A stretch of 64,000 nt of DNA from contig NZ_KB235914.1 in the NCBI RefSeq assembly GCF_000332175.1, forward strand, positions 1,861,368-1,925,367, given 5' to 3'. This stretch comes from Pseudanabaena sp. PCC 6802. GTDB taxonomy: Bacteria; Cyanobacteriota; Cyanobacteriia; Pseudanabaenales; Pseudanabaenaceae. The notes under the pieces are model-generated. The model was not told the origin of the DNA and searched no databases. It saw nothing but the letters and a program-made list of their open reading frames with translations. Shown here piece after piece: positions 1-64,000 of the stretch (position 1 is the stretch's first letter; each line of letters opens with the position of its first letter). The position numbers and the translations under genes were made by a program.

Positions 1-1
1 G

Positions 2-1222
2 CGGCTGCAACGACAAATCGATCGCTTTTTGTCTACAACCCAGTTAGGCATTACGCTGGCCAGCGTGGCTTTAGGGTGGCTGGGGAAAGATGCGATGGCG
101 ATCGCTACAATGTCGTGGTTGCAAGCTTTACCCTTGCCATCTGACATTAGCACGCCTATGGCTCAAGGTTTGGCAGTGCCGATCGCTTTTTTGCTCATCG
201 TCTATCTGCAGATCGTGCTGGGCGAGCTAGTGCCTAAATCAGTGGCTCTATTGAGTGCGGAAGGGGTGGCGCTTTGGCTTGGTAGACCCAGTGAAGCGCT
301 TGCCGATGCGCTCAGTCCGTTTTTATGGGTTTTGAATCAATCCACGCGACTGCTGCTTAGAATTGTAGGGGTTGAATACACCTCTAAATCCTGGTATAGC
401 GCTGTTAGTGCCGAAGAACTCCAGATGATCATCACTACCTCCACGGAGTCGAGCGGTCTAGAAGCCGAAGAAAGGGAGTTACTCAAAAATGTATTTGAGT
501 TTGGCGAGGTAACCGTAGCAGAGGTGATGGTACCCCGCACCAGCATTCAGTATGTGGAATTTGACGCGACGGTACGAGAGCTGCTAGAAGCGGTGTCTGA
601 CTCAAATCACTCTCGCTATCCTGCGGCGGGGGAATCGCTCGACGACATTCGCGGCATCGTGCATATTAAAGACATCATTGGCAAGCTCAGCGATCGCAGT
701 TTCGATCTGGATCGGAGTATTAATGCCTTTATACGTCCCGTGCGCTTTGTATCCGAGGATACATATTTGGGCGATCTTCTGCCTCAAATGCAGCGATCGC
801 TGCAATCTATAGTCATGATCGTTGATGAGTTTGGCGGTACGGCAGGTCTGGTTACGCTTGAGGATATCGTATCGGAGATTGTCGGTAATTTCAACGAGCC
901 ATCTTCTAGCGCCACCCCTGATATTCACACTATTGATGAGAGAAATTTCCTGATCCAGGCGCAGGTGAATCTCGAAACCGTAAACGAATCCTTAGGGCTA
1001 GCTCTCCCTTTAACCGATGAATATCAAACCCTTGGTGGATTCGTGATTTATCATCTGCAAAAAATTCCGATACCAGGTGAAAAACTTGTCTACGAGGAGC
1101 TAGAAATGACAATTACTGCCACTGACGGGCCTCGCATCGAATGTATTCGACTGCACAGGCTAGAAAAGCTTTCAGAACAGGATTCAGCGGGATCGGCAAC
1201 ATCTCCTACTTCCGAATCTTAA
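2..1222 (+). CDS. CNNM/CorC-type (DUF21 + CBS) membrane protein, 5' end cut by the window
   Basis: The reading frame is open from the first bases of the window, so the true start lies outside; the residues before the first TTG (RLQRQIDRF) continue the family. The N-terminal part is hydrophobic and carries the DUF21 motif TQLGITLASVALGWLG. A pair of CBS domains follows (around MVPRTSIQYVEF and IVDEFGGTAGLVTLEDI), then a C-terminal CorC_HlyC domain ending near GPRIECIRLH. This domain order is that of the hemolysin C / CorC / CNNM group, inner-membrane proteins linked to Mg2+ or Co2+ efflux. The name hemolysin is historical. The family call is firm; the transported ion is not known. Confidence 0.9.
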   Translation, partial: RLQRQIDRFLSTTQLGITLASVALGWLGKDAMAIATMSWLQALPLPSDISTPMAQGLAVPIAFLLIVYLQIVLGELVPKSVALLSAEGVALWLGRPSEALADALSPFLWVLNQSTRLLLRIVGVEYTSKSWYSAVSAEELQMIITTSTESSGLEAEERELLKNVFEFGEVTVAEVMVPRTSIQYVEFDATVRELLEAVSDSNHSRYPAAGESLDDIRGIVHIKDIIGKLSDRSFDLDRSINAFIRPVRFVSEDTYLGDLLPQMQRSLQSIVMIVDEFGGTAGLVTLEDIVSEIVGNFNEPSSSATPDIHTIDERNFLIQAQVNLETVNESLGLALPLTDEYQTLGGFVIYHLQKIPIPGEKLVYEELEMTITATDGPRIECIRLHRLEKLSEQDSAGSATSPTSES

Positions 1223-1309
1223 CCTTTTGATTACCCAAGCTTAACCTGCTGACTCTAAAGTTGGAAAAGTCTGCTTAATAACAAAAGCTATCTCCTGAAA
1301 ATTGATACC

Positions 1310-3562
1310 ATGACTCTTAAACGCAGAGATTTCCTTCTATTCCTTGGTGCGGGTACTGGCGCGATCGCATTTGATGCCATGTCTAATGTGAATCGCAAGT
1401 TCTCCATGCCTTTTATGGATAGAAGTGATGCACTGAAATTCTCCGATGCTGACAAGTTCGCCGAAGCTGCAACCCAGTCTAATCCATTCAGTTTCAAGCC
1501 TATACGCGGCACCATGCCTTTGGCAACTGACGGCATGACAAAGGAAAAGCAACAATCTGCCTACAGCACGTTTGAAGTAAAAGACGATCTAGTACTCCCA
1601 GAGGGCTATACCTACGACGTAATCGCTGCTTGGGGCGACAAGGTTGGCGATTCCCGCTTTGGCTACAACAATGACTACAATTCCTTCATTGAGACGAGTA
1701 AGAATGAAGGTTTCCTGACCGTGAATTTTGAATATATCAGCGCCCTACCTTGGGAGCAAGGATATGAGAAAATAATTGGTAAAACATTGCCGCTCCAAGA
1801 AATGAGAACCACATTCAAAGCTGTTGGAGAAGATGGCATGAATGTATTTGAGCTGTCAGATAGCGATCCGATGAAAGCTAATCTACAGAAAATCGCTAAA
1901 GAAGCTCTCATCGATCTCGGCATCGGCGTAATTTTGATCCGACAAACTCCTGAAGGTAAATGGGTGCGGGCAAATTCAAGTGCAGATCGTCGCATAACTG
2001 GGATTTCGGGACTGGAAGACGGTCGCTATCTCAAAGCAACGGGACCTGCGATCGCAGTCTTTCGCAAGAAATCGGGTTTGGGTTACATCGATAAGCTAGG
2101 CGATCGCATCATCGGGACCTTCAACAACTGCGCTGGCGGCACTTCACCTTGGGGTACTGTCTTCAGTGGTGAGGAAAATATTCAGAACTTCGTACCAGAA
2201 CAAGTCATGGCAGATGGGACATCTCTTTCGCCTGCCAAGAAAAAGTTTGGCAAAAATGATGAAGATGAGTTTACTGGGTTAGGTAATGTATTCGGTCTAG
2301 CTGGCAATAAATATGGCTGGATGGTTGAAGTCGATCCCGCCAACCCTAATGACTATGGCACCAAGCACACCTGGTTGGGAAGATTTCGGCATGAAGCTGT
2401 TGGCATCCGTGCTGAGGCTGGTAAGCCTTTAGCTTTTTATTCTGGTTGCGATCGCCGTGGCGGTCACCTATACAAATTCGTCAGTCAGGGAAAAGTAGGC
2501 AATCCTAAAGATAAGGCCAACTCGCGCTTGCTCGAAAAAGGCATGCTTTATGCCGCCAAGTTCAAACCCGATGGCACGGGAACCTGGATTGCCCTAGAAG
2601 CCAACACTCCCGTCAACCCCGATTCGCTAGAAGTTCTGGCAGGTAAAATGCTGACTTTGCCAAAGCGTCCTGAAGGAGGAGCTTTTAAGGCTACCAAGGA
2701 AGAAGAAATAATTGCCTTCAAAGAAAAGTTCAAAACTTTAGGCGATCTCTACGAAGGAGATCCTACGGAAAAACAAGGTGCGATTCTCATCGACGCGCAT
2801 TATGCTGCTAATGCCGTTGGGGCTACCTGTACGGCGCGTCCGGAAGATACGGATATCAATATCGATGGCTCGCTATTTATCAACTTCACATCCGGCTCCA
2901 TCAGTAGCAGTGATGGTAGCCCAGATGTACGGATTTTTAAGGGAAGAGATGGGAAGGCATACGAATACGGTTGGATTATGCGTCTGGTCGAAGATGGCAA
3001 CGAACCCGCAGCGATGACCTTTAAATGGAAAATCTTTGCCACAGGCGGCGAGCCATCGGAAGGCGGTCTCGGTTTTGCCAATCCTGATAATATGGTATTT
3101 GATGGTAGTGGCAACCTCTGGATGGTGACGGATATATCAAGCGATAAGTACAACAAAGCCATTCCCAGCCGTCAGGATAAAGAAGGGAAACCAGTAAGCC
3201 AATCGAACCTGCGGGGACTGTTCGGTAATAGTTCGATCTGGTTTTTTCCCACTTCTGGTCCTAAAGCTGGGGAAGCCTATCTATTCGGTTTTGGCCCCAT
3301 GGAATGCGAAAATACGGGGCCATTCTTCTCACCCGACCAGCAAACTTTATTCCTCTCGGTGCAGCATCCTGGTGAGGTGAATGGCACTCGCAAGGACATG
3401 GCATTTGAGATGCGTAAGTTTGCTATGAAAACTCCCGATGGAGAAGAATTCATGCAAACTCGCAAAGTCCCAATCGGTTCTAATTGGCCGGGATTAAAGC
3501 CAAACGACATTCCCAAACCAGCCGTTGTTGCAATTCGCAGGATCGGCAAAGGTTCTACATAG
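1310..3562 (+). CDS. phoX: PhoX-type alkaline phosphatase (DUF839), Tat-exported
   Basis: A 750-residue protein with an N-terminal twin-arginine leader (KRRDFLLFLGAG), so it should be exported folded to the periplasm. The body matches the PhoX/DUF839 family: the GGTSPWGTVFSGEE block near residue 280 and the CENTGPFFSPDQQTLF block followed by VQHPGE near residue 665 are typical. PhoX enzymes are Ca/Fe-dependent phosphomonoesterases that release phosphate from organic esters. The gene stands alone, with 87 bp to the upstream gene and a short palindrome downstream. Not every DUF839 protein has been shown to be a phosphatase, so the activity is inferred from the family. Confidence 0.85.
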   Translation: MTLKRRDFLLFLGAGTGAIAFDAMSNVNRKFSMPFMDRSDALKFSDADKFAEAATQSNPFSFKPIRGTMPLATDGMTKEKQQSAYSTFEVKDDLVLPEGYTYDVIAAWGDKVGDSRFGYNNDYNSFIETSKNEGFLTVNFEYISALPWEQGYEKIIGKTLPLQEMRTTFKAVGEDGMNVFELSDSDPMKANLQKIAKEALIDLGIGVILIRQTPEGKWVRANSSADRRITGISGLEDGRYLKATGPAIAVFRKKSGLGYIDKLGDRIIGTFNNCAGGTSPWGTVFSGEENIQNFVPEQVMADGTSLSPAKKKFGKNDEDEFTGLGNVFGLAGNKYGWMVEVDPANPNDYGTKHTWLGRFRHEAVGIRAEAGKPLAFYSGCDRRGGHLYKFVSQGKVGNPKDKANSRLLEKGMLYAAKFKPDGTGTWIALEANTPVNPDSLEVLAGKMLTLPKRPEGGAFKATKEEEIIAFKEKFKTLGDLYEGDPTEKQGAILIDAHYAANAVGATCTARPEDTDINIDGSLFINFTSGSISSSDGSPDVRIFKGRDGKAYEYGWIMRLVEDGNEPAAMTFKWKIFATGGEPSEGGLGFANPDNMVFDGSGNLWMVTDISSDKYNKAIPSRQDKEGKPVSQSNLRGLFGNSSIWFFPTSGPKAGEAYLFGFGPMECENTGPFFSPDQQTLFLSVQHPGEVNGTRKDMAFEMRKFAMKTPDGEEFMQTRKVPIGSNWPGLKPNDIPKPAVVAIRRIGKGST

Positions 3563-3597
3563 CCTGTAGGATGGGCAACGCATCGAACGGTCTGTTA

Positions 3598-3616
3598 GGG
3601 TGGGCATCGCCCACCT
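3598..3616. repeat. short palindrome (GGTGGGC / GCCCACC)
   Basis: GGTGGGC-atc-GCCCACC lies between the convergent phoX and yidB genes. The same palindrome, preceded by TAGG, recurs at 17686-17702, so it is an interspersed repeat. No T-run follows on either strand, so a terminator role is doubtful. Confidence 0.5.
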
Positions 3617-3627
3617 TAACTTGAGCT

Positions 3628-4023
3628 TTATTTCAAGAAATTCGACTTCAGCACTTCCAATGCTTGTCCGAGGACATTATTGTCATCAGGTACTTTGCCC
3701 TCTGGCGTGAGACTATCGATCACTTGGGGCAGCATACCAGCGATTTGCGAGGCAAATTGATTGTGGTCTAAGCCAAATTGTTGTGCTAGTTGCTGAATTT
3801 TACCACTACCAATCACCTGCATGATGCTATCGGCAGAAATCTTCTGATTTTCGCCCAGACCAACCCAAGAACCTACAACCTCAGATAGACCGCTGTCTTG
3901 AAATTTCTTGAGCAGGCCATTGAGACCGCCGCTTTCGTCCATCAGATGTGTAATCACACCCAAGATGTTGTTAGCACCTTCTTTGTTACCAACCATGCCC
4001 AAAATATCGTCTAATAAAGCCAT
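3628..4023 (-). CDS. yidB: YidB family protein (DUF937)
   Basis: A 131-residue protein beginning MALLDDILGMVG with a Gly-rich segment (GGLNGLLKKFQDSGL), followed by VGSWVGLGENQKIS and a C-terminal stretch ending QVIDSLTPEGKVP. This order of motifs is that of the YidB/DUF937 family, found across proteobacteria and cyanobacteria. There is no signal peptide or membrane segment. The biochemical role of the family is not established. It stands alone, convergent with phoX. Confidence 0.8.
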   Translation of the reverse strand: MALLDDILGMVGNKEGANNILGVITHLMDESGGLNGLLKKFQDSGLSEVVGSWVGLGENQKISADSIMQVIGSGKIQQLAQQFGLDHNQFASQIAGMLPQVIDSLTPEGKVPDDNNVLGQALEVLKSNFLK

Positions 4024-4137
4024 GTTCCTTTGCTCCTAAGTATTTAAGGTATTCAAGCGATGTATTATCGGGGGAATTCAATGTAAAAGGGGGAAATACA
4101 AGCTTAAGCATAGCAAACAGCGATCGCGCTTCTGGAA

Positions 4138-4452
4138 CTACTCGTCCTCTTCTAGAATTGCCTCAATATCTTGAGATGAATGGATTATCCTGAAAATTTC
4201 TATAACCTCATCATCCACCCTATAGAAAATGAAGTAATTCTTAAAGTTTTTAATTGCCCATTTTCTCAATCCAAACTTGTAGGATCTCCCAATCCCTGGC
4301 ATTAAGGCTAATTGAGCAAATGTTTGCCTGGCAGAATCGAAAAATTTTAATGCGATATCAGAATTGTTAGCAGCAATATAATCAAAGGCATTTTTAAGAT
4401 CGAGACTGGCTTGGGGTTTAACAAGAATTTTTTTGCCCATGCCACACTTCAT
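4138..4452 (-). CDS. parE: RelE/ParE-family toxin
   Basis: A 104-residue basic protein with the ParE fold signature: QASLDLKNAFDYIAANN, then FAQLALMPGIGRSY, then a C-terminal strand YFIFYRVDDEVIEIFRIIH. ParE toxins poison DNA gyrase, whereas RelE relatives cut mRNA; the type is not decidable here, but the partner antitoxin is ParD-like. Its start overlaps the antitoxin stop in an ATGA overlap, so the two are translationally coupled. A start at the second methionine (MGKKIL) is also possible. Both genes look intact. Confidence 0.85.
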   Translation of the reverse strand: MKCGMGKKILVKPQASLDLKNAFDYIAANNSDIALKFFDSARQTFAQLALMPGIGRSYKFGLRKWAIKNFKNYFIFYRVDDEVIEIFRIIHSSQDIEAILEEDE

Positions 4453-4697
4453 TTATTGAGCTTATCAACAAGTGATGCTTTCATTTGCTCCCACCATTCG
4501 TCATTTATTTCGATAGATTCACCACTGTTTAAGCCTTCCAGAAGCATAGCATCAAGCTTGGCTTGGGCTACTCGCTTCTGTTCTTGACGCACTAAATGCC
4601 GCAGATATTCACTAGCTGTACTATAGCCTTCCGCTTTAGTTTGTTCTTGAATAAACTCTTTCATTGCATCCGGCAAAGAAATGTTTAATGTAGTCAT
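4449..4697 (-). CDS. parD: ParD-like ribbon-helix-helix antitoxin
   Basis: An 82-residue protein with an N-terminal ribbon-helix-helix segment (TTLNISLPDAMKEFIQEQ) followed by the ParD-typical GYSTASEYLRHLVRQEQ. The acidic C-terminus would wrap the toxin. It is the first gene of the pair, the usual order for parDE. An inverted repeat just upstream probably binds the protein for autoregulation. Confidence 0.9.
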   Translation of the reverse strand: MTTLNISLPDAMKEFIQEQTKAEGYSTASEYLRHLVRQEQKRVAQAKLDAMLLEGLNSGESIEINDEWWEQMKASLVDKLNK

Positions 4698-4728
4698 ATC
4701 TGGTTTTCCCTGTTTTACTTATACAATA

Positions 4729-4759
4729 ACAAATATTGGCAAAATTTATTAATATTTGT
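4729..4759 (-). promoter_or_regulatory. parDE operator: perfect inverted repeat in the promoter
   Basis: ACAAATATT (4729-4737) and AATATTTGT (4751-4759) form a perfect 9-bp inverted repeat, 32 bp upstream of the parD start. On the minus strand a TTGACA-like -35 overlaps the distal arm and a CAATAT-like -10 follows, so a bound repressor would block the promoter. This fits ParD autoregulation. The operator role is inferred. Confidence 0.6.
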
Positions 4760-5025
4760 CAAACAGATGCCTTTAATTGCGCAAGATAAGTCTAAATAAC
4801 CTGGAGCTCAAAATGTTTCTATGCAGTCAAATACAGGTTCGGAGGCCAATCTCCAATTCCCTGAATATGTACTACATTCCCAAGCATGCTTGGATACCCG
4901 CAACCGCGATCGGTATTCGGGGCGATCGCTGAGGGTAGATTTAGGGTTTGGCAAACTCCACCTGTAGGATCTGTTACGGCTAGCGCCTAGCACCTCGCGG
5001 GTATCTTAGACAGGATTGCTATATA
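4760..5025. other. intergenic region, no gene recognised
   Basis: The interval between parD and the next gene holds one HIP1 site and the upstream region of the transporter gene. Only a short minus-strand frame without recognisable content is present. Confidence 0.5.
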
Positions 5026-5823
5026 GTGAAGTCGGGAGAATTTAATGACAAGACTCGTCAAAGTTTGGCAAGTAATTGGCGCATTTGGAGTACGGTTTTA
5101 GTGCATAACCATCAGCATATTCACCACGATTTTTGCAACCATTCCCACGACCTCAGCGTGTTTTCGATCGCAGGCGAGCTAGATCGGCCCTCCGATCCTT
5201 CTATGCAACCAAGGGATCGAACTGAGCATAAAGTAAGGCGCTTAACCTATGTTTTGCTCCTGGTGGCAAGCTTTTCCGCGATCGAGCTGGCAATCAGCAG
5301 GTACAGCCACAGTACGGCTCTGCTGGCTGATGCCGGCCATCTTTTTACTGATTGCTTTGCCCTGTCACTTGCCCTATTTGGAGCATGGCTCGCTCAAAAA
5401 ACTAAGTTTGTGGGGCAACGGGTAGAAATTGCGATCGCCCTTTTTAATAGTCTTAGCCTGCTGATAATTGGTGGAGGGATTGCGATGAAAGCGATTTTAC
5501 AGCTACAAGCCCCAGCTCCAGACATCTTGAGCCTACCAATGACGATTACCGCAGTAATTGGGCTGGCAGTCAATAGCATCAATATCTTTCTGTTGCACGA
5601 TCGCAGCCACGATGACTTAAATTTAAAGGGGGTCTTCTTGCACATCATTGCCGACGCACTCAGTTCGTTGGGGGTATTAGTGGCAGCTTTAGTGGTGTGG
5701 AAAGTGCACTGGCTTTGGGCAGATGGCGCGATCGGACTGCTAATTGCGGTTTCGATCGTAGGTAGCGCCTTACCCTTGGTAAAACAGAGCTTTAGTCAAC
5801 TAGCAAGCCTGCTCGAAGTGTAG
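5026..5823 (+). CDS. cation diffusion facilitator (CzcD/ZitB-like efflux protein)
   Basis: A 265-residue inner-membrane protein. A His-rich cytoplasmic N-terminus (HNHQHIHHD and HSHD, roughly residues 27-43) precedes several transmembrane helices. The two metal-site motifs of the family are visible: HLFTD in ADAGHLFTD (helix II, about residue 105) and HIIAD in HIIADALSS (helix V, about residue 206). Members export Zn, Co or Cd in exchange for protons. The protein ends soon after helix VI, without the usual C-terminal cytoplasmic domain, so it is a short form. The start used here is GTG; a later start is possible. Confidence 0.85.
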   Translation: MKSGEFNDKTRQSLASNWRIWSTVLVHNHQHIHHDFCNHSHDLSVFSIAGELDRPSDPSMQPRDRTEHKVRRLTYVLLLVASFSAIELAISRYSHSTALLADAGHLFTDCFALSLALFGAWLAQKTKFVGQRVEIAIALFNSLSLLIIGGGIAMKAILQLQAPAPDILSLPMTITAVIGLAVNSINIFLLHDRSHDDLNLKGVFLHIIADALSSLGVLVAALVVWKVHWLWADGAIGLLIAVSIVGSALPLVKQSFSQLASLLEV

Positions 5824-5953
5824 GAGTTGTTCCTTTATTTCCGATTAAGTCTATTTCTTTAGGGTTAATGCAGAGTATTTTTCTTGCCACTTGGGTAATA
5901 TAAGAACATCTTTTTTAACCTTATTGCATTTAGAGAGCGATCGAGATAGATAA

Positions 5954-7753
5954 ATGGGGGCTTCATTGGTGAACGATCGGGTATCTATACTTGTGGTTGA
6001 TGACGAGCCCACGAATCTCGACGCGATCGAGATTTTGCTGAGCAAGTCTGGCTATCAATTAAGCTATGCCGCCAACGGCCATGAGGCATTAAATTACCTG
6101 GCGGAGAATCAACCGGATGCCATCCTCCTGGATGTGATGATGCCTGGTTTGGATGGTATTGAAGTGTGCCATAGAATCAAAGCAAATCCCCATTGGCAGC
6201 ACATACCGGTCATTATGGTGACGGCACTCAGTGCCAAAGAGGATCTGGCTGATTGTATGGAGGCAGGGGCGGATGATTTTATTAGCAAGCCAGTCAATGG
6301 GATAGAACTACGTTCCAGAGTTCGTTCTATGCTGAGACTGGGGAGGCAATATAAAGATATCCAAAGCTTAAACCAACAACTTCAGCAAGCAAATCACGAA
6401 CTAGCAGAGCTTAACGGCATTTTAGAAGAACGGGTATTGCAGAGAACGGCTCAGCTAGAACGGATGGTTCTCTATGACAATCTTACCCAATTACCCAGTC
6501 GAAATTTTCTCCTCCGCCAACTCGAACAGGCTATCCAACGCAGTCTCAACGAACCTGATTATCAGTTTGCTCTGGTTTATATAGACTGCGATCGCTTCAA
6601 TCTAATTAACGGATCGCTAGGATATGATGTGGGTGACAAACTCTTAATTGCAATTGGCGATCGCCTCTCAACCTACTCCTATCAGGGCAGTCTTCTATCG
6701 CGTTTGGGAGAAGACAAATTTTGCTACTTTTTGGATGAAGTTAAAGATCTCGATCGAGCACGACAGATCTCTAAGGAAATTCTCCAAACATTTAGCGCGC
6801 CTTTTACAGTTGAAGGCTGCGATTTGTTTATCTCTGCCAGCATGGGAATTGTGATGGGAAGTTCGTATTATCGCAATCCTTCCGATCCTTTGCAGGATGC
6901 GAGTACGGCAGCCTGTAAGGCTAAGACTCAGGGACAGGGAGGAGTACAGGTCTTCGATCGAGCCATGCACAGTGCTGCTGTGAAGCGCTTGCTGCTGGAA
7001 AACGATTTGCGTCGCGCCGTAGAGGCAGAAGAGTTCCAACTTTACTATCAACCGATAGTAGACCTGAAAACTGGTCGTATTAGCAGTTTTGAAGCATTAA
7101 TTCGCTGGTTGCACCCGCGCATGGGCGTGATTTCTCCAGTAGAGTTCATCCCTTGCGTTGAAGAAACTGGCTTGATCGTCCCTATTGGACTGCAGATACT
7201 GAAGCGAGCCTGCAAGCAAATCCAAACATGGCAACAGTTGGGAGTAAGAGATCCCAAAATCGGCGTTAATCTCTCCGTGCGACAGTTTGCTCACCCGTTA
7301 TTACTCGACGAACTCGATCTACTCTTGCAAGAAACGGGAGTATTGCCAATACACTTGCAGTTGGAGATTACGGAAAGCGCCATTATGGATAACGCTCAAG
7401 CCGCGATCGCGATCGCGGAACAACTGCGATTTCGGCAAATCCATCTCAGCATTGATGATTTTGGTACGGGCTACTCTTCGCTGAGCTATTTAAATCACTT
7501 CCCAGTCAATAGTCTCAAAATCGATCGCTCGTTTATTCGCACGATCGGTGCCGATCGAAAGAGTACGGAAATCGTGCAAGCGATTTTGACCTTGGGACAT
7601 GCCCTGAATATGAAGGTAGTAGCCGAAGGCATTGAAACCGCCGAGCAGCATGATTGCTTATGTCGGTTAGGCTGCGATCTCGGACAAGGATTTTTCTTTG
7701 CCAAACCTCTAACAGAGCCAGAGGCTACAGAGCTGATTTTGAGACAACAATAG
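5954..7753 (+). CDS. response regulator with degenerate GGDEF and intact EAL domain
   Basis: A 599-residue cytoplasmic signalling protein. The receiver domain (residues 10-130) has the phospho-acceptor Asp60 in ILLDVMMPG. A helical linker of about 30 residues follows, then a GGDEF-like domain whose signature reads GEDKF near residue 250, so cyclase activity is unlikely. The C-terminal EAL domain keeps FEALIRW (about 379), GVNLSVRQF, LEITES, IDDFGTGYSSLSYL, KIDRSF and VVAEGIET, consistent with an active c-di-GMP phosphodiesterase. Phosphorylation by an unlinked histidine kinase would gate c-di-GMP breakdown. No kinase gene is adjacent. Confidence 0.9.
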   Translation: MGASLVNDRVSILVVDDEPTNLDAIEILLSKSGYQLSYAANGHEALNYLAENQPDAILLDVMMPGLDGIEVCHRIKANPHWQHIPVIMVTALSAKEDLADCMEAGADDFISKPVNGIELRSRVRSMLRLGRQYKDIQSLNQQLQQANHELAELNGILEERVLQRTAQLERMVLYDNLTQLPSRNFLLRQLEQAIQRSLNEPDYQFALVYIDCDRFNLINGSLGYDVGDKLLIAIGDRLSTYSYQGSLLSRLGEDKFCYFLDEVKDLDRARQISKEILQTFSAPFTVEGCDLFISASMGIVMGSSYYRNPSDPLQDASTAACKAKTQGQGGVQVFDRAMHSAAVKRLLLENDLRRAVEAEEFQLYYQPIVDLKTGRISSFEALIRWLHPRMGVISPVEFIPCVEETGLIVPIGLQILKRACKQIQTWQQLGVRDPKIGVNLSVRQFAHPLLLDELDLLLQETGVLPIHLQLEITESAIMDNAQAAIAIAEQLRFRQIHLSIDDFGTGYSSLSYLNHFPVNSLKIDRSFIRTIGADRKSTEIVQAILTLGHALNMKVVAEGIETAEQHDCLCRLGCDLGQGFFFAKPLTEPEATELILRQQ

Positions 7754-7844
7754 TAATTCATTGCCAGTCGAGCGAGCGATCGCATATACTAGAGCACTTG
7801 GTCGATCTACTAATACCTAGTGTTGCAAATCATAAATTTTGCAA

Positions 7845-7935
7845 CATGGGGGAATGGGGGCAGAGCCCCCAGAAGGGGATTTCACCCCCTCCACCCCCTC
7901 CAAAACTTTTGTTTTGGTGTACTAGAGCAATGCCA
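7845..7935. repeat. GC-rich palindromic repeat, variant core (family C)
   Basis: The segment has the same two-hairpin layout as the other interspersed repeats in this window: GGGGGC-aga-GCCCCC followed by GGGG-atttca-CCCC and a C-rich tail. Its flanks differ: it lacks the TATAGC ends of families A and B. It is placed as a separate, related type with modest confidence. Confidence 0.45.
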
Positions 7936-7958
7936 TATAGGAAAGCGGTTTAAGAATA

Positions 7959-8147
7959 ATGCCAACCGTCGAGCAAATGTTTGCCTGCATACGAGTCTGT
8001 CAAACTTTGTCTAATTTTTATACTGAGATCCACTTGTTTCGCTATGATGGAAAGCGAGAAGAAATTTACATCCTGGCTGGCGAAACTCTAGGCATCACCA
8101 TTTTTAGCAACGGACGTTGGGAGTTTGATGATGACACAGAAACTTGA
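7959..8147 (+). CDS. DUF6888-like small protein
   Basis: A 62-residue protein with the core CIRVCQTLSNFYTEIHLFRYD and then IYILAGETLGITIF. From memory this matches a cyanobacterial small-protein family (DUF6888) that is usually encoded next to a DUF6887 gene, as here. There is no signal peptide and no function is established. The downstream gene starts inside its 3' end, pointing to translational coupling. Confidence 0.65.
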   Translation: MPTVEQMFACIRVCQTLSNFYTEIHLFRYDGKREEIYILAGETLGITIFSNGRWEFDDDTET

Positions 8148-8343
8148 TTTTCAACAGATGAGTCGTAAAGAACTCAGAACTTACGTACTTGCACATCGCG
8201 AGGACGAGGAGGCTTTACGAGCTTACATGGAGCGACTGCACAACGAACCAGGCGTAATCCGTCAGGTTGGAGGTCTGAATGAAGAAGACCTCAACCGACT
8301 AGAACAATTCATTGCCAGACGAGCAGGCGATCGCAGTTCATAA
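8131..8343 (+). CDS. DUF6887-like small protein
   Basis: About 70 residues, MTQKLDFQQMSRKELRTYVL then AHREDEEALRAYMERL. This is the pattern of the DUF6887 family, whose members pair with DUF6888 proteins in cyanobacteria. Two adjacent ATGs (8128 and 8131) and a TTG (8125) could start it; ATG 8131 gives the usual MTQ-type N-terminus. It overlaps the preceding gene by 17 bp. The tight overlap and the repeated pairing in this phylum suggest a two-protein unit of unknown role. Confidence 0.65.
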   Translation: MTQKLDFQQMSRKELRTYVLAHREDEEALRAYMERLHNEPGVIRQVGGLNEEDLNRLEQFIARRAGDRSS

Positions 8344-8356
8344 ACCCTATGTCTGT

Positions 8357-9829
8357 TTAACTCAATTCAAACACATGGTAGCCCCATGCTGGTAGATCTA
8401 GATAGAGTCCGGTTGAAAGTAGATCCGTCCCTCCGCGATCGTAAATTGCAGATCCCATTAAATCCTTAAGTTGATAGACGCGATCGCTAAGGTTAGACCA
8501 GGGCAGCTTAACGTAACACTGGCTCTGGTTCGGTGCATAGTTGACTGTAACGATCGCCCGTTTCCCATCCTGTCCTTGCCAAGCAAGAGCAATAAAGCAA
8601 TCCCACGTCCAATTGCCAGCCCAAGCAGGTTTGCATTCCAGTAGTTGCCAATCTGCATCGCGAAATACGCTCAGACGCAGAACCTCAAGCAGCTTACCGT
8701 AAAACTCCTGTAAGCCTGCATTGGTTGGTTGTTCGGGGCTGCGACAGAGGTGAACGGAGATTTTCTTTGGCCAGCCTTGTAATTGTCCCTGATGGAAGAA
8801 GCGCAAGCCAGGACAGAAGTACGTTAATATCGCAGCCGCTTGATGGATCCCTGGCGGGAAAGTCGCAGCGGCACGTGGTTCATCGTGATTCTCTAAAAAG
8901 CGAGCAGATTTTTTCTGATAATCCAGGTCAGCCCAGAAATGCTCGCGTACAGGATGGGAGTGATGTTCTCGCAGGCGATCGTACAATCGCTTGTCGTAGG
9001 TATAGTCAAATCCATGCTGTTGCAGCGTCCATTCCAAATCCCAGTAGACCTCTGCCATGAATATAAAATCTGGATGCTGTTCCCGCACCTTTTGCGTTGC
9101 TTTCTCCCAAAACGGTTCAATCGCAATTCCCCACGTGCGTTGAAAGATTTCTGGTAATACGAGCATCGCCATGTCGCAACGCAGACCATCGCACCACTGA
9201 GAGATGTTTGATAACTCATCGATTAGCGCTGTCTGTAAAGCGGGATTGCCGTAATTGAGTTGCAGGGTATCGGGCCAGCCGTCAAAATAGGGATCGCGAC
9301 CGTAAGCCAGAATTGTCGAACCTTGAGGTAAATCTACTTTGATGTAGTTTTGCGGCTGTTGGCTCAGTTGTTCTTCGGTGCCAGAGACGTAATATTCCGG
9401 GTGTTCCCAAACCCACGGGTGGTCTGGTGCTGTATGATTGGGAACGAAGTCCAACATCAATTTCAATCCTCGTCGATGCAGGCGATCGCGCAGTCGAGCT
9501 AATGCCTCTGGTTTTCCCAAACTACGATTGAGGGTGTAACTGGTAATGGCAAATCCCGACCCGCAGATATCCTCCTCTTGTAAATCTGGCAGGAGGTCCC
9601 GATATTCAGCTAGCCATTGGGGATTAGAACGCGAGACTTTACGCCCTGCTTCTCCAATCTGCCAGACGCTGAGAAAATAAACCCAGTCAAATCCCAGGTT
9701 TGCTATTTCGTCTAATTCCGTGTCGGTAATATCATCGAGCGTTGCTGGGCGATCGATGTGGCGAGACAGGCGATTGAGCCAAACACGAGTGTTGATTTGA
9801 TAAAGAGAAGGATAAAGACATCTATTCAT
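8357..9829 (-). CDS. alpha-amylase family (GH13) glycoside hydrolase
   Basis: A 490-residue (beta/alpha)8-barrel protein with all GH13 signature regions: DFVPNH (127-132), GLRCDMA with nucleophile Asp219, FMAEVYW with acid/base Glu260, and ENHDEPR with transition-state Asp316. There is no signal peptide, so it should act on cytoplasmic glucans or related alpha-glucosides. The substrate (amylase, glucosyltransferase or other) cannot be told from these motifs. An IS5-type remnant begins about 8 bp upstream of the start codon, so the native promoter has probably been displaced and present expression may depend on IS sequence. Confidence 0.85.
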   Translation of the reverse strand: MNRCLYPSLYQINTRVWLNRLSRHIDRPATLDDITDTELDEIANLGFDWVYFLSVWQIGEAGRKVSRSNPQWLAEYRDLLPDLQEEDICGSGFAITSYTLNRSLGKPEALARLRDRLHRRGLKLMLDFVPNHTAPDHPWVWEHPEYYVSGTEEQLSQQPQNYIKVDLPQGSTILAYGRDPYFDGWPDTLQLNYGNPALQTALIDELSNISQWCDGLRCDMAMLVLPEIFQRTWGIAIEPFWEKATQKVREQHPDFIFMAEVYWDLEWTLQQHGFDYTYDKRLYDRLREHHSHPVREHFWADLDYQKKSARFLENHDEPRAAATFPPGIHQAAAILTYFCPGLRFFHQGQLQGWPKKISVHLCRSPEQPTNAGLQEFYGKLLEVLRLSVFRDADWQLLECKPAWAGNWTWDCFIALAWQGQDGKRAIVTVNYAPNQSQCYVKLPWSNLSDRVYQLKDLMGSAIYDRGGTDLLSTGLYLDLPAWGYHVFELS

Positions 9830-9854
9830 AATACTATAAAGCCTATTTGAGATT

Positions 9855-10235
9855 TTAGGAAGCAGCAGCGAGATACTTCAACATAAGCCTGATAAAGCAA
9901 AGCTTAATCCTAGATTCAGCATGAGCCAGAGTTCTGTCAAAGTTCTTGACCGGACTTTTACATCACTCCATCTAAGCATTGGATCTTTCCACAATCAAGC
10001 GTTGGGCAATATATAGCCATAGACAGATCTGTTAGGACAGGGGGTGTGGGGGCTGCGCCCCCACGCAGGGGTGGAACCCCTGCACCCCATCCTAAGCCTG
10101 TTGGCTATAGCTATAGAATATGCCGTCAAGTATTTGGTGCTTTGTCCGTTTCGGCGGTCTGGTCTTTTTCTTTTGCGGGAACAGAGGTTCTACGATCGCC
10201 CACTCTCGATCGGTTAAACTACTTGCACGTGCCAT
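9855..10235 (-). pseudogene. IS5-family transposase, internally deleted
   Basis: From 10235 leftward the frame reads MARASSLTDREWAIVEPLFP and continues to KHQILDGIF, the N-terminus of IS5-type (DUF4096) transposases. It stops at the repeat boundary at 10115. Left of the repeat, the C-terminus resumes as IVERSNA, then VKNFDRTLAHAESRIKLCF and a final LMLKYLAAAS with its stop at 9855-9857. Two in-frame stops lie in the C-terminal piece, where ERSNAWMERCK is expected. Roughly two thirds of the gene is gone. Confidence 0.8.
10012..10115. repeat. palindromic interspersed repeat, family B copy 1
   Basis: 104 bp bounded by TATAGC and GCTATA, with about 27-bp imperfect terminal inverted repeats (TATAGCCATAGACAGATCTG versus TATAGCTATAGCCAACAGGC). 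The core has GGGGGC-tgc-GCCCCC and AGGGG-tgga-ACCCCT hairpins. It interrupts the IS5 transposase after ...GGCATATTC, next to a TA dinucleotide. Other copies are at 32065-32165 and 47534-47680. Confidence 0.8.
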
Positions 10236-10280
10236 CTTTATGTACCTTTTATTCCTTACCTTAAAATACCAAATAGGCTC

Positions 10281-10784
10281 TACATGGTTCCCAATAGTAA
10301 TGTTGAAACCCGTAGAAGCTAATACTTAAGGGTTATTTGAAGATAAAAAGCTCTTAATGCGGAACCTGGGACTTGAACCCGGAAGTCTGTCAACACATGA
10401 ACCTGAATCAGCTTTATCTCTTTATATTAGACTTTATCGGCAATAAGTAAGACAGAAGCTGATACGATTGCTTTATGTCTAGAGAGGTAATGCGCTGAAT
10501 CTGTGGTTACTGTTTCTTTGCAAGCTCTGCCCTCATTAATTTCATAATGTCAGTTCACAGATCTGGGACATTACCTATTCTGTTCAATTAGCATGGGTCG
10601 ATCGCTGGAAAATCTTCTGTTATCTATTGTGTCAGAAGTAAAAGGGAATGGTAGCACCGTTTGCAGTGTAGGCGTTGGGTTCACCGATCGGGCGGCGGAA
10701 CGCATTCGGCACGAAATCGCACTTATCTAGCTCAGCAATATGTTAACCTAGGCTTGGATATCACATGTCTTGGAGTGCCGCATC
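10281..10784. other. intergenic region with no intact gene
   Basis: About 500 bp between the IS5 remnant and the broken Uma2 gene. It contains the tRNA-like 3' fragment listed separately and otherwise no frame that I recognise. It looks like decayed sequence. Confidence 0.5.
10358..10384 (-). tRNA. tRNA 3'-end fragment (T-arm and acceptor only), possibly Leu-like
   Basis: The minus strand reads CCGGGTTCAAGTCCC followed by AGGTTCCGCA, that is a T-arm loop TTCAAGT and a 3' acceptor strand ending GTTCCGCA. The anticodon arm, D-arm and 5' acceptor strand expected upstream are absent. The GCGGAAC acceptor it would pair with is typical of tRNA-Leu. This is a fragment, not a functional tRNA; such pieces are often left by integrated elements. 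Confidence 0.35.
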
Positions 10785-11429
10785 ATGACTGTTTCTGGCG
10801 AACTCAAGCTAACCCCCACAATTGAATATTTGGAAGAGGACTTTGAGCCGATGGCTGAAGGCGATAAACAGAGGCGTAATCTCAGCTATACGACAGAGGC
10901 TCTCAGGCTTTGGTTCGAGCCACGGCAGGATGTCTATGTGTCTGGGAATCTATTCATTTTCTACGAAGAGAATAATCCCGATAAGAAGATCGCATCAGAC
11001 ACGTTTGTCGTGTTTGGTATGAGTAGTGGAGATCGCCTCAGCTATAAGATCTGGGAAGAAGGCGGTAAAGTTCCCGACTTTGTCTTAGAGATTACCTCTA
11101 AGGGTACGGTACGCAAAGATCGCGATGAGAATCCGTTAATTTATCGCACTCTGGGAGTGAAGGAATATTTTCAGTTCGATCCATCTGGGGACTATTTAAA
11201 ACCGCTGCCTTTACAGGGGTTGCGTCTGGAGAAAGGGAAATATGAGGCGATCGCTCCGTCTATTTTACCCGATGGAGTGTTGTCATTGCATAGTGAGGTA
11301 CTGGGTTTAGACCTGCGCTTGTATCCAGATCGACGGTTTCGCTTCTTTGACTCCAAATCAAATCAGGTCTTGCGTTCTTATGCAGAGGCTGAACAGGAGC
11401 GATCGCTGGAAAAACAAGCGAGATTAGAA

Positions 11430-12913
11430 CTGGAGTTTAGACTAAAAGGCAACAAGAAGCATCTCGCTAGATAGAAACTAGCGAGAGAGAGGATAAAAGG
11501 GAAGAAGTTGAGCTAAGCAGTTGCAGCGGAAGCTTTTTTGAGGGGCTTGGCATAGCGTTTTTTGACAGTAGGATAACGAATCCGTTGGGTTCGTTTTTTC
11601 CCAAGAGGCCAACCTGGAGACTTACCGCGAGGTTTAGGGTCAGGGGAAGGAGAGCCAATCCTGACCAAAACTAAAGCAAAAGCATTTGCAACTCGACCAG
11701 GAGACAATTTAGTCATCGGTTTCTGCCAAGGCAGAGGAGAGTCTTGGACAAGTTCACGAGCGAGCCACAATTGCCAAGTAAGTAAAGGCATCAAGTCCGA
11801 CCAAGTCTCCATCTGAGCAGGGGTAGAAAGCTGAGGGATTGTCCAATGGAGACGTTGACGCACCAAGCGATACCAATGCTCAATGGCAAATCTGCGCAGA
11901 TATTTTTGCCATACCTCACTCAAGATTGGCTCGTCTTTAGCGACCCAAATCAACCACAGGGGTTTCGATTCAGGCATATCAAGACGTTCGACCAGAATGA
12001 GTGTAAAGGGATGGTCTGCGGCTTGCTTTAAGTGCAGGTTTGGCCATCGACGAATTTGCAATCGTCCCAGTTTAGGCTCTGCAATTGTGATGTCTGCTTG
12101 GGGAATAGACCAAGTGTCAGAGTCTTTGAGGCTAAATTTCTCTCCATGCTTATGGGGTCGCCCATGCCCCTCGTAATCCTTTGGGGCATGATACAGAACC
12201 CGGTTGGGGCGTAGCCTGAGCAGCTTGATACACGGGATGTCTGCTGTTTGCTGCAAAAATGGTGCGCACCCATACTCGCCATCCCCCAGGAAAAGCACAG
12301 TCCCAGGAATTTCCGCACAAACCAAGCGTAACTGACTAGCGGCTTTCTGAATCGGGTTCTCGAAACTGGTGATCCGCTCATGCCGCAACGGTAAGGCAAA
12401 ACTCCCTTCTGACTCTGGAATCCAGGCAATTGTGCTGTATCCTTGCCCCACCGTAACAGGTTTGCTTCCTACTCCCGGTTGAGGTTGATGTTCGTAGGTG
12501 CGTTCTTGTAATGTCACCGCATAGGGACGCGACCAGGCTGTATGGTCGCCCGCCAATATCGTCACCTCTGCTGCCGGCATTTGCTGTATGTATTGCTTCA
12601 TCAAGTCTTCACGTGGAGGATGACTATCTTGCAGTGCTTCATAGATACTCGACCACTCCCTCCGAAATAATGGGCTTAACGAAAGTTCCACAAACGATGA
12701 AACACTCCGACTCGTCAGTACCGCATCCATCAAGTCGAACAGCGCATCTCTCCCGTTCCCTATAATTTCGTACGTGTACTTGCGAAATTGCTCAAGTTTA
12801 TCCAAACTAATCATGATGAAGCTGTTGATTTTATAGTCTTTTCAGCTTCCATCATCAAGCGGTCAGTCTGCAATGGCTGGCTGCTTTTTACCACTTTTTA
12901 GTCTAAACTCCAG
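11430..12913 (-). mobile_element. complete insertion sequence, 1,484 bp, copy 1 (IS701/IS4-like DDE)
   Basis: The ends are 18-bp terminal inverted repeats CTGGAGTTTAGACTAAAA. TTAGAA is repeated on both sides (11424-11429 and 12914-12919). If the terminal A belongs to the element, the duplication is the 4-bp TAGA. It contains one transposase gene. An identical element in the opposite orientation is at 49900-51383. Confidence 0.9.
11513..12814 (-). CDS. DDE transposase of the 1,484-bp IS, copy 1
   Basis: A 433-residue transposase. Likely catalytic positions are Asp in LAGDHTAWSRP, Asp in FLGDGEYG and Glu in RFAIEHWYRLVRQRLHW. The last resembles the Y-R-K/E signature of IS4-superfamily (IS701-like) enzymes. 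The basic C-terminus (KPLKKASAATA) is typical. The sequence is identical to the copy at 49999-51300, so transposition was recent. Exact family assignment is from motif memory only. Confidence 0.85.
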   Translation of the reverse strand: MISLDKLEQFRKYTYEIIGNGRDALFDLMDAVLTSRSVSSFVELSLSPLFRREWSSIYEALQDSHPPREDLMKQYIQQMPAAEVTILAGDHTAWSRPYAVTLQERTYEHQPQPGVGSKPVTVGQGYSTIAWIPESEGSFALPLRHERITSFENPIQKAASQLRLVCAEIPGTVLFLGDGEYGCAPFLQQTADIPCIKLLRLRPNRVLYHAPKDYEGHGRPHKHGEKFSLKDSDTWSIPQADITIAEPKLGRLQIRRWPNLHLKQAADHPFTLILVERLDMPESKPLWLIWVAKDEPILSEVWQKYLRRFAIEHWYRLVRQRLHWTIPQLSTPAQMETWSDLMPLLTWQLWLARELVQDSPLPWQKPMTKLSPGRVANAFALVLVRIGSPSPDPKPRGKSPGWPLGKKRTQRIRYPTVKKRYAKPLKKASAATA

Positions 12914-13042
12914 TTAGAAGCTGAGGCGATCGCCGATCGTGAACGTCAAGAAAAATTACTGGAGCGTCAGGAAAAGGAAAGGCTGGCAGCATACCTTAGA
13001 TCGCTGGGCATTAATCCTGATGAAATTCCATAAGCGATCGCC

Positions 13043-13171
13043 ATGCAAGAAAAATTAGCCAAAGAACAAGCTGAAGCGATCGCTGCTCAGGAAAAATTTA
13101 CCAAGGAACGGTCTGAACGAGCTAAGCAAAAGGCTGAAGCGATCGCCGAACAAGAACGGAAAGAAAAATAA
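13043..13171 (+). CDS. short charged coiled-coil frame, possibly a detached Uma2 tail
   Basis: Forty-two codons reading MQEKLAKEQAEAIAAQEKF with repeated AEAIA units, each encoded by a HIP1 site (GCTGAAGCGATCGC). The composition matches the coiled tails of Uma2 proteins, and it starts 9 bp after the stop of the broken Uma2 gene. It may be a gene-tail remnant rather than a real gene. Confidence 0.3.
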   Translation: MQEKLAKEQAEAIAAQEKFTKERSERAKQKAEAIAEQERKEK

Positions 13172-13261
13172 CCTGTCACGAGTACCTGGGATGGCAAAGT
13201 TGGTTGGGGCAATCGCAGCGACATTGCCTACACTTTCCCAACAGCAATTTTCCAGATGAAG

Positions 13262-13374
13262 TATAGCGGTTTTCATCTGAAAACGAGAAGGGGGCTTGGG
13301 GGCGTTGCCCCCGAGAAGGGATGGAACCCCTTCACCCCAAAAATAAAACCCGTTCTCAAGTGAAACCCGCTATA
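13262..13374. repeat. palindromic interspersed repeat, family A copy 1
   Basis: 113 bp with ends TATAGCGGTTTTCATCTGAA and the complement of TTCTCAAGTGAAACCCGCTATA's region, giving roughly 25-bp imperfect inverted repeats. The core has GGGGGC-gtt-GCCCCC and AAGGG-atgga-ACCCCTT. It lies between degraded Uma2 sequence and tRNA-Gly. Seven family A copies occur in the window. Confidence 0.85.
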
Positions 13375-13385
13375 GCATTGCCTCA

Positions 13386-13456
13386 AGCGGATGGCGGGAA
13401 TCGAACCCGCAACTAAAGCTTGGGAAGCTTTCGTTTTACCACTAAACTACACCCGC
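13386..13456 (-). tRNA. tRNA-Gly (CCC anticodon)
   Basis: The minus strand folds as a complete cloverleaf: acceptor GCGGGTG/CATCCGC, T-arm GCGGG-TTCGATT-CCCGC, and anticodon arm AAAGC-TTCCCAA-GCTTT with anticodon CCC, followed by U73. CCA is not encoded. It is in single copy here, between repeat A and a small gene. Confidence 0.93.
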
Positions 13457-13510
13457 ATTGTATTTCGTTTACTCTAGCATAGCAGCCGATATTTAGTAGA
13501 TGGCAAAAAA

Positions 13511-13879
13511 CTAGGCTATTAATTTATATGCACCATCAACTTTACCAACTGGGGCCGATGCACTAAATTTCTCGCCTTTACCTTCGTACTTTAGGTATGC
13601 TACGCACTCAACCTCGATACCATCCTGCTCCTTTTTGAAAGCAAACTTTGCCCGATCTACTTCAGATAAAGTATCAACTTGACGAGCTGACACCACGAAA
13701 TCTTTTTCATAAAAGACCTCAAATGGCATTAATAGCATTTGCTGATAGTCGTCTCCCAGCCCCATGCGCTGGCACTCGGCCACAATACGTTCCGGGACGA
13801 AAATTAGCTTGAGCAATTCTGCCGAACTACCATGTTTAATTGCTGTAGTTAAATTTTGCAGAAAAGTGTCAAGATCCAT
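13511..13879 (-). CDS. conserved hypothetical protein
   Basis: A 122-residue soluble protein starting MDLDTFLQNLTTAIKHGSS, with a helical N-terminal half and a beta-rich C-terminal half (ECVAYLKYEGKGEKFS). I do not recognise a domain. It is divergent from xseA, with only 38 bp between the two start codons, so the promoters must overlap. No signal peptide or membrane helix is seen. Confidence 0.6.
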   Translation of the reverse strand: MDLDTFLQNLTTAIKHGSSAELLKLIFVPERIVAECQRMGLGDDYQQMLLMPFEVFYEKDFVVSARQVDTLSEVDRAKFAFKKEQDGIEVECVAYLKYEGKGEKFSASAPVGKVDGAYKLIA

Positions 13880-13917
13880 ATTACTTGCATTTCTCTAAAC
13901 AAATACCCCAGCATAGC

Positions 13918-15183
13918 ATGACCGATCGCCAGGATAGTTTAACCCTCAGCGTTTCCGACTTAACTCACAAAATTACGCAGTTACTTAAAACCGAGATCGG
14001 TTACGTGCGCGTGTCGGGGGAAATTTCTGGGTTTAAGGTTGCCTATTCGGGGCATCGCTACTTCACGCTTAAAGATGAATCGGCCCAAATTGATTGCGTC
14101 CTCTGGCATAGCCGCCTCGTAGATTTTGTGATCGCTGACGGCATGATGGCGATCGTTACCGGGCAGATCGCTGTCTACGCTACCAGAGGGAAGTATCAAA
14201 TTGACTGCCACGCGATCGCTCCGATGGGACAGGGCGATCTTTACCTTGCTTTTGAAGCGCTAAAACGAGATCTGGCAGAGAAGGGATTTTTCGATCCCGA
14301 TCGCAAACGTCCTTTGCCCGTTCTGCCCTTACGCATTGGAGTTGTCACTTCCGCTACTGGTGCAGCCGTGCAGGACATTCTCAGTACATTAGCGCGGCGA
14401 TCGCCCCATTGCCGCGTCTATCTCTGTCCGGCTGCTGTCCAGGGCGAAGCGGCTCCCTATGAAATTGCTAATGCGATCGCTGCGCTCGATCGGGTGAATG
14501 TGGATGTGGCGATCGTGGGGCGTGGAGGAGGCTCTCTCGAAGATCTGTGGGCATTTAATACCGCAACCGTCGCCCAGGCAATTTATGACTCGGTCGTTCC
14601 CATTGTTGCGGCGGTGGGACATGAAACTGACTTTACGATCGCCGATTTCGTGGCGGATGTTAGGGCTGCCACCCCTACAGCAGCGGCTGAGCTAGTTACC
14701 CAATTTCATCAGCTAGCGTTAATGCAGCTACTCCATCAAAACGCCGAGCGTCTTTACGCTGGGATACAAAATGCAATCGTGCAACGCCATCAGCAGATTG
14801 ACTCTTTATCTCGCAGTTATGCCTTTCAACGGTTTAAAGATCGCCTGCAAAACTACGCGCAACAGGTGGATGATGCTGAAACCAGTTTAAGATCGGATAT
14901 TCGACGATGCATCGATCGCTCGAACTCCAAACTAGAGGCGATCGCCTCCCATGCCAAGTCTCTACATCCCCTCGCACCCCTAAAGCGGGGGTTTGCCTTA
15001 CTAGAAGCCGATGGGCGCGCGGTTAAAGTCGATGAGTCATTGGAAAATTGCGATCGCATTGCGATTATCCGCCAACACGAAGTGGCATATGTCAAAATTG
15101 AGCAGGTTCAACCTGGACAAGGGTTAAACCCATTAGCTGAGGATTGGGATATCAATACCAACGTGGAAGATAGTGGAATATAG
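13918..15183 (+). CDS. xseA: exodeoxyribonuclease VII large subunit
   Basis: A 421-residue protein from ATG 13918 (MTDRQDSLTLSVSDL). An N-terminal OB-fold (GEISGFKVAYSGHRYFTLKD) is followed by the Exo VII catalytic region: RIGVVTSATGAAVQDI, GRGGGSLEDLWAFN and VGHETDFTIADFVAD are family hallmarks. A coiled-coil then leads to the C-terminal beta segment (LKRGFALL). With XseB it degrades single-stranded DNA to short oligonucleotides. A longer upstream TTG-started reading exists but adds non-conserved residues. xseB starts 10 bp downstream. Confidence 0.93.
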   Translation: MTDRQDSLTLSVSDLTHKITQLLKTEIGYVRVSGEISGFKVAYSGHRYFTLKDESAQIDCVLWHSRLVDFVIADGMMAIVTGQIAVYATRGKYQIDCHAIAPMGQGDLYLAFEALKRDLAEKGFFDPDRKRPLPVLPLRIGVVTSATGAAVQDILSTLARRSPHCRVYLCPAAVQGEAAPYEIANAIAALDRVNVDVAIVGRGGGSLEDLWAFNTATVAQAIYDSVVPIVAAVGHETDFTIADFVADVRAATPTAAAELVTQFHQLALMQLLHQNAERLYAGIQNAIVQRHQQIDSLSRSYAFQRFKDRLQNYAQQVDDAETSLRSDIRRCIDRSNSKLEAIASHAKSLHPLAPLKRGFALLEADGRAVKVDESLENCDRIAIIRQHEVAYVKIEQVQPGQGLNPLAEDWDINTNVEDSGI

Positions 15184-15193
15184 TTAAGATTCT

Positions 15194-15442
15194 ATGCCTA
15201 GAGCAAAATCAACATCAACGCCATCATTTGAACAGCAACTCGAACGCCTGGAGCAAATTGTTGAAGTTTTAGATCGGGGTGATGCGCCCTTAGATGAATT
15301 ATTGAAGCTGTATGAAGAGGGGATGGCACTTACCCAAACCTGTCGCCTTTATCTGGAAACAGCACAACAAAAGATCGTAATAATTGACGGTCAGACTTCT
15401 GCATCCACTGCCAACCGGATCGATTCAGAGGATGAATTTTAA
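15194..15442 (+). CDS. xseB: exodeoxyribonuclease VII small subunit
   Basis: An 82-residue helical protein with the XseB core FEQQLERLEQIVEVLDRGD, then PLDELLKLYEEGMAL. It binds the XseA coiled coil to form the active nuclease. It lies 10 bp after xseA, in one transcription unit, and ends 15 bp from the convergent infA gene. Confidence 0.92.
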   Translation: MPRAKSTSTPSFEQQLERLEQIVEVLDRGDAPLDELLKLYEEGMALTQTCRLYLETAQQKIVIIDGQTSASTANRIDSEDEF

Positions 15443-15457
15443 GCGATCGAACCCAAT

Positions 15458-15694
15458 CTATTTTTTGCCACCCTGAGTACGCAGGCGGTAAGTGATGCGT
15501 CCTTTAGTCAGATCGTACGGGGTTAGCTCCACCTTGACGCGATCGCCTGGCAAAATCTTGATATAGTTGCGACGAATCTTACCGGAAATATGAGCCAAAA
15601 CATTGAAGCCATTATCCAGATCGACTCGAAACATAGCATTAGGCAGCGAGTCAGTCACCGTACCTTCCATCTCGATCACATCTTGTTTAGACAA
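15458..15694 (-). CDS. infA: translation initiation factor IF-1
   Basis: A 78-residue S1/OB-fold protein: [27 protein letters not shown]-type [20 protein letters not shown], then GRITYRLR. It occupies the ribosomal A site during initiation. Here it is the last gene of the long ribosomal operon. In many cyanobacteria rpmJ, rpsM, rpsK and rpoA follow infA, but here the opposite-strand xseB lies only 15 bp beyond the stop. Confidence 0.95.
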
Positions 15695-15709
15695 GCAATT
15701 TCTCCAGTT

Positions 15710-16273
15710 TTAATGTTGGGACAGTTTCGTTTTGATGGCCTGGCTTACCTCAGCCATTGATGGCGTACCATCAATTGGGGTAACGTCCTTTCCATAGAAT
15801 TCTAGCAAAGGTCTTGTTTTTTCGTAGTATTCCTTTAGGCGGTTCTCGATTACAGCTTCATTATCGTCTGACCGCCCCTGCTCGCCAGAGCGCAGAGCGA
15901 GCCGTTCGATTAAGGTGCGATCGGGCACGTCGAGATTTAACACAAAATCGTATTTTTGGTCGATCTCTGCCAGCAGATCGTTCAAAGCCCGTGCTTGCTT
16001 GGTAGTGCGAGGAAAGCCGTCTAAGATCCAGCCAACATTGGTATCGCCTTTAGAAAACCGACTGCGCATTACCTCAATAACTACCTCATCTGGAACTAAA
16101 GCCCCAGAATCATTATAAGCCTGCACTTGTTTGCCCAATTCCGTACCCTGCTTAATCTCCGCTCTAAAAATATCACCAGGGGAAATGCGCGGTATGCCTA
16201 AATCCTGAGCTAAAATCTCTCCCTGCGTTCCTTTGCCAGATCCTGGCGGCCCCATCAGAATAATTCTAGGCAT
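15710..16273 (-). CDS. adk: adenylate kinase
   Basis: A 187-residue protein with the P-loop GPPGSGKGTQ at residues 7-16, the NMP-binding region, DGFPRT, and a short lid. It has the compact cyanobacterial length and lacks a zinc lid. It interconverts ATP + AMP and 2 ADP. Its ATG shares one base with the secY stop (TAATG), so translation is probably coupled. infA follows 15 bp later. Confidence 0.95.
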   Translation of the reverse strand: MPRIILMGPPGSGKGTQGEILAQDLGIPRISPGDIFRAEIKQGTELGKQVQAYNDSGALVPDEVVIEVMRSRFSKGDTNVGWILDGFPRTTKQARALNDLLAEIDQKYDFVLNLDVPDRTLIERLALRSGEQGRSDDNEAVIENRLKEYYEKTRPLLEFYGKDVTPIDGTPSMAEVSQAIKTKLSQH

Positions 16274-17589
16274 TACTGCTTAACCATCCCTTCGTAGCGT
16301 TGCGAAATAACATATGTTTGAATTTGCTTAGCAGTTTCAATCGCCACACCAACCAGAATCAGCAAAGAAGTTGCGCCAATCCCGCTAAAAGTCTGTACGC
16401 CTGTAGCCCGTTCTACAGCAGTCGGAACCACTGCCACTGCACCCAAGAAAATTGCCCCTAATAACGTAAGCCGATTCAGCACGCCGCTGATATACGTGGA
16501 AGTAGCAGTGCCAGGACGAATGCCGGGGATACTCGATCCCATCTTCTTGAGGTTTTGCGACAAATCTACGGGGTTGATAATTAACGAAGAGTAAAAATAG
16601 CTGAACCCTAGAATCAAGACTAAATAAAGTGCTACGTATCCCCAAGTATTTGGTGCAAGAAAAGTTGAAACTTGCACCAACACTGGGTTGTTAGAAAACT
16701 GCCCTAGTGAAGCAGGCAAAATTAATACCGAGGAGGCAAAAATAATTGGCATCACGCCTCCCTGATTCAGCTTTAAGGGCAAATAATTAGCCTGCTCTCG
16801 ATAAAGCTTGCGTCCTACCTGGCGGCGAGCAGAAATAATCGGAATGCGCCGCGTTCCTTCTTGCACAAATACAATAGCAACGGTCATCAGTAAAAAGACT
16901 GCCAGCAAGAGAATCACGCCACCTACTCTAGAACTATCTTCCTGAGCTAGTTTAATCGTGCTGCCCAACGATCTAGGTAAACCAGCTACAATACTGATAA
17001 ATATCAATAATGAAGCACCATTGCCCACGCCCTTTTCAGTAACCAGCTCGCTTGCCCACATCACAAACATCGAGCCAGCCGACAACGCCAACATGGTTTC
17101 AATCAGAAATACTGGTCCGGGGTTTTCCACAGCAGGCACTCCGTTGTAACCGACACCTTGCAGCCAGATGCCAATACCAAACCCCTGTAGTAGCGCCCAA
17201 CCAAGCGCAACATACCTCGTATATTGCGATATTTTACGCCTGCCAGCTTCACCCTCATTTTTCTGAAGATTCTCCAGGGTGGGCAGTGCCGCCGTCATCA
17301 GTTGCATGATAATTGAGGCATTGATATAGGGAATAATACCTAGTGCAAATATCCCTAAAGCTGATAAACCGCCGCCAGAGAAAATATCAATAAAGTTGAT
17401 AATCTGGTTGCCTTTGACTGCTTGAGAGAAAACTTGTCTATTTACATCAGGTAGGGGAAGGAAAATTCCCAGTCGCACGAGGATCAGTATGCCCATTGTA
17501 ATTAGCAGCCTGCTTCGGAGTCCGGCTGCCTGTGCCATCTGCATGAATGTTTCCTGTGCTGATGGCGTTTTGCCTTTACTGATTACCAT
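16273..17589 (-). CDS. secY: preprotein translocase subunit SecY
   Basis: A 438-residue polytopic membrane protein with about ten helices. SecY hallmarks include RLGIFLPLPDVN near the N-terminus, the plug region FSGGGLSALGIFALGIIPYI, and KMGSSIPGIRPG followed by TYISGVLNRLTLLGA. It forms the channel of the Sec translocon in plasma and thylakoid membranes. It keeps its conserved place between rplO and adk. A 128-bp gap containing a short palindrome separates it from rplO, so a separate promoter is possible. Confidence 0.95.
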   Translation of the reverse strand: MVISKGKTPSAQETFMQMAQAAGLRSRLLITMGILILVRLGIFLPLPDVNRQVFSQAVKGNQIINFIDIFSGGGLSALGIFALGIIPYINASIIMQLMTAALPTLENLQKNEGEAGRRKISQYTRYVALGWALLQGFGIGIWLQGVGYNGVPAVENPGPVFLIETMLALSAGSMFVMWASELVTEKGVGNGASLLIFISIVAGLPRSLGSTIKLAQEDSSRVGGVILLLAVFLLMTVAIVFVQEGTRRIPIISARRQVGRKLYREQANYLPLKLNQGGVMPIIFASSVLILPASLGQFSNNPVLVQVSTFLAPNTWGYVALYLVLILGFSYFYSSLIINPVDLSQNLKKMGSSIPGIRPGTATSTYISGVLNRLTLLGAIFLGAVAVVPTAVERATGVQTFSGIGATSLLILVGVAIETAKQIQTYVISQRYEGMVKQ

Positions 17590-17684
17590 GACGCTTTTGC
17601 CCTGAGACGTAATTAAGACCTAAAGAGAAAATAAAATACCTAGCTCTAATTCTACGATATTAGGTATTGGTATAGACCCATGTA

Positions 17685-17703
17685 GGGTGGGCAATGCCCA
17701 CCT
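17685..17703. repeat. short palindrome (GGTGGGC / GCCCACC), second copy
   Basis: TAGGGTGGGCAATGCCCACC, the same palindrome as at 3599-3615, inserted in the rplO-secY spacer of the ribosomal operon. It could form a small hairpin in the transcript. Confidence 0.5.
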
Positions 17704-17717
17704 TGCAAATGCGATAA

Positions 17718-18167
17718 CTAGGCACTCGTGCTGTGACAAGTGCCCCCAGCAGCTTCTATTTTGCTCTTAGCTCCAGTTGAGAAAGAATTTGCGTGGACGG
17801 TAAGCGCTACGTTTAGTTCGCCTCTGCCCAAAATCCTCAGCGGCCCATCATTTTGGGTGACAATTCCAGCATCCATCAGCGATTCCATCGTAACGCTGCT
17901 ACCCTTGGGTAACTGTGCCAAGTTTTCGACGTTAACTATAGTAAAGTGCTTGGGATTGACTATGGGAAAATGCTTTAATTTGGGCAAGCGACGGTAAAGG
18001 GGAATCTGACCGCCTTCAAAACCCGGTCTGGTTGGTCTGCCGGAACGCGATTTTTGACCGCGCATTCCAAAACCACCGCTAGCACCCTGCCCGGCGGAGA
18101 TGCCGCGCCCAACGCGCCGCTTGCGGTGCTTAGCGCCAGCTTGAGGTCTTAAATCTTCGATCTTCAT
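17718..18167 (-). CDS. rplO: ribosomal protein L15
   Basis: A 149-residue protein with the Gly/Arg-rich N-terminus [16 protein letters not shown], then [10 protein letters not shown] and the L15 core [14 protein letters not shown]. The spacer of 124 bp after rpsE contains no rpmD (L30), which is the normal situation in cyanobacteria. Confidence 0.95.
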
Positions 18168-18291
18168 AATCTAAAAGTTATCGGTTACTTAGTTGTGGGC
18201 TGGCGTAGGGAGAGATTTAGGCAAAATCCAATGGTTTTAGCTGTATTGAATGCAAAAACTGCCCCTACAGAAACTTTGTTTTCTGGAAATC

Positions 18292-18906
18292 CTAGTGGTA
18301 AAGCGCATCTACAGGGATTTCCCTAGCATTGGCGACATCGCGGAACGTACGCAATGCAGACAAGGCACTAACAGCCGCACGAGCATTGTTGAGCGGGTTG
18401 CCCGAGCCTAGTTGCTTGGCCAAAATATTTTTCACTCCAGCTAGTTCCAGAACCGTGCGCACGGCACCACCAGCAATTACACCTGTACCTGGAGACGCGG
18501 GACGGATCATCACTTTAGCACCACCACCTACACCACTACTGGGATGGGGAATGGAGTCAGACTTGGTCAAAGGTACTTGTACCAGATGTTTTTTGCCATC
18601 AACCACGCCTTTTTTGACGGCACCAATTACGTCGCTGGCTTTGCCAACACCAACACCGACCTGCCCTTTTTCGTTGCCAACGATCACGATCGCTCTAAAA
18701 CTAAGCTTTTTCCCGCCTTTGACAACTTTAGTGACGCGACGAATTTGCACGACGCGCTCTTGCCATTCCGAATCTTTTTCGGTGCGGGCGGCGCGATCGC
18801 CACCTTTTTTAGCATCGCCGCGCTTACCTTTACCGCGCTTTTCCTCAGATCCTTCAGCATCTGAGCCACCGCCGCGACTATTTCTATCTCTTCTACGTTC
18901 TGCCAT
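18292..18906 (-). CDS. rpsE: ribosomal protein S5
   Basis: A 204-residue protein with a highly charged N-terminal extension of about 45 residues, then the double-stranded RNA-binding domain ([33 protein letters not shown]) and the C-terminal domain ([19 protein letters not shown]). It shapes decoding accuracy in the 30S subunit. It follows rplR within the operon. Confidence 0.95.
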
Positions 18907-18960
18907 TTTTTTGTTATCTTTTGTTAGTTATCGTGCTAGTTCTCTTTAGTTGCATAACCA

Positions 18961-19323
18961 TTAAAAATCTAACCCAGCTTCGCGTGCTGCTTCAGCCAGT
19001 GCTTTGACTCTGCCATGATAGAGGTTGCCGCCGCGATCGAATACTACTTGAGAAATGCCTGCTGCCAAGGCTCGCTTTGCTAATAGTTCGCCCACTTTGG
19101 CAGAAGCATCGCAGTTAGAGGTCGATGCTAAGCTTGACTTTAGTTCTACTTCGAGGGTAGAGGCAGCAGCCAGAGTATGCTGTGCGACATCGTCAATCAC
19201 CTGGGCCACAATATGCTGGTTGGAACGAAATACAGATAGACGCGGGCGATCGGCAGTTCCCGATAGGTGACGGCGAATGCGTTGGTGACGGCTGTGGGTT
19301 GCTTGTTTATGACTAACTTTCAT
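18961..19323 (-). CDS. rplR: ribosomal protein L18
   Basis: A 120-residue 5S rRNA-binding protein. It has the basic N-terminus [20 protein letters not shown], then [15 protein letters not shown] and the ending [17 protein letters not shown]. It lies between rplF and rpsE. Confidence 0.95.
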
Positions 19324-19357
19324 AGTGTTTATTTGTGTTAGTAACGAGTTCTAGTTT

Positions 19358-19897
19358 CTACTTCTTACCTGTCTTACCAGCTTTGCGCCTGACCACTTCA
19401 CCTGCGTAGCGAATTCCTTTGCCCTTATATACTTCAGGTGGTCTCACCGCACGAATTTGCGCCGCGATATTACCGACAGATTCTTTGTCAATGCCAGTAA
19501 CTATCACATTAGTGTTATTCTCCACGGCCAGTTGAATTCCTGCTGGTGCTTCTACGGGAACGGGGTTGCTATAGCCCACATTGAGGATGAGAGTAGTACC
19601 TTGGACTTGGGCACGATAGCCTACGCCCTGAATCTCCAGGCGGCGTTGAAAACCTTCCGATACACCCTCGACCATATTCGCAACCAGGGTGCGACAGAGT
19701 CCGTGCATCTGCCTGGCCGGTCGAGAATCATCGCGACGATTTACCTGTAGAACGCTATCGCTCTGGACAACTTCCACCTGGTTGGGCAAAGTACGTTGTA
19801 GTTCGCCTTTAGGTCCCTTAACCGTGACATGCTGCCCGGCAATTGTAACGGTCACCTTATTAGGGACGGGAATGGGGCGTTTACCAATACGAGACAT
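19358..19897 (-). CDS. rplF: ribosomal protein L6
   Basis: A 179-residue protein starting [15 protein letters not shown], with [11 protein letters not shown] and the C-terminal signature [16 protein letters not shown]. It binds near the factor-binding stalk base of the 50S subunit. It sits 30 bp after rpsH. Confidence 0.95.
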
Positions 19898-19927
19898 AGA
19901 CTTTAGCCGTTAGTTTATGAGTAGTAA

Positions 19928-20329
19928 TTACCAAATGAAGCAGAGTACTTCGCCGCCTACACCCTGGCGACGAGCCTCGCGATCTGTCATGATCCCTTGG
20001 GATGTTGAAATAATCGCTATACCAATGCCACCCAACACCCGTGGTAAGTCCTTGTGATTTGAATAGACTCGCAACCCAGGACGGCTGACGCGCTTTAGCG
20101 TGTTAATAATTGGCTGTCGATTTTTACCCTGATATTTGAGCGAAAGCATGAGGCGGCGGTCAATCCCTTCACCTACTTCTTCAAAATCAGCAATATAACC
20201 TTCCTGCTTGAGCACGCGAGCAATGTTCTGCGTCATCTTGGTGGCAGGAATCGCCGTAACTTGATGTCTCGCTAAACAAGCATTGCGAATGCGCGTCAGC
20301 ATATCGGCGATGGTATCAGTGGTTGCCAT
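19928..20329 (-). CDS. rpsH: ribosomal protein S8
   Basis: A 133-residue protein: [13 protein letters not shown] at the N-terminus, [14 protein letters not shown], and the C-terminal [18 protein letters not shown] signature. It lies directly after rplE; rpsN (S14) is absent from this position, as usual in cyanobacteria. Confidence 0.95.
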
Positions 20330-20352
20330 CTGTATCTCCTAATTGATCCCGC

Positions 20353-20898
20353 TTATTGTTCCCGAAAAGGCATATTCATCGCTTTGAGCAAAGCACGTCC
20401 TTCTTCATCCGTGTTTGCTGTGGTGACGATCGAAATGTCCATACCTCTAATCTGATCGATGCTGTCATAACTGATCTCTGGAAATATCAACTGTTCGCGC
20501 ACGCCTAGCGTGTAGTTGCCGCGACCGTCGAAACTCTTGGGGCTAACGCCACGAAAGTCGCGAATCCGAGGCAATGCGAAGTTAATCAGGCGATCTAGAA
20601 AGGCATACATGCGATCGCGCCGCAGTGTCACCATCATGCCAATGGGCATACCTTCGCGAATCTTGAACCCAGCGATCGCTTTTTTAGCTCTAGTCACTAC
20701 GGGCTTTTGGCCTGTAACGATCGCGAGCTCGCTCAGGGATGCTTCCAAAGCCTTGGCATTTTGAGAAGCCTCACCTAGACCGCGATTGACCACAACTTTG
20801 TCAAACCTGGGCACTTCATGCACGTTTTGATACTTAAATTGCTCGATCAGCTTGGGGACAGCTTGATTTTTATAGGCATCTTTGAATCGATTAGACAT
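20353..20898 (-). CDS. rplE: ribosomal protein L5
   Basis: A 181-residue 5S rRNA-binding protein: [40 protein letters not shown], and [19 protein letters not shown]. It is 81 bp downstream of rplX. Confidence 0.95.
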
Positions 20899-20979
20899 TT
20901 CAGTAACTCTAAAATTGTGAATTCCTGGTCTTGGTCAGGAGTGTAAAACTGGTTGCTACGACTTGGCAGGTTTAGCAGG

Positions 20980-21342
20980 TTAAGAATTCAAAGTTTCCCC
21001 TGTTTTCTTTAACATGCGTACCTTTTTCCCAGATTCGGTAAAGGTGTAGCAAACTCGACTGGCAACTTTCTCTTTCTCGGAATAGAGCATCACCTTCGAG
21101 CTATGAATGGGAAACTCTTGGGTAAGGATCTGACCGACATCGCCCTCACGTTGGGGCTTTAAGTGCTTCGTCTTAGTGTTAACCCCTTCAACAATCACTT
21201 CGCTGGTTTGAGGTAAAACTTTGAGAACTTTACCAACTTTACCCTTACTAACACCGGATATCACCTGCACCATGTCGTCCTTCTTGACATGCATTTTGAA
21301 TGAGGTGCGATTACCCCTTAACTTGGCTGGCTTATGGGACAT
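20980..21342 (-). CDS. rplX: ribosomal protein L24
   Basis: A 120-residue KOW-domain protein: [33 protein letters not shown], and [19 protein letters not shown]. It helps initiate 50S assembly. It begins 2 bp after the rplN stop. Confidence 0.95.
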
Positions 21343-21344
21343 TT

Positions 21345-21713
21345 TTAGAGTACCTCCGGCGCTAAAGATATGATTTTGGTGAAGTTTTTATCGCGCAATT
21401 CTCTTGCCACGGGACCAAATACGCGCGTACCTCTGGGATTGCCTTCCTGGTTAATAATCACCGCCGCGTTGTCATCAAACCGGATGCTCATGCCACTTTC
21501 GCGGCGAATGCTGTTACGAGTCCGTACGATCACGGCTCTCACGACATCAGACTTTTTCACTGGCATATTGGGAGTGGCATCTTTGACCGCTGCAATAATC
21601 ACGTCGCCGACTGCGCCAAACTTGCGATTGCCACCAGCTAGAACGCGAATGCAAAGTAGCTTTTTTGCACCGCTGTTATCAGCCACATTTAAGTATGTTT
21701 CTTGTTGAATCAT
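21345..21713 (-). CDS. rplN: ribosomal protein L14
   Basis: A 122-residue protein from ATG 21713 ([17 protein letters not shown]), with CIRVLAGG and [16 protein letters not shown]. The open frame extends 24 codons upstream, but those residues are not L14-like, so the conserved MIQ start is preferred. Confidence 0.95.
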
Positions 21714-21806
21714 CTGTTTCTTCCTGTGTCTCCTGGCTTTTGCCTTGCTGCTAATTTTGCTAGCCCCAGCAATGCCAGAGAGCAATAACTAATAACTACG
21801 ATTTAA

Positions 21807-22055
21807 CTACTCTGCATTCGATCCGATAATTTCGGTGACAGTCCAGCGCTTGGTGCGGCTGAGGGGACGAGTTTCGCGGATGCGGACGCGATCGCCTTCT
21901 TTGCACTTGTTACCCTCATCGTGGGCTTTAAATCGTTTGGTTTTAACCACGATTTTGCCGTACTTGGGATGCGGGGCGCGGTTTTCAATTGCCACCACCA
22001 CCGTTTTTTCCATCTTGTCGCTTACGACTAGACCAACTCTTTCTTTTACCGCCAT
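21807..22055 (-). CDS. rpsQ: ribosomal protein S17
   Basis: An 82-residue OB-fold protein: [39 protein letters not shown], then [13 protein letters not shown]. It lies directly after rpmC with a 3-bp gap. Confidence 0.95.
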
Positions 22056-22058
22056 CTT

Positions 22059-22280
22059 TTACGATTCTCCTGACGCTTGCGCTTGGATTTGTCTTGACCG
22101 CTCAACTGTCATGAGTTGAGCTAGTTTATGCTTGGCATGTTTAAACATGTGCGGCTGCACTGGTTGCCGGGTTGCCAACTTGAGGCGGTAGTTGAATAGC
22201 TCTTTCTTAACTGCAACGATCTCCGTTTGCAGATCCTCGTCGGAAAGCTCGTTTGCTACTTGAATCTTGGGGAGTGCCAT
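22059..22280 (-). CDS. rpmC: ribosomal protein L29
   Basis: A 73-residue helical protein from ATG 22280 (MALPKIQVANELSDEDLQTE), with KKELFNYRLKLATRQ typical of L29. The frame is open for another 36 codons, overlapping rplP out of frame; the short form fits the family. The start lies 4 bp after the rplP stop. Confidence 0.93.
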   Translation of the reverse strand: MALPKIQVANELSDEDLQTEIVAVKKELFNYRLKLATRQPVQPHMFKHAKHKLAQLMTVERSRQIQAQASGES

Positions 22281-22284
22281 GAAC

Positions 22285-22698
22285 TTAATCCTTCTCGCGC
22301 TTGATGAATCTGGTTTTGATTGGCATTTTGGCAGCCGCCAGTCGGATTGCCTCTTTGGCAATGTCCTCGGGTACGCCAGCCACTTCAAACATGACTCGAC
22401 CGGGTTTGATTACCGCTACCCAAAACTCGGGAGCGCCTTTACCAGAACCCATGCGGGTTTCAGCAGCGCGCTGGGTGACGGGTTTATCTGGAAACATGCG
22501 AATCCAGATCTTGCCACCACGTCGGATGTAACGGTTCATGGCGCGGCGGCTGGCTTCGATCTGACGAGAAGTAATCCAGGCTGGCTCCAGAGCCTGCATG
22601 CCATAATCGCCAAAGTCAAGTTCGTTACCTCTGGTAGCGGGGCCTGCCATGCGACCGCGCTGTTGCTTGCGGAATTTTGTTCGTCTGGGACTTAACAT
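22285..22698 (-). CDS. rplP: ribosomal protein L16
   Basis: A 137-residue protein: [19 protein letters not shown], then [20 protein letters not shown], and [19 protein letters not shown]. It helps position tRNA in the 50S A site. It lies 14 bp after rpsC. Confidence 0.95.
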
Positions 22699-22712
22699 AA
22701 GATTTACCCTTT

Positions 22713-23462
22713 TTAACCCTCTGCTCCGGAACGATCTTCAAACTGCGGACGGCGGCGTTGCTGGCGACGGCGCGGCTGATTTTGTGGCGGCGCAGTTTCT
22801 TCACCCGCGATAATCTCGCCTTTAAAAATCCAGACCTTAATCCCGATTACACCGTAGATAGTTTGTGCCGTCTTATAGCTGTAATCAATATCAGCTCTGA
22901 GCGTATGCAAAGGCACTCGACCTTCTCTCACCCACTCAGTACGGGCGATTTCTGCACCGTTTAAGCGTCCGCCGATCTGTACTTTGATGCCCTCGACTCC
23001 AGCTCGCTGCGCCCTTTGAATTGCCTGGCGGACTACACGACGAAAGGAAACGCGGCGTTCGATCTGTTGGGCAATGTATTCAGCGATCAGGGGGGACTCG
23101 GCATCTACTCGCGCCACTTCGACGACATTAATGCGAATCTGGCTGGTGCCGGATTTACGCATGCCATCGCCTTGGGACAGGTGCTTGACCAGACCCTGGC
23201 GTAGTTGCTCGATCCCCGAGCCACCACGTCCGACCACAACACCCGGACGGGCGGTACGGATTTCAAGATCGACCTGGTCGGCTTTGCGCTCGATCAGAAT
23301 TTCGGCAATCCCCGCGCTACTGAGGGTTTTCTCAATGTATTGACGAATTTTATGGTCTTCTTCGGCTAGGGCGGGGTAGCGATCGCCACCAGCAAACCAA
23401 CGGGATAGGTGAGGTTGCGTAATGCCTAGGCGTAGACCAGTGGGGTGAATCTTCTGACCCAT
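22713..23462 (-). CDS. rpsC: ribosomal protein S3
   Basis: A 249-residue protein: [20 protein letters not shown], a KH domain ([17 protein letters not shown]), and [21 protein letters not shown] basic, Gln/Arg-rich tail ([17 protein letters not shown]) is longer than the minimal bacterial form. It lines the mRNA entry channel. Start is 3 bp after rplV. Confidence 0.95.
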
Positions 23463-23465
23463 CGA

Positions 23466-23825
23466 TTATGACTCCTGCTGCATTGGTCTAACTACAATCG
23501 TGATGTGGCAAGTTGGCTTGCGGATTTGGTAGGCTCTACCTTGGGCGCGGGGACGAAAGCGCTTCAGACTCGATCCCATGTCAGCGTAGGCTTGACTGAT
23601 CATGAGATCGCCGCGATCCATGCCATTGTTATGCTCGGCGTTTGCCACGGCAGAACGCAAAACCTTGGTAATCGGATCGCAGGCACGGTAAGGCATGAAT
23701 TCTAAAATCATCAGCGCCTCGCGATAGGAGCGACCTCTGATTTGATCCAGTACCCGTCTGACTTTGTGAGGTGACATGCGGATGTACTTGGCTACGGCCT
23801 GCACCTCATCCATTGCTAATAGCAT
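23466..23825 (-). CDS. rplV: ribosomal protein L22
   Basis: A 119-residue protein: [39 protein letters not shown], and [19 protein letters not shown]. It lines the peptide exit tunnel. MDEVQ at codon 5 is an alternative start. Confidence 0.95.
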
Positions 23826-23828
23826 TTC

Positions 23829-24107
23829 TTACCTCCTTGCCTTTTTATCGCTTTTGGCATGACCGCGAAACGTGCGAGTGGGCGCAAATTCCCCTAGCTT
23901 GTGACCTACCATCTGGTCGGTAACGTAGACGGGCACGTGGGTCTTGCCGTTGTGTACGGCTATCGTATGCCCGATCATCTGCGGCAAAATTGTCGAGGCA
24001 CGGGACCAGGTTTTAATAACCTGCTTGTCGCCCTTGGCATTGAGGGCTTCTACTTTACTGAGAAGGTGATCGGCCACAAATGGACCTTTCTTTAGCGATC
24101 GCGGCAT
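23829..24107 (-). CDS. rpsS: ribosomal protein S19
   Basis: A 92-residue protein: [40 protein letters not shown], and [18 protein letters not shown]. It sits in the 30S head, 3 bp before rplV. Confidence 0.95.
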
Positions 24108-24189
24108 AGACTTATACTTTGAATCTGAAACTTTTTATATGGAAACTGAATAGCAGCAAATCATTGGGATTGAGCGCTCAGGTTAATGA

Positions 24190-25053
24190 CTAGGCATTAC
24201 GTCCGCCCTTACCACGCTTCGAGCCTTTACGACGACGGCGGACGATCAGGGCATTGCTCAGCTTTTTCTTCTTACGAGTTTTGTAACCCAAAGTAGGCTT
24301 GCCCCAGGGAGTGACTGGTCCGCTGCGCCCAATAGGGGCACAACCTTCACCACCGCCGTGCGGGTGATCCACAGGGTTCATCACGGAACCGCGTACCATG
24401 GGACGACGACCGCGCCAGCGATTGCGACCAGCTTTGCCCAGACTTTGGTTGTTATGCTCGGTATTACCAACCTGACCGATCGTGGCATAACATTCGCGTC
24501 GCACCATCCGCACTTCACCAGATGGCAGCTTTAAGGTGACAAAGTCGCCTTCTTTAGCAGCAATCTGAGCGCCAGCCCCTGCTGCCCGTACCATCTGACC
24601 GCCCTTACCAGGTGTCATCTCTACGTTATGCACCACAGTACCCAGTGGAATATTAGAAAGAGGTAAAGCATTACCCAGCTCTAATGGTGCGGATTCTCCA
24701 GACTGAACTATGGCTCCAACTTCCAAACCTTTGGGGTGCAGGATGTAGCGCTTTTCACCGTCTTGATAAAACAGCAGAGCGATCCGAGCATTGCGATTGG
24801 GGTCGTACTCCACTGCTGCTACTTTAGCTGGAATATTGTGCTTGTTACGCTTGAAATCGATGATGCGATACAACTGTTTGTGTCCGCCACCACGCCTGCG
24901 GCTAGTGATTACACCGCGATTATTGCGACCTTTTTTACGGTGAACGCTTACTACCAGGGATTTCTCTGGCGTTGACTTAGTAACTTCGGCGAAGTCAGAT
25001 ACCGCTAGCTGCCTGGTACTGGCTGTATATGGTTTGTATACGCGAATGCCCAT
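24190..25053 (-). CDS. rplB: ribosomal protein L2
   Basis: A 287-residue protein: [40 protein letters not shown], and [13 protein letters not shown], the conserved block near the peptidyl-transferase centre. It is needed for subunit association. It lies 94 bp after rplW. Confidence 0.95.
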
Positions 25054-25147
25054 GATTTTGGTTTTGGTGATTGGTGACTGGCTATTGACTGCTGCAGAAG
25101 ATCTAAGTCTAAGAACTCAGATAAAAGCTCACAGCAGGCTAGGAACT

Positions 25148-25462
25148 TTAAACTTCAGGGAAGAGGTTAATTTCGCTACCCGGAGCGAGAGTAACGATGG
25201 CACGCTTGTATTGAGGGCGCTTGCCAGCAAATTTGCCAATCCGCCTGGATTTGGCAGGCAGAATATGGGTATTTACTTTTTGCACCTTAACGTCAAACAA
25301 AGCTTCAACCGCTGCTTTCACTTCAGGCTTGGTAGCATTCTCAAGCACTTCAAATGTATATTTGTTCTGCTCTAATAAAGCTGTTGCTTTTTCATTCACC
25401 AAGGGTCGTCTTAGGACATCGGCAAGACGACGTTGGTTAAATTCTGTTGGTATCTTAGCCAT
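25148..25462 (-). CDS. rplW: ribosomal protein L23
   Basis: A 104-residue protein: [40 protein letters not shown], then [20 protein letters not shown]. It provides the docking site for trigger factor and SRP at the tunnel exit. It lies 14 bp after rplD. Confidence 0.95.
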
Positions 25463-25476
25463 GCTGCTCGTTCTCC

Positions 25477-26109
25477 CTACTGCTGCGTTCCGTAGACTGC
25501 TTGAATCTTCTCTAAAGCGGGCGCTGTAATCACTAGCTTGTCCGCCGTCACCAGGTCAAAAACGTTAAGCTGATCGGCTGTAATTAATACCAAATTAGCT
25601 ATATTACGAGCTGAAAGGTAGATATTTTCCGCTTTCTCAGCCACAATCAACAAAACTTTCCGATCTGGGGTTACGCCCCAGCGACCTAGAGCTGCAAACA
25701 GTTCCTTGGTTTTGGGTTGAGGTAGTTCGGCAGCAAAATCTGCAACTACGACCGCATCGTCCAAACGACCGTGCAAAGCCGTACACAGAGCTAGACGACG
25801 TTCTTTACGATTCATCTTGAGATTAAAGTCTCTGGGCTTGGGGCCAAAGATGACACCGCCACCGCGCCAGAGCGGCGATCGCGTCGATCCTGCCCTGGCT
25901 CGACCAGTACCCTTCTGCCGCCACGGCTTGCGACCGCCACCGCGCACCTCGGCACGGGTTTTAGCACAAGCATTACCCTGACGAGCATTGTTAAGCTGGC
26001 GTATCAGCGCGCGATGCACGATATCAGCAGCACTAGATTCTTTAGCAACGCGCAAATCTAGACTGACTTCACCAATCTGTTTTCCTGTCCAATCTTGTAA
26101 TACAGGCAT
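25477..26109 (-). CDS. rplD: ribosomal protein L4
   Basis: A 210-residue protein: [51 protein letters not shown]. In E. coli L4 also represses its own operon; whether that happens here is unknown. It lies 18 bp after rplC. Confidence 0.95.
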
Positions 26110-26127
26110 ATCCTTCTCGATCCTCTC

Positions 26128-26769
26128 TTAATTCGCCTTACCTACAACCTTGGCGGGAACGATGCTTAACAAAGCACCCGGTTTGCCAGGAACTGTACCT
26201 TTGATTAGCAGCAGGTTATTCTCTGCATCTACCTGGAATAGCATCAGCTTGCGACAGGTGATTTGCTTTCCACCCAGGCGGCCTGCCATCCGCTTACCCG
26301 GGTAAACGCGACCCGGTGTAGTACCCGCACCAGTGGAGCCAGGCAGACGGTGGTTTTTAGAGCCGTGAGCCATAGGTCCGCGTTTAAATCCATGTCTCTT
26401 CTGATAACCTGCAAAACCTTTGCCAATACCCGTACCAATTACATCTACAATCTGTCCGTCATTAAATTGACTGACATCTAAGACCTGACCGAGTTGATAG
26501 TTACTAACATCTGGCACGCGATATTCTTTCAGGTGCTTGACAGGATCGCTTTCAGATTTCTTTAAGTGACCCATCTCTGGTTTAGAGATCAGCTTTTCCC
26601 TAGTCGTGCCATAGCCAAGCTGAATGGCTTGATAGCCTTCCTTAGCTGCAGTTTTGATTTGCGTAATTTTGCATGGCCCAGCTTGAACAACTGTGACAGG
26701 GACGGCATTGCCATCATTGTCAAATAGTTGAGTCATACCGAGCTTTGTGCCGAGAATACCGACAGACAT
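26128..26769 (-). CDS. rplC: ribosomal protein L3
   Basis: A 213-residue protein: [37 protein letters not shown], and [17 protein letters not shown]. It is the first gene of the operon. S10 (rpsJ) is not upstream, as in other cyanobacteria, where it lies in the str cluster. Confidence 0.95.
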
Positions 26770-27048
26770 GTTAAAGACTTCCCTTTCTTCTAGATGAAGG
26801 CTTTGAGAGGGTTCTGATGGATGGTGAATGAAGCTAGTAAAGTTAGACTAACGATCCGAGCGATCCAGAACTTCAGAAACTCAAACTTGCTTAATAGCTA
26901 AGCCACATTTGCAGTAGCAGCTATATTTATGACATGGACACAAGAAGTAAAAACCTCTCAGTTTCCTTTTTAGTCACAGTAAACGAATATAACCTAAATC
27001 GGCAACGATTGTCTAGTAAATATTCAAGTATTTTTAAGAATTGCTTGA
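26770..27048 (-). other. untranslated leader and promoter region of the ribosomal operon
   Basis: About 280 bp upstream of rplC without a credible gene. If transcription starts near 26980, the mRNA leader is roughly 210 nt, long enough for autogenous control by a ribosomal protein. No specific leader structure could be confirmed by eye. Confidence 0.4.
26986..27015 (-). promoter_or_regulatory. candidate promoter of the rplC-infA operon
   Basis: On the minus strand, TAGACA (27010-27015) and TATATT (26986-26991) are separated by 18 bp, a good fit to a group 1 sigma promoter. It is the best match in the gap upstream of rplC. Not demonstrated. Confidence 0.4.
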
Positions 27049-27049
27049 A

Positions 27050-27103
27050 ATCAAAAAAAACAAGGATGCCCTCTATACTTTACCTTACTTGAGAGGACAT
27101 CCT
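27050..27103 (-). terminator. rho-independent terminator of the downstream lipoprotein gene
   Basis: On the minus strand AGGATGTCCTCTC pairs with AGAGGGCATCCT across a short loop and is followed by TTGTTTTTTTTG. It lies 31 bp beyond the stop of the lipoprotein gene at 27134 and upstream of the ribosomal operon promoter, so it insulates the operon. Confidence 0.75.
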
Positions 27104-27133
27104 GAGTTTTTGCTTGCTGCTAACTAGCCAACC

Positions 27134-28042
27134 CTATTGTTGTTGAGGTAAAACAAGGCCAGGTAGGGGTGGCACACCTGCGGGTGTCACAATTGGTCTA
27201 TTGACCGTATCTTGGGGCAGGACAGGTGAAGTTGCATTAGGCGCAGGCGGTAAGATTACTCCAGTAGGTGGGGTAACAGTGGTGCCAGTATTGGGAGTAG
27301 GGGCATTAGGATTGGCCAACCCTGAATTAGCAGGCGCATTTGGAGCCACAGCTAATAAACCAACTGGACGAGGTACCTCGACGTTAAATTGCTGAAATAT
27401 TACTGTTGGCGTACCTGCCGTCTCAATCCTTTTAACCAAGACCTGGTTGTTGACTAAACGTTGTCCAACCTTGACGTATCTGGGTGTAGGCTCGCCCGGT
27501 ACGTTGACGATCGCATACTGAGTGCCATCCATCTCCATTACGCCACTTACGTTGATCGACTTAGCTTCTGTAGGATCGGGTGGTGGCAATACAGGTGGCT
27601 TGCCAACACGTACGCGAGGTGCCGGACTGGGTAGTTGCGGTTTAGTTTGGCTCGGTAATACCGGCAGGGGAGGAAGAGAGCCAGGCAGCACGGCAAAAGG
27701 ATCGCGCTGGCGATTAGTTGTAACGTTAACTTTCTTACTCAGTAAATCCAGTCTTTGCAGTTTATCTGTCGTGTTTATCAAGCCTGCAATAGTATTTTGA
27801 GAAGCTACAAAGGCTTTATTAAACAGGGGCTTCTTCGCCGCGTCAGGGGTTACTTTGACAGCGGACTTGCTAGTACTAGGTGCGGTAGTAGTTGACGTAG
27901 CAGGAGATGGAGTTGTAGCGGGTGGAGATGCTGCAACTGGTGAAGGTGAACTGGTTGCTGTTGGAGTACTCTCACCAACAGTACAGGCACTTAATAAAAC
28001 AGTTGTCGTAACTAGAACGCCAGACCAGTAAAAAACTCGCAT
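27134..28042 (-). CDS. Pro-rich lipoprotein with PilP/GspC-like C-terminal region
   Basis: A 302-residue protein with a lipoprotein signal ending LLSAC (Cys20). A low-complexity Thr/Ser/Pro/Ala segment (about 25-70) follows, then NRQRDPFAVLPG and a beta-rich domain: MEMDGTQYAIVNVPGEPTPR, YVKVGQRLVNNQVLVKRIE, VIFQQFNVEV. A second Pro-rich tail ends the protein. The DPF motif followed by a small domain with a VGQ-type turn resembles pilotin-interacting PilP and GspC homology regions. That link is inference. It is paralogous to the gene at 28381-29100. Confidence 0.7.
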   Translation of the reverse strand: MRVFYWSGVLVTTTVLLSACTVGESTPTATSSPSPVAASPPATTPSPATSTTTAPSTSKSAVKVTPDAAKKPLFNKAFVASQNTIAGLINTTDKLQRLDLLSKKVNVTTNRQRDPFAVLPGSLPPLPVLPSQTKPQLPSPAPRVRVGKPPVLPPPDPTEAKSINVSGVMEMDGTQYAIVNVPGEPTPRYVKVGQRLVNNQVLVKRIETAGTPTVIFQQFNVEVPRPVGLLAVAPNAPANSGLANPNAPTPNTGTTVTPPTGVILPPAPNATSPVLPQDTVNRPIVTPAGVPPLPGLVLPQQQ

Positions 28043-28189
28043 CGTACCACTCCTCTATTACCAATTACGAACCAATACTTCAGTTAGATATTGGCTACTT
28101 TACGAACAGTCTAAACTGTTAAATTTTAGTACTTAAATATGGAGATTGCAATTAATTTATACAGCGATACGAAATTATTCGCTATGAGT

Positions 28190-28303
28190 TATAGCACTTT
28201 TCAATTGAGAACGGGTTTTATTGATGGGGTGAAGGGGTGGAACCCCTTCTTGGGGGCAACGCCTCCAAACCCCCTTCTCGTTTTCATCTGAAAACCGCTA
28301 TAG
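28190..28303. repeat. palindromic interspersed repeat, family A copy 2
   Basis: 114 bp with TATAGC and GCTATA ends, lying between the two paralogous lipoprotein genes. Orientation is opposite to copy 1: it begins with the TTTTCAATTGAGAACGGG end. Confidence 0.85.
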
Positions 28304-28380
28304 AGATCGGCGTTTAGAGGTCGGTTTTTAGGAAAGAGATTTTACAATTCAGATTGGGATTGTTTTAGTCTAAGGATTGC

Positions 28381-29100
28381 TTACTTAATATAGCGAGCGA
28401 ACTCAACTCCATTTTGTTGCAGAATCACCATGGGAGTACCGCCAGTCTCAATATACTTTACTAATACCTTATTGCCCGCAATGCGCTGTCCCTCCCGCAC
28501 GTATTGCGATGTGACATCGCCCGGTACCGATACAATTGCATAGCGGCGACCAGCAATTTCCACTGTGCCAGTCACTTTTACTGTCTCTGCTTCTTTGAGT
28601 ACTGGTTGAGGTAGGACGTAGGGGCGAGGCGGCTTAACGGCCAATGGTTGCGGAGGCACCAGTGGGGGCAATTTTAGTGGCGGTGGCGGTGGCGGTGGAA
28701 TCGCCACTGTGCCAGGTAGAGTGGAGAAGGGATCGCGATCGGGATTGGTTTGCACGTTGACTCGTGCTAGCAGTTCTTGCTGTCGTTTGGCTTTACTAGT
28801 AGTTGCTATCAATCCGTATGGTGGTGGGGCAGCTTGTCGTAAAACAGCAGACACATTACTGACAGGATTTTGAGTAGTTACGGGCTTATCAAGAAATATT
28901 TTGGTTTTTATAGGTGTTGTGGGAGTCCGAGCGGCCAATTTAGGAGCGCTAGCAGGACTGGTGGTGGCAGTACTCGTTTTATGCACAGCAGAGGTTGGAG
29001 TTGCAGTAGAGGTAACGATCTGAGGTGGTTCTGCATTGCTACATGCATTTAGCAATAGAGTTGCTATCCCTAGAGATATAAACGCTTGCAAACTACGCAT
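28381..29100 (-). CDS. Pro-rich lipoprotein, paralogue of the gene at 27134-28042
   Basis: A 239-residue protein with lipobox LLLNAC (Cys20), a Thr/Ala/Pro-rich spacer, NPDRDPFSTLPG, a polyproline stretch (IPPPPPPPLKLPP), and the same C-terminal domain: VEIAGRRYAIVSVPGDVTSQ, YVREGQRIAGNKVLVKYIE, VILQQNGVEFARYI. It lacks the Pro-rich tail of its paralogue. The tandem arrangement suggests gene duplication. Both are likely anchored in a membrane facing the periplasm and may contact an envelope machine such as the type IV pilus; that role is not shown. Confidence 0.7.
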   Translation of the reverse strand: MRSLQAFISLGIATLLLNACSNAEPPQIVTSTATPTSAVHKTSTATTSPASAPKLAARTPTTPIKTKIFLDKPVTTQNPVSNVSAVLRQAAPPPYGLIATTSKAKRQQELLARVNVQTNPDRDPFSTLPGTVAIPPPPPPPLKLPPLVPPQPLAVKPPRPYVLPQPVLKEAETVKVTGTVEIAGRRYAIVSVPGDVTSQYVREGQRIAGNKVLVKYIETGGTPMVILQQNGVEFARYIK

Positions 29101-29134
29101 TTGTCTCCTCCTAATCGCAAATTCCTAAAGTGTT

Positions 29135-29340
29135 CAGTCAAATTGTAGGGCTGTTCCCCGTACGTCATCGTTAACCATTCCTCGGTCGAAGGCGATCGCA
29201 CCTTCGGCAGCCAGGCGATCTAGGCGGCATCGATGCGATCGGAGATCGCCGCAATTTTGCCTTGTCGCAGGAGGACATCTCCTAACAAAAACTCGCCGTT
29301 TGGCAGCAAAATCTGACTCTGTCGGATCGGGATAGCCAAG
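29135..29340 (-). pseudogene. pyrC: dihydroorotase remnant (N- and C-terminal ends only)
   Basis: From about 29340 leftward the frame reads IRQSQILLPNGEFLLGDVLL and RQGKIAAISDRIDAA, resembling the N-terminus of cyanobacterial dihydroorotases. After a stop and frame change it reads AAEGAIAFDRGMVNDDVRG and TALQFD-stop (stop 29135-29137), resembling their C-terminus. The catalytic centre (about 370 residues) is missing. The upstream end abuts repeat A copy 3 at 29345. A functional pyrC is expected elsewhere. Confidence 0.6.
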
Positions 29341-29344
29341 GTTA

Positions 29345-29458
29345 TATAGCAGTTTTCACTTGAGAACGGGTTTTATTTTTGGGGTGAAGGGGTTCCACCC
29401 CTTCTTGGGGGCAACGCCCCCAAACCCCCTACTCTTTACCGATCTGAAAACCGCTATA
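29345..29458. repeat. palindromic interspersed repeat, family A copy 3
   Basis: 114 bp with TATAGCAGTTTTCACTTGAG at one end and CTGAAAACCGCTATA at the other. It lies next to the dihydroorotase remnant and upstream of the superoxide dismutase gene. Confidence 0.85.
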
Positions 29459-29580
29459 TCTCCAATCTAAGAAATGGTAGCGTTGTGGAAGTATAAGGTT
29501 GCAAATCTTTCTTAACCTCCAATTCGTTCCATAAAGGTCATAATTCTAGCTTAGAAATTAGTAATAACTGTTAAATATCT

Positions 29581-30342
29581 ATGACTCTGAAACGCCGAGA
29601 TTTCTTAATGTTTTTAGGGGTTGGCACTACACTAGCACTTTCCAGCACCCTACCGCTAGGTTTGTTCGAGCAGGCTTGGGCGGGGGCGGACAATACTGCC
29701 TCTGACTTGGGGGAAAAAGCTGAGACAGCCGCAGATTTTAAGCTGCCACCCCTTCCCTATGACTATGCTGCGCTGGAGCCTCACATCGATACGAGCACCA
29801 TGCAATTTCACCATGACAAGCACCATGCTGCCTATGTCAAAAACTTAAACGATGCGGTGGCTAAATATCCCGAACTCAAGGGTAGGAGCGCCGAAGACAT
29901 GATTCGCAACCTGAATAGCGTCCCTGAAGCCATTCGTACGGTTATTCGCAATAACGGCGGCGGACATATCAATCATTCCATGTTTTGGGAGATTATGAGT
30001 CCTAGTGGAGGTAAACCAACGGGCGATGTGGCTAAAGCGATCAACAAATCTTTTGGTAGTTTGAGCGCCTTTCAGGAAAAGTTTAACGAAGCGGGAGCCA
30101 AAGTATTTGGTAGTGGTTGGGTTTGGTTAGTAATGGACAGAGAAGGTAGACTCAAGGTTACCAGTACGCCCAACCAGGATAGCCCTTTGATGGTGGGAGA
30201 ATTCCCGATCGTGGGTAATGATGTTTGGGAACATGCCTATTACCTCAATTACCAGAACCGCCGTGCTGACTATTTAAAAGCATGGTGGAATGTAGTTAAC
30301 TGGCAAGAAGTTAACAAACGTTTTCTAATTGCTGTGGGTTAG
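29581..30342 (+). CDS. sodA: Tat-exported Mn-type superoxide dismutase
   Basis: A 253-residue protein. The leader [15 protein letters not shown] has a twin-arginine motif and a hydrophobic stretch ending near QAWAGA, so it should be exported folded. Metal ligands are His77, His132, Asp214 and His218 by alignment to E. coli MnSOD. The Gln in TPNQDSPL (199) and the GGGHINHS motif point to manganese. It converts superoxide to H2O2 and O2 in the periplasm or thylakoid lumen. The leader is nearly identical to that of phoX at 1310. Confidence 0.9.
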
Positions 30343-30379
30343 TAATATTTTCGTACAGCCATAATAGTTTGGATATTAA

Positions 30380-31060
30380 TTACTGCTTGCTGGCGAGGGT
30401 TGCCTGCAAAGATCTAATTTCTTTTAACAAAACCATCATGCCCTTGCTTTGGTAGTCAAGCTGCCGCGTTAGTTTGTCTACTTTTTGATCCAATTGAGAT
30501 ATTGTATTCTCTTGCTTTTGGATGATGGAGTGCAGATCGACTACCCTCGCTACTACTTCTTTCTGAATGAGTTGCTCGATACCCTGGGTCAACATAGACT
30601 CTGTGGCTGTGAGCTTAGCCATTAGCATTTGTGAAGAACTTTGTCCTTCCAATTGCCCCTCCTCCAGGCTGGGGCCAGGTGCTGGGCTAGCTTTGGTCGG
30701 CAGTAGCCGCTGGATCATGCCGATCAGAGTATCTGCCTCAAAAGGTTTCTCGAGGAATTCAAACCCAACAAAAGGTTCGGGCACGTGTTCGGCTACCTGC
30801 TCCTTTAAGCCAGAAATCATGATGACAGGCGTATCTTTTAAATTGTCAAACCGACGTATCGCTTGCAGTGTCTGATAGCCGTTGTATTTTGGCATAACAA
30901 AGTCCAGCAAAATCAGATCTGGGTTGGAGCGCCGAGCTATATCCAGTCCCGTTTTGCCATCATTAGCTTCTAGGACTTCATACATGCCTGCCAATATATT
31001 TTTGACCGTCTTGCGGATCATGATGCTGTCATCAATCACCAATATTTTTTGTGCTGTCAT
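30380..31060 (-). CDS. CheY-like response regulator with C-terminal coiled coil
   Basis: A 226-residue protein. The receiver domain (1-122) has DD at 10-11, phospho-acceptor Asp in LILLDFVMPKYNGY and the conserved Lys in FLEKPFEAD. A linker follows (PTKASPAPGPSLEEG), and the last 75 residues form a heptad-like coiled coil (QKVDKLTRQLDYQSKGM). No DNA-binding or enzymatic output domain is seen, so it probably signals by protein contact, as in PatA/PilG-type chemosensory systems. Partner genes are not adjacent. Confidence 0.8.
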   Translation of the reverse strand: MTAQKILVIDDSIMIRKTVKNILAGMYEVLEANDGKTGLDIARRSNPDLILLDFVMPKYNGYQTLQAIRRFDNLKDTPVIMISGLKEQVAEHVPEPFVGFEFLEKPFEADTLIGMIQRLLPTKASPAPGPSLEEGQLEGQSSSQMLMAKLTATESMLTQGIEQLIQKEVVARVVDLHSIIQKQENTISQLDQKVDKLTRQLDYQSKGMMVLLKEIRSLQATLASKQ

Positions 31061-31151
31061 CTTAAAAGCCCATGAAATAATGTTGGTGTTCGGAACATGA
31101 TATTAGCTAATAGCCAGATATTGTTGTAATTTCCGAGAGAGTATAGATTAT

Positions 31152-31691
31152 TTAACTTGTCTGAACAAGCTTTAGATATTCCTCCTCAGTAACAATCTCC
31201 AGGCTACTTTCGACTCGATCTAAAAAGACCTTACCGCTCAAGTGATCGTATTCGTGCTGGAATACCCTGGCAATAAAATCGGTAAATCGGCGATGCTCAA
31301 CTTGACCTTGGCAATTAGTATACCCAACCTCGATCGCTTGATATCTCGGCACTAAGCCCCTAATGCCTGGAATTGACAGGCAGCCCTCCCAATCTTTGAC
31401 TAGTTCATTAGAGCAAGATTCCAGCCAGGGGTTAATCATCACCACTGGCTCCATGTAAGGAGCATGCGGGTACCTGGGATTGGGGCGGGAAGCAACTACG
31501 ATAATTTGTAGCGATCGCCCTAACTGAGGTGCAGCGATACCAACGCCATTGCTTGCACTTAGAACTGACATTAATCGCTCGATCGAACTCTGGACGGATT
31601 CGTCCAGGACGTTTGTGACGGGATTAGCGCGCGATCGCAGTATAGGGTTGCCTAACTGACAAATAGGTAATGTTGTATGGTTAGTAGTCAT
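31152..31691 (-). CDS. def: peptide deformylase
   Basis: A 179-residue metalloenzyme with the three deformylase motifs: GVGIAAPQLG, EGCLSIPG (metal-ligand Cys), and QHEYDHLSG (two metal-ligand His and catalytic Glu). It removes the formyl group from nascent proteins. It is preceded by a 72-residue hypothetical gene on the same strand. Confidence 0.95.
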   Translation of the reverse strand: MTTNHTTLPICQLGNPILRSRANPVTNVLDESVQSSIERLMSVLSASNGVGIAAPQLGRSLQIIVVASRPNPRYPHAPYMEPVVMINPWLESCSNELVKDWEGCLSIPGIRGLVPRYQAIEVGYTNCQGQVEHRRFTDFIARVFQHEYDHLSGKVFLDRVESSLEIVTEEEYLKLVQTS

Positions 31692-31777
31692 TAGAATCTA
31701 TGCTTGCTAGTGGAATAGGGCTAATGGGATTCTAAACTATCAGGACTGCTCCTCACCGGACAGTAGTATCGTGCGGT

Positions 31778-31996
31778 TTACTCCTGGTCAAGGATTTCAA
31801 TTAAAGCATCAGCTTCAAACACGGCTGCCCTGGCTTTTTGGTAGACATCTTCAAATTGCAAGTTGGCTGTTGCCAGCCCTTGCATAATCATGATGGCAAA
31901 GTATTCGCGCTTAGTGATGCCCGCAACATACGTGTCTTGATCTTTGTGGTAGCCCACCGGAAATGCACTATCATTACGCCTGGTTGTCATTGCCAT
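31778..31996 (-). CDS. hypothetical protein, 72 aa
   Basis: A small soluble protein (MTTRRNDSAFPVGYHKDQDT, then GITKREYFAIMIMQGLA and a helical acidic end). The GITKREYFA-MQGL pattern is seen in many phage-related and cyanobacterial small proteins, but I cannot name a function. It lies 86 bp upstream of def on the same strand. MTTRR two codons in is an alternative start. Confidence 0.55.
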   Translation of the reverse strand: MAMTTRRNDSAFPVGYHKDQDTYVAGITKREYFAIMIMQGLATANLQFEDVYQKARAAVFEADALIEILDQE

Positions 31997-32022
31997 TACT
32001 CCTCAATTTTTCATATGTTAAA

Positions 32023-32058
32023 TCATAGCCGTAGACAGATTCGGTTAATACAGGGGGC
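32023..32058. repeat. truncated family B fragment
   Basis: ATAGCCGTAGACAGATTCGG followed by TTAATACAGGGGGCG matches the first third of family B and then stops. An intact B copy begins 7 bp later, suggesting an older copy beside or interrupted by a newer one. Confidence 0.6.
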
Positions 32059-32064
32059 GTAATT

Positions 32065-32165
32065 TATAGCCATAGACAGATCTGTTAGGACAGGGGGTGT
32101 GGGGGCTGCGCCCCCACGCAGGGGTGAAACCCCTGCACCCCGTCCTAAGACTGTTGACAGCTATA
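32065..32165. repeat. palindromic interspersed repeat, family B copy 2
   Basis: 101 bp, TATAGCCATAGACAGATCTG to the GACAGCTATA end, with GGGGGC-tgc-GCCCCC and AGGGG-tgaa-ACCCCT cores. It is in the same orientation as copy 1. Confidence 0.8.
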
Positions 32166-32185
32166 CCTAAAGTTAACTGCTATAG

Positions 32186-32214
32186 AAAAAACCCATAGCA
32201 GACTTTGCTATGGG
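32186..32214 (-). terminator. rho-independent terminator of the holB-like gene
   Basis: CCCATAGCA (32192-32200) pairs perfectly with TGCTATGGG (32206-32214); on the minus strand the hairpin is followed by TTTTTT. It lies 55 bp beyond the holB stop. Confidence 0.8.
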
Positions 32215-32268
32215 TGTATGCGACTGAAAATATTTGAACAATTTTATATTACCCAGCCTAAACTTTTA

Positions 32269-33255
32269 TTACTCGGCAAATTCGCGTAGATTCGACGCAT
32301 ATTGCAAAAATGTTATTTCCCATACCAGACGAGGTTGCACGTAGCTGTTTAGTTGTTGCCTTGCTGCTTCCAGGCTCTGCATCATATTCAGTAACAATGC
32401 GGAATTGTCCGTTTTAGATAGCAAACTCGACTGCCAGTAATAGTTTTGCAGGTAGTCGATCAACCAAATTTGAGATTCGACATCTAGTTCTCGATCGATT
32501 TGCCTGGCTAATTCCAGGGCTTGAAGCGATCGTTGGGGGGGCTGCTGCACGGCTGCCAGCAAGTCGGGCGATATACTCTGAAATTGTGCCATCGCGGAGA
32601 TGGCTGCTCCTGGGGAACCCTGGGCAAGTGTTATAACTGAGTCCGGTAAATTATCTCGACCAATTTGATGCAGTACTTGCTGTAGAGCGGACTGCGATAG
32701 GCGATAGAAGGGAATGCGCTGACAGCGAGAAACTAAGGTGGGTAAAACCGACCCTGGATCGGGAGCGATCGCGATAATTGTGGCCTGACCTGGTTCTTCT
32801 AGCGTTTTGAGCAGCGCATTTGCGGCTGGCTCTGCCATTGTTTGAGCTTCGGTGATAATTACTACCGATCGCTTGCTTTCGAGCGGCGGACGACTGAGAA
32901 AATCAGCCACTTCCCGCACTTGTTCCAGGCGAATTTGGGGGGCGGCGCGGCGCTTTAGCCCAGCCGCTTCGGCTTCAGCGGTCGTTAGCAGTTTGCCTTT
33001 ATCGAGATAGGTCGGTTCTACCCATAAAACATCGGGATGGTTGCGAGCTTTGACGCGGCTGAAAGCATTCGAGACGAAATCGCTTGACCTGCGATCTGCA
33101 ACTAGCATTTGCGTAAATGCTTGAGCGGCCAGAGACCGACCCGTGCCGGACGGCCCCACAAATAGGTAGCCAGGTGCTATGTGATCGCGGGCGATCGCCG
33201 CTCTCAACAGAGCGATTGCCTGCGATTGGCCGATAATTGCACTAAATGCATCCAT
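32269..33255 (-). CDS. holB: DNA polymerase III delta' subunit (clamp-loader ATPase)
   Basis: A 328-residue AAA+ clamp-loader protein. It starts FSAIIGQSQAIALLRAAI and has a Walker A-like GPSGTGRSLAA, then LKTLEEPGQATIIAIAPDPG and the sensor-type SRCQRIPF. It acts in sliding-clamp loading at the replication fork. The C-terminal domain is the usual weakly conserved helical collar. It is followed by a strong terminator. Confidence 0.85.
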   Translation of the reverse strand: MDAFSAIIGQSQAIALLRAAIARDHIAPGYLFVGPSGTGRSLAAQAFTQMLVADRRSSDFVSNAFSRVKARNHPDVLWVEPTYLDKGKLLTTAEAEAAGLKRRAAPQIRLEQVREVADFLSRPPLESKRSVVIITEAQTMAEPAANALLKTLEEPGQATIIAIAPDPGSVLPTLVSRCQRIPFYRLSQSALQQVLHQIGRDNLPDSVITLAQGSPGAAISAMAQFQSISPDLLAAVQQPPQRSLQALELARQIDRELDVESQIWLIDYLQNYYWQSSLLSKTDNSALLLNMMQSLEAARQQLNSYVQPRLVWEITFLQYASNLREFAE

Positions 33256-33410
33256 AGATGAGGCCGCGATCCTGGTGGAAGCAGGGCAAAAGTTTGTGGC
33301 TAAGTACTTATCTGCCTACAATATATAGCAGTACGAATATATAACAGTCCGAAGCTATTCATGCATTAAAAGCTAAAAGCTGATAGCTAAAAGCTGATAG
33401 CTAACCTTGT

Positions 33411-34010
33411 ATGACATTAAAAGAAGTAAAAATAAAAAATTTGGTGATTGCTAGCGGTAATCGCGGCAAAGTAGAGGAATTTAAGGATTACCTCAATGGT
33501 TTGGGCTTTAGTTTATTACCTAAACCCGATGAAATTGAGGTGGAGGAGACTGGCGCGACGTTTATTGAAAATGCCTATTTAAAGGCTTCTCAAGTGGCGA
33601 TCGCCACGCAGGAGTGGGCGCTTGCGGATGATTCCGGCCTGGAAGTCGCCGCACTCAATGGCGCTCCAGGTGTATTTTCTGCTCGGTATGGCAAAAACGA
33701 TCGAGAGCGCATCGCTCGTATTCTGGCGGAGTTGGGAGATCGGACGCAACGAGAGGCACAGTTTGTCTGCGCGATCGCGATCGCATCACCTGATGGCAAA
33801 ATCGCAATCGATGCCGTTGGTATCTGTAAAGGTGAGATCCTCTATGCTCCCGCTGGCGATCGAGGATTTGGTTACGATCCTATATTCTATGTAGCTCAGT
33901 ACAATTTGACTTTTGCCCAAATGTCGCCTCAGCTCAAGGCAGAAATCAGTCACCGCGGTAAAGCATTGGAAATACTTCGCCCTAAGCTCAAAGATTTAGC
34001 AATTTCATAA
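33411..34010 (+). CDS. rdgB: RdgB/HAM1 non-canonical purine NTP pyrophosphatase
   Basis: A 199-residue protein: LVIASGNRGKVEEFKDYL, ETGATFIENAYLKA, DDSGLEVAALNGAPGVFSAR, and GFGYDPIF near the C-terminus. These are the conserved blocks of inosine/xanthosine triphosphatases, which clear ITP, dITP and XTP. The protein ends SHRGKALEILRPKL. A Uma2 gene follows 23 bp later. Confidence 0.93.
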   Translation: MTLKEVKIKNLVIASGNRGKVEEFKDYLNGLGFSLLPKPDEIEVEETGATFIENAYLKASQVAIATQEWALADDSGLEVAALNGAPGVFSARYGKNDRERIARILAELGDRTQREAQFVCAIAIASPDGKIAIDAVGICKGEILYAPAGDRGFGYDPIFYVAQYNLTFAQMSPQLKAEISHRGKALEILRPKLKDLAIS

Positions 34011-34033
34011 ACTGTCGCATTAGGAGAAACGCC

Positions 34034-34636
34034 ATGTCTGCGATCGCCAAAACTGCAACCGCAACAACTTCAGATCGGTCGAGCAAGAAGATATGGACAG
34101 ATGAAGAGTTTATGGCGCTCAGCCAAAGCGATCGTCGCTACGAACTCGTGAACGGAGAAATAATTGAAATGGGAAATTCCGGCGCAAAGCACGGCTACCT
34201 TTGTAGCCTTTTGATTATGGCTTTGATGAATTACACGTTACCCCAACAATTAGGTGTAGTCTTAGACTCCAGCACGGCATTCAAGATGAAAAACGGTAAC
34301 AAGCGCTCTCCTGATATTTCTTTTTTTGCCAAAGAACGTTTAGAAGGACTTGAGGAATTACCAACTGGATTTTTGGAAGGTTCCCCCGATCTGGCAATAG
34401 AAGTTCTCTCTCCTAACAATACAGTTGAGGAAATTCATGACAAGCTAGTGGAATACTTCGAAAATGGGACTCGTCTAGTTTGGGTCATCCATCCGAGCGA
34501 ACATTACGTTCTGGTCTATCTTTCTGCCCAAGAACCAGATTGTCTGCTGAAATCTGGCGACTGTCTTGATGGCAAAAACGTCATCCCTGGCTTTAGCCTA
34601 CCTGTATCGGAGCTATTCCAAAAATTACCGTTTTAA
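34034..34636 (+). CDS. Uma2-family (DUF820) endonuclease-like protein, intact
   Basis: A 200-residue protein with the Uma2 layout: WTDEEFMALSQSDRRYELVN (conserved RYEL), INGEI-type NGEIIEMG, PDISFFAKERL, and SPDLAIEVLSPNNT followed by KLVEYFENGTRLVWVI. The D-(x)n-E-V-(L/S) core suggests the PD-(D/E)XK nuclease fold. These proteins are numerous in cyanobacteria and of unknown role. A family A repeat starts 1 bp after its stop. Confidence 0.85.
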   Translation: MSAIAKTATATTSDRSSKKIWTDEEFMALSQSDRRYELVNGEIIEMGNSGAKHGYLCSLLIMALMNYTLPQQLGVVLDSSTAFKMKNGNKRSPDISFFAKERLEGLEELPTGFLEGSPDLAIEVLSPNNTVEEIHDKLVEYFENGTRLVWVIHPSEHYVLVYLSAQEPDCLLKSGDCLDGKNVIPGFSLPVSELFQKLPF

Positions 34637-34637
34637 G

Positions 34638-34794
34638 TATAGCGGTTTTCAGATCGGAAGAGGTAGGGGGTTTGGGGACAACGCCCCCAAGAAGGCGAGG
34701 CAGGGAGGTCTTGGGGGGTTCCCGCTAGAGCCACTGCCGTGTGGAACCCCTTCACCCCATCAATAAAACACGTTCTCAATTGAAAAGCACTATA
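34638..34794. repeat. palindromic interspersed repeat, family A copy 4, with 44-bp insert
   Basis: 157 bp between TATAGCGG and CACTATA. It carries an extra segment (about 34698-34741, AGGCAGGGAGGTCTTGGG to CCACTGCCGTG) at the point where other copies read AGGGGTGGAACCCC. The same insert occurs in copy 6 and in family B copy 3. Confidence 0.85.
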
Positions 34795-34801
34795 CGATAG
34801 T

Positions 34802-35962
34802 ATGTCTAAAATTCTAATTGTGGATGACGATGTCATAGTTCAGATGGTTTTAAAGAAAGCTTTGGTGGAACAAGGCTATGAGGTGGTTGTCGCCAAAAAT
34901 GGAGAGGAGGGTATAGAGCAGGCGATCGCGCACCACCCCGCCCTAATTATCTGCGACTGGATGATGCCAGGAACTGATGGACTGGAAGTCTGTCGTCAAA
35001 TCAAACAGAACGAGAGCTTATCGACTACTTTCTTTATTCTTTTGACTGCGCGTAGCGATGTCAAAGATCGTGTCAGAGGACTGGACAATGGTGCTGATGA
35101 TTTTCTGTCTAAGCCGATTGAATTTACAGAACTTACAGCTAGAGTCCGGGCAGGACTGCGTTTGTATCAGTTAAATCAAGATCTGCGCGAGCAGAAACAA
35201 TTAGTGGAGAAACAGAAACGACTGTTGGAATCCGAACTCAACGAAGCTGCAGAATACGTGCGATCGCTTCTACCCAAGCCCTTAAGCTCGACCGTTAAAA
35301 TTGACTCGGCATTTATTCCATCCAGTCGGTTAGGAGGTGACTGTTTTGACTACTACTGGCTAGATGAAAATCGAATGGTCATTTATCTGTTGGACACATC
35401 AGGTCACGGCGTTGGTGCCGCATTGCTATCGATCTCGGTTTTGAATTTATTGCGTTCCAAATCGCAAACCTTGGACTTTGGCAATCCTAGCGCGGTGATG
35501 AAAGAACTCAATCAGGCATTTCAAATGACTCAGCAGGGTAATAGATATTTCTCGATGTGGTACGGAGTTTATCATCAAGCCGATCGCCGTCTCGTGTATG
35601 CCAATGCCGGTCATTCTCCTGCCATATTAATTTCAAAAGACATGAATGGTAGCGATCGGGTTCAGAAATTAGATTCACTAAGTATGCCTGTCGGGTTTTT
35701 CTTGAGGACGGAATTTTTGAGCGCAGAATGCCACATCCCGCCCGGCAGCAAGCTATACATCTTTAGCGACGGTATCTATGAAATCAAGCAGAGTGATGGG
35801 AAACTATGGGGAATTAACCGTCTGATCGAATTAATGTCAGAGGATGCCAGCGATCCCAACGTTAGTGGAGTCGAACGGGTAGTAAATTACGTGCAGCAGG
35901 CTAATGGTAGCTCGCGATTTAGAGATGATGTCTCGCTGTTAAAAGTGCAATTCGATCCCTGA
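34802..35962 (+). CDS. response regulator with PP2C (SpoIIE/RsbU-type) phosphatase domain
   Basis: A 386-residue protein. The receiver domain (1-120) has acceptor Asp in LIICDWMMPGTDG and Lys in FLSKPIEF. A coiled linker (about 125-155) precedes a PPM/SpoIIE phosphatase domain with metal-site motifs LGGDCFDYYW, YLLDTSGHGVGAALLS and IFSDGIYEI. Such proteins dephosphorylate anti-sigma-factor antagonists when phosphorylated, controlling a partner-switching cascade. No such partner genes are adjacent. Confidence 0.9.
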   Translation: MSKILIVDDDVIVQMVLKKALVEQGYEVVVAKNGEEGIEQAIAHHPALIICDWMMPGTDGLEVCRQIKQNESLSTTFFILLTARSDVKDRVRGLDNGADDFLSKPIEFTELTARVRAGLRLYQLNQDLREQKQLVEKQKRLLESELNEAAEYVRSLLPKPLSSTVKIDSAFIPSSRLGGDCFDYYWLDENRMVIYLLDTSGHGVGAALLSISVLNLLRSKSQTLDFGNPSAVMKELNQAFQMTQQGNRYFSMWYGVYHQADRRLVYANAGHSPAILISKDMNGSDRVQKLDSLSMPVGFFLRTEFLSAECHIPPGSKLYIFSDGIYEIKQSDGKLWGINRLIELMSEDASDPNVSGVERVVNYVQQANGSSRFRDDVSLLKVQFDP

Positions 35963-35969
35963 ACAAACT

Positions 35970-36287
35970 CTACACCCAAGCATTCAAGCGATCGTATAAC
36001 TGGTCGGCGGTTAAAACCCCTTCAATGCGATCGACGGGCTGACCATTTTTGAAGATTACCATCGTGGGTAAGGCGCTAATTCTATATTCAGTGGCGAGGG
36101 CAGGATAGTTATCCGTGTTAATTTTGACAATCTGAGCTTTATCCTGCACTTTAGGGCTGACTTGCTCCAGGATTCCTGCCATAATTTGGCAAGGCCCGCA
36201 CCATGGGGCATAGAAATCAACTAAAAGCGGTAGCTCCGATCCTTGAATCAACTCTTCAAAACTTGCAAATTGCTTCTTAACCGCCAT
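35970..36287 (-). CDS. trxA: thioredoxin
   Basis: A 105-residue thioredoxin with redox motif WCGPC in VDFYAPWCGPCQIM, the cis-Pro block ISALPTMVIFKNGQ and a final GV-rich turn. There is no signal peptide, so it is cytoplasmic. It is convergent with the REC-PP2C gene (7-bp gap) and follows the glycosyltransferase gene by 22 bp. Confidence 0.93.
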   Translation of the reverse strand: MAVKKQFASFEELIQGSELPLLVDFYAPWCGPCQIMAGILEQVSPKVQDKAQIVKINTDNYPALATEYRISALPTMVIFKNGQPVDRIEGVLTADQLYDRLNAWV

Positions 36288-36309
36288 ACATTACTTCCCA
36301 AAGTGTTTG

Positions 36310-37551
36310 TTAATATTTTAAACCTAAATCCCTCATGCCATCTCGTATTATCTGGGCGCGGTTGGAATTATTTTGGCGTTCGTGCAACGCAATTGCTTGC
36401 ACGAACGCAGCGATCGCTTCTTGCATTTGTCCCAGCTTGAGTAGAGTTACACCAAGATTTTGATGGGCATCAGCATACTCGGGATCGAGCGCGATCGCTT
36501 GCCGATAGGCTGAAGTTGCCGATCGCAGTTGGCCTGAAGACTTTAGAGCAATACCGAGGTTGTAAAATCCCTTAGCAAAATCAGGGGCTATTTGGGTTAC
36601 TCGCTGATAGGCAGCGATCGCTTGCTCGTATTTCCCCTGGGCTTGCCAAAGATTCCCTAAGTTATTAAGGGCAGGCAACTTAACAAGATCGGGGACATCC
36701 AGAACTAAAGCCTGCTGGTAACAATTTTCTGCTATTTGCCACTCGCCCTGGTGGCTGCGCGCGATCGCGGCATGATAAAACAACTCAAATTGCACATGGG
36801 GATTGGCATCACTGGATTGGTTCAGGATAGCTATGCCCTGTTGGATTAAATCCAACCCTCGGCTGGGTTCCCCACTTTCCACATATAAAGCACCTAGCTT
36901 GCTGTGCATATAGGCATCGCTGGGAAATTCGGCTAAGTGTTTTTGCATTAAGCGCTTTGCCAGATTTTGCTTCCCCTTCATGTCGATTTCGCTACTTTGA
37001 TAGCCATAGTGTTGGATGCTTACACCCGAGACTTCATAAACCTGCCAGTGGGGAGACTGCTGCCTAATTTTGCTAATACTATCGTCAATGGATTCGTGGT
37101 AGTAACCGCTAAAGTAAATATCCGCTCGTCTTCTAAAGAAGCGCGATACGAGAGAATAGGGGGATTGCTTCGCCTCGATCTCTTGTCTGAGCAGATTTGC
37201 AGATAGACAGTCCCTCTGTTTAACTAGCTGCTTGAGTTTAATTTTTGCAGATGGTTCTAGTTTCTCATCCGCATCCAGAACTAAAATCCAATCGCCAGAA
37301 GCTTGTTGAAGGGAGTAGTTACGTGCAGTAGCAAAGTCATCGCACCAGTCAAATTGAAATACCCTTGCCCCACGTTGCTTGGCAATCATTACCGTATCGT
37401 CAGTAGAGCCAGTATCGACAACGATCGCTTCGTCCACAAAACCTCGCACGCTATCCAGGCAATCGGCAATGCGGTGCGATTCATTTTTGACGATCGCGCA
37501 CAAACTAACGACCGTTGATGTTTTGCCAAATCCTCGGGGCGATCGCGCCAT
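36310..37551 (-). CDS. GT2 glycosyltransferase with C-terminal TPR repeats
   Basis: A 413-residue protein. The N-terminal GT-A domain (about 15-230) has VSLCAIVKNESHRIADCL, VDTGSTDDTV and VLDADE (DxD metal site). The second half has TPR units (ALNNLGNLWQAQGKYEQAIA, GFYNLGIALKSSGQLRSATS, AHQNLGVTLLKLGQMQEAIA). The acceptor is unknown; family members often modify proteins or cell-surface glycans. No signal peptide. It shares its strand with trxA, 22 bp downstream. Confidence 0.88.
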   Translation of the reverse strand: MARSPRGFGKTSTVVSLCAIVKNESHRIADCLDSVRGFVDEAIVVDTGSTDDTVMIAKQRGARVFQFDWCDDFATARNYSLQQASGDWILVLDADEKLEPSAKIKLKQLVKQRDCLSANLLRQEIEAKQSPYSLVSRFFRRRADIYFSGYYHESIDDSISKIRQQSPHWQVYEVSGVSIQHYGYQSSEIDMKGKQNLAKRLMQKHLAEFPSDAYMHSKLGALYVESGEPSRGLDLIQQGIAILNQSSDANPHVQFELFYHAAIARSHQGEWQIAENCYQQALVLDVPDLVKLPALNNLGNLWQAQGKYEQAIAAYQRVTQIAPDFAKGFYNLGIALKSSGQLRSATSAYRQAIALDPEYADAHQNLGVTLLKLGQMQEAIAAFVQAIALHERQNNSNRAQIIRDGMRDLGLKY

Positions 37552-37618
37552 GACTATAGATAAACTAAAGATACCTAGAGCATCTTATCGAAATGTAGCG
37601 ATTCTAGGTAGATTGCTC

Positions 37619-38191
37619 TTATTGGGCATCATCAGAGAAGCTAGCCGGACATTGTGGCTCGTTTGTGGGGATATCGATATCACCGTTACCTATAGGGGCA
37701 TTGCCAGTACTATTTGCCGTACATATTTTATATTTTATTAGGGATTCATTAGCAGCGGTTACCATCACCACAACCCCTGCATAGGATCTGACGGCTACTT
37801 TTTGGGCGGTGGCTTTATTCGTGATTCTGGTCGTGAGTAGTGCCGGATCGCCTTCTGAAGCATACTGGTAGTTTTGCGTTTGGGATGATAGCCCTACGCC
37901 CAGTTTATTAATATCATCGGTGAAAATCAGTTTTTCTGAGTAGTAGGCGTGCTGACCTTTGTTGAGCGCTCCCACATAGGCTTTAGCTTCTGCTTGTCTG
38001 GCTTTAGTAGTTTGATTCAAAAAACTAGGCAGAGCGATCGCCGCCAGAATACCAATAATAATAATTACGACCAGCAGTTCGATCAGCGTAAACCCACCTA
38101 AACCAGACTTTGCCCGCTTTTGGCGGAGATGGTCGAGCATATACACCAGAAACATCTGCCTAAATTTTGACTGCCCAAATTTTGCGTTCAT
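37619..38191 (-). CDS. type IV pilin-like protein (PilA family)
   Basis: About 190 residues from ATG 38191 (MNAKFGQSKF); a longer start adds unrelated residues. A class III leader ends at the peptidase site G-FTLIELLVVIIIIGILAA, with Glu5 present. The pilin helix continues ALPSFLNQTTKARQAEAKAY. The globular part ends with a Cys pair (KICTANSTG and EPQCPASF) that may close a disulfide loop. It would be processed by PilD and assembled into pili or a pseudopilus. The leader is unusually long. Confidence 0.88.
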   Translation of the reverse strand: MNAKFGQSKFRQMFLVYMLDHLRQKRAKSGLGGFTLIELLVVIIIIGILAAIALPSFLNQTTKARQAEAKAYVGALNKGQHAYYSEKLIFTDDINKLGVGLSSQTQNYQYASEGDPALLTTRITNKATAQKVAVRSYAGVVVMVTAANESLIKYKICTANSTGNAPIGNGDIDIPTNEPQCPASFSDDAQ

Positions 38192-38239
38192 ATAATTACC
38201 CCTGCATCGAATGCCCGATCTCATGCCCCCGACATGCAA

Positions 38240-38471
38240 CCAGAATTGTAGAAATCAGAACTTCGCTATTAGAACATAATTGACGAATATTCTGATGCAA
38301 ACAACTTACCCACTTGCTAGCGGTTTTATTTCATATAGCATTAGGCTATTTAACGGAATTTTTACCTATGCAGGCAGATATAACCTTCATCCTAACCACG
38401 TATATCCCGCGATACAAGTTGTAGCTATCCAGTGATAGTTAAAATATTCTGTAAATTTACTTGCGAATTCT
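38240..38471. other. intergenic region between divergent genes
   Basis: AT-rich spacer between the pilin and the ABC1 kinase genes, presumably carrying both promoters. No repeat of the A/B type and no RNA gene recognised. Confidence 0.5.
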
Positions 38472-40424
38472 ATGCCCATTGCCCCAAGTTCAGGATTGCA
38501 GCTCGACCGTTATGATGCCGAAGCCATTGCCGATCGCTATCGACGCATGCCCTTGCGGGTGTGGTGGCGGGGTCTCGGTATCTTTATCCCTATGTTTATG
38601 CTGTACCTGAGGATGTGGTGGGATGCCAAGATGGGGCGATCGGCCCAAATGGCACAAAAGCGCGCCCAAGAGATCAGGCAATTACTCACAAAACTAGGGC
38701 CTGCTTTCATTAAGATCGGACAGGCATTATCCACTCGTCCCGACATTCTGCCGCCAGTATATATGAACGAACTGGCCCAGTTGCAAGATCAATTACCAGC
38801 CTTCCCCAATGAAATCGCTTTTCAATTTATTCGCGAAGAGCTAGGTGCCGATCCCCTTGAGATCTATGCCGAAATTTCTCCTAACGCGATCGCAGCGGCA
38901 TCTTTAGGACAGGTGTACAAGGGCAAATTGCATACGGGTGAAAAAGTGGCGATTAAGGTGCAGCGCCCGGATATTGCCGAAGGTATTGCCCTGGACATGT
39001 ACGTTTTGCGGGGTCTAGCTGCCTGGGCAAAACAAAATTTTAAATTTATTCGTAGCAACCTGGTAGGGATCTTAGATCAGTTTGCCAGTCGCATTTTCGA
39101 GGAGATGGACTATATCCATGAAGGGCAAAATGCGGAAAAGTTTGCTCGATTTTACAGCCAGCAACCAGGAATTTACGTGCCGTTAATCTACTGGCAGTTC
39201 ACCGCCAAGCGCGTCCTGACTATGGAATGGGTGGATGGGGTAAAGCTAACGGATCTAGATAGGATCGGGTCTCTGGGCTTTGATAGTCGAGAAATAATTG
39301 GAGTTGGCGTGGAATGCTCGCTACGCCAGTTACTGGATCGCGGTTTTTTCCACGCCGACCCCCATCCTGGCAACCTCCTGGTCATGAACGATGGCAAATT
39401 GGCTTACCTTGACTTTGGCATGATGAGTCATGTGGAAGCCGACCAGCGCTATGGGTTGATCGAGTCCATCGTACATTTGGTAAATCGGGACTATGAGGCT
39501 TTGGCAAGGGACTACGTGCGTTTGGGATTTTTAGATCCTGGTGTCGATCTCGATGGGATCTCTCCTGCCCTGGCAAAGGTATTTAACGAATCGCTGGATG
39601 TGGGTGTGGCGCAGATGAGCTTTAAAAACATTACCGACCAACTCTCCCAAATTATGTACGACTATCCCTTTGAAGTGCCAGCCTACTACGCGCTGATTAT
39701 TAGATCGCTAGTTACTTTGGAAGGCATTGCCTTAGCAGTCGATCCGAGTTTCAAAGTTTTGAGTCTTGCCTATCCCTATGTTGCCAACCGCATTTTGACC
39801 GATCGCTCGCCGGAATTGCGTAATGCTCTTAAGGATTTGCTCTTTAGCGATGGCGCGTTCCGCTGGACTCGTCTGGAAAATTTACTCCGCAATGCCAAGT
39901 CCAACCAGGACTATAATCTTCGCGAAACCATCGACCAGGTTACCGACTTCTTGCTGTCCGATCGCGGTGAATATATGCGCGATCGCTTAGTGGACGAGTT
40001 AGTCAAGGGAATTGAAGTCGCTACTGCCCAAAGACTGCCAAAATCCTTTAGGAAGATGGCTAATACTAAAGAGCCAGGCAATGCATCCCAGCCAGCAACT
40101 GATACCAGCTTCGATCGCCTGGCTGCAATCTGGTCGATTTTGCAGCAAGATCGGCAGTTGCAACCCCTCGATATCGTACCGATCGCGGGACGCATTTTAA
40201 TGAAGCCGGAAACACAGGAAATGGGACGCAATGTTCTCTCGCAATTGGCACAACGGGCTTTAGCTAGAATAATTCGAGAAATGGTATTGCGCGATGAAAG
40301 GGAAGCCGCCAGTAAATCAGCAAGTAAAACTTCGGCTCGCTCGATCCCTCTTGCTACTGGAGCAGCTAATCCTGCTCCGGTTGGCAAACATCTCAGCCGC
40401 CAGGTAAACGGACGTAGTTGGTAG
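38472..40424 (+). CDS. ABC1/UbiB (AarF) family atypical kinase
   Basis: A 650-residue protein. It has the KxGQ motif (FIKIGQALSTRPDILP), the Ala-rich loop AAASLGQVYKG, VAIKVQRPD with catalytic Lys, DYIHEGQNAEKF, and FFHADPHPGNLLV with YLDFGMM as the metal site. UbiB/ABC1 kinases support quinone biosynthesis and, in plastids, lipid-droplet metabolism. In cyanobacteria the target is probably plastoquinone or tocopherol-related. The C-terminal tail has no clear membrane helices. Confidence 0.92.
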   Translation: MPIAPSSGLQLDRYDAEAIADRYRRMPLRVWWRGLGIFIPMFMLYLRMWWDAKMGRSAQMAQKRAQEIRQLLTKLGPAFIKIGQALSTRPDILPPVYMNELAQLQDQLPAFPNEIAFQFIREELGADPLEIYAEISPNAIAAASLGQVYKGKLHTGEKVAIKVQRPDIAEGIALDMYVLRGLAAWAKQNFKFIRSNLVGILDQFASRIFEEMDYIHEGQNAEKFARFYSQQPGIYVPLIYWQFTAKRVLTMEWVDGVKLTDLDRIGSLGFDSREIIGVGVECSLRQLLDRGFFHADPHPGNLLVMNDGKLAYLDFGMMSHVEADQRYGLIESIVHLVNRDYEALARDYVRLGFLDPGVDLDGISPALAKVFNESLDVGVAQMSFKNITDQLSQIMYDYPFEVPAYYALIIRSLVTLEGIALAVDPSFKVLSLAYPYVANRILTDRSPELRNALKDLLFSDGAFRWTRLENLLRNAKSNQDYNLRETIDQVTDFLLSDRGEYMRDRLVDELVKGIEVATAQRLPKSFRKMANTKEPGNASQPATDTSFDRLAAIWSILQQDRQLQPLDIVPIAGRILMKPETQEMGRNVLSQLAQRALARIIREMVLRDEREAASKSASKTSARSIPLATGAANPAPVGKHLSRQVNGRSW

Positions 40425-40429
40425 ATAAC

Positions 40430-40735
40430 GTGCGGGTCAAACTAGAAAACGAAATACTATTTATCGATCGCGAGGATCTGCCTAACTACAAAAAAGGGGG
40501 GGCAGTTGTGCGGAATAGCTATTTTTGGGCATTAAAGTCAATTGCGGGACGAGCGTCGCGCGATCGCGACTGGGAGTTCGAATCTGAAGTATGGCTGGCT
40601 CTCGCCAGAATGCTCATGTCATTTCGGGAATCTGGCTATCTTTTTCTCAGCGAGACCACACTAGAATTTCCACACCACATCGATGAGATACCTGAGGTGC
40701 TGCGATCGGTTTCAGCTTGGCAAGACCAACCATGA
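40430..40735 (+). CDS. hypothetical protein, about 100 aa
   Basis: A soluble protein (VRVKLENEILFIDREDLPNY, then VRNSYFWALKSIAGRASRDR and FESEVWLALARMLMSF). I do not recognise a family. The GTG start at 40430 is 5 bp after the ABC1 kinase stop; a TTG at 40418 would overlap that gene by 7 bp. Either way it is probably co-transcribed with the kinase. Confidence 0.55.
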   Translation: MRVKLENEILFIDREDLPNYKKGGAVVRNSYFWALKSIAGRASRDRDWEFESEVWLALARMLMSFRESGYLFLSETTLEFPHHIDEIPEVLRSVSAWQDQP

Positions 40736-40740
40736 AACTG

Positions 40741-40777
40741 AATTTGCCGCACCCATAGGCATAGGGTGCGGCAAATT
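40741..40777 (+). terminator. strong hairpin after the ABC1 kinase operon
   Basis: AATTTGCCGCACCC (40741-40754) pairs perfectly with GGGTGCGGCAAATT (40764-40777). It lies 5 bp after the last gene of the plus-strand unit. No T-run follows, so it may be a bidirectional or factor-assisted terminator between convergent genes. Confidence 0.55.
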
Positions 40778-40884
40778 CAAGAACGATTGATTGTACGGTT
40801 TAGGGGCATTAATCGCGGGGGCGGGGCAACCACAGGGGGGATTGCCCCTACAGGAAATCGATCTATGAGAAATCTCCCGAGTAT

Positions 40885-41712
40885 CTAGCTTACTTTGCCG
40901 TAGAAAACGCCACGAATCTTGACTTCATGGGGCTCGACCGCGCCTAGATCGGTGCCAGAGAACTGTTCGCACTCAAACGTACCAGCAATTTCTCCTGTCT
41001 CGCTGCTTAATTTAGCAATTTGCAAAGACATATCGCCCTTGTAGGTGGTATCGTCCTTTACGCTCTTCTTCCCAAATTCATCGCGTCTGGCTGGTAGGGC
41101 TTCAGCGGCATCATAGCCGATTGATAAGCCGCGTCCTTTAGGATCGATGAAGCTAGGGCCGCGATAAGTAGGAACATCGGTTGTGCCCTCAAAGTTAGCA
41201 GAGGTGCCGATGCCATTCAGGCCAGGTTGAGTCTTAGCTTTGTATCCCTTGATGGTAAATAAGATGGCAATGCGTTCTCCACCTGGCATTTGCACGGTGA
41301 TGGGTTGATAATCTAGACCTTCTTTTTCCTCAAGTGTCAGGCTACCATCTGATTGCAGGGTAACATCGGCTTGAACATAGTCAAGGCTAGTAGTCTTGCG
41401 AGTTACCAACTTAGCAGGCACAAATTCCGGAGCTTTACGCTTACTAGCTGACTCTTCTTTGACGTAAAATTCCGTTGGTTGCAGGCATAAATCGGTAATT
41501 TTCACGGTTTTGCCTGGTTCCATCGGAATCAAACCGCGCCCCCGAGTGCTACCTGCAATTTCAGGACAAAGGTTTGCCAACCCCGTACCTCTAACCTGGT
41601 CGTAGGTAAGACCGTCGTGGCGCTCAACCGCGATCGCATTACCTCCGAATGCAAGTGTGAATAGGCTGATACACAAGACTAAAATAACTCTAATAAAATA
41701 GCGATGATTCAT
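40885..41712 (-). CDS. psbO: photosystem II manganese-stabilizing protein
   Basis: A 275-residue precursor with a signal peptide (hydrophobic residues 7-28, ending GNAIAVE). The PsbO signatures follow: LTYDQVRGTGLANLCPEI, the second Cys in KITDLCLQPTEFYVKEE, and PSFIDPKGRGLSIGYDAAEA. It binds the lumenal side of photosystem II and stabilises the Mn4CaO5 cluster. Its presence establishes an oxygenic phototroph. Both disulfide cysteines are present. Confidence 0.96.
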   Translation of the reverse strand: MNHRYFIRVILVLCISLFTLAFGGNAIAVERHDGLTYDQVRGTGLANLCPEIAGSTRGRGLIPMEPGKTVKITDLCLQPTEFYVKEESASKRKAPEFVPAKLVTRKTTSLDYVQADVTLQSDGSLTLEEKEGLDYQPITVQMPGGERIAILFTIKGYKAKTQPGLNGIGTSANFEGTTDVPTYRGPSFIDPKGRGLSIGYDAAEALPARRDEFGKKSVKDDTTYKGDMSLQIAKLSSETGEIAGTFECEQFSGTDLGAVEPHEVKIRGVFYGKVS

Positions 41713-41832
41713 GATTAACCTCTTGATTAATTTCCAGGAAAGCTGAAATAAACCATTTTTAAAATTTTCTCGATAGACTGACTGAGAATAAAAATTCCAA
41801 TCATCATCTTAACGCGCACGAGGACACTTGTT

Positions 41833-42141
41833 TTGGAGCAATTTGAGCAACGCAACTCCCTAGAGCTGAACGCTTTGTCGGAGCAACTACGATCGCTTGC
41901 AAAAAAGTATGAAGGCGACCCCCAGAAACTGCTAGGTATTTTGCGAACCCTGGAGCAGTTACACAATGAGATCTGTGAAAACCTTTTCCAACCTGCTCTG
42001 CCTAATACTCGTCATGGTTTATTTGACTTACTTCAAGATATAGAAGCAAATGGTGGGTGGCCTTACATCTATCGTATAAGGTTAAGTGACCTATGTAGAA
42101 ATTTGATCCAGGCTGAGGAGGAGGATGGGGTTAGGGAGTAA
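41833..42141 (+). CDS. hypothetical protein, about 102 aa
   Basis: A helical, acidic soluble protein ([20 protein letters not shown], then [16 protein letters not shown] and [16 protein letters not shown]). The only start in frame is TTG at 41833. Its 3' end overlaps the convergent aat gene by 11 bp. I do not recognise a family. Confidence 0.5.
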
Positions 42142-42709
42142 ACCGACAAGGTTGGCTGAGGGCTATTTGTAAAAGTTGTTGGTATTCGCGATCTCCTACT
42201 TCGTAGGCTCCAAACCTTGCCAGGTGGGGGTTCATTAGTTGGGCATCAAATAGGACATAGCCTCTTGCCCTTAAATGTTGTACTAGCTTCACCATTGCGA
42301 CCTTAGAGGCTTCAGGAATGCGATAGAACATGGATTCGCCAATAAATATGCCATTAATCGCAATGCCTAATATCCCGCCAGCTAGCTCCTCACCTTGCCA
42401 TGTTTCAAAGCTATGTGCCCATCCAGCTTGATTTAGGTCGCGATAAACCTGCTTTAGTTCGGGTGAAATCCAGGTGGTCTCCCGGTTAGCGCAGAGGTCA
42501 ACCACCTTATTAAACGCAGCGTTAATTTTGACGCTAAACCGCGCCTGGTTAAGAACCCGTTGCAGCGATCGCGGGTAGCGAAACCGCTCGTCCAGGGGAA
42601 TTAGCGTGCGTTCGTAGGCATAAAACCATGCTAAAGGTTCATTTTCCGACTCCGCCATCAGAAAGTGTCCTTGGGCATAGCCGGAGATCGCAGTGTCAAC
42701 GTCTAGCAT
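42131..42709 (-). CDS. aat: leucyl/phenylalanyl-tRNA-protein transferase
   Basis: A 192-residue protein. It has [60 protein letters not shown] and GESMFYR, the conserved blocks of Aat. The enzyme adds Leu or Phe to N-terminal Lys/Arg of proteins, marking them for ClpS/ClpAP-type degradation by the N-degron pathway. The clpB gene nearby is divergent and not part of that pathway. Confidence 0.93.
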
Positions 42710-42788
42710 TTACAGTCGAGATCGTTGCAAAAGTTTAACAATATTGCCATCAAATAATTAAGAAAATCTTAAGATAACGCCTCGTACA

Positions 42789-42830
42789 AATGAATAAAAC
42801 CGGAAACTATAGCTTCCGGTTTTATTCATT
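42789..42830. terminator. perfect 17-bp hairpin between divergent genes, orphan terminator
   Basis: AATGAATAAAACCGGAA (42789-42805) and TTCCGGTTTTATTCATT (42814-42830) are exact inverse complements around an 8-base loop. On the plus strand TTAAAAGTTTTTT follows; on the minus strand TTTG follows. It lies upstream of both aat and clpB, so it ends no annotated gene. Confidence 0.6.
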
Positions 42831-43266
42831 TTAAAAGTTTTTTAAATTTAATTTTATAGTCAAGACCTTTATATAAGCTGGCCTCGATTCAATGATTCTA
42901 TTCTTACTGAAATTTGCAAAATGTGGGGATCGCTTAATTATTTCTTCATAATTGCTAGAGTAGTCACGCAATTTAAGTAAATATACTCAATTTCCCTGGA
43001 TAAATGCAAATCTTACCTTGTCTCAAGGCATACAAGGTCAATCTCTACCTGGTCAAGCAAGCTTGCACAATTGGCTGTTAGTTTTAACACATTAATTGTT
43101 TAGATATTATTAAAATTCTGGAGCGATCGCTTTAGGCTTGGAATCACTATCCAGGAGCTTTTGTACGGAAACACGCACTTCAGTGTTAAGTAGAACCGCC
43201 CTCTGGCAAATCAGAAACGACCATAAAATAGTCATCAATCCAGCATAGAGACATGAGGATGAGGGT
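42831..43266. other. long leader or possible small-RNA region upstream of clpB
   Basis: A 436-bp stretch without a credible gene. It must contain the clpB promoter, and together with the orphan hairpin at 42789 it could encode a small RNA read leftward. No CIRCE-type repeat was seen. Confidence 0.4.
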
Positions 43267-45894
43267 ATGCAGCCAACCAACCCCAATCAATTCACCGAGA
43301 AAGCCTGGGCGGCGATCGTGCGCACGCCAGAAGTAGTCAAGGCAGCCCAGCAGCAACAAATTGAAAGCGAGCATTTACTAAAAGCCCTACTTGAAGAAGA
43401 AGGACTTGCTACTAGCATTTTTAACAAGGCTGGTGTCAGCGTACAGCGCATTAGAGAGCGCACAGATGAGTTTGTCAACCGCCAGGCCAAAGTTTCGGGT
43501 AGCAACACATCTGTATACCTAGGACACAGCTTAGATAGCCTTTTAGATCGAGCCGAACAGGAACGTAAAGCGTTTGGCGATGACTTTATCTCGATCGAGC
43601 ACTTAATCCTGGGCTATATCAAGGACGATCGCTTTGGGAAGGCATTATTCCAAGAGATGGGATTAGATGGCAACAATCTCCGTAAAATTATCGAACAAAT
43701 TCGAGGCAGCCAAAAAGTGACAGATCAAACACCCGAACAAAAATATGAAGCCCTGGAGAAGTACGGGCGAGATTTAACTGAGCTTGCTAAGGCAGGTCGC
43801 CTCGATCCCGTCATCGGTCGCGATGAGGAAATTCGTCGCACTATCCAGATCCTATCGCGCCGCACCAAAAACAATCCCGTTCTGATTGGCGAACCCGGCG
43901 TTGGTAAAACCGCGATCGCCGAAGGTCTAGCCCAACGTATTCTCAACGGCGACGTGCCTGAGTCGCTGCGCGAGCGCAGGCTGATTGCCCTCGATATGGG
44001 TGCCCTGATCGCCGGTGCCAAATATAGAGGGGAATTTGAGGAACGCCTCAAAGCCGTTTTAAAGGAAGTGACGGAATCCCAGGGGCGAATAATTTTATTC
44101 ATCGATGAAATACACACGGTCGTGGGGGCGGGGGCAACACAAGGTGCGATGGATGCGGGTAACCTGCTCAAGCCCATGCTGGCGAGGGGAGAACTGCGCT
44201 GCATCGGTGCCACTACCCTTGACGAATACCGCAAATACATTGAAAAAGATGCCGCCCTGGAACGCCGCTTCCAGCAGGTCTACATCGATCAACCTGGTAT
44301 TGAAGATACGATCTCGATTTTGCGCGGTCTCAAAGAGCGCTACGAAGTTCACCACGGTGTCAAGATCTCCGATAGTGCCCTGGTTGCTGCTGCCACGCTA
44401 TCCAATCGCTATATCAGCGATCGCTTTTTACCAGATAAAGCGATCGACCTGGTGGACGAAGCCGCTGCCAAGTTGAAAATGGAAATTACCTCCAAGCCGG
44501 AGGAACTGGACGAAATCGATCGCAAAATCCTGCAACTGGAGATGGAGCGACTGTCTCTGAAAAAGGAAACCGATCCCGAATCTAAAGAACGTCGCGAACG
44601 TTTAAGCAAAGAGCTAGCAGATCTAAAAAACGACCAGTCTACGCTCACAGCGCAATGGCAGTCCGAGAAAGAGGTAATCGACAGTATCCGCAAACTCAAG
44701 GAGGATATCGACCGCGTTAACCTAGAAATCCAGCAGGCAGAACGGGACTACGATCTCAACCGCGCTGCCGAGCTAAAGTATGGTAAGCTCACCGACCTGC
44801 AACGCCAACTGCAAGAGTCTGAAACCCGACTGAGCGAGGCTCAAACCACGGGGCGATCGCTCCTGCGCGAAGAAGTCAGCGAAGAAGATATTGCGGAAAT
44901 TATTGCCAAGTGGACGGGCATCCCCGTCAGCAAGTTGGTGGAATCTGAAAAAGAAAAACTCCTGTACCTGGAAGCAGAACTCCACAAGCGCGTTGTCGGT
45001 CAATCCGAAGCCGTCACTGCCGTTGCCGATGCTATCCAGCGATCGCGCGCCGGACTGGCCGATCCCAATCGCCCGATCGCCAGCTTTATCTTCCTCGGCC
45101 CTACGGGGGTTGGTAAAACTGAGCTAGCCAAAGCCCTTGCCGCCTACATGTTCGACACCGAAGAGGCAATGGTACGCATTGACATGTCTGAATACATGGA
45201 AAAACACAGCGTTTCGCGCCTGGTTGGTGCACCTCCCGGCTATGTGGGCTACGAAGAAGGCGGCCAACTCACCGAAGCAATTCGCCGCCGTCCCTATGCC
45301 GTAATTCTGTTTGACGAAATCGAAAAAGCCCATCCCGATGTTTTTAACATCCTGCTGCAAATCCTCGACGACGGTCGGGTAACTGATTCCCAAGGACGGA
45401 CGGTGGACTTCAAGAATGCTGTCATTATTATGACCAGTAATATTGGCTCCCAATATATCCTCGATATCGCAGGCGATGACTCCAAATACGAGGAAATGCG
45501 CTCTCGCGTGATGGAAGCCATGCAAAGCAGTTTCCGTCCCGAGTTCCTCAACCGCATCGACGAAATCATCATCTTCCACGCTCTCCGTCGCGAAGAGTTG
45601 CGTCGCATTGTCAAACTCCAGGTAAAACGCCTGGAGCAAAGGCTAGCCGAACGCAAGATGACGCTCAAGCTCTCGGATGCCGCCTTAGACTTTATTGCCG
45701 AAGTGGGCTACGACCCCGTCTACGGTGCTCGACCGCTCAAGCGCATTATCCAGCGCCAGATCGAGACCCAAATTGCTAAAGCAATCCTCCGCAGCGAATT
45801 CAGCGATGGCGATACCATCTTCGTCGATATCGAAAACGAGCGTCCATCCTTCAAAAAGCTCCCAGCGGACTTACTCGCTACCAGCTCAACCTGA
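43267..45894 (+). CDS. clpB: ATP-dependent disaggregase ClpB
   Basis: An 875-residue hexameric AAA+ chaperone. It has an N-domain (1-145), NBD1 with Walker A GEPGVGKT and Walker [11 protein letters not shown], a coiled middle domain (about 400-530) and NBD2 with GPTGVGKT and [11 protein letters not shown]. Sensor and arginine-finger regions are intact ([17 protein letters not shown]). It rescues aggregated proteins with DnaK. There is no ClpP-binding IGF/L loop, which separates it from ClpC. The length is normal for the ClpB1 form. Confidence 0.96.
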
Positions 45895-45904
45895 CGAGCA
45901 GTAA

Positions 45905-45968
45905 GGGTTTAGCATTTGTCTGGTAATCTCTGCCTTAAACGCAGGTATTCGTTACAAATGCTAAACCC
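45905..45968. terminator. bidirectional terminator hairpin between clpB and menG
   Basis: GGGTTTAGCATTTGT (45905-45919) pairs exactly with ACAAATGCTAAACCC (45954-45968), and an inner CTGC/GCAG stem folds the 34-base loop. It separates two convergent genes and can act in both directions, though no long T-run follows. Confidence 0.6.
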
Positions 45969-45990
45969 CAGCGGCATCCCCACCCCCCAT

Positions 45991-46695
45991 CTAATTCCTC
46001 AATACCAAAATCCCCATCATTCCTCCCGCGATCGCATAGTGAGTAGCCTTGCTAAATCCCGCCGCTAGTGCCAGTTGCTCCTGCTCTTTTCCCACCGGAA
46101 ATTTTGCCAAGCTGGGTGCAATGTACTCGTATTCTTCAGCCATGCCCTTTTGCCTCGCCAGCGGCACCACAATCCGCTCCAGATAAAATTGCTGGAATTG
46201 TGCCATGAGGGCATCATCAGGACGGTGAAAATCAAGGATCGCGGCGATCGCTCCCGACTTTAAGACCCGTTGTAGTTCTGCTAAACATTGGGGAATATCA
46301 ACTACATTTCGTAGACCATAGGCCATCGTTGCCCCATCAAATGTGCGATCGGCAAATTGCAGATCGAGGGCATCACCCTCTTGCCACACAACGCAACTTT
46401 GCAATTGTGGATAAGCAGCTATTTTTTGCGCGGCAATCTCTAACTGAGCGCAGGCAAAATCTACGCCAAACACTCGACCCGCTGGTGCGACACGGCGAGC
46501 TAACACGATCGCCAAGTCGCCGCTACCACAACACAAATCCAAAACGGTTTGCCCTGGCTGAGGATCGATCCACCGCACTGCCATTTTTTTCCAGATCCGG
46601 TGTTGCCCCAGGCTTAACAAACCATTTAAGTCATCGTAAACAGGAGCAATACGTTCAAATATCCGGCGCACGTTCGCTGCAGATTGAGTTGTCAT
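45991..46695 (-). CDS. menG: demethylmenaquinone/demethylphylloquinone methyltransferase
   Basis: A 234-residue SAM-dependent methyltransferase of the UbiE family. It has VRRIFERIAPVYDDLNGLLS, motif I VLDLCCGSGDLA, GVDFACAQL, and MAYGLRNVVDIPQCL. In cyanobacteria this enzyme makes the last step of phylloquinone (photosystem I) or related quinone synthesis. C-terminal YEYIAPSLAKFP is typical. The start is firm. Confidence 0.92.
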   Translation of the reverse strand: MTTQSAANVRRIFERIAPVYDDLNGLLSLGQHRIWKKMAVRWIDPQPGQTVLDLCCGSGDLAIVLARRVAPAGRVFGVDFACAQLEIAAQKIAAYPQLQSCVVWQEGDALDLQFADRTFDGATMAYGLRNVVDIPQCLAELQRVLKSGAIAAILDFHRPDDALMAQFQQFYLERIVVPLARQKGMAEEYEYIAPSLAKFPVGKEQEQLALAAGFSKATHYAIAGGMMGILVLRN

Positions 46696-46815
46696 TATTT
46701 TTGGATCGTTTAACCTTTGCTGACTCTGAACAAGTTTACCGATTAATGCAGGACATCGTAGGGGAATTACAATTAAGCTAGATAATAAGTAAATATGCTA
46801 GAACCACTGTGAAAG

Positions 46816-47472
46816 ATGACACCACCTAGAGGCCGAAGATCCCAACGGAGAGGAAAACAGCCCAGTAATAGGAGTAATTTTTCTAAAAGCTCCCAAGGCT
46901 TAATGCACCAGGCGGGCAAAACCTGGAATATTGTGGTTGAAAAAATCCGCCTCACTGCTTCTCACCTGCAGCCAGCAAAATCCACTGAGGGATCGCCAAG
47001 ATCTTGGCTAACACTGCCCCAACTACCATTATTCATAGCTGGTGGTATTACTCTATTAGTAACGATTGTTTTTGGCTCTGCCCTCACCAACCAGGGATTT
47101 ATCTTTAGCTCCTCTGAGATCGGCGATCGCAACTGTCAAACTAAGCTAAATGGCAAGTGGCAGACTAACTGGGGCAACATGTCTTTCCAAGAAGAAGGTG
47201 GCTCGGCCAAAGTTAAGGGTAAATACGAATATCAAAATCTCGACCGAGGCAAGGTCAAGGGGGAAATTACAGGAACACTGAACGCGGATGTCCTTAACTT
47301 TGATTGGCAAGAAACTACTGGTAAAAATCAAGCTAAGCAACAGGGGAAGGGGAGTTTACTATTTCGCAACAATTGCAAAGACTTTTTCGGCAGTTATGGC
47401 CTCAACAATAACGATACAGGTTTAGGTAATTGGCGAGGCACGGTTTTGCAGGTTACCCCCATAGGAAAGTAG
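46816..47472 (+). CDS. single-pass membrane protein with a C-terminal beta domain
   Basis: A 218-residue protein. A basic cytoplasmic N-terminus (PPRGRRSQRRGKQPSNRS) is followed by one membrane helix (LFIAGGITLLVTIVFGSALT, about 70-92) and an exported domain. The domain has GKWQTNWGNMSFQEEGGSAK, VKGKYEYQ, GEITGTLNADVLNFDWQE and GSLLF, a lipocalin-like W-G repeat pattern also seen in other secreted cyanobacterial proteins. No function is known. It is divergent from menG. Confidence 0.65.
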   Translation: MTPPRGRRSQRRGKQPSNRSNFSKSSQGLMHQAGKTWNIVVEKIRLTASHLQPAKSTEGSPRSWLTLPQLPLFIAGGITLLVTIVFGSALTNQGFIFSSSEIGDRNCQTKLNGKWQTNWGNMSFQEEGGSAKVKGKYEYQNLDRGKVKGEITGTLNADVLNFDWQETTGKNQAKQQGKGSLLFRNNCKDFFGSYGLNNNDTGLGNWRGTVLQVTPIGK

Positions 47473-47533
47473 CGATCGCTGACAGCCAGGTTTCAACAGC
47501 ATGACAAAAAATTCTTGCTGTAAGTTTTTCATT

Positions 47534-47680
47534 TATAGCTACAGCCAATAGGCTTAGGACGGGGTGCAGGGGTTCCACACGGCAGTGGCTCTAGCGGGGA
47601 ACCCCCAAGACCGCCCTGCCTCCCCTGCGTGGGGCGCAGCCCCCACACCCCCTGTCCTAACAGATCTGTCTACGGCTATA
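47534..47680. repeat. palindromic interspersed repeat, family B copy 3, with 44-bp insert
   Basis: 147 bp, inverted relative to copies 1 and 2 (TATAGCTACAGCCAATAGGC first, ACGGCTATA last). The insert (about 47579-47622) is the complement of that in family A copies 4 and 6 and sits at the same AGGGG / TGGAACCCC junction. A family A copy follows directly. Confidence 0.85.
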
Positions 47681-47682
47681 TA

Positions 47683-47795
47683 TATAGCGTTTTTCAATTG
47701 AGAACAGGTTTTATTGACGGGGTGAAGGGGTAGAACCCCTTCTTGGGGGCAACGCCCCCAAACCCCCTTCTCGTTTTCATCTGAAAACTGCTATA
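47683..47795. repeat. palindromic interspersed repeat, family A copy 5
   Basis: 113 bp between TATAGCGTTTTTCAATTGAG and AAAACTGCTATA, without the insert. It abuts family B copy 3, separated by a TATA junction, so two elements are arranged end to end. Confidence 0.85.
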
Positions 47796-47894
47796 GCCAT
47801 ACTAGCAGTCCTCGCAGGCGGACTTTGCTCGTATAGCCGCGACTTTCAATCGCCAGTCAATATTAGGGATAATTAACGTGGATTTGATGTGAGA

Positions 47895-48398
47895 CTAACT
47901 ACCCAAAGATGCCGTACCAAAAGTGGCATTAAATTGCTTGCACCAAATCGCTACAGAATGAAAATCAGACACCTGGACATTACTGGGAATTTCGTATTTT
48001 TGGGAGCCATTCGTACTCTGGAGGGGGCTGATATTGATGTAGTCCCCTTCTTTAATGCTATAGGTAGGGGGCTTAGTTTCTTTGAGTAAATCCCTAGACC
48101 GATGCAAAACCACCACTAAATCTGGACCTTTATCAGTTTTAAATGACCGATCGAACTCAATAAAGTTTTTGCCATTCTCAGTTACAATTCTTACCTTCCC
48201 TTCCGTAGGAACCTCGGCTTTAACAAAACTGCCAGAGCGATCGGAAGCATTGGTAGCTGTTGGAGTTGTTTTACTAACTTCATTAGGATTACTGGTGTTG
48301 GGGTTGTTGGGGTTATTAGCGCTATTATTTGAAGGTGTAGGCGTACAGCTAGCTAGTAGAAGTATGAGTGCCGTCGATGCCAAATTTTGAAATTTCAT
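47895..48398 (-). CDS. DM13-domain lipoprotein
   Basis: A 167-residue lipoprotein (lipobox LLLASC, Cys18) with an Asn/Pro-rich spacer (about 22-45) and a C-terminal DM13 domain: GSFVKAEVPTEGKVRIV, GPDLVVVLHRSRDLL, YEIPSNVQVSDFHSVAIWCK, FNATFGTASL. The conserved Cys in AIWC is kept. DM13 domains are proposed to have redox or electron-transfer roles outside the cytoplasm. It stands alone. Confidence 0.85.
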   Translation of the reverse strand: MKFQNLASTALILLLASCTPTPSNNSANNPNNPNTSNPNEVSKTTPTATNASDRSGSFVKAEVPTEGKVRIVTENGKNFIEFDRSFKTDKGPDLVVVLHRSRDLLKETKPPTYSIKEGDYINISPLQSTNGSQKYEIPSNVQVSDFHSVAIWCKQFNATFGTASLGS

Positions 48399-48755
48399 AG
48401 TTTACTGTCCCGGAATTGATAACTATATCTCACACAGAAATATACGAATGAGTCGGTTAACTAGTTTTGATTCAAAGATACGCCAGTTTGACAGACCTCA
48501 CCCCCAACACCTCTCCTCGAAGGAGATGGGAGCAAAACCCCTATCCTACTGTTATTCTCCCTTGACTAAAAGGCGAGGGAAGTAGGGGCATTTACAGGGT
48601 TCGTCGAACTCACGTTAAAGATACTTAATACTTATACTTATTTACTGTGTCTCAAGGCCACGATCGCGATCGCAGGTATCAGGCGATCGCGATCGCTAAA
48701 ATTAGTAACATATAATCAACTATACATTTGAACTTAGACACCTATTTCAGCCATT
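48399..48755. other. intergenic region with HIP1 clusters
   Basis: 357 bp between divergent genes. It contains a degenerate copy of a common cyanobacterial phrase (CCTCACCCCCAACACCTCTC), and two GCGATCGCGATCGC-type double HIP1 motifs around 48662-48697. No gene was recognised. Confidence 0.5.
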
Positions 48756-49802
48756 ATGACTACACGATCCCAGGTGCCTGTGACTGTTTTAACCGGGTTT
48801 CTCGGTGCAGGTAAAACCACGTTACTCAATCATATTCTCACTGCCGAGCATGGCAAGAAAGTGGCGGTGATTGTAAATGAGTTCGGCGAGATCGGGATCG
48901 ACCAGCAATTAGTTATAAATGCTGACGAAGAAATCTTTGAAATGAATAACGGCTGTATTTGCTGCACCGTGCGCGGCGACCTCATCCGCATCATTGGTAA
49001 CCTCATGCGCCGTCGCCAAAAGTTCGACCATCTCCTGATTGAAACTACCGGGCTTGCCGACCCCGGCCCCGTAATTCAAACCTTCTTTGTGGATGAGGAT
49101 ATTCAGGCACAAATGAATCTGGATGCGGTGGTGACTGTGGTTGATGCCAAGCATATTAGCCAGCATTGGGGCGATCGCGAAGCCCTGGAACAAATTGCCT
49201 TTGCCGATGCGATCTTGCTTAACAAAACCGATCTGGTGAGCGAGGCAGAGCTAAAAGCCCTGGAGTCCAAAATTAGGTCGATGAACGCGATCGCTAAGAT
49301 TTACCGCACCCAACTGCGGCAACCGGATGAAGCTCAGATTAAGGCCGTACTCGATGTCGGCGGCTTTGACTTGGAACGCATTCTAGCCATCGAGCCGCAT
49401 TTCCTTGGAGATCGACACGATCGCGAGCACAACCATGAGCACAACCACGACCACGACCATGAGCACGACCACGACCACGGGCATGGCGAGCACGAACACG
49501 ACCAATCGATTACTTCAGTTGGTATTGCTGTAGATGGAACTGTCGATCCGCAACGGCTCCACGATTGGATGGGAGGACTGCTGCAAACTCAAGGCCCGGA
49601 TATCTTTCGGATGAAGGGAATACTTAACATAGATGGAGAGAGCGATCGCTTTGTATTCCAAGGCGTACATATGATCTTCGACGGTATCCGCGATCGACCT
49701 TGGAAGAGCGACGAATCGCGTCGCAATCAATTAGTTTTCATTGGACGCAATCTAGATGCTGAAAAGCTAAAGCGGGATTTTCATGCCTGCCTAGTCCGAT
49801 AA
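48756..49802 (+). CDS. CobW/COG0523 GTPase with His-rich metal-binding stretch
   Basis: A 348-residue G3E GTPase: Walker A GFLGAGKTTLLNHIL, the CxCC metal motif in NNGCICCTVRGDL, ETTGLADPGPV, and NKTD for guanine binding. A stretch of roughly 30 residues near 222-250 alternates His with Asp, Glu and Gly, typical of zinc-loaded metallochaperones. The C-terminal CobW_C domain is intact. The CxCC motif argues for a Zn chaperone (ZNG1/YeiR type) rather than cobalamin synthesis. Confidence 0.9.
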   Translation: MTTRSQVPVTVLTGFLGAGKTTLLNHILTAEHGKKVAVIVNEFGEIGIDQQLVINADEEIFEMNNGCICCTVRGDLIRIIGNLMRRRQKFDHLLIETTGLADPGPVIQTFFVDEDIQAQMNLDAVVTVVDAKHISQHWGDREALEQIAFADAILLNKTDLVSEAELKALESKIRSMNAIAKIYRTQLRQPDEAQIKAVLDVGGFDLERILAIEPHFLGDRHDREHNHEHNHDHDHEHDHDHGHGEHEHDQSITSVGIAVDGTVDPQRLHDWMGGLLQTQGPDIFRMKGILNIDGESDRFVFQGVHMIFDGIRDRPWKSDESRRNQLVFIGRNLDAEKLKRDFHACLVR

Positions 49803-49811
49803 TCCACCCTC

Positions 49812-49838
49812 AAACCTCCCCTCCCAAGGGGGAGGTTT
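49812..49838 (+). terminator. hairpin after the CobW-like gene
   Basis: AAACCTCCCC (49812-49821) pairs with GGGGAGGTTT (49829-49838) around a short loop, 10 bp after the stop codon. A weak T-run follows. The same sequence pattern is common between cyanobacterial genes. Confidence 0.55.
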
Positions 49839-49899
49839 GGGGAGATTGTCATTCTGCAAATGAGAGACATCTTCTAAGGGAGCAGTTTTCATCTTATTA

Positions 49900-51383
49900 C
49901 TGGAGTTTAGACTAAAAAGTGGTAAAAAGCAGCCAGCCATTGCAGACTGACCGCTTGATGATGGAAGCTGAAAAGACTATAAAATCAACAGCTTCATCAT
50001 GATTAGTTTGGATAAACTTGAGCAATTTCGCAAGTACACGTACGAAATTATAGGGAACGGGAGAGATGCGCTGTTCGACTTGATGGATGCGGTACTGACG
50101 AGTCGGAGTGTTTCATCGTTTGTGGAACTTTCGTTAAGCCCATTATTTCGGAGGGAGTGGTCGAGTATCTATGAAGCACTGCAAGATAGTCATCCTCCAC
50201 GTGAAGACTTGATGAAGCAATACATACAGCAAATGCCGGCAGCAGAGGTGACGATATTGGCGGGCGACCATACAGCCTGGTCGCGTCCCTATGCGGTGAC
50301 ATTACAAGAACGCACCTACGAACATCAACCTCAACCGGGAGTAGGAAGCAAACCTGTTACGGTGGGGCAAGGATACAGCACAATTGCCTGGATTCCAGAG
50401 TCAGAAGGGAGTTTTGCCTTACCGTTGCGGCATGAGCGGATCACCAGTTTCGAGAACCCGATTCAGAAAGCCGCTAGTCAGTTACGCTTGGTTTGTGCGG
50501 AAATTCCTGGGACTGTGCTTTTCCTGGGGGATGGCGAGTATGGGTGCGCACCATTTTTGCAGCAAACAGCAGACATCCCGTGTATCAAGCTGCTCAGGCT
50601 ACGCCCCAACCGGGTTCTGTATCATGCCCCAAAGGATTACGAGGGGCATGGGCGACCCCATAAGCATGGAGAGAAATTTAGCCTCAAAGACTCTGACACT
50701 TGGTCTATTCCCCAAGCAGACATCACAATTGCAGAGCCTAAACTGGGACGATTGCAAATTCGTCGATGGCCAAACCTGCACTTAAAGCAAGCCGCAGACC
50801 ATCCCTTTACACTCATTCTGGTCGAACGTCTTGATATGCCTGAATCGAAACCCCTGTGGTTGATTTGGGTCGCTAAAGACGAGCCAATCTTGAGTGAGGT
50901 ATGGCAAAAATATCTGCGCAGATTTGCCATTGAGCATTGGTATCGCTTGGTGCGTCAACGTCTCCATTGGACAATCCCTCAGCTTTCTACCCCTGCTCAG
51001 ATGGAGACTTGGTCGGACTTGATGCCTTTACTTACTTGGCAATTGTGGCTCGCTCGTGAACTTGTCCAAGACTCTCCTCTGCCTTGGCAGAAACCGATGA
51101 CTAAATTGTCTCCTGGTCGAGTTGCAAATGCTTTTGCTTTAGTTTTGGTCAGGATTGGCTCTCCTTCCCCTGACCCTAAACCTCGCGGTAAGTCTCCAGG
51201 TTGGCCTCTTGGGAAAAAACGAACCCAACGGATTCGTTATCCTACTGTCAAAAAACGCTATGCCAAGCCCCTCAAAAAAGCTTCCGCTGCAACTGCTTAG
51301 CTCAACTTCTTCCCTTTTATCCTCTCTCTCGCTAGTTTCTATCTAGCGAGATGCTTCTTGTTGCCTTTTAGTCTAAACTCCAG
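49900..51383 (+). mobile_element. complete insertion sequence, 1,484 bp, copy 2
   Basis: Identical in length and terminal repeats to the element at 11430-12913, but inverted. TTATTA flanks it on both sides (49894-49899, 51384-51389), or TATT if the terminal A belongs to the IS. It lies between the CobW-like gene and the Tyr/His-rich exported protein gene, and the right-hand duplication contains that gene's stop codon. Confidence 0.9.
49999..51300 (+). CDS. DDE transposase of the 1,484-bp IS, copy 2
   Basis: A 433-residue protein identical throughout to the copy at 11513-12814, with the same DDE candidates (LAGDHTAWSRP, FLGDGEYG, FAIEHWYRLVR). A CTCGCTAG/CTAGCGAG hairpin follows the gene inside the element. 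It looks functional. Confidence 0.88.
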   Translation: MISLDKLEQFRKYTYEIIGNGRDALFDLMDAVLTSRSVSSFVELSLSPLFRREWSSIYEALQDSHPPREDLMKQYIQQMPAAEVTILAGDHTAWSRPYAVTLQERTYEHQPQPGVGSKPVTVGQGYSTIAWIPESEGSFALPLRHERITSFENPIQKAASQLRLVCAEIPGTVLFLGDGEYGCAPFLQQTADIPCIKLLRLRPNRVLYHAPKDYEGHGRPHKHGEKFSLKDSDTWSIPQADITIAEPKLGRLQIRRWPNLHLKQAADHPFTLILVERLDMPESKPLWLIWVAKDEPILSEVWQKYLRRFAIEHWYRLVRQRLHWTIPQLSTPAQMETWSDLMPLLTWQLWLARELVQDSPLPWQKPMTKLSPGRVANAFALVLVRIGSPSPDPKPRGKSPGWPLGKKRTQRIRYPTVKKRYAKPLKKASAATA

Positions 51384-51386
51384 TTA

Positions 51387-51716
51387 TTAGTCCCAACGGG
51401 AATGATGCTTTTTGTAGTGATGATTATCATGGTAGCGATAATCCCACTTGTCATAACGGTTATATCTTTCTTCGTAGCGGGACTGATAGTAATCGGCACA
51501 ACGGTAGTCATGACGATATTCCCAACGATTGCAGTAGGTATAATCTGGGCTATGCTTGTCGTAGCGAATAGAGCTATGCTCGTAACTGTTATACTCATTT
51601 GCCTGAGCGGGAACGGTAACTGCACCATAGGCAGCTAGAGAGATGGGTACGGCAGCTAACCAGCTTAGTTTCTGAAGGGAAATATGTTGAGAAATGTTTT
51701 TAACGATCGCAGACAT
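51387..51716 (-). CDS. small exported Tyr/His/Arg-rich protein
   Basis: A 109-residue protein with an N-terminal signal sequence (LSWLAAVPISLAAYGAVTV, cleavage near AQA-NEY). The mature part is dominated by Tyr, His, Arg and Asp (YRHDYRCADYYQSRYEERYN, HDNHHYKKHH) with two Cys. Such composition suggests metal or heme binding or an unstructured surface protein; no family is recognised. The second IS copy is inserted at its stop codon, and the duplicated target keeps the TAA, so the protein is unchanged. Confidence 0.6.
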   Translation of the reverse strand: MSAIVKNISQHISLQKLSWLAAVPISLAAYGAVTVPAQANEYNSYEHSSIRYDKHSPDYTYCNRWEYRHDYRCADYYQSRYEERYNRYDKWDYRYHDNHHYKKHHSRWD

Positions 51717-51867
51717 AATTCAGTTCTCCTTGTAATGCGGATCTTGTTTCGATCCTTTGCTTGACTGCAATCATCATCGCCGAGATACCAGTGAAAGCTT
51801 GCGATCGCGATCGCTAAGATCGTGCGATCTTACAAAGCATAAGCCGCGATCGCGATCGCAAACCAGA

Positions 51868-51895
51868 CTATAGGCTTAGGACGGGGTGCAGCTAT
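51868..51895. repeat. short family B remnant
   Basis: CTATAGGCTTAGGACGGGGT followed by GCAGCTATA matches one arm of family B and then jumps to a TATA end. It looks like an internally deleted copy of only about 28 bp. Confidence 0.5.
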
Positions 51896-51942
51896 AAATT
51901 ACGATGAAGGTTTTATGGTGTTTAGCAATTAGCTGTAAGAAT

Positions 51943-53418
51943 TTAGATTTCTGGGTCTGCGTTCGCAAATAGGCCGTGAAATTCCAGTGGGATGTGATGG
52001 GGTAAATAAGCACGACCTAGCTCTTTAAAAGAGCTGGCATCGAGAACTAACAGAAACGATCGCTGTCTCACTGCATCCAGAACTACACTAAGAATCGCTC
52101 CATCATCCTCATCTTTAGCATTGGGAGCAGCGACGAAGATGGGTTCGCCTGGATAGGTATTTGGATCAAACCATCCCTTTGTATTGCGATTATGTACGTC
52201 AATCTTGAGGAGTTGACCGACTAGAGTCGGCCAGTCGCGGTTGTGGCTCACGGCATAAGCGTAGCGATAATGCCTCGAACTGCAACGAGCATGGTTGATG
52301 CAAACCATTTCAATCTTACGATCTGACAACAACTCATAGTCTACGTCGCTAGAGTGGACGGGCTTATGAAGAGGTAAATGATAACGTCGATATTCTGCTA
52401 AGGGATGATCCTCCGATCTAGTCGCGTTGCGCAACAGGTTAAGGTAGGATTTGTACATTAGATCCGGGCGATCGGAAGCAGCGATGTCGATTAGAATCTC
52501 ATCACCCTGCTCGTAAGCGTTAATGTGATGGAATGCGAAAAATGCTTTGCTTGTGAAACGGACAACCTGTTTGCCTGTTCGCTTGTCGATAACTAGAAAA
52601 TTAGTGCCGCGTTGCGGTTCCCAACTCAAGCAGTGCATGGGTGCCTTACCGCTTAAGATAGCTTTCATGGATTTAATTATGAGGGGGAACTCCACCAGGA
52701 TGATGAAGTTCTCTGTCAAGGCAAAGCTATGCATGTAGCACGGGTCGCGCACCGGAATTCTAGCAATTAGTTCGCGTCGATCGCTCGTTGCTTTAATGCG
52801 ATAGAGATTGTAGGTATTGATGGGGCCAAAGCAAGTTAGGTAGTTGATGTATTCCTGATTCTGATAATCATATTGGGGATGTCCGCAGGAGAGATGCCCA
52901 AACAGGCGATCGCTAAAATAAAAAGCCCCTTGAGTTTCCAGCGAGATCGGATCGAAAATCGTCGGTACGGGTTGCTCGGTTAGAGCCAAAAACTTCCCAT
53001 CTAGATGCATGAAACTGACATTGGTGTTATAGGTCTGACCCGTTCGATAGCCGATCGCGTCCAAAGTCATTCTGAGAATGCGATTGGCGAGGGAGGTGGG
53101 TTGAACTGTTTCAAAGCCAGAACTGAGCTGCCCGGTAGACATCATTTGGATGTAAGGGGAAGTACGCAAAAAACGATTGCGGTAGGCAACCCGACCTTTA
53201 TGGAAAGCATAGCGATGTACCATAGCTAGACCGTCGAACCAGTGATTGTAACTAACCCGACCAATATCGAACTTAGCGGAGCCATTGCGGTACAGACAGC
53301 CATGCAGCCAGTGAGGAATTTCTCCTTCCACAGGCAAATTATCAATTTCGACCTCGGAGTTGAGACTGGTAAATGCTAGCTCTACGCCAGTTCGTGTAAC
53401 AGTAATTGGAACAACCAT
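51943..53418 (-). CDS. carotenoid cleavage oxygenase (RPE65/CCD family)
   Basis: A 491-residue protein from ATG 53418 (MVVPITVTRTGVELAFTSLN). The frame is open for 67 more codons upstream, but those read through a family A repeat and should not be counted. Four Fe-ligand histidines are in GHPQYDYQNQ, HSFALTENF, FAFHHINAYEQGD and PLEFHGLF. GCLYRNGSAKFDI near the N-terminus is typical. It cleaves carotenoid or apocarotenoid double bonds; the closest biochemical type (apocarotenoid 15,15'-oxygenase or other) is not decidable. Confidence 0.88.
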   Translation of the reverse strand: MVVPITVTRTGVELAFTSLNSEVEIDNLPVEGEIPHWLHGCLYRNGSAKFDIGRVSYNHWFDGLAMVHRYAFHKGRVAYRNRFLRTSPYIQMMSTGQLSSGFETVQPTSLANRILRMTLDAIGYRTGQTYNTNVSFMHLDGKFLALTEQPVPTIFDPISLETQGAFYFSDRLFGHLSCGHPQYDYQNQEYINYLTCFGPINTYNLYRIKATSDRRELIARIPVRDPCYMHSFALTENFIILVEFPLIIKSMKAILSGKAPMHCLSWEPQRGTNFLVIDKRTGKQVVRFTSKAFFAFHHINAYEQGDEILIDIAASDRPDLMYKSYLNLLRNATRSEDHPLAEYRRYHLPLHKPVHSSDVDYELLSDRKIEMVCINHARCSSRHYRYAYAVSHNRDWPTLVGQLLKIDVHNRNTKGWFDPNTYPGEPIFVAAPNAKDEDDGAILSVVLDAVRQRSFLLVLDASSFKELGRAYLPHHIPLEFHGLFANADPEI

Positions 53419-53478
53419 ATAGATAAACTTCCTATCTATGCTTTGCGGGCTTGGGCAAGCCGACTGTAATTTTCGAGA

Positions 53479-53634
53479 TATAGCGGTTTTCAGATGAAAA
53501 CGAGAAGGGGGTTTGGGGGCGTTGCCCCAAGAAGGGGAGGCAGGGCGGTCTTGGGGGTTCCCCGCTAGAGCCACTGCCGTGTGGAACCCCTTCACCCTGT
53601 CAATAAAACCTGCTCTCAAGTGAAAACCGCTATA
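53479..53634. repeat. palindromic interspersed repeat, family A copy 6, with 44-bp insert
   Basis: 156 bp between TATAGCGGTTTTCAGATG and AAAACCGCTATA. The insert occupies about 53538-53581 (AGGCAGGGCGGTCTTGGG to CCACTGCCGTG). It lies directly upstream of the carotenoid oxygenase and extends that reading frame artificially. Confidence 0.85.
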
Positions 53635-53659
53635 AAACTCTGGGGATACTTTTTTAGAA

Positions 53660-54481
53660 CTATCTAACCAACGAGCTGTTTGACATCAGTACTTCCGGTA
53701 CGTGCAGGTTTCCCTTAGTTGATGTAATGGGGTTACCAATCTCTCGAAGCTCTCTCTTTAGCTTGTCGGGACATTCTTTTTGAATTTGTGCGAGTGACTC
53801 GGGCCAGCGAGTGCGATGAATAAAAGCGGCACCATCAGGTCGCCAGGCTGCTTCAAATATCATCCCACTCTTAATGGTTTGTGTTTGAATCCCCAGTATG
53901 TCATAGACATCAATTGGGGTTCCCTCCTTTGTATGCGGTTTGCCATTGCCGCAATAATCGGCACGAGCCATGCGCGTACAAGCTTGATGGAAGTCTTGTA
54001 AAGATCTACCTCGTACCGTCTTCCAGGGTTTATATCCCCACCTCACACATTTAGCTAAAACGCCACTCGTACATGCGAATGTAATTTCTTTACTATTAAT
54101 GTGCTTGCCCGTCCGATCCCAATGGCCTGCTAAGGGAATTACTTTAGCCATGTTGTTTCGGTCTGGCTGGCACAGGTTGTGCCATGTCGAGTCAGATGGG
54201 TTTTGGTAGAGGAGCGTGTAGAGGTAGGTTTCTCGCTCTGGATCGGCTGGATCGAGTTCGACATTACTAATTTTTAGTCTTAGTGGTTTTCCGCGATCGC
54301 TGACAATATTGAGGATAGTCCCCTCTAAATCGCTCCCTTTAATGCTCGAAGTAGGTTGAATAGATGCTGGGAAATGTCTGCCAAAGTTCAAATTAAGTGT
54401 TTGACAAAGCCATTGCACCATTTGGACAGTCGCAACCCAGCAAACACTCCCAAGTACGAGCAACAGAATTTGTTTGCGCAT
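53660..54481 (-). CDS. ADYC-domain protein, membrane-anchored or secreted
   Basis: A 273-residue protein with one N-terminal hydrophobic segment (LLLVLGSVCWVATVQMV). The C-terminal half has the ADYC family blocks: ITFACTSGVLAKCVRWGYKP, then HQACTRMARADYCGNG with the ADYC tetrad at 174-177, and HTKEGTPIDVYDILGI. Several Cys are conserved and could form disulfides outside the cytoplasm. The ADYC family is best known from myxobacteria; its function is unknown. It follows the Asn-Gly repeat gene by 4 bp, so the two form an operon. Confidence 0.8.
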   Translation of the reverse strand: MRKQILLLVLGSVCWVATVQMVQWLCQTLNLNFGRHFPASIQPTSSIKGSDLEGTILNIVSDRGKPLRLKISNVELDPADPERETYLYTLLYQNPSDSTWHNLCQPDRNNMAKVIPLAGHWDRTGKHINSKEITFACTSGVLAKCVRWGYKPWKTVRGRSLQDFHQACTRMARADYCGNGKPHTKEGTPIDVYDILGIQTQTIKSGMIFEAAWRPDGAAFIHRTRWPESLAQIQKECPDKLKRELREIGNPITSTKGNLHVPEVLMSNSSLVR

Positions 54482-54485
54482 GATG

Positions 54486-55088
54486 TCACCTCCTCACCGG
54501 GTTAGCCCCACGCAGGTGGAGCACTAACTGTCCGCCTTCCAAACCAATCTCTCGAACTGACATTTCCTTAAGATTAGCTGTGGTAACTGTCAGTTGAGTC
54601 CACCCAGTCCCATTGAGACTAACCCCATTCATGCTAAGACCTCCTCCATTGAAGCTAGTCCCATTTTGGAAACCTCCGTTTGGCATAAGGCTATTTACAG
54701 CATATCCGTTCAGGTTTGTCCCATTAGGGTGCACATGGAATACTAACTGTCCGCCTTCCAGTCCAATCTCCCGCACTGCCATTTCCTTAAGATTAGCTGT
54801 GGTAACTGTCAGTTGATTCCATCCAGTTCCATTCAGGTTAGCCCCATTCTGGTTAACCCCATTGAAGCTAGTCCCATTCAGGCTAGCCCCATTTGTAACA
54901 TATCCGTACAGGTTAGTTCCATTTTGCTCAGGATCGCATTTTGGAGAACCTGGAGCACACACTGGCATTAGCATAACTCTGTCGCTATATCTATTACTCG
55001 TAAGCTGCTGCTCTGCTGTAGGTGCGGCAAGAGTAGTTGTTAAGGATATTCCTGCTACTAAAGCTAATTGATGTAGATTGTATTTCAT
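54486..55088 (-). CDS. exported Asn-Gly repeat protein, partner of the ADYC protein
   Basis: About 200 residues from ATG 55088 (MKYNLHQLALVAGISLTTTL), with a signal peptide ending near APTA. The mature protein is built of N-G units (NGTNLYGYVTNGASLNGTSF, then NGVNQNGANLNGTG) spaced like pentapeptide or beta-helix repeats. It contains two nearly identical copies of QLTVTTANLKEMAVREIGLE. In myxobacteria, ADYC domains are commonly joined to similar N/Q-G-rich repeats in one chain; here they are separate genes 4 bp apart. An AAGGAG ribosome-binding site precedes the start. Confidence 0.7.
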   Translation of the reverse strand: MKYNLHQLALVAGISLTTTLAAPTAEQQLTSNRYSDRVMLMPVCAPGSPKCDPEQNGTNLYGYVTNGASLNGTSFNGVNQNGANLNGTGWNQLTVTTANLKEMAVREIGLEGGQLVFHVHPNGTNLNGYAVNSLMPNGGFQNGTSFNGGGLSMNGVSLNGTGWTQLTVTTANLKEMSVREIGLEGGQLVLHLRGANPVRR

Positions 55089-55150
55089 AGTTGATAAACT
55101 CCTTATGGGTGTATAGTTTTCCAAATCAAGTCCAACACTACTAATTCCAA

Positions 55151-55339
55151 TTAATCGTCATTAAGGTCAAGTCCGGATCGCCATCCCGCGATCGCCTTCG
55201 TCTCTCGTTCGCTAAACTCGTGAATTGTTTCTACAAGTTGCGCGATCGCCAGTCTTGCTAGCACCACTTCCGAGTTAGAGGTATATGCGCGCTCTGCTGG
55301 ATTTTTGTCTTGGCAATGTTCTAAGTATTTGTTAGACAT
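55151..55339 (-). CDS. small hypothetical protein under the shared promoter
   Basis: Sixty-two residues, helical and acidic, no signal peptide (MSNKYLEHCQDKNPAERAYT, then EVVLARLAIAQLVETIHEFS, ending WRSGLDLNDD). I do not recognise a family. Its promoter belongs to the conserved set at 55.4-60.5 kb, which supports it being real. A TTGGGAGAA ribosome-binding region precedes the ATG. It is followed by the Asn-Gly repeat gene on the same strand. Confidence 0.55.
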   Translation of the reverse strand: MSNKYLEHCQDKNPAERAYTSNSEVVLARLAIAQLVETIHEFSERETKAIAGWRSGLDLNDD

Positions 55340-55376
55340 AATAGTTCTCCCAATCGAATTTCTTTATCTATAAGTC

Positions 55377-55456
55377 AGAATAGTTAGTATCACCAAGATT
55401 GTCAGCCGGAAAAGTTAAGTAAAAATCGCAATGTGGCGATCGGAAAAGATCGGATC
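55377..55456 (-). promoter_or_regulatory. shared promoter element, copy for the 62-aa protein gene
   Basis: On the minus strand: GATCCGATCTTTTCCGATC, then TTTTTACTTAACTTTTCCGG, a -35 CTGACA (55400-55405), a 17-bp spacer and a -10 TATTCT (55377-55382). The start codon is 38 bp beyond the -10. Three near-identical elements precede other minus-strand genes in this region. Confidence 0.75.
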
Positions 55457-55460
55457 TTGC

Positions 55461-55943
55461 CTAAGCTGGTACGGGTTCGAGCGGCTGACCGAGAATTTTC
55501 GCGATCGCCTCTGGTTGCATGGTCTGCAAGTATTCGGGCGTGAATTCTGATGGAAAAAACTCAAACAGGATGCGATTTTCCACCCAAAACTCGATCGCGC
55601 TGAAGGGGACGACATCGCCCTTCATGCGGGTCAGGACGCGCCAACCTTCGCGTTGGCCGATCTGCTCGATTTGCTGAGGCGCGATCGGGACTGAAATTGC
55701 TGCGTGCATGGATACCAGATCGGCAGGTTCAGTTTGCAGTACTTTAGCTGACTCAGTATCATTGCCTGGAGACCATACATCGCCTTCTTTAAACACCACA
55801 ATGTGCGTGCCATAGTAGTCAAAGGGTATAACCAGGTAGCTGCCAGCAACTAGGAATTTATATACTTTGCCATTCATGATTTCAGCTAGGACGCTAGCAA
55901 CCCGCAATGGGTTATGAGCATCAATCGAAATATGGTGAATCAT
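55461..55943 (-). CDS. VOC-superfamily-like hypothetical protein
   Basis: A 160-residue soluble protein that starts MIHHISIDAHNPLRVASVLA, the beginning typical of vicinal-oxygen-chelate (glyoxalase-fold) proteins, followed by EIMNGKVYKFLVAGSYLVIP. The rest (DYYGTHIVVFKEGD, WVENRILFEFFPSEF) fits alternating strands. The expected second metal ligand is not obvious, so an enzymatic role is uncertain. The gene has its own copy of the shared promoter. Confidence 0.55.
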   Translation of the reverse strand: MIHHISIDAHNPLRVASVLAEIMNGKVYKFLVAGSYLVIPFDYYGTHIVVFKEGDVWSPGNDTESAKVLQTEPADLVSMHAAISVPIAPQQIEQIGQREGWRVLTRMKGDVVPFSAIEFWVENRILFEFFPSEFTPEYLQTMQPEAIAKILGQPLEPVPA

Positions 55944-55990
55944 GAGAATAACTCCAAAAAGTTGAAAGTTGCGCTCTTAAGCACACTTTT

Positions 55991-56069
55991 AGAATAGGGA
56001 AACTTTTTGTTGCAGTCAGCCAGAAAAAGTCAGGAAAGATCCAATCGGAAGATCGGAAAAGATCGGATC
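55991..56069 (-). promoter_or_regulatory. shared promoter element, copy for the VOC-like gene
   Basis: GATCCGATCTTTTCCGATC, then CTTTCCTGACTTTTTCTGG, -35 CTGACT (56014-56019), 17-bp spacer and -10 TATTCT (55991-55996) on the minus strand. The start codon lies 48 bp beyond. Confidence 0.75.
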
Positions 56070-56082
56070 TGTATTACCTGGG

Positions 56083-56127
56083 CGCGATCGCCACTCCCTT
56101 GGAATAAATTTGTGGAAGGGCGATCGC
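56083..56127 (-). repeat. HIP1-flanked block shared by two intergenic regions
   Basis: GCGATCGCCACTCCCTTGGA, then ATAAATTTGTGGAAGGGCGA. A near copy lies at 58990-59033. Both sit directly upstream of a shared promoter element on the minus strand, so a whole intergenic unit was probably duplicated. CCCTT/AAGGG arms allow a weak hairpin. Confidence 0.6.
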
Positions 56128-56167
56128 TCTATTCGGCGTTGTGGGCAGTGTCTCCCACTGGGATTGC

Positions 56168-56280
56168 TATAGCAATTTTCAGATCGGAACAAGTAGGGGA
56201 TTTGGGGGCAATGCCCCCAAGAAGGGGTGGGCCCCCTTCACCCCATCAATAAAACCCGTTCTCAATTGAAAAGTGCTATA
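56168..56280. repeat. palindromic interspersed repeat, family A copy 7
   Basis: 113 bp from TATAGCAATTTTCAGATCGG to AAAGTGCTATA, ending 4 bp from the stop of the papain-like protease. No insert. It would be transcribed at the 3' end of that gene's message and form a strong hairpin. Confidence 0.85.
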
Positions 56281-56284
56281 AGAA

Positions 56285-57943
56285 CTAGGAAAACACGAAG
56301 GCATTGACAGCCACCAAACGGTAGCCTTGAGCCTGCGACTCTGAGGCGCGCCAGTCGAAGTCTTCTCGCGCCCATCCCCATACTGCCGTTCTGTCCTCGC
56401 TGTTTTTAGCCCAGATGGCATTGAAGCGCTCCCCTTGTCCATTTGGCAACACGAAGGCATTGATATCCATGAGGCGATACCCTTGAGACTGTAAGGTTGA
56501 AGCTTTCCAGTCAAAGTCCTTTCGCGCCCATCCCCATATTGCCGTTCGATCCTCGCTATTTTTAGCCCAGATGGCATTGAAGCGCTCCCCTTGACCGTTT
56601 GGCAGCACAAAGGCATTGAGATCCATGAGGCGATAGCCTTGGGACTGCAGCTTTGCAGCTTGCGCGTCAAAGTCCTTTCGCGCCCATCCCCATACTGCAG
56701 TTCGATCCTCATTGTTTTTAGCCCAGATGGCATTGAAACGCTCTCCTTGTCCATTCGGCAATACAAAAGCATTCAGATGCATCAGGCGATACCCTTGAGA
56801 CTGCAGCTTTGCAGCTTGCGCGTCAAAGTCCTTTCGCGCCCATCCCCATACTGCAGTTCGATCCTCATTGTTCTTTGCCCAGATGGCATTGAAACGCTCT
56901 CCCTGTCCATTCGGTAAAACGAAAGCATTCAGATCCATTAAGCGATAACCTTGCCCCTGCAATTCTGCGGCGCGACGGTCAAAGTCTGCCCTTGCCCATC
57001 CCCATACCGCAGTTCGATTCTCATTGTTCTTAGCCCAGATCGCATTAAAGCGCTCTGGACCTGGATCTGGCAACTTTATTCCGCTTGCCGTCCAGAAGGG
57101 GTATTCTGTATCAATACCTATCTCCCCATATCCGATCTTGCCAAACCCATTTTCTCCCCATCCAGTACCCCAGGAGTTCTTGACAATCCAACATTGCTCT
57201 GCTTCAGAATATCCAATAACCTCAACACAGTGCAGACCTACCTCTTCACCCGTAACGTGGGTGTAAACTCCACTACCATAGGTATAGAAATCCTCAAACA
57301 CGTGAATAACAGCCGAACAGGGGCCATGGTTAGTAAGATAGTTTTTGCGGTCAACAACGTTTGCCAGGGTTGAGGAATTAGTGATCTTCACTGCCTTTGA
57401 GCGATCGGATATATTCACGCAATGGGCAATCCAATAATGACGATCTGGGTTGGGGTCGTTCTTTGGTGGGCTATCAAATGCAGTCATGTAGGAGAAGTTA
57501 GTCTCATTGATAACGCCGCGAACTTTGATTTGATCGTAGGCTTGATCTGGCCACCAACCCTCACACGAAGCGCCATGGGAAGAGCAGAAATGCAGATCGG
57601 CTTCCGACAAATTCAATGACTTCCCACGCTCAATAGATGCCATCGATTCTACCACTGCAGTCGTGCAGAACGAGACACAAGAACCACAATATCCCTGATC
57701 TTTGACTCCAGTTACATGATTGCCGTTTCGGTTACGCCAATCCACAGCAGGAGCAAAATTAGCAATAGGAGCAGCAGCTAACCGAGCCGGAGCCATTGCA
57801 GATGCAAGAGCAGCTCGATCTATGACAACTCCCAGTAGAGCCATCCTTTCTCGATCGCTTAAAAGAGATTGTGGGGTTTGGCGAGCCGTCCATCGAGCCT
57901 GAGTTTCTCCGAGACGAGCATTTACTTCATTGAACGAAACCAT
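56285..57943 (-). CDS. papain-like (C1A) cysteine protease with five C-terminal tandem repeats
   Basis: A 552-residue protein. The N-terminal 60 residues may be a propeptide (MVSFNEVNARLGETQ). The C1 domain (about 65-292) has VDWRNRNG, oxyanion Gln83 and nucleophile Cys89 in KDQGYCGSCVSF, His238 in GLHCVEVIGY and Asn256 in KNSWGTGWGENGFG: a complete catalytic set. Residues 297-552 are five repeats of about 51 residues (ERFNAIWAKNNEDRTAVWGW then ARKDFDAQAAKLQSQGYRL) of the BTRD1 tandem-repeat type, likely for binding. No classical signal peptide. It is downstream of a chagasin-type inhibitor gene on the same strand (103-bp gap). Confidence 0.88.
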   Translation of the reverse strand: MVSFNEVNARLGETQARWTARQTPQSLLSDRERMALLGVVIDRAALASAMAPARLAAAPIANFAPAVDWRNRNGNHVTGVKDQGYCGSCVSFCTTAVVESMASIERGKSLNLSEADLHFCSSHGASCEGWWPDQAYDQIKVRGVINETNFSYMTAFDSPPKNDPNPDRHYWIAHCVNISDRSKAVKITNSSTLANVVDRKNYLTNHGPCSAVIHVFEDFYTYGSGVYTHVTGEEVGLHCVEVIGYSEAEQCWIVKNSWGTGWGENGFGKIGYGEIGIDTEYPFWTASGIKLPDPGPERFNAIWAKNNENRTAVWGWARADFDRRAAELQGQGYRLMDLNAFVLPNGQGERFNAIWAKNNEDRTAVWGWARKDFDAQAAKLQSQGYRLMHLNAFVLPNGQGERFNAIWAKNNEDRTAVWGWARKDFDAQAAKLQSQGYRLMDLNAFVLPNGQGERFNAIWAKNSEDRTAIWGWARKDFDWKASTLQSQGYRLMDINAFVLPNGQGERFNAIWAKNSEDRTAVWGWAREDFDWRASESQAQGYRLVAVNAFVFS

Positions 57944-58046
57944 AGTAATTATTTCCTTTGGATTTGATTTAGATTGAATTTAGACAGCATGTTCCTGCAA
58001 GTCATGGTTAGCATGACTTTGGCGAAACGAATTTGGGTTGAAGCCG

Positions 58047-58352
58047 TTAAACGTCGATCGCAATCTGAATGATGTGTTGCATTTGGGGAGGTTGGTCTTT
58101 CTCCCAGGGTCTGCTTTGCACAAACCGAATAGATATCCGTCCGATCGCATGTGCTCGGATGACAAACACTTCATCTCGGCTAGAACCCACCGGTAAAGGT
58201 TGTTGGTACTCTGCCTCAACCTTTGACACATCAATCGATGTTGCATTTCCCTCGATCTCATAACTCCAGCGATATCCTGCTGTACCAAGGCCTGGCAGAC
58301 GGAGTGTATATGTCTCTCCGATTTTGAGGGTAAGATTTGAAGGTACTTCCAT
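58047..58352 (-). CDS. chagasin-family (I42) cysteine protease inhibitor
   Basis: A 101-residue all-beta protein. The three inhibitory loops of chagasin are recognisable: GTAGYRW (24-29; NPTTGYxW in the family), PVGSSRDEVF (54-63; the Gly-rich loop) and RPWE (81-84). Chagasins are nanomolar inhibitors of papain-like C1 proteases, the class of the enzyme encoded 103 bp downstream. There is no signal peptide, so it would act in the cytoplasm, probably protecting the producer. The first loop departs from the strict NPTTG consensus. Confidence 0.82.
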   Translation of the reverse strand: MEVPSNLTLKIGETYTLRLPGLGTAGYRWSYEIEGNATSIDVSKVEAEYQQPLPVGSSRDEVFVIRAHAIGRISIRFVQSRPWEKDQPPQMQHIIQIAIDV

Positions 58353-58450
58353 TGTTGGTTCCTGAATCGCTTTTGATTTACAGAGTTGATGAGTAATGGC
58401 TCGGGCGATCGCTTCTTAAAAAATCGTATCAAAGCGATCGCTCGATCTAT

Positions 58451-58861
58451 TTAGAAGTCAATCTGATTTGCTGTACCAGATAGACTAACTGACATGTATG
58501 TCTGCGACTGACCCACAGTTTTTACAAGGGTCGATCGCGTGCTAAAAATAGCGATCGTATTCATTGGAGCCGATTTGGTCGTAGCAGGTACGGTTATCGC
58601 AGGAACGAGCAAGGTTAAGGTTTCAACCGTGCCAACAGCCTTTTGATTTCCGCTCAGGTTAACGGTCACCATCTGACCTAACTGAGTCTGTTCTACATGA
58701 ATCTCTTCGCCAACGAAGTTCAGAGTTTGACTGCCCCTGGTAAAGGAGAAGCGTGGAGTACCTGTAAAACTTGTAGTTTCGTATGTAACCCCGATACCGT
58801 AACCGCTGAGTATAAATTGATTCGGTTGTACCAAAACTGGTTGTGCTTGTACAGAAGTCAT
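58451..58861 (-). CDS. beta-rich hypothetical protein, first gene of the protease unit
   Basis: A 136-residue protein with no Cys and no signal peptide (MTSVQAQPVLVQPNQFILSG, then GYGIGVTYETTSFTGTPRFS and a Thr/Ser/Val-rich second half). It is predicted to be all-beta. I do not recognise a family. It is preceded by the shared promoter and followed by the chagasin gene (98 bp) and the protease gene, so the three may be one transcript. Confidence 0.55.
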   Translation of the reverse strand: MTSVQAQPVLVQPNQFILSGYGIGVTYETTSFTGTPRFSFTRGSQTLNFVGEEIHVEQTQLGQMVTVNLSGNQKAVGTVETLTLLVPAITVPATTKSAPMNTIAIFSTRSTLVKTVGQSQTYMSVSLSGTANQIDF

Positions 58862-58898
58862 GGATTTTACCTCGTAATTTGTGCTGAGATTTGTAATT

Positions 58899-58978
58899 AG
58901 AATAGATAATTTCTTCGAGATCGGAAATCGGATAAGTTAAGTAAAAGTCAGAATTTAGGATCGGAAAAGATCGGATCT
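58899..58978 (-). promoter_or_regulatory. shared promoter element, copy for the 136-aa/chagasin/protease unit
   Basis: GATCCGATCTTTTCCGATCC, then TTCTGACTTTTACTTAACTT, and -10 TATTCT (58899-58904) on the minus strand. The -35 region reads TTTCCG rather than CTGACA, so this copy is weaker at that position. The start codon lies 38 bp beyond. Confidence 0.7.
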
Positions 58979-58989
58979 GCTCTCTTTAG

Positions 58990-59033
58990 GCGATCGCCGC
59001 TCCCTTTGAATAAATTTGTGGAAGGGCGATCGC
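58990..59033 (-). repeat. HIP1-flanked block, second copy
   Basis: GCGATCGCCGCTCCCTTTGA, then ATAAATTTGTGGAAGGGCGA, matching 56083-56127 with few changes. It starts just past the stop of the RTX gene on the minus strand and precedes the shared promoter. Confidence 0.6.
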
Positions 59034-59049
59034 ACCTATTTCAGATTCC

Positions 59050-60345
59050 TTAAGCCACGACTACGAAATCCGAAAGACTGAGATTAGGAGCGCCACTTAT
59101 GTCAGCAATAACGCCACCAGTACCGCCAACTGTCAACAAACCTGGTAAAGAACCATTTTGGTTGTAGACCAGGGTGCCTCTGTGATAGACGATCTTGGCA
59201 TTGCTGAATTGAATATCGAAGACACTATCGACTACTTCAAAGTCTGAGGCAAGCAAACTACCTGGGCCACTCGCAAGCGCTGTGAAAGTGGTTTTATCGA
59301 GTACAATCTTGTCAGTACCGACTGCGAAGTCAGTAATCCGATCGAAATCGTCACCGCTATTTAAGGGGCGATTCATGTCGAAAAGGAAGCGATCGGAACC
59401 GGAACTGCCAGTCAAGATATCGGTACCTGACCCTTCACCTCCGTTAAGAGTGTCATTGCCATTACCGCCAATCAGAGTGTCAACTGAACCTTCTCCATCT
59501 AGGAAGTCGCTACCTTGGCTTCCGAGCAGGTTGTTACTGCCACTATTGCCATCGAGTGTAACCGATCCCTTGGTGAAAGCAGAAGCATCAATATTGACGG
59601 GAGCACTATTGTTTGAGAAAACAAACAGTTCCGCATTCTCAATTCCATTCAAGGAATCAGTACCGTCACCTGTCACGCTGGTATCAGTAAGAACAATATT
59701 AGATCCAACAGCAGCATTGACGAAAACTCTATCAATGCCATTCCCGCCGAAGAGAGCGTCATTGCCAAGTCCGCCCCTAAGGGTATCATTGCCATCTAGA
59801 CCGTTAATCGTGTCATTTCCTGCTAAACCACTCAAGTTATTATTGCCAGCGTTACCAAGCATGAGATTGCCTAGATCGTTGCCACCACCAGAAGTATTAC
59901 CAGTCCCAACTAGAGTAAGTCTTTCTACGTTTGCAGGCAAAGTGAATGAGACAGAAGAGTTGACGATATCATTTCCTTCATTAGCTAGCTCGGTGATGGA
60001 AGTATTGAATACTCCAACTGCATAGGTATCATTATCCGCTCCACCCACGAGGGTGTCTATACCTAAACCACCATTCAGGATATCGCTACCAGCACCACCG
60101 TTCAGGCTGTCATTACCTGCACCTCCAAAATTATCCCCAACGAGTTGGTCGTTACCAAGACCTCCACTCAGGATGTCATTACCATCCGCACCAAAGAGGA
60201 AGTCATTATCTGCTCCACCTATGAGTGTATCATTACCTCCCAGACCATTAACAGTATCATTACCTGCTAAAGCATCGATAAGGTTAGGCAATGCATCACC
60301 AGTGATGCTGTCATTACCTGGGGTAGGATTTCCAATAATAGCCAT
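59050..60345 (-). CDS. RTX (hemolysin-type calcium-binding) repeat protein
   Basis: A 431-residue acidic protein with many GGxGxDxUx nonapeptides (GGNDTLIGGADNDFLFGADG, GNDILSGGLGND) in three blocks, separated by beta-rich stretches. The C-terminal region (GSDRFLFDMNRPLNSGDDFD, then RITDFAVGTDKIVLD) resembles a type I secretion-type end. It has no N-terminal signal. No ABC exporter genes are in the window. Function (adhesion, S-layer or enzyme-like) is open; it has no catalytic domain. Confidence 0.88.
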   Translation of the reverse strand: MAIIGNPTPGNDSITGDALPNLIDALAGNDTVNGLGGNDTLIGGADNDFLFGADGNDILSGGLGNDQLVGDNFGGAGNDSLNGGAGSDILNGGLGIDTLVGGADNDTYAVGVFNTSITELANEGNDIVNSSVSFTLPANVERLTLVGTGNTSGGGNDLGNLMLGNAGNNNLSGLAGNDTINGLDGNDTLRGGLGNDALFGGNGIDRVFVNAAVGSNIVLTDTSVTGDGTDSLNGIENAELFVFSNNSAPVNIDASAFTKGSVTLDGNSGSNNLLGSQGSDFLDGEGSVDTLIGGNGNDTLNGGEGSGTDILTGSSGSDRFLFDMNRPLNSGDDFDRITDFAVGTDKIVLDKTTFTALASGPGSLLASDFEVVDSVFDIQFSNAKIVYHRGTLVYNQNGSLPGLLTVGGTGGVIADISGAPNLSLSDFVVVA

Positions 60346-60439
60346 AATTTTCTCCTTTGATTGATTTTGTGCTTATGCGTTTTATTTGTTGCGATCGCTA
60401 TCTTCAAATTGCATCGCGGCGATCGCTGATTTCTTGTTC

Positions 60440-60517
60440 AGAATAGAAGAATTATTTAGTGCTGTCTGCCGGAAAAGTTCAGGAAAAGTCAGGAAAGAAT
60501 GTCGGAAAAGATCGGAT
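60440..60517 (-). promoter_or_regulatory. shared promoter element, copy for the RTX gene
   Basis: On the minus strand ATCCGATCTTTTCCGAC, TTTCCTGACTTTTCCTGAAC and TTTTCCGG form four CTTTTCC-type units at 10-11 bp spacing. They are followed by -35 CAGACA (60463-60468), a 17-bp spacer and -10 TATTCT (60440-60445). The leader to the RTX start is about 90 bp. The region also lies upstream of the divergent STAND gene. Confidence 0.75.
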
Positions 60518-60575
60518 GGCGATCGCTATTAACGGGTGTAAAATATAGTACTGTTACGCGTTATGGATTGCGATC

Positions 60576-63500
60576 GTGACTGCTGAAGAAGCCTTAGCCC
60601 TACTCGATACGCTATTAGAGCCAAAGCTTAAAGACATCCAGGAGCAGGTCTTTCGGTACGCTTGGCAAGGATGGACGTACCCCGAAATTGCCGAGTATCT
60701 CGGCTATGACAGCAGCTATATTCGCGATGTCGGTTACGAATTGTGGCGACAACTAACTCAGAAATTAGGCGAGCAAGTCACGAAAAAGAACGTGCAAGAT
60801 GTATTGAAGCGACAAACTCGACTGAGACAGAGTATTACCAAACACCTTGCTGCCTCCAACCCCGCCGCAATTGATGCACCTGTAGCGATCGCCCCCGAAG
60901 CAACCCCAATACCCAGAACGCCTGACACAGCTAACATTACCGATGGCGATAGGATAGTTCCTGCATCAATAGGATCGAGCACCAGTAATAACCAGTACTG
61001 GGGAGAAACGATCGATGTTTCGACGTTCTACGGTCGCGGTATAGAAATGGAGCGATTGCTGCAGTGGCTGATTGAGGATCGCTGTCGCTTGGTATCCGTG
61101 GTTGGCATGGGGGGAATTGGCAAGACTACTCTGGTAGTAAAGTCGATCGGGAAACTGCAGGACGAATTCGACTTTCTGATCTGGCAATCCTTGCGCAACG
61201 CTCCTCCGATCGCTGAAGTATTGGTTACCTCAATTCAACATCTCTCTCAGCAACGCGAATCGCCTGTGGATCGATCGATTGAAACCCTAATCTCCCAGTT
61301 GATAGACTATTTCCGTTCCTATCGCTGTTTGTTGATATTAGATAACTTCGATGCGGTTTTAGAAAGCGCCGGGGGTACCAACTCATCGTCGGGTAGTGGG
61401 GCAAGGCAATATAGGGAGGGATGTGAGGGATATGAGGAACTGCTTAGAAGAGCCAGCAGCGAATTTCATTCTAGCTGTTTAGTTCTGACAAGTCGCGTAA
61501 AGCCAAAAATATTGAGTCCGTTAGAAGGGGATAGACTATCCGTGCGATCGCTGCTTTTAACTGGGTTGAGCAAGGCAGAAATACCAGAGATTTTCAAAGT
61601 TGATGGCTGTTTCTCGCAAGTAGAAACCGATTGGGAGCGTTTGACTGAGATTTATGCTGGCAATCCCCTGGCGCTCAAAATCGTTTCGACTACAGTACGA
61701 GATCTTTTCGATGGCAGCATTCCAGAGTTTCTAGCTCAGGGGGCGATCGCATTTGGGGATATTAATTTACTGCTAGACGAACAATTCGATCGCCTCACTG
61801 ATTTGGAAAAGCAGGTGATGTATTGGCTGGCGATCGATCTCGAATGGGTGACACTTGCGCAATTGCGGGAGAATTTCTTTCCCAGTCCGCTGTCGCATAC
61901 CTTGATGGAGGCACTGCTATCTCTGGTGCAGCGATCGCTGATCGAGAAAAGTGCTGGCAATTTCACGCTGCAACCAGTGGTGATGGAGTACGTAACGGAA
62001 CAGTTGCTTGGACATATTAGCGAGGAACTGGAAACGCAGGAGTTAAATCTATTTGTCGATCATGCTTTGATTAAGGCTCAGGCGAAGGATTACATTCGGG
62101 AGAGTCAAGTCCGCGTCATTCTAGAACCACTGGCTCAAAGATTAGTTGGTAAATGGCGATCGAAGAAAGAAGTAGAATATCGTCTTAAAAGCATTTTATT
62201 CAAGTTGCGATCGGCTGCGCCACGCAAGCTAACGGAGTTTCCCCACTCAGTTGGATATGCGGGCGGGAACATTATCAACCTATTGCGCCAACTCCAGATC
62301 GATCTGAGCGGCTATGATTTCTCTCATTTGAATATTTGGCAAGCTTACCTTCAGAATACGGCGCTCCATCAGGTCAACTTTGCGTATGCCGACTTCGCCA
62401 AATCGGTGTTCGCTGAAACTTTAGGTAGTATTTATACAGTTGCGCTTAGTTCCGATGGCAACTTTTTAGCAACGGGCGATACCCATCCCGAAGTTCGTTT
62501 GTGGCAAATGCCAACCGGTCGGCATTTACTGACTTTAGTGGGGCATAAGGGGTCGATTTGGTCGCTGACATTTAGTCCGGATGGAAAAACACTTGCCAGT
62601 TCGAGTTTCGATGAAACCATTAAGCTATGGGATCCTCACACAGGGGAGTGTCTCAGAACTTTTCGACATAGCGAAGTTGGAGGTATCCGATTCAGCCCAT
62701 GCGGTCAGATCGTCGTTGTTTCCGGTCATGACAGTAAAATTCAGCTTTGGAACGTAAACACTGGGGAATGCTTTAGAACATTGCACGGTCATACTGGTGG
62801 AATAGCAAATGCTACATATAGTCCGAATGGACAAATCCTCGCCAGTTGCAGTAGCGATGCCACGATTTGTCTTTGGGATGTAAAAACTGGGGAATGCCTC
62901 AAAACCTTACACGGGCATAGTAGCTGGATTTGGACAGTGGAATTTACTCCCGACGGTCGCACACTTGCTAGTGGTAGTAAAGATAGTACTATTCGTTTGT
63001 GGGATATAGCTAAGGGAGAGTGTTTTAAGATTCTTGAAGGGCACGGCAGTTGGGTTAGATCGCTCGTAATTAGTTCAGATGGAAAAACCTTGATAAGCGC
63101 TAGTGAAGATCGTACGATACGATTGTGGGATTTAGAGACTGGTCAATGCCTTAAAATCCTCCAGGGACATACAAGCAGAATAACATCGATTGCCCTCAGT
63201 ACAAACGATCTAACGCTTGTTAGTGGAGGCTCCGATCTTGCTATCAAAATATGGGATGTCAAATCTGGGAAATGTAGTAAAACATTACAAGGGCACGGTC
63301 ACATAATTAGTGCTGTGGTATTCAGTCCCAACGGTCAAACTTTAGTCAGCGCCAGCTCCGATCGCACGGTTCAGATGTGGGATGTAGACTCTGGAGCACG
63401 TCTGAATACATTACACGAGAATGTCGATATAGTCTGGGCAGTTACGTTCAGCCCAGATGGTCAAACCCTTGCTACGAACAGCGATCGCGCTGTCAAACTC

Positions 63501-64000
63501 TGGAGTACGAGTACCTGTCAGTGTCTCAAGACATTGCACCGTCGCAGTGCAGGTTTAATCTCTTCAGTCGTATTCAATGGCAACGGTCAACTCCTGGCTA
63601 GCACCAGTCACGATAAAATCGTCAGACTTTGGAATACAAGTACTGGTGAATGTTTGAGGGAGTGGCAGGGAGATACTACAATTGTATATTCAGTGTCGTT
63701 CAGCCCGGACGATCGCATCCTCGCCACGGGCGGCATCGACGCAAGAATCAAGCTGTGGGATGTAACTACTGGTGAATGCCTCAAAACGTTGCATGATGGC
63801 ACCCAAGTCTGGTCGATTGCCTTCAGTCCAGATGGGCTAATCCTGGCTAATGGGAGTAGTCGTAATACGGTGAAACTGTGGGAGGTAGACTCTGGGAAAT
63901 GCCTCAAGGAGTTGGAAGGGCACAACAGTCAGATCTGGTCAGTTGCCTTCAGTCCAGATGGACAAATCCTAGCCAGCGGGAGTAGCGATCGCACGATTCG
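60576..64000 (+). CDS. STAND protein: N-terminal HTH, NB-ARC ATPase, WD40 repeats (3' end outside window)
   Basis: The frame is open from GTG 60576 (VTAEEALALLDTLLEPKLKD) to the window edge, over 1,140 codons. Residues 1-65 hold a small helix-turn-helix-like domain (YAWQGWTYPEIAEYLGYDSS), seen at the N-terminus of many cyanobacterial NB-ARC proteins. NB-ARC follows with Walker A GMGGIGKTTL (about 180) and Walker B LLILDNFD (about 250). A helical region and a pentapeptide-like stretch (SHLNIWQAYLQNTALHQVNF) lead to WD40 repeats from about residue 612; 13 are visible. Such proteins oligomerise on ligand sensing; roles include signalling and possibly antiphage defence. Confidence 0.9.
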   Translation, partial: MTAEEALALLDTLLEPKLKDIQEQVFRYAWQGWTYPEIAEYLGYDSSYIRDVGYELWRQLTQKLGEQVTKKNVQDVLKRQTRLRQSITKHLAASNPAAIDAPVAIAPEATPIPRTPDTANITDGDRIVPASIGSSTSNNQYWGETIDVSTFYGRGIEMERLLQWLIEDRCRLVSVVGMGGIGKTTLVVKSIGKLQDEFDFLIWQSLRNAPPIAEVLVTSIQHLSQQRESPVDRSIETLISQLIDYFRSYRCLLILDNFDAVLESAGGTNSSSGSGARQYREGCEGYEELLRRASSEFHSSCLVLTSRVKPKILSPLEGDRLSVRSLLLTGLSKAEIPEIFKVDGCFSQVETDWERLTEIYAGNPLALKIVSTTVRDLFDGSIPEFLAQGAIAFGDINLLLDEQFDRLTDLEKQVMYWLAIDLEWVTLAQLRENFFPSPLSHTLMEALLSLVQRSLIEKSAGNFTLQPVVMEYVTEQLLGHISEELETQELNLFVDHALIKAQAKDYIRESQVRVILEPLAQRLVGKWRSKKEVEYRLKSILFKLRSAAPRKLTEFPHSVGYAGGNIINLLRQLQIDLSGYDFSHLNIWQAYLQNTALHQVNFAYADFAKSVFAETLGSIYTVALSSDGNFLATGDTHPEVRLWQMPTGRHLLTLVGHKGSIWSLTFSPDGKTLASSSFDETIKLWDPHTGECLRTFRHSEVGGIRFSPCGQIVVVSGHDSKIQLWNVNTGECFRTLHGHTGGIANATYSPNGQILASCSSDATICLWDVKTGECLKTLHGHSSWIWTVEFTPDGRTLASGSKDSTIRLWDIAKGECFKILEGHGSWVRSLVISSDGKTLISASEDRTIRLWDLETGQCLKILQGHTSRITSIALSTNDLTLVSGGSDLAIKIWDVKSGKCSKTLQGHGHIISAVVFSPNGQTLVSASSDRTVQMWDVDSGARLNTLHENVDIVWAVTFSPDGQTLATNSDRAVKLWSTSTCQCLKTLHRRSAGLISSVVFNGNGQLLASTSHDKIVRLWNTSTGECLREWQGDTTIVYSVSFSPDDRILATGGIDARIKLWDVTTGECLKTLHDGTQVWSIAFSPDGLILANGSSRNTVKLWEVDSGKCLKELEGHNSQIWSVAFSPDGQILASGSSDRTI

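What the first reader, a model, noticed from the sequence alone, without database searches (positions are those of the whole stretch)
56285..58352. Papain-like protease and chagasin-type inhibitor encoded side by side
Seen: an intact C1A protease (Gln83, Cys89, His238, Asn256) with five 51-residue repeats, and 103 bp upstream on the same strand a 101-residue protein with the three chagasin loops (GTAGYRW, PVGSS, RPWE). Known: I42 chagasins inhibit C1 proteases. Inference: a self-protection pair, where the inhibitor keeps the protease silent in the producer and the repeat array addresses it to a target. The missing signal peptides suggest either intracellular action or a non-Sec export route. 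I am not aware of this linkage being described in cyanobacteria.
Basis: partly seen in the sequence, partly recalled or inferred. Interest (0 to 1): 0.78.

Follow-up and report, generated by a model that had tools for sequence, protein, structure and literature searches.

The report
Guarded papain-like protease with inhibitor
This cyanobacterium encodes a papain-like protein-cutting enzyme beside a small protein of the family that blocks such enzymes, and close kin of the pair sit side by side in very different bacteria and archaea, so the arrangement is an old, widespread and apparently undescribed two- or three-gene unit whose function can now be tested.

Summary
A C1A protease (56285-57943, -) with intact Gln83/Cys89/His238/Asn256 and five 52-residue BTRD1 repeats lies 103 bp downstream of a chagasin-family (I42) protein (58047-58352, -). 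Neither has a signal peptide. Two things were missed. (1) Residues 1-40 of the protease are predicted with high confidence as a short, cathepsin-B-like propeptide: the best structural matches are zymogens (procathepsin B Z 29). (2) The linkage is no cyanobacterial one-off. In a 386-genome phylum sample, 10 of 13 I42 loci of Cyanobacteriia lie within 2 kb of a C1 gene, and this genome carries two such pairs. In 80 related loci from many phyla and archaea, 78 have an I42 gene nearby. Of 63 with an ~80-residue tail domain, 60 have a third gene with that domain, whose predicted OB fold is best matched by AB5-toxin B subunits. The window lacks that domain and carries BTRD1 repeats instead. In 276 Actinomycetota genomes C1 and I42 are otherwise almost never linked, so the pairing belongs to this protease subfamily. 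Best reading: a cytosolic, double-locked (propeptide plus cognate inhibitor) protease. Its target and release route are unknown. No inhibition was measured.

The parts
56285..57943 (-). Gene for C1A papain-like cysteine protease, 552 aa, no signal peptide, with C-terminal BTRD1 repeats
   Evidence: Pfam PF00112 9.1e-43; catalytic residues invariant in 56 homologues
57764..57943 (-). N-terminal propeptide-like segment (residues 1 to about 60; motif W18...LLG38)
   Evidence: Residues 1-40 pLDDT about 80-96; VIA-align: the 29 top entries are proforms or precursors of papain-like enzymes, aligned from model residue 1 or 3; PF08127 Propeptide_C1 is the only family found in more than one of 36 leaders, sub-threshold; W18 and G38 invariant in 56 homologues
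57074..57757 (-). C1A catalytic domain (residues 63-290; Gln83, Cys89, His238, Asn256)
56288..57055 (-). Five 52-residue BTRD1 (PF17660) repeats (residues 297-552), the only BTRD1 copies found in the genome
   Evidence: poorly modelled (block means of pLDDT 29-67)
58047..58352 (-). Gene for chagasin-family (I42) cysteine protease inhibitor, 101 aa, no signal peptide; loops LGTAG / PVGSS / RPWE
   Evidence: PF09394 1.5e-13; solved relatives 2wgn (inhibitor of cysteine peptidase) 1.2e-4, chagasin 8e-4

Best explanation
The locus encodes a cytosolic, double-locked cysteine protease. The C1A enzyme is made as a zymogen with a short cathepsin-B-like propeptide. The neighbouring I42 protein is its cognate inhibitor: it wedges its three loops over the active-site cleft and mops up enzyme that activates too early, so the producer is not digested. 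The C-terminal module (BTRD1 repeats here; an OB-fold domain, lectin-like propellers or DUF5648 in relatives) binds whatever the enzyme acts on. The enzyme acts when separated from the inhibitor, most likely outside the cell after lysis or non-Sec export, against competitors or predators. Shown: sequence families, intact catalytic residues, no signal peptides, recurrent linkage, propeptide-like fold in a model. Inferred: inhibition, cognate specificity, binding role of the tail, release and target. The last two are the weakest steps.
For: Both families confirmed. This genome has exactly two C1 and two I42 genes, and they form two pairs. Phylum sample: 10 of 13 I42 loci of Cyanobacteriia sit within 2 kb of a C1 gene, chance expectation about 0.01; G017 adds another pair. 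78 of 80 related protease loci across phyla and archaea have I42, 77 of them within 2.5 kb. Tree distances of C1 and I42 correlate (r 0.42; maximum of 2000 permutations 0.18). Flanking genes outside the unit are unrelated, so the unit stands alone. No signal peptide on any of 76 C1 proteins, and 66 of 78 I42 proteins have none either, so both partners meet in the cytosol. Zymogen-like fold. RefSeq annotation of a Deinococcus plasmid independently names C1 peptidase / hypothetical / I42.
Against: The window inhibitor has lost the canonical NPTTG and GxGG motifs. In the Pseudomonas I42 inhibitor Cip1, replacing both threonines by alanine lowered inhibition (PMC5014320); here one of the two is alanine. 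The window protease is a long branch with no close relative in the samples. Twelve I42 proteins may have signal peptides, and one cyanobacterial type has both partners Sec-exported, so the cytosolic model does not fit all pairs. No complex could be modelled and no activity is known. No secretion system is linked.
Confidence: 0.6

Rival explanations
1. A toxin-antitoxin-like or programmed-death device: the protease acts inside the producer when stress or infection removes the I42 antitoxin.
For: Both partners are cytosolic. The unit is compact, spread over distant phyla and found on plasmids. On the Deinococcus plasmid it lies next to two caspase-family genes. The window has a STAND/WD40-type gene next door at 60576.
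Against: No PADLOC defence model matches the C1 or I42 domains (the NACHT hit lies in the repeats). Flanking genes (109 scanned) show no recurrent defence families. Large, variable lectin-like tails are odd for a purely internal toxin. A propeptide already restrains the enzyme.
Confidence: 0.2
2. A housekeeping or nutritional intracellular protease whose inhibitor only tunes its activity.
For: Lack of signal peptides; intracellular C1A peptidases without signal peptides are reported for prokaryotes (PMC10380794).
Against: Patchy distribution: C1 in 45 and I42 in 18 of 386 genomes of the phylum sample, and tails that change freely, unlike a housekeeping enzyme.
Confidence: 0.12
3. The I42 protein guards against foreign proteases and its place beside the C1 gene is accidental.
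For: Many I42 genes have no C1 in the genome: in 276 Actinomycetota genomes 53 have I42, 26 have C1 over the cut-off, and only the seed genome has them linked. Pseudomonas I42 Cip1 inhibits plant proteases (PMC5014320).
Against: Recurrent linkage far above chance in this protease subfamily and two pairs in this one genome.
Confidence: 0.04

Closest known systems
Staphopain-staphostatin (C47-I57) operons of Staphylococcus
   Same: Papain-fold protease with a neighbouring gene for a specific inhibitor without signal peptide, taken to protect the producer's cytosol (own knowledge; complex reviewed in PMC7863939)
   Different: Different protease family (C47, Sec-secreted) and unrelated inhibitor fold (I57); here a C1A enzyme without signal peptide and an I42 inhibitor
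C10 proteases with adjacent inhibitors (SpeB-Spi, Bacteroides fragilis Bfp; cf. PMC2873492, PMC3462683)
   Same: Adjacent protease and inhibitor genes (own knowledge)
   Different: C10 family, exported; inhibitors are not I42
Protozoan chagasin-cruzipain
   Same: I42 inhibitor controls an endogenous C1A protease inside the producer (PMC5014320)
   Different: Not gene neighbours; the protease is lysosomal and has an I29-type propeptide (own knowledge)
Pseudomonas I42 inhibitors (P. aeruginosa ICP, 2wgn; P. syringae Cip1)
   Same: Same inhibitor family; 2wgn is the closest I42 relative among solved sequences, with a nearly identical RPWEKD stretch
   Different: Secreted; most Pseudomonas genomes lack C1A proteases (PMC5014320)
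Cathepsin B zymogen
   Same: Short propeptide plus C1A domain, best structural match (Z 29.2, 265 residues, rmsd 2.9)
   Different: Eukaryotic and secretory; no I42 neighbour; no BTRD1

Membership tests
MEROPS C1A (papain family) | Oxyanion Gln and catalytic Cys, His, Asn in order within a C1 domain | tested here: met
MEROPS C1A (papain family) | Peptidase activity | not testable with these tools
   Needs purified enzyme
Cathepsin-B-type propeptide (PF08127) | Profile match over the curated cut-off | tested here: not met
   Best leader 15.1 bits against a cut-off of 32.7; the window leader itself has no match
Cathepsin-B-type propeptide (PF08127) | Fold and place of the segment as in C1 zymogens | tested here: met
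   Model residues 1-40 at high pLDDT; best matches are zymogens aligned through the propeptide
I42 chagasin family | Profile match over the curated cut-off | tested here: met
   51.3 bits against 27.2
I42 chagasin family | NPTTG, GxGG and RPW loop motifs | tested here: inconclusive
   RPWE present; NPTTG reads LGTAG, GxGG reads PVGSS; 36 of 78 cassette I42 proteins have NPTTG, most others close variants
I42 chagasin family | Inhibits a C1 peptidase | not testable with these tools
   Needs an inhibition assay
C1A-I42 cassette described here | Signal-less C1A with W...LG propeptide plus I42 gene within 2.5 kb | tested here: met
C1A-I42 cassette described here | OB-fold tail domain and third gene with the same domain (majority form) | tested here: not met
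   The window has BTRD1 repeats and no such gene beside it; it belongs to the two-gene minority with other tails
AB5 toxin B subunits (tail domain of relatives, not the window) | Same fold clearly above other OB folds | tested here: inconclusive
   LT-IIb B Z 10.7, 78 residues, rmsd 3.6, 13% identity; other folds (CipA 9.7, SilF 9.6) within about 1 Z; Foldseek top 50 all B subunits
Known anti-phage defence systems | PADLOC model match outside the repeats | tested here: inconclusive
   Only a NACHT hit inside the BTRD1 repeats

The most novel reading that the evidence does not exclude
A pan-prokaryotic weapon class: a zymogen papain-like protease with exchangeable binding tails (most often a B-subunit-like OB domain that is also made as a separate protein) and a dedicated chagasin-family immunity protein, released by lysis or non-Sec export and unlocked in the target, for example in an acidic compartment of a grazer. 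The window would be its BTRD1-tailed variant.
Probability: 0.2. Interest if true: 0.85.

Novelty: new variant of a known kind. Interest (0 to 1): 0.62.

Why it matters
A 2016 paper states that a role for bacterial chagasins had not yet been elucidated and that most Pseudomonas genomes, though they carry a chagasin, lack a C1A protease (PMC5014320); a 2009 paper notes that inhibition by a bacterial chagasin had been verified only against a eukaryotic enzyme (PMC2784779). A conserved C1A-I42 gene pair gives bacterial chagasins an obvious native target and makes the question testable with two purified proteins. It also points to an undescribed conserved third component in the majority form.

Tried and rejected
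Chance adjacency: rejected on linkage counts. A general C1-I42 linkage: rejected, since in Actinomycetota the two families are almost never neighbours. The leader as a double-glycine export signal: considered because of the LSxxE...LG pattern; spacing differs and the zymogen fold explains it better. A dedicated secretion system or defence island: no recurrent neighbour families. The upstream 136-aa and RTX genes as part of the unit: the 136-aa protein has no relative in 37 other genomes of the family; no terminator-like site separates the genes, so co-transcription stays open. Phage origin: phage records give only weak C1 hits; of nine viral-contig hits one has an I42. Leader profile against PDB sequences: no hit, so the propeptide claim rests on the model and on sub-threshold PF08127 matches. 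Pfam/NCBIfam hits inside the repeats (glyoxalase, PUCC, beta-lactamase, NACHT) were judged artefacts of the repeats. Literature searches for a bacterial C1A-I42 operon found none, but the 2002 chagasin family paper (PMC2373688) was not held, so earlier notice of single cases cannot be excluded. Protease-inhibitor complex: could not be modelled with the tools allowed.

Full report
OBSERVATION. The two genes are real and as described. The protease gene (56285-57943, minus) encodes 552 residues with a C1 domain (Pfam 9e-43) and BTRD1 repeats (3e-34); the upstream gene (58047-58352, minus) encodes 101 residues of the I42 chagasin family (1.5e-13, cut-off passed). Gln83, Cys89, His238 and Asn256 are in place. 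The spacing is 103 bp and both starts have plausible ribosome-binding sites. The repeats are 52 residues apart, not 51, and are the only BTRD1 copies found in the genome. The inhibitor keeps RPWE but has LGTAG for NPTTG and PVGSS for GxGG.

SAME GENOME. The genome has exactly two C1 and two I42 genes. The second C1 (C5:2522521) and the second I42 (C5:2524142) lie about 1 kb apart on one strand, and that inhibitor has an N-terminal hydrophobic signal segment. So both proteases of the genome have an I42 neighbour, although the two proteases belong to different types.

CYANOBACTERIA. In an evenly drawn sample of 386 genomes of the phylum, I42 over the cut-off occurs in 16 genomes and C1 in 45. 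In the class Cyanobacteriia there are 13 such I42 loci. Ten lie within 2 kb of a C1 gene (two in this genome, two in G273, one each in G111, G115, G134, G140, G190, G281). The other three are in genomes without any C1 match (G186, G192, G416). Chance would give about 0.01. A Pseudanabaena genome, G017, adds another pair. Three protease types are involved: signal-less enzymes with a leader, as in the window; short signal-less enzymes whose inhibitor has a signal segment; and Sec-exported enzymes with Sec-exported inhibitors. In the six genomes of other classes with an I42 match no pair was linked.

BEYOND CYANOBACTERIA. An alignment of four leader-type proteases was used to scan one genome per species of GTDB release 220. 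354 relatives were found and the best 80 kept, from Cyanobacteriota, Pseudomonadota, Acidobacteriota, Actinomycetota, Bacteroidota, Chloroflexota, Thermodesulfobacteriota, other phyla and archaea. A local I42 profile finds the inhibitor gene in 78 of 80 loci, 77 within 2.5 kb; one miss (L071) is at a contig end. It lies on the same strand in 65, and upstream as in the window in five (L114, L125, L127, L132, L148). The inhibitor most like the window's is L148's (36% identity), which shares LGTxGY and the upstream place. The 80 are the nearest relatives of a query that itself has I42, so 78/80 is not an unbiased rate for all C1 genes. As a contrast, in 276 Actinomycetota genomes 53 have I42, 26 have C1 over the cut-off, and only the seed genome shows them linked. 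The pairing is therefore a property of this protease subfamily, not of the families at large. C1 and I42 tree distances correlate (r 0.42, permutation maximum 0.18); shared descent alone could produce part of this.

THE LEADER. The N-terminal segment of these proteases has an invariant Trp (W18) and Gly (G38), as invariant as the catalytic residues among 56 homologues. The AlphaFold2 model gives residues 1-40 high confidence (block means 80-96). The 29 best structural matches are proforms or precursors of papain-like enzymes, aligned from model residue 1 or 3 through the propeptide, led by procathepsin B (Z 29.2, 265 residues, rmsd 2.9; Foldseek agrees). The Pfam cathepsin-B-type propeptide PF08127 is the only family found in more than one of 36 leaders (6 members, best E 0.022), but below its cut-off and not in the window protein; a profile search of PDB sequences found nothing. 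I conclude a diverged, short propeptide, likely but not proven.

THE TAILS AND THE THIRD GENE. 63 of the 80 proteases have a tail of about 80 residues; where scanned it has no Pfam match. 60 of these 63 loci have a further gene with a disordered linker and the same domain, usually between the protease and the inhibitor. RefSeq shows the same order on a Deinococcus plasmid (domain confirmed). The domain of the L007 protein is modelled well (residues 88-166, mostly above 90). Foldseek's first 50 PDB hits are all AB5-toxin B subunits (best E 3e-4). VIA-align gives LT-IIb B Z 10.7 (78 residues, rmsd 3.6, 13% identity), with other families about one Z lower. A shared OB fold shows no function. Most remaining proteases have long tails instead: DUF346 or other propeller-like repeats, DUF5648, MIR/NBR1/PASTA, and BTRD1 in the window; a few have almost no tail (L125, L132, L137, L139).

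LOCALISATION AND CONTEXT. None of 76 protease N-termini has a hydrophobic signal segment, and 66 of 78 inhibitors have none (crude hydropathy). Genes outside the unit are unrelated between loci (109 neighbours), so the unit is self-contained and not tied to a secretion system. No terminator-like site was found between the four minus-strand genes 56285-60345, so the window pair may be co-transcribed with the upstream 136-aa and RTX genes; nothing shows that these belong to the unit.

MECHANISM. The best-supported reading is a zymogen protease held in check twice: by its propeptide and by a cognate inhibitor made in the same compartment. This resembles the staphopain-staphostatin arrangement in logic, with unrelated proteins. 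Whether the enzyme is a weapon released outside, a death device inside, or a regulated cell protease is not settled; I favour release outside because of the exchangeable tails, with moderate confidence.

KNOWN OR NEW. No paper in the held library was found to describe a bacterial C1A-I42 operon; one key older paper was not held. Published statements that the role of bacterial chagasins was unresolved (PMC5014320) and that inhibition had been verified only against a eukaryotic enzyme (PMC2784779) make the pair worth testing. A protease with a neighbouring inhibitor is a known kind; this combination and its third component appear to be a new variant.

Noticed in passing
L007:9072-9572 and the 60 loci among L070-L149: Uncharacterised small protein with a disordered P-rich linker and an OB-like domain, shared with the protease tail; Foldseek best matches are AB5 B subunits.
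   Followed up: partly
L159 (Deinococcus aetherius plasmid pDAETH-2): C1 / OB-domain protein / I42 directly followed by two caspase-family genes.
   Followed up: partly
L160 (Streptomyces canus plasmid): 1023-aa protein with a long unannotated N-terminal part and C1 at the C-terminus, followed by I42: a different architecture with the same neighbour.
   Followed up: no
L066 (G186) and L067 (G192): I42 beside the same pentapeptide-repeat-like gene as in the secreted C1-I42 pairs of L058 and L061-L063, but no C1 gene in the genome: apparent loss of the protease with the inhibitor kept.
   Followed up: no
L059:8742-9827 (Richelia sinica): The protease reading frame is interrupted by a stop while the OB-domain and I42 genes are intact: pseudogene or sequencing error.
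   Followed up: no
L006:7429-9418 (second pair of the same genome): Short C1 protease without signal peptide and I42 with a signal segment, which would place the two in different compartments.
   Followed up: partly
window 58451-58861 and 59050-60345, minus strand: 136-aa orphan protein with no Pfam match over cut-off and an RTX calcium-binding repeat protein directly upstream of the pair, no terminator-like site between.
   Followed up: partly
window 60576-63998, plus strand: Large STAND/WD40-type protein running off the window, divergently oriented to the gene cluster.
   Followed up: no
Actinomycetota sample: Many genomes carry tandem I42 domains in one reading frame or single I42 genes without any C1 match, so their targets are unknown.
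   Followed up: no
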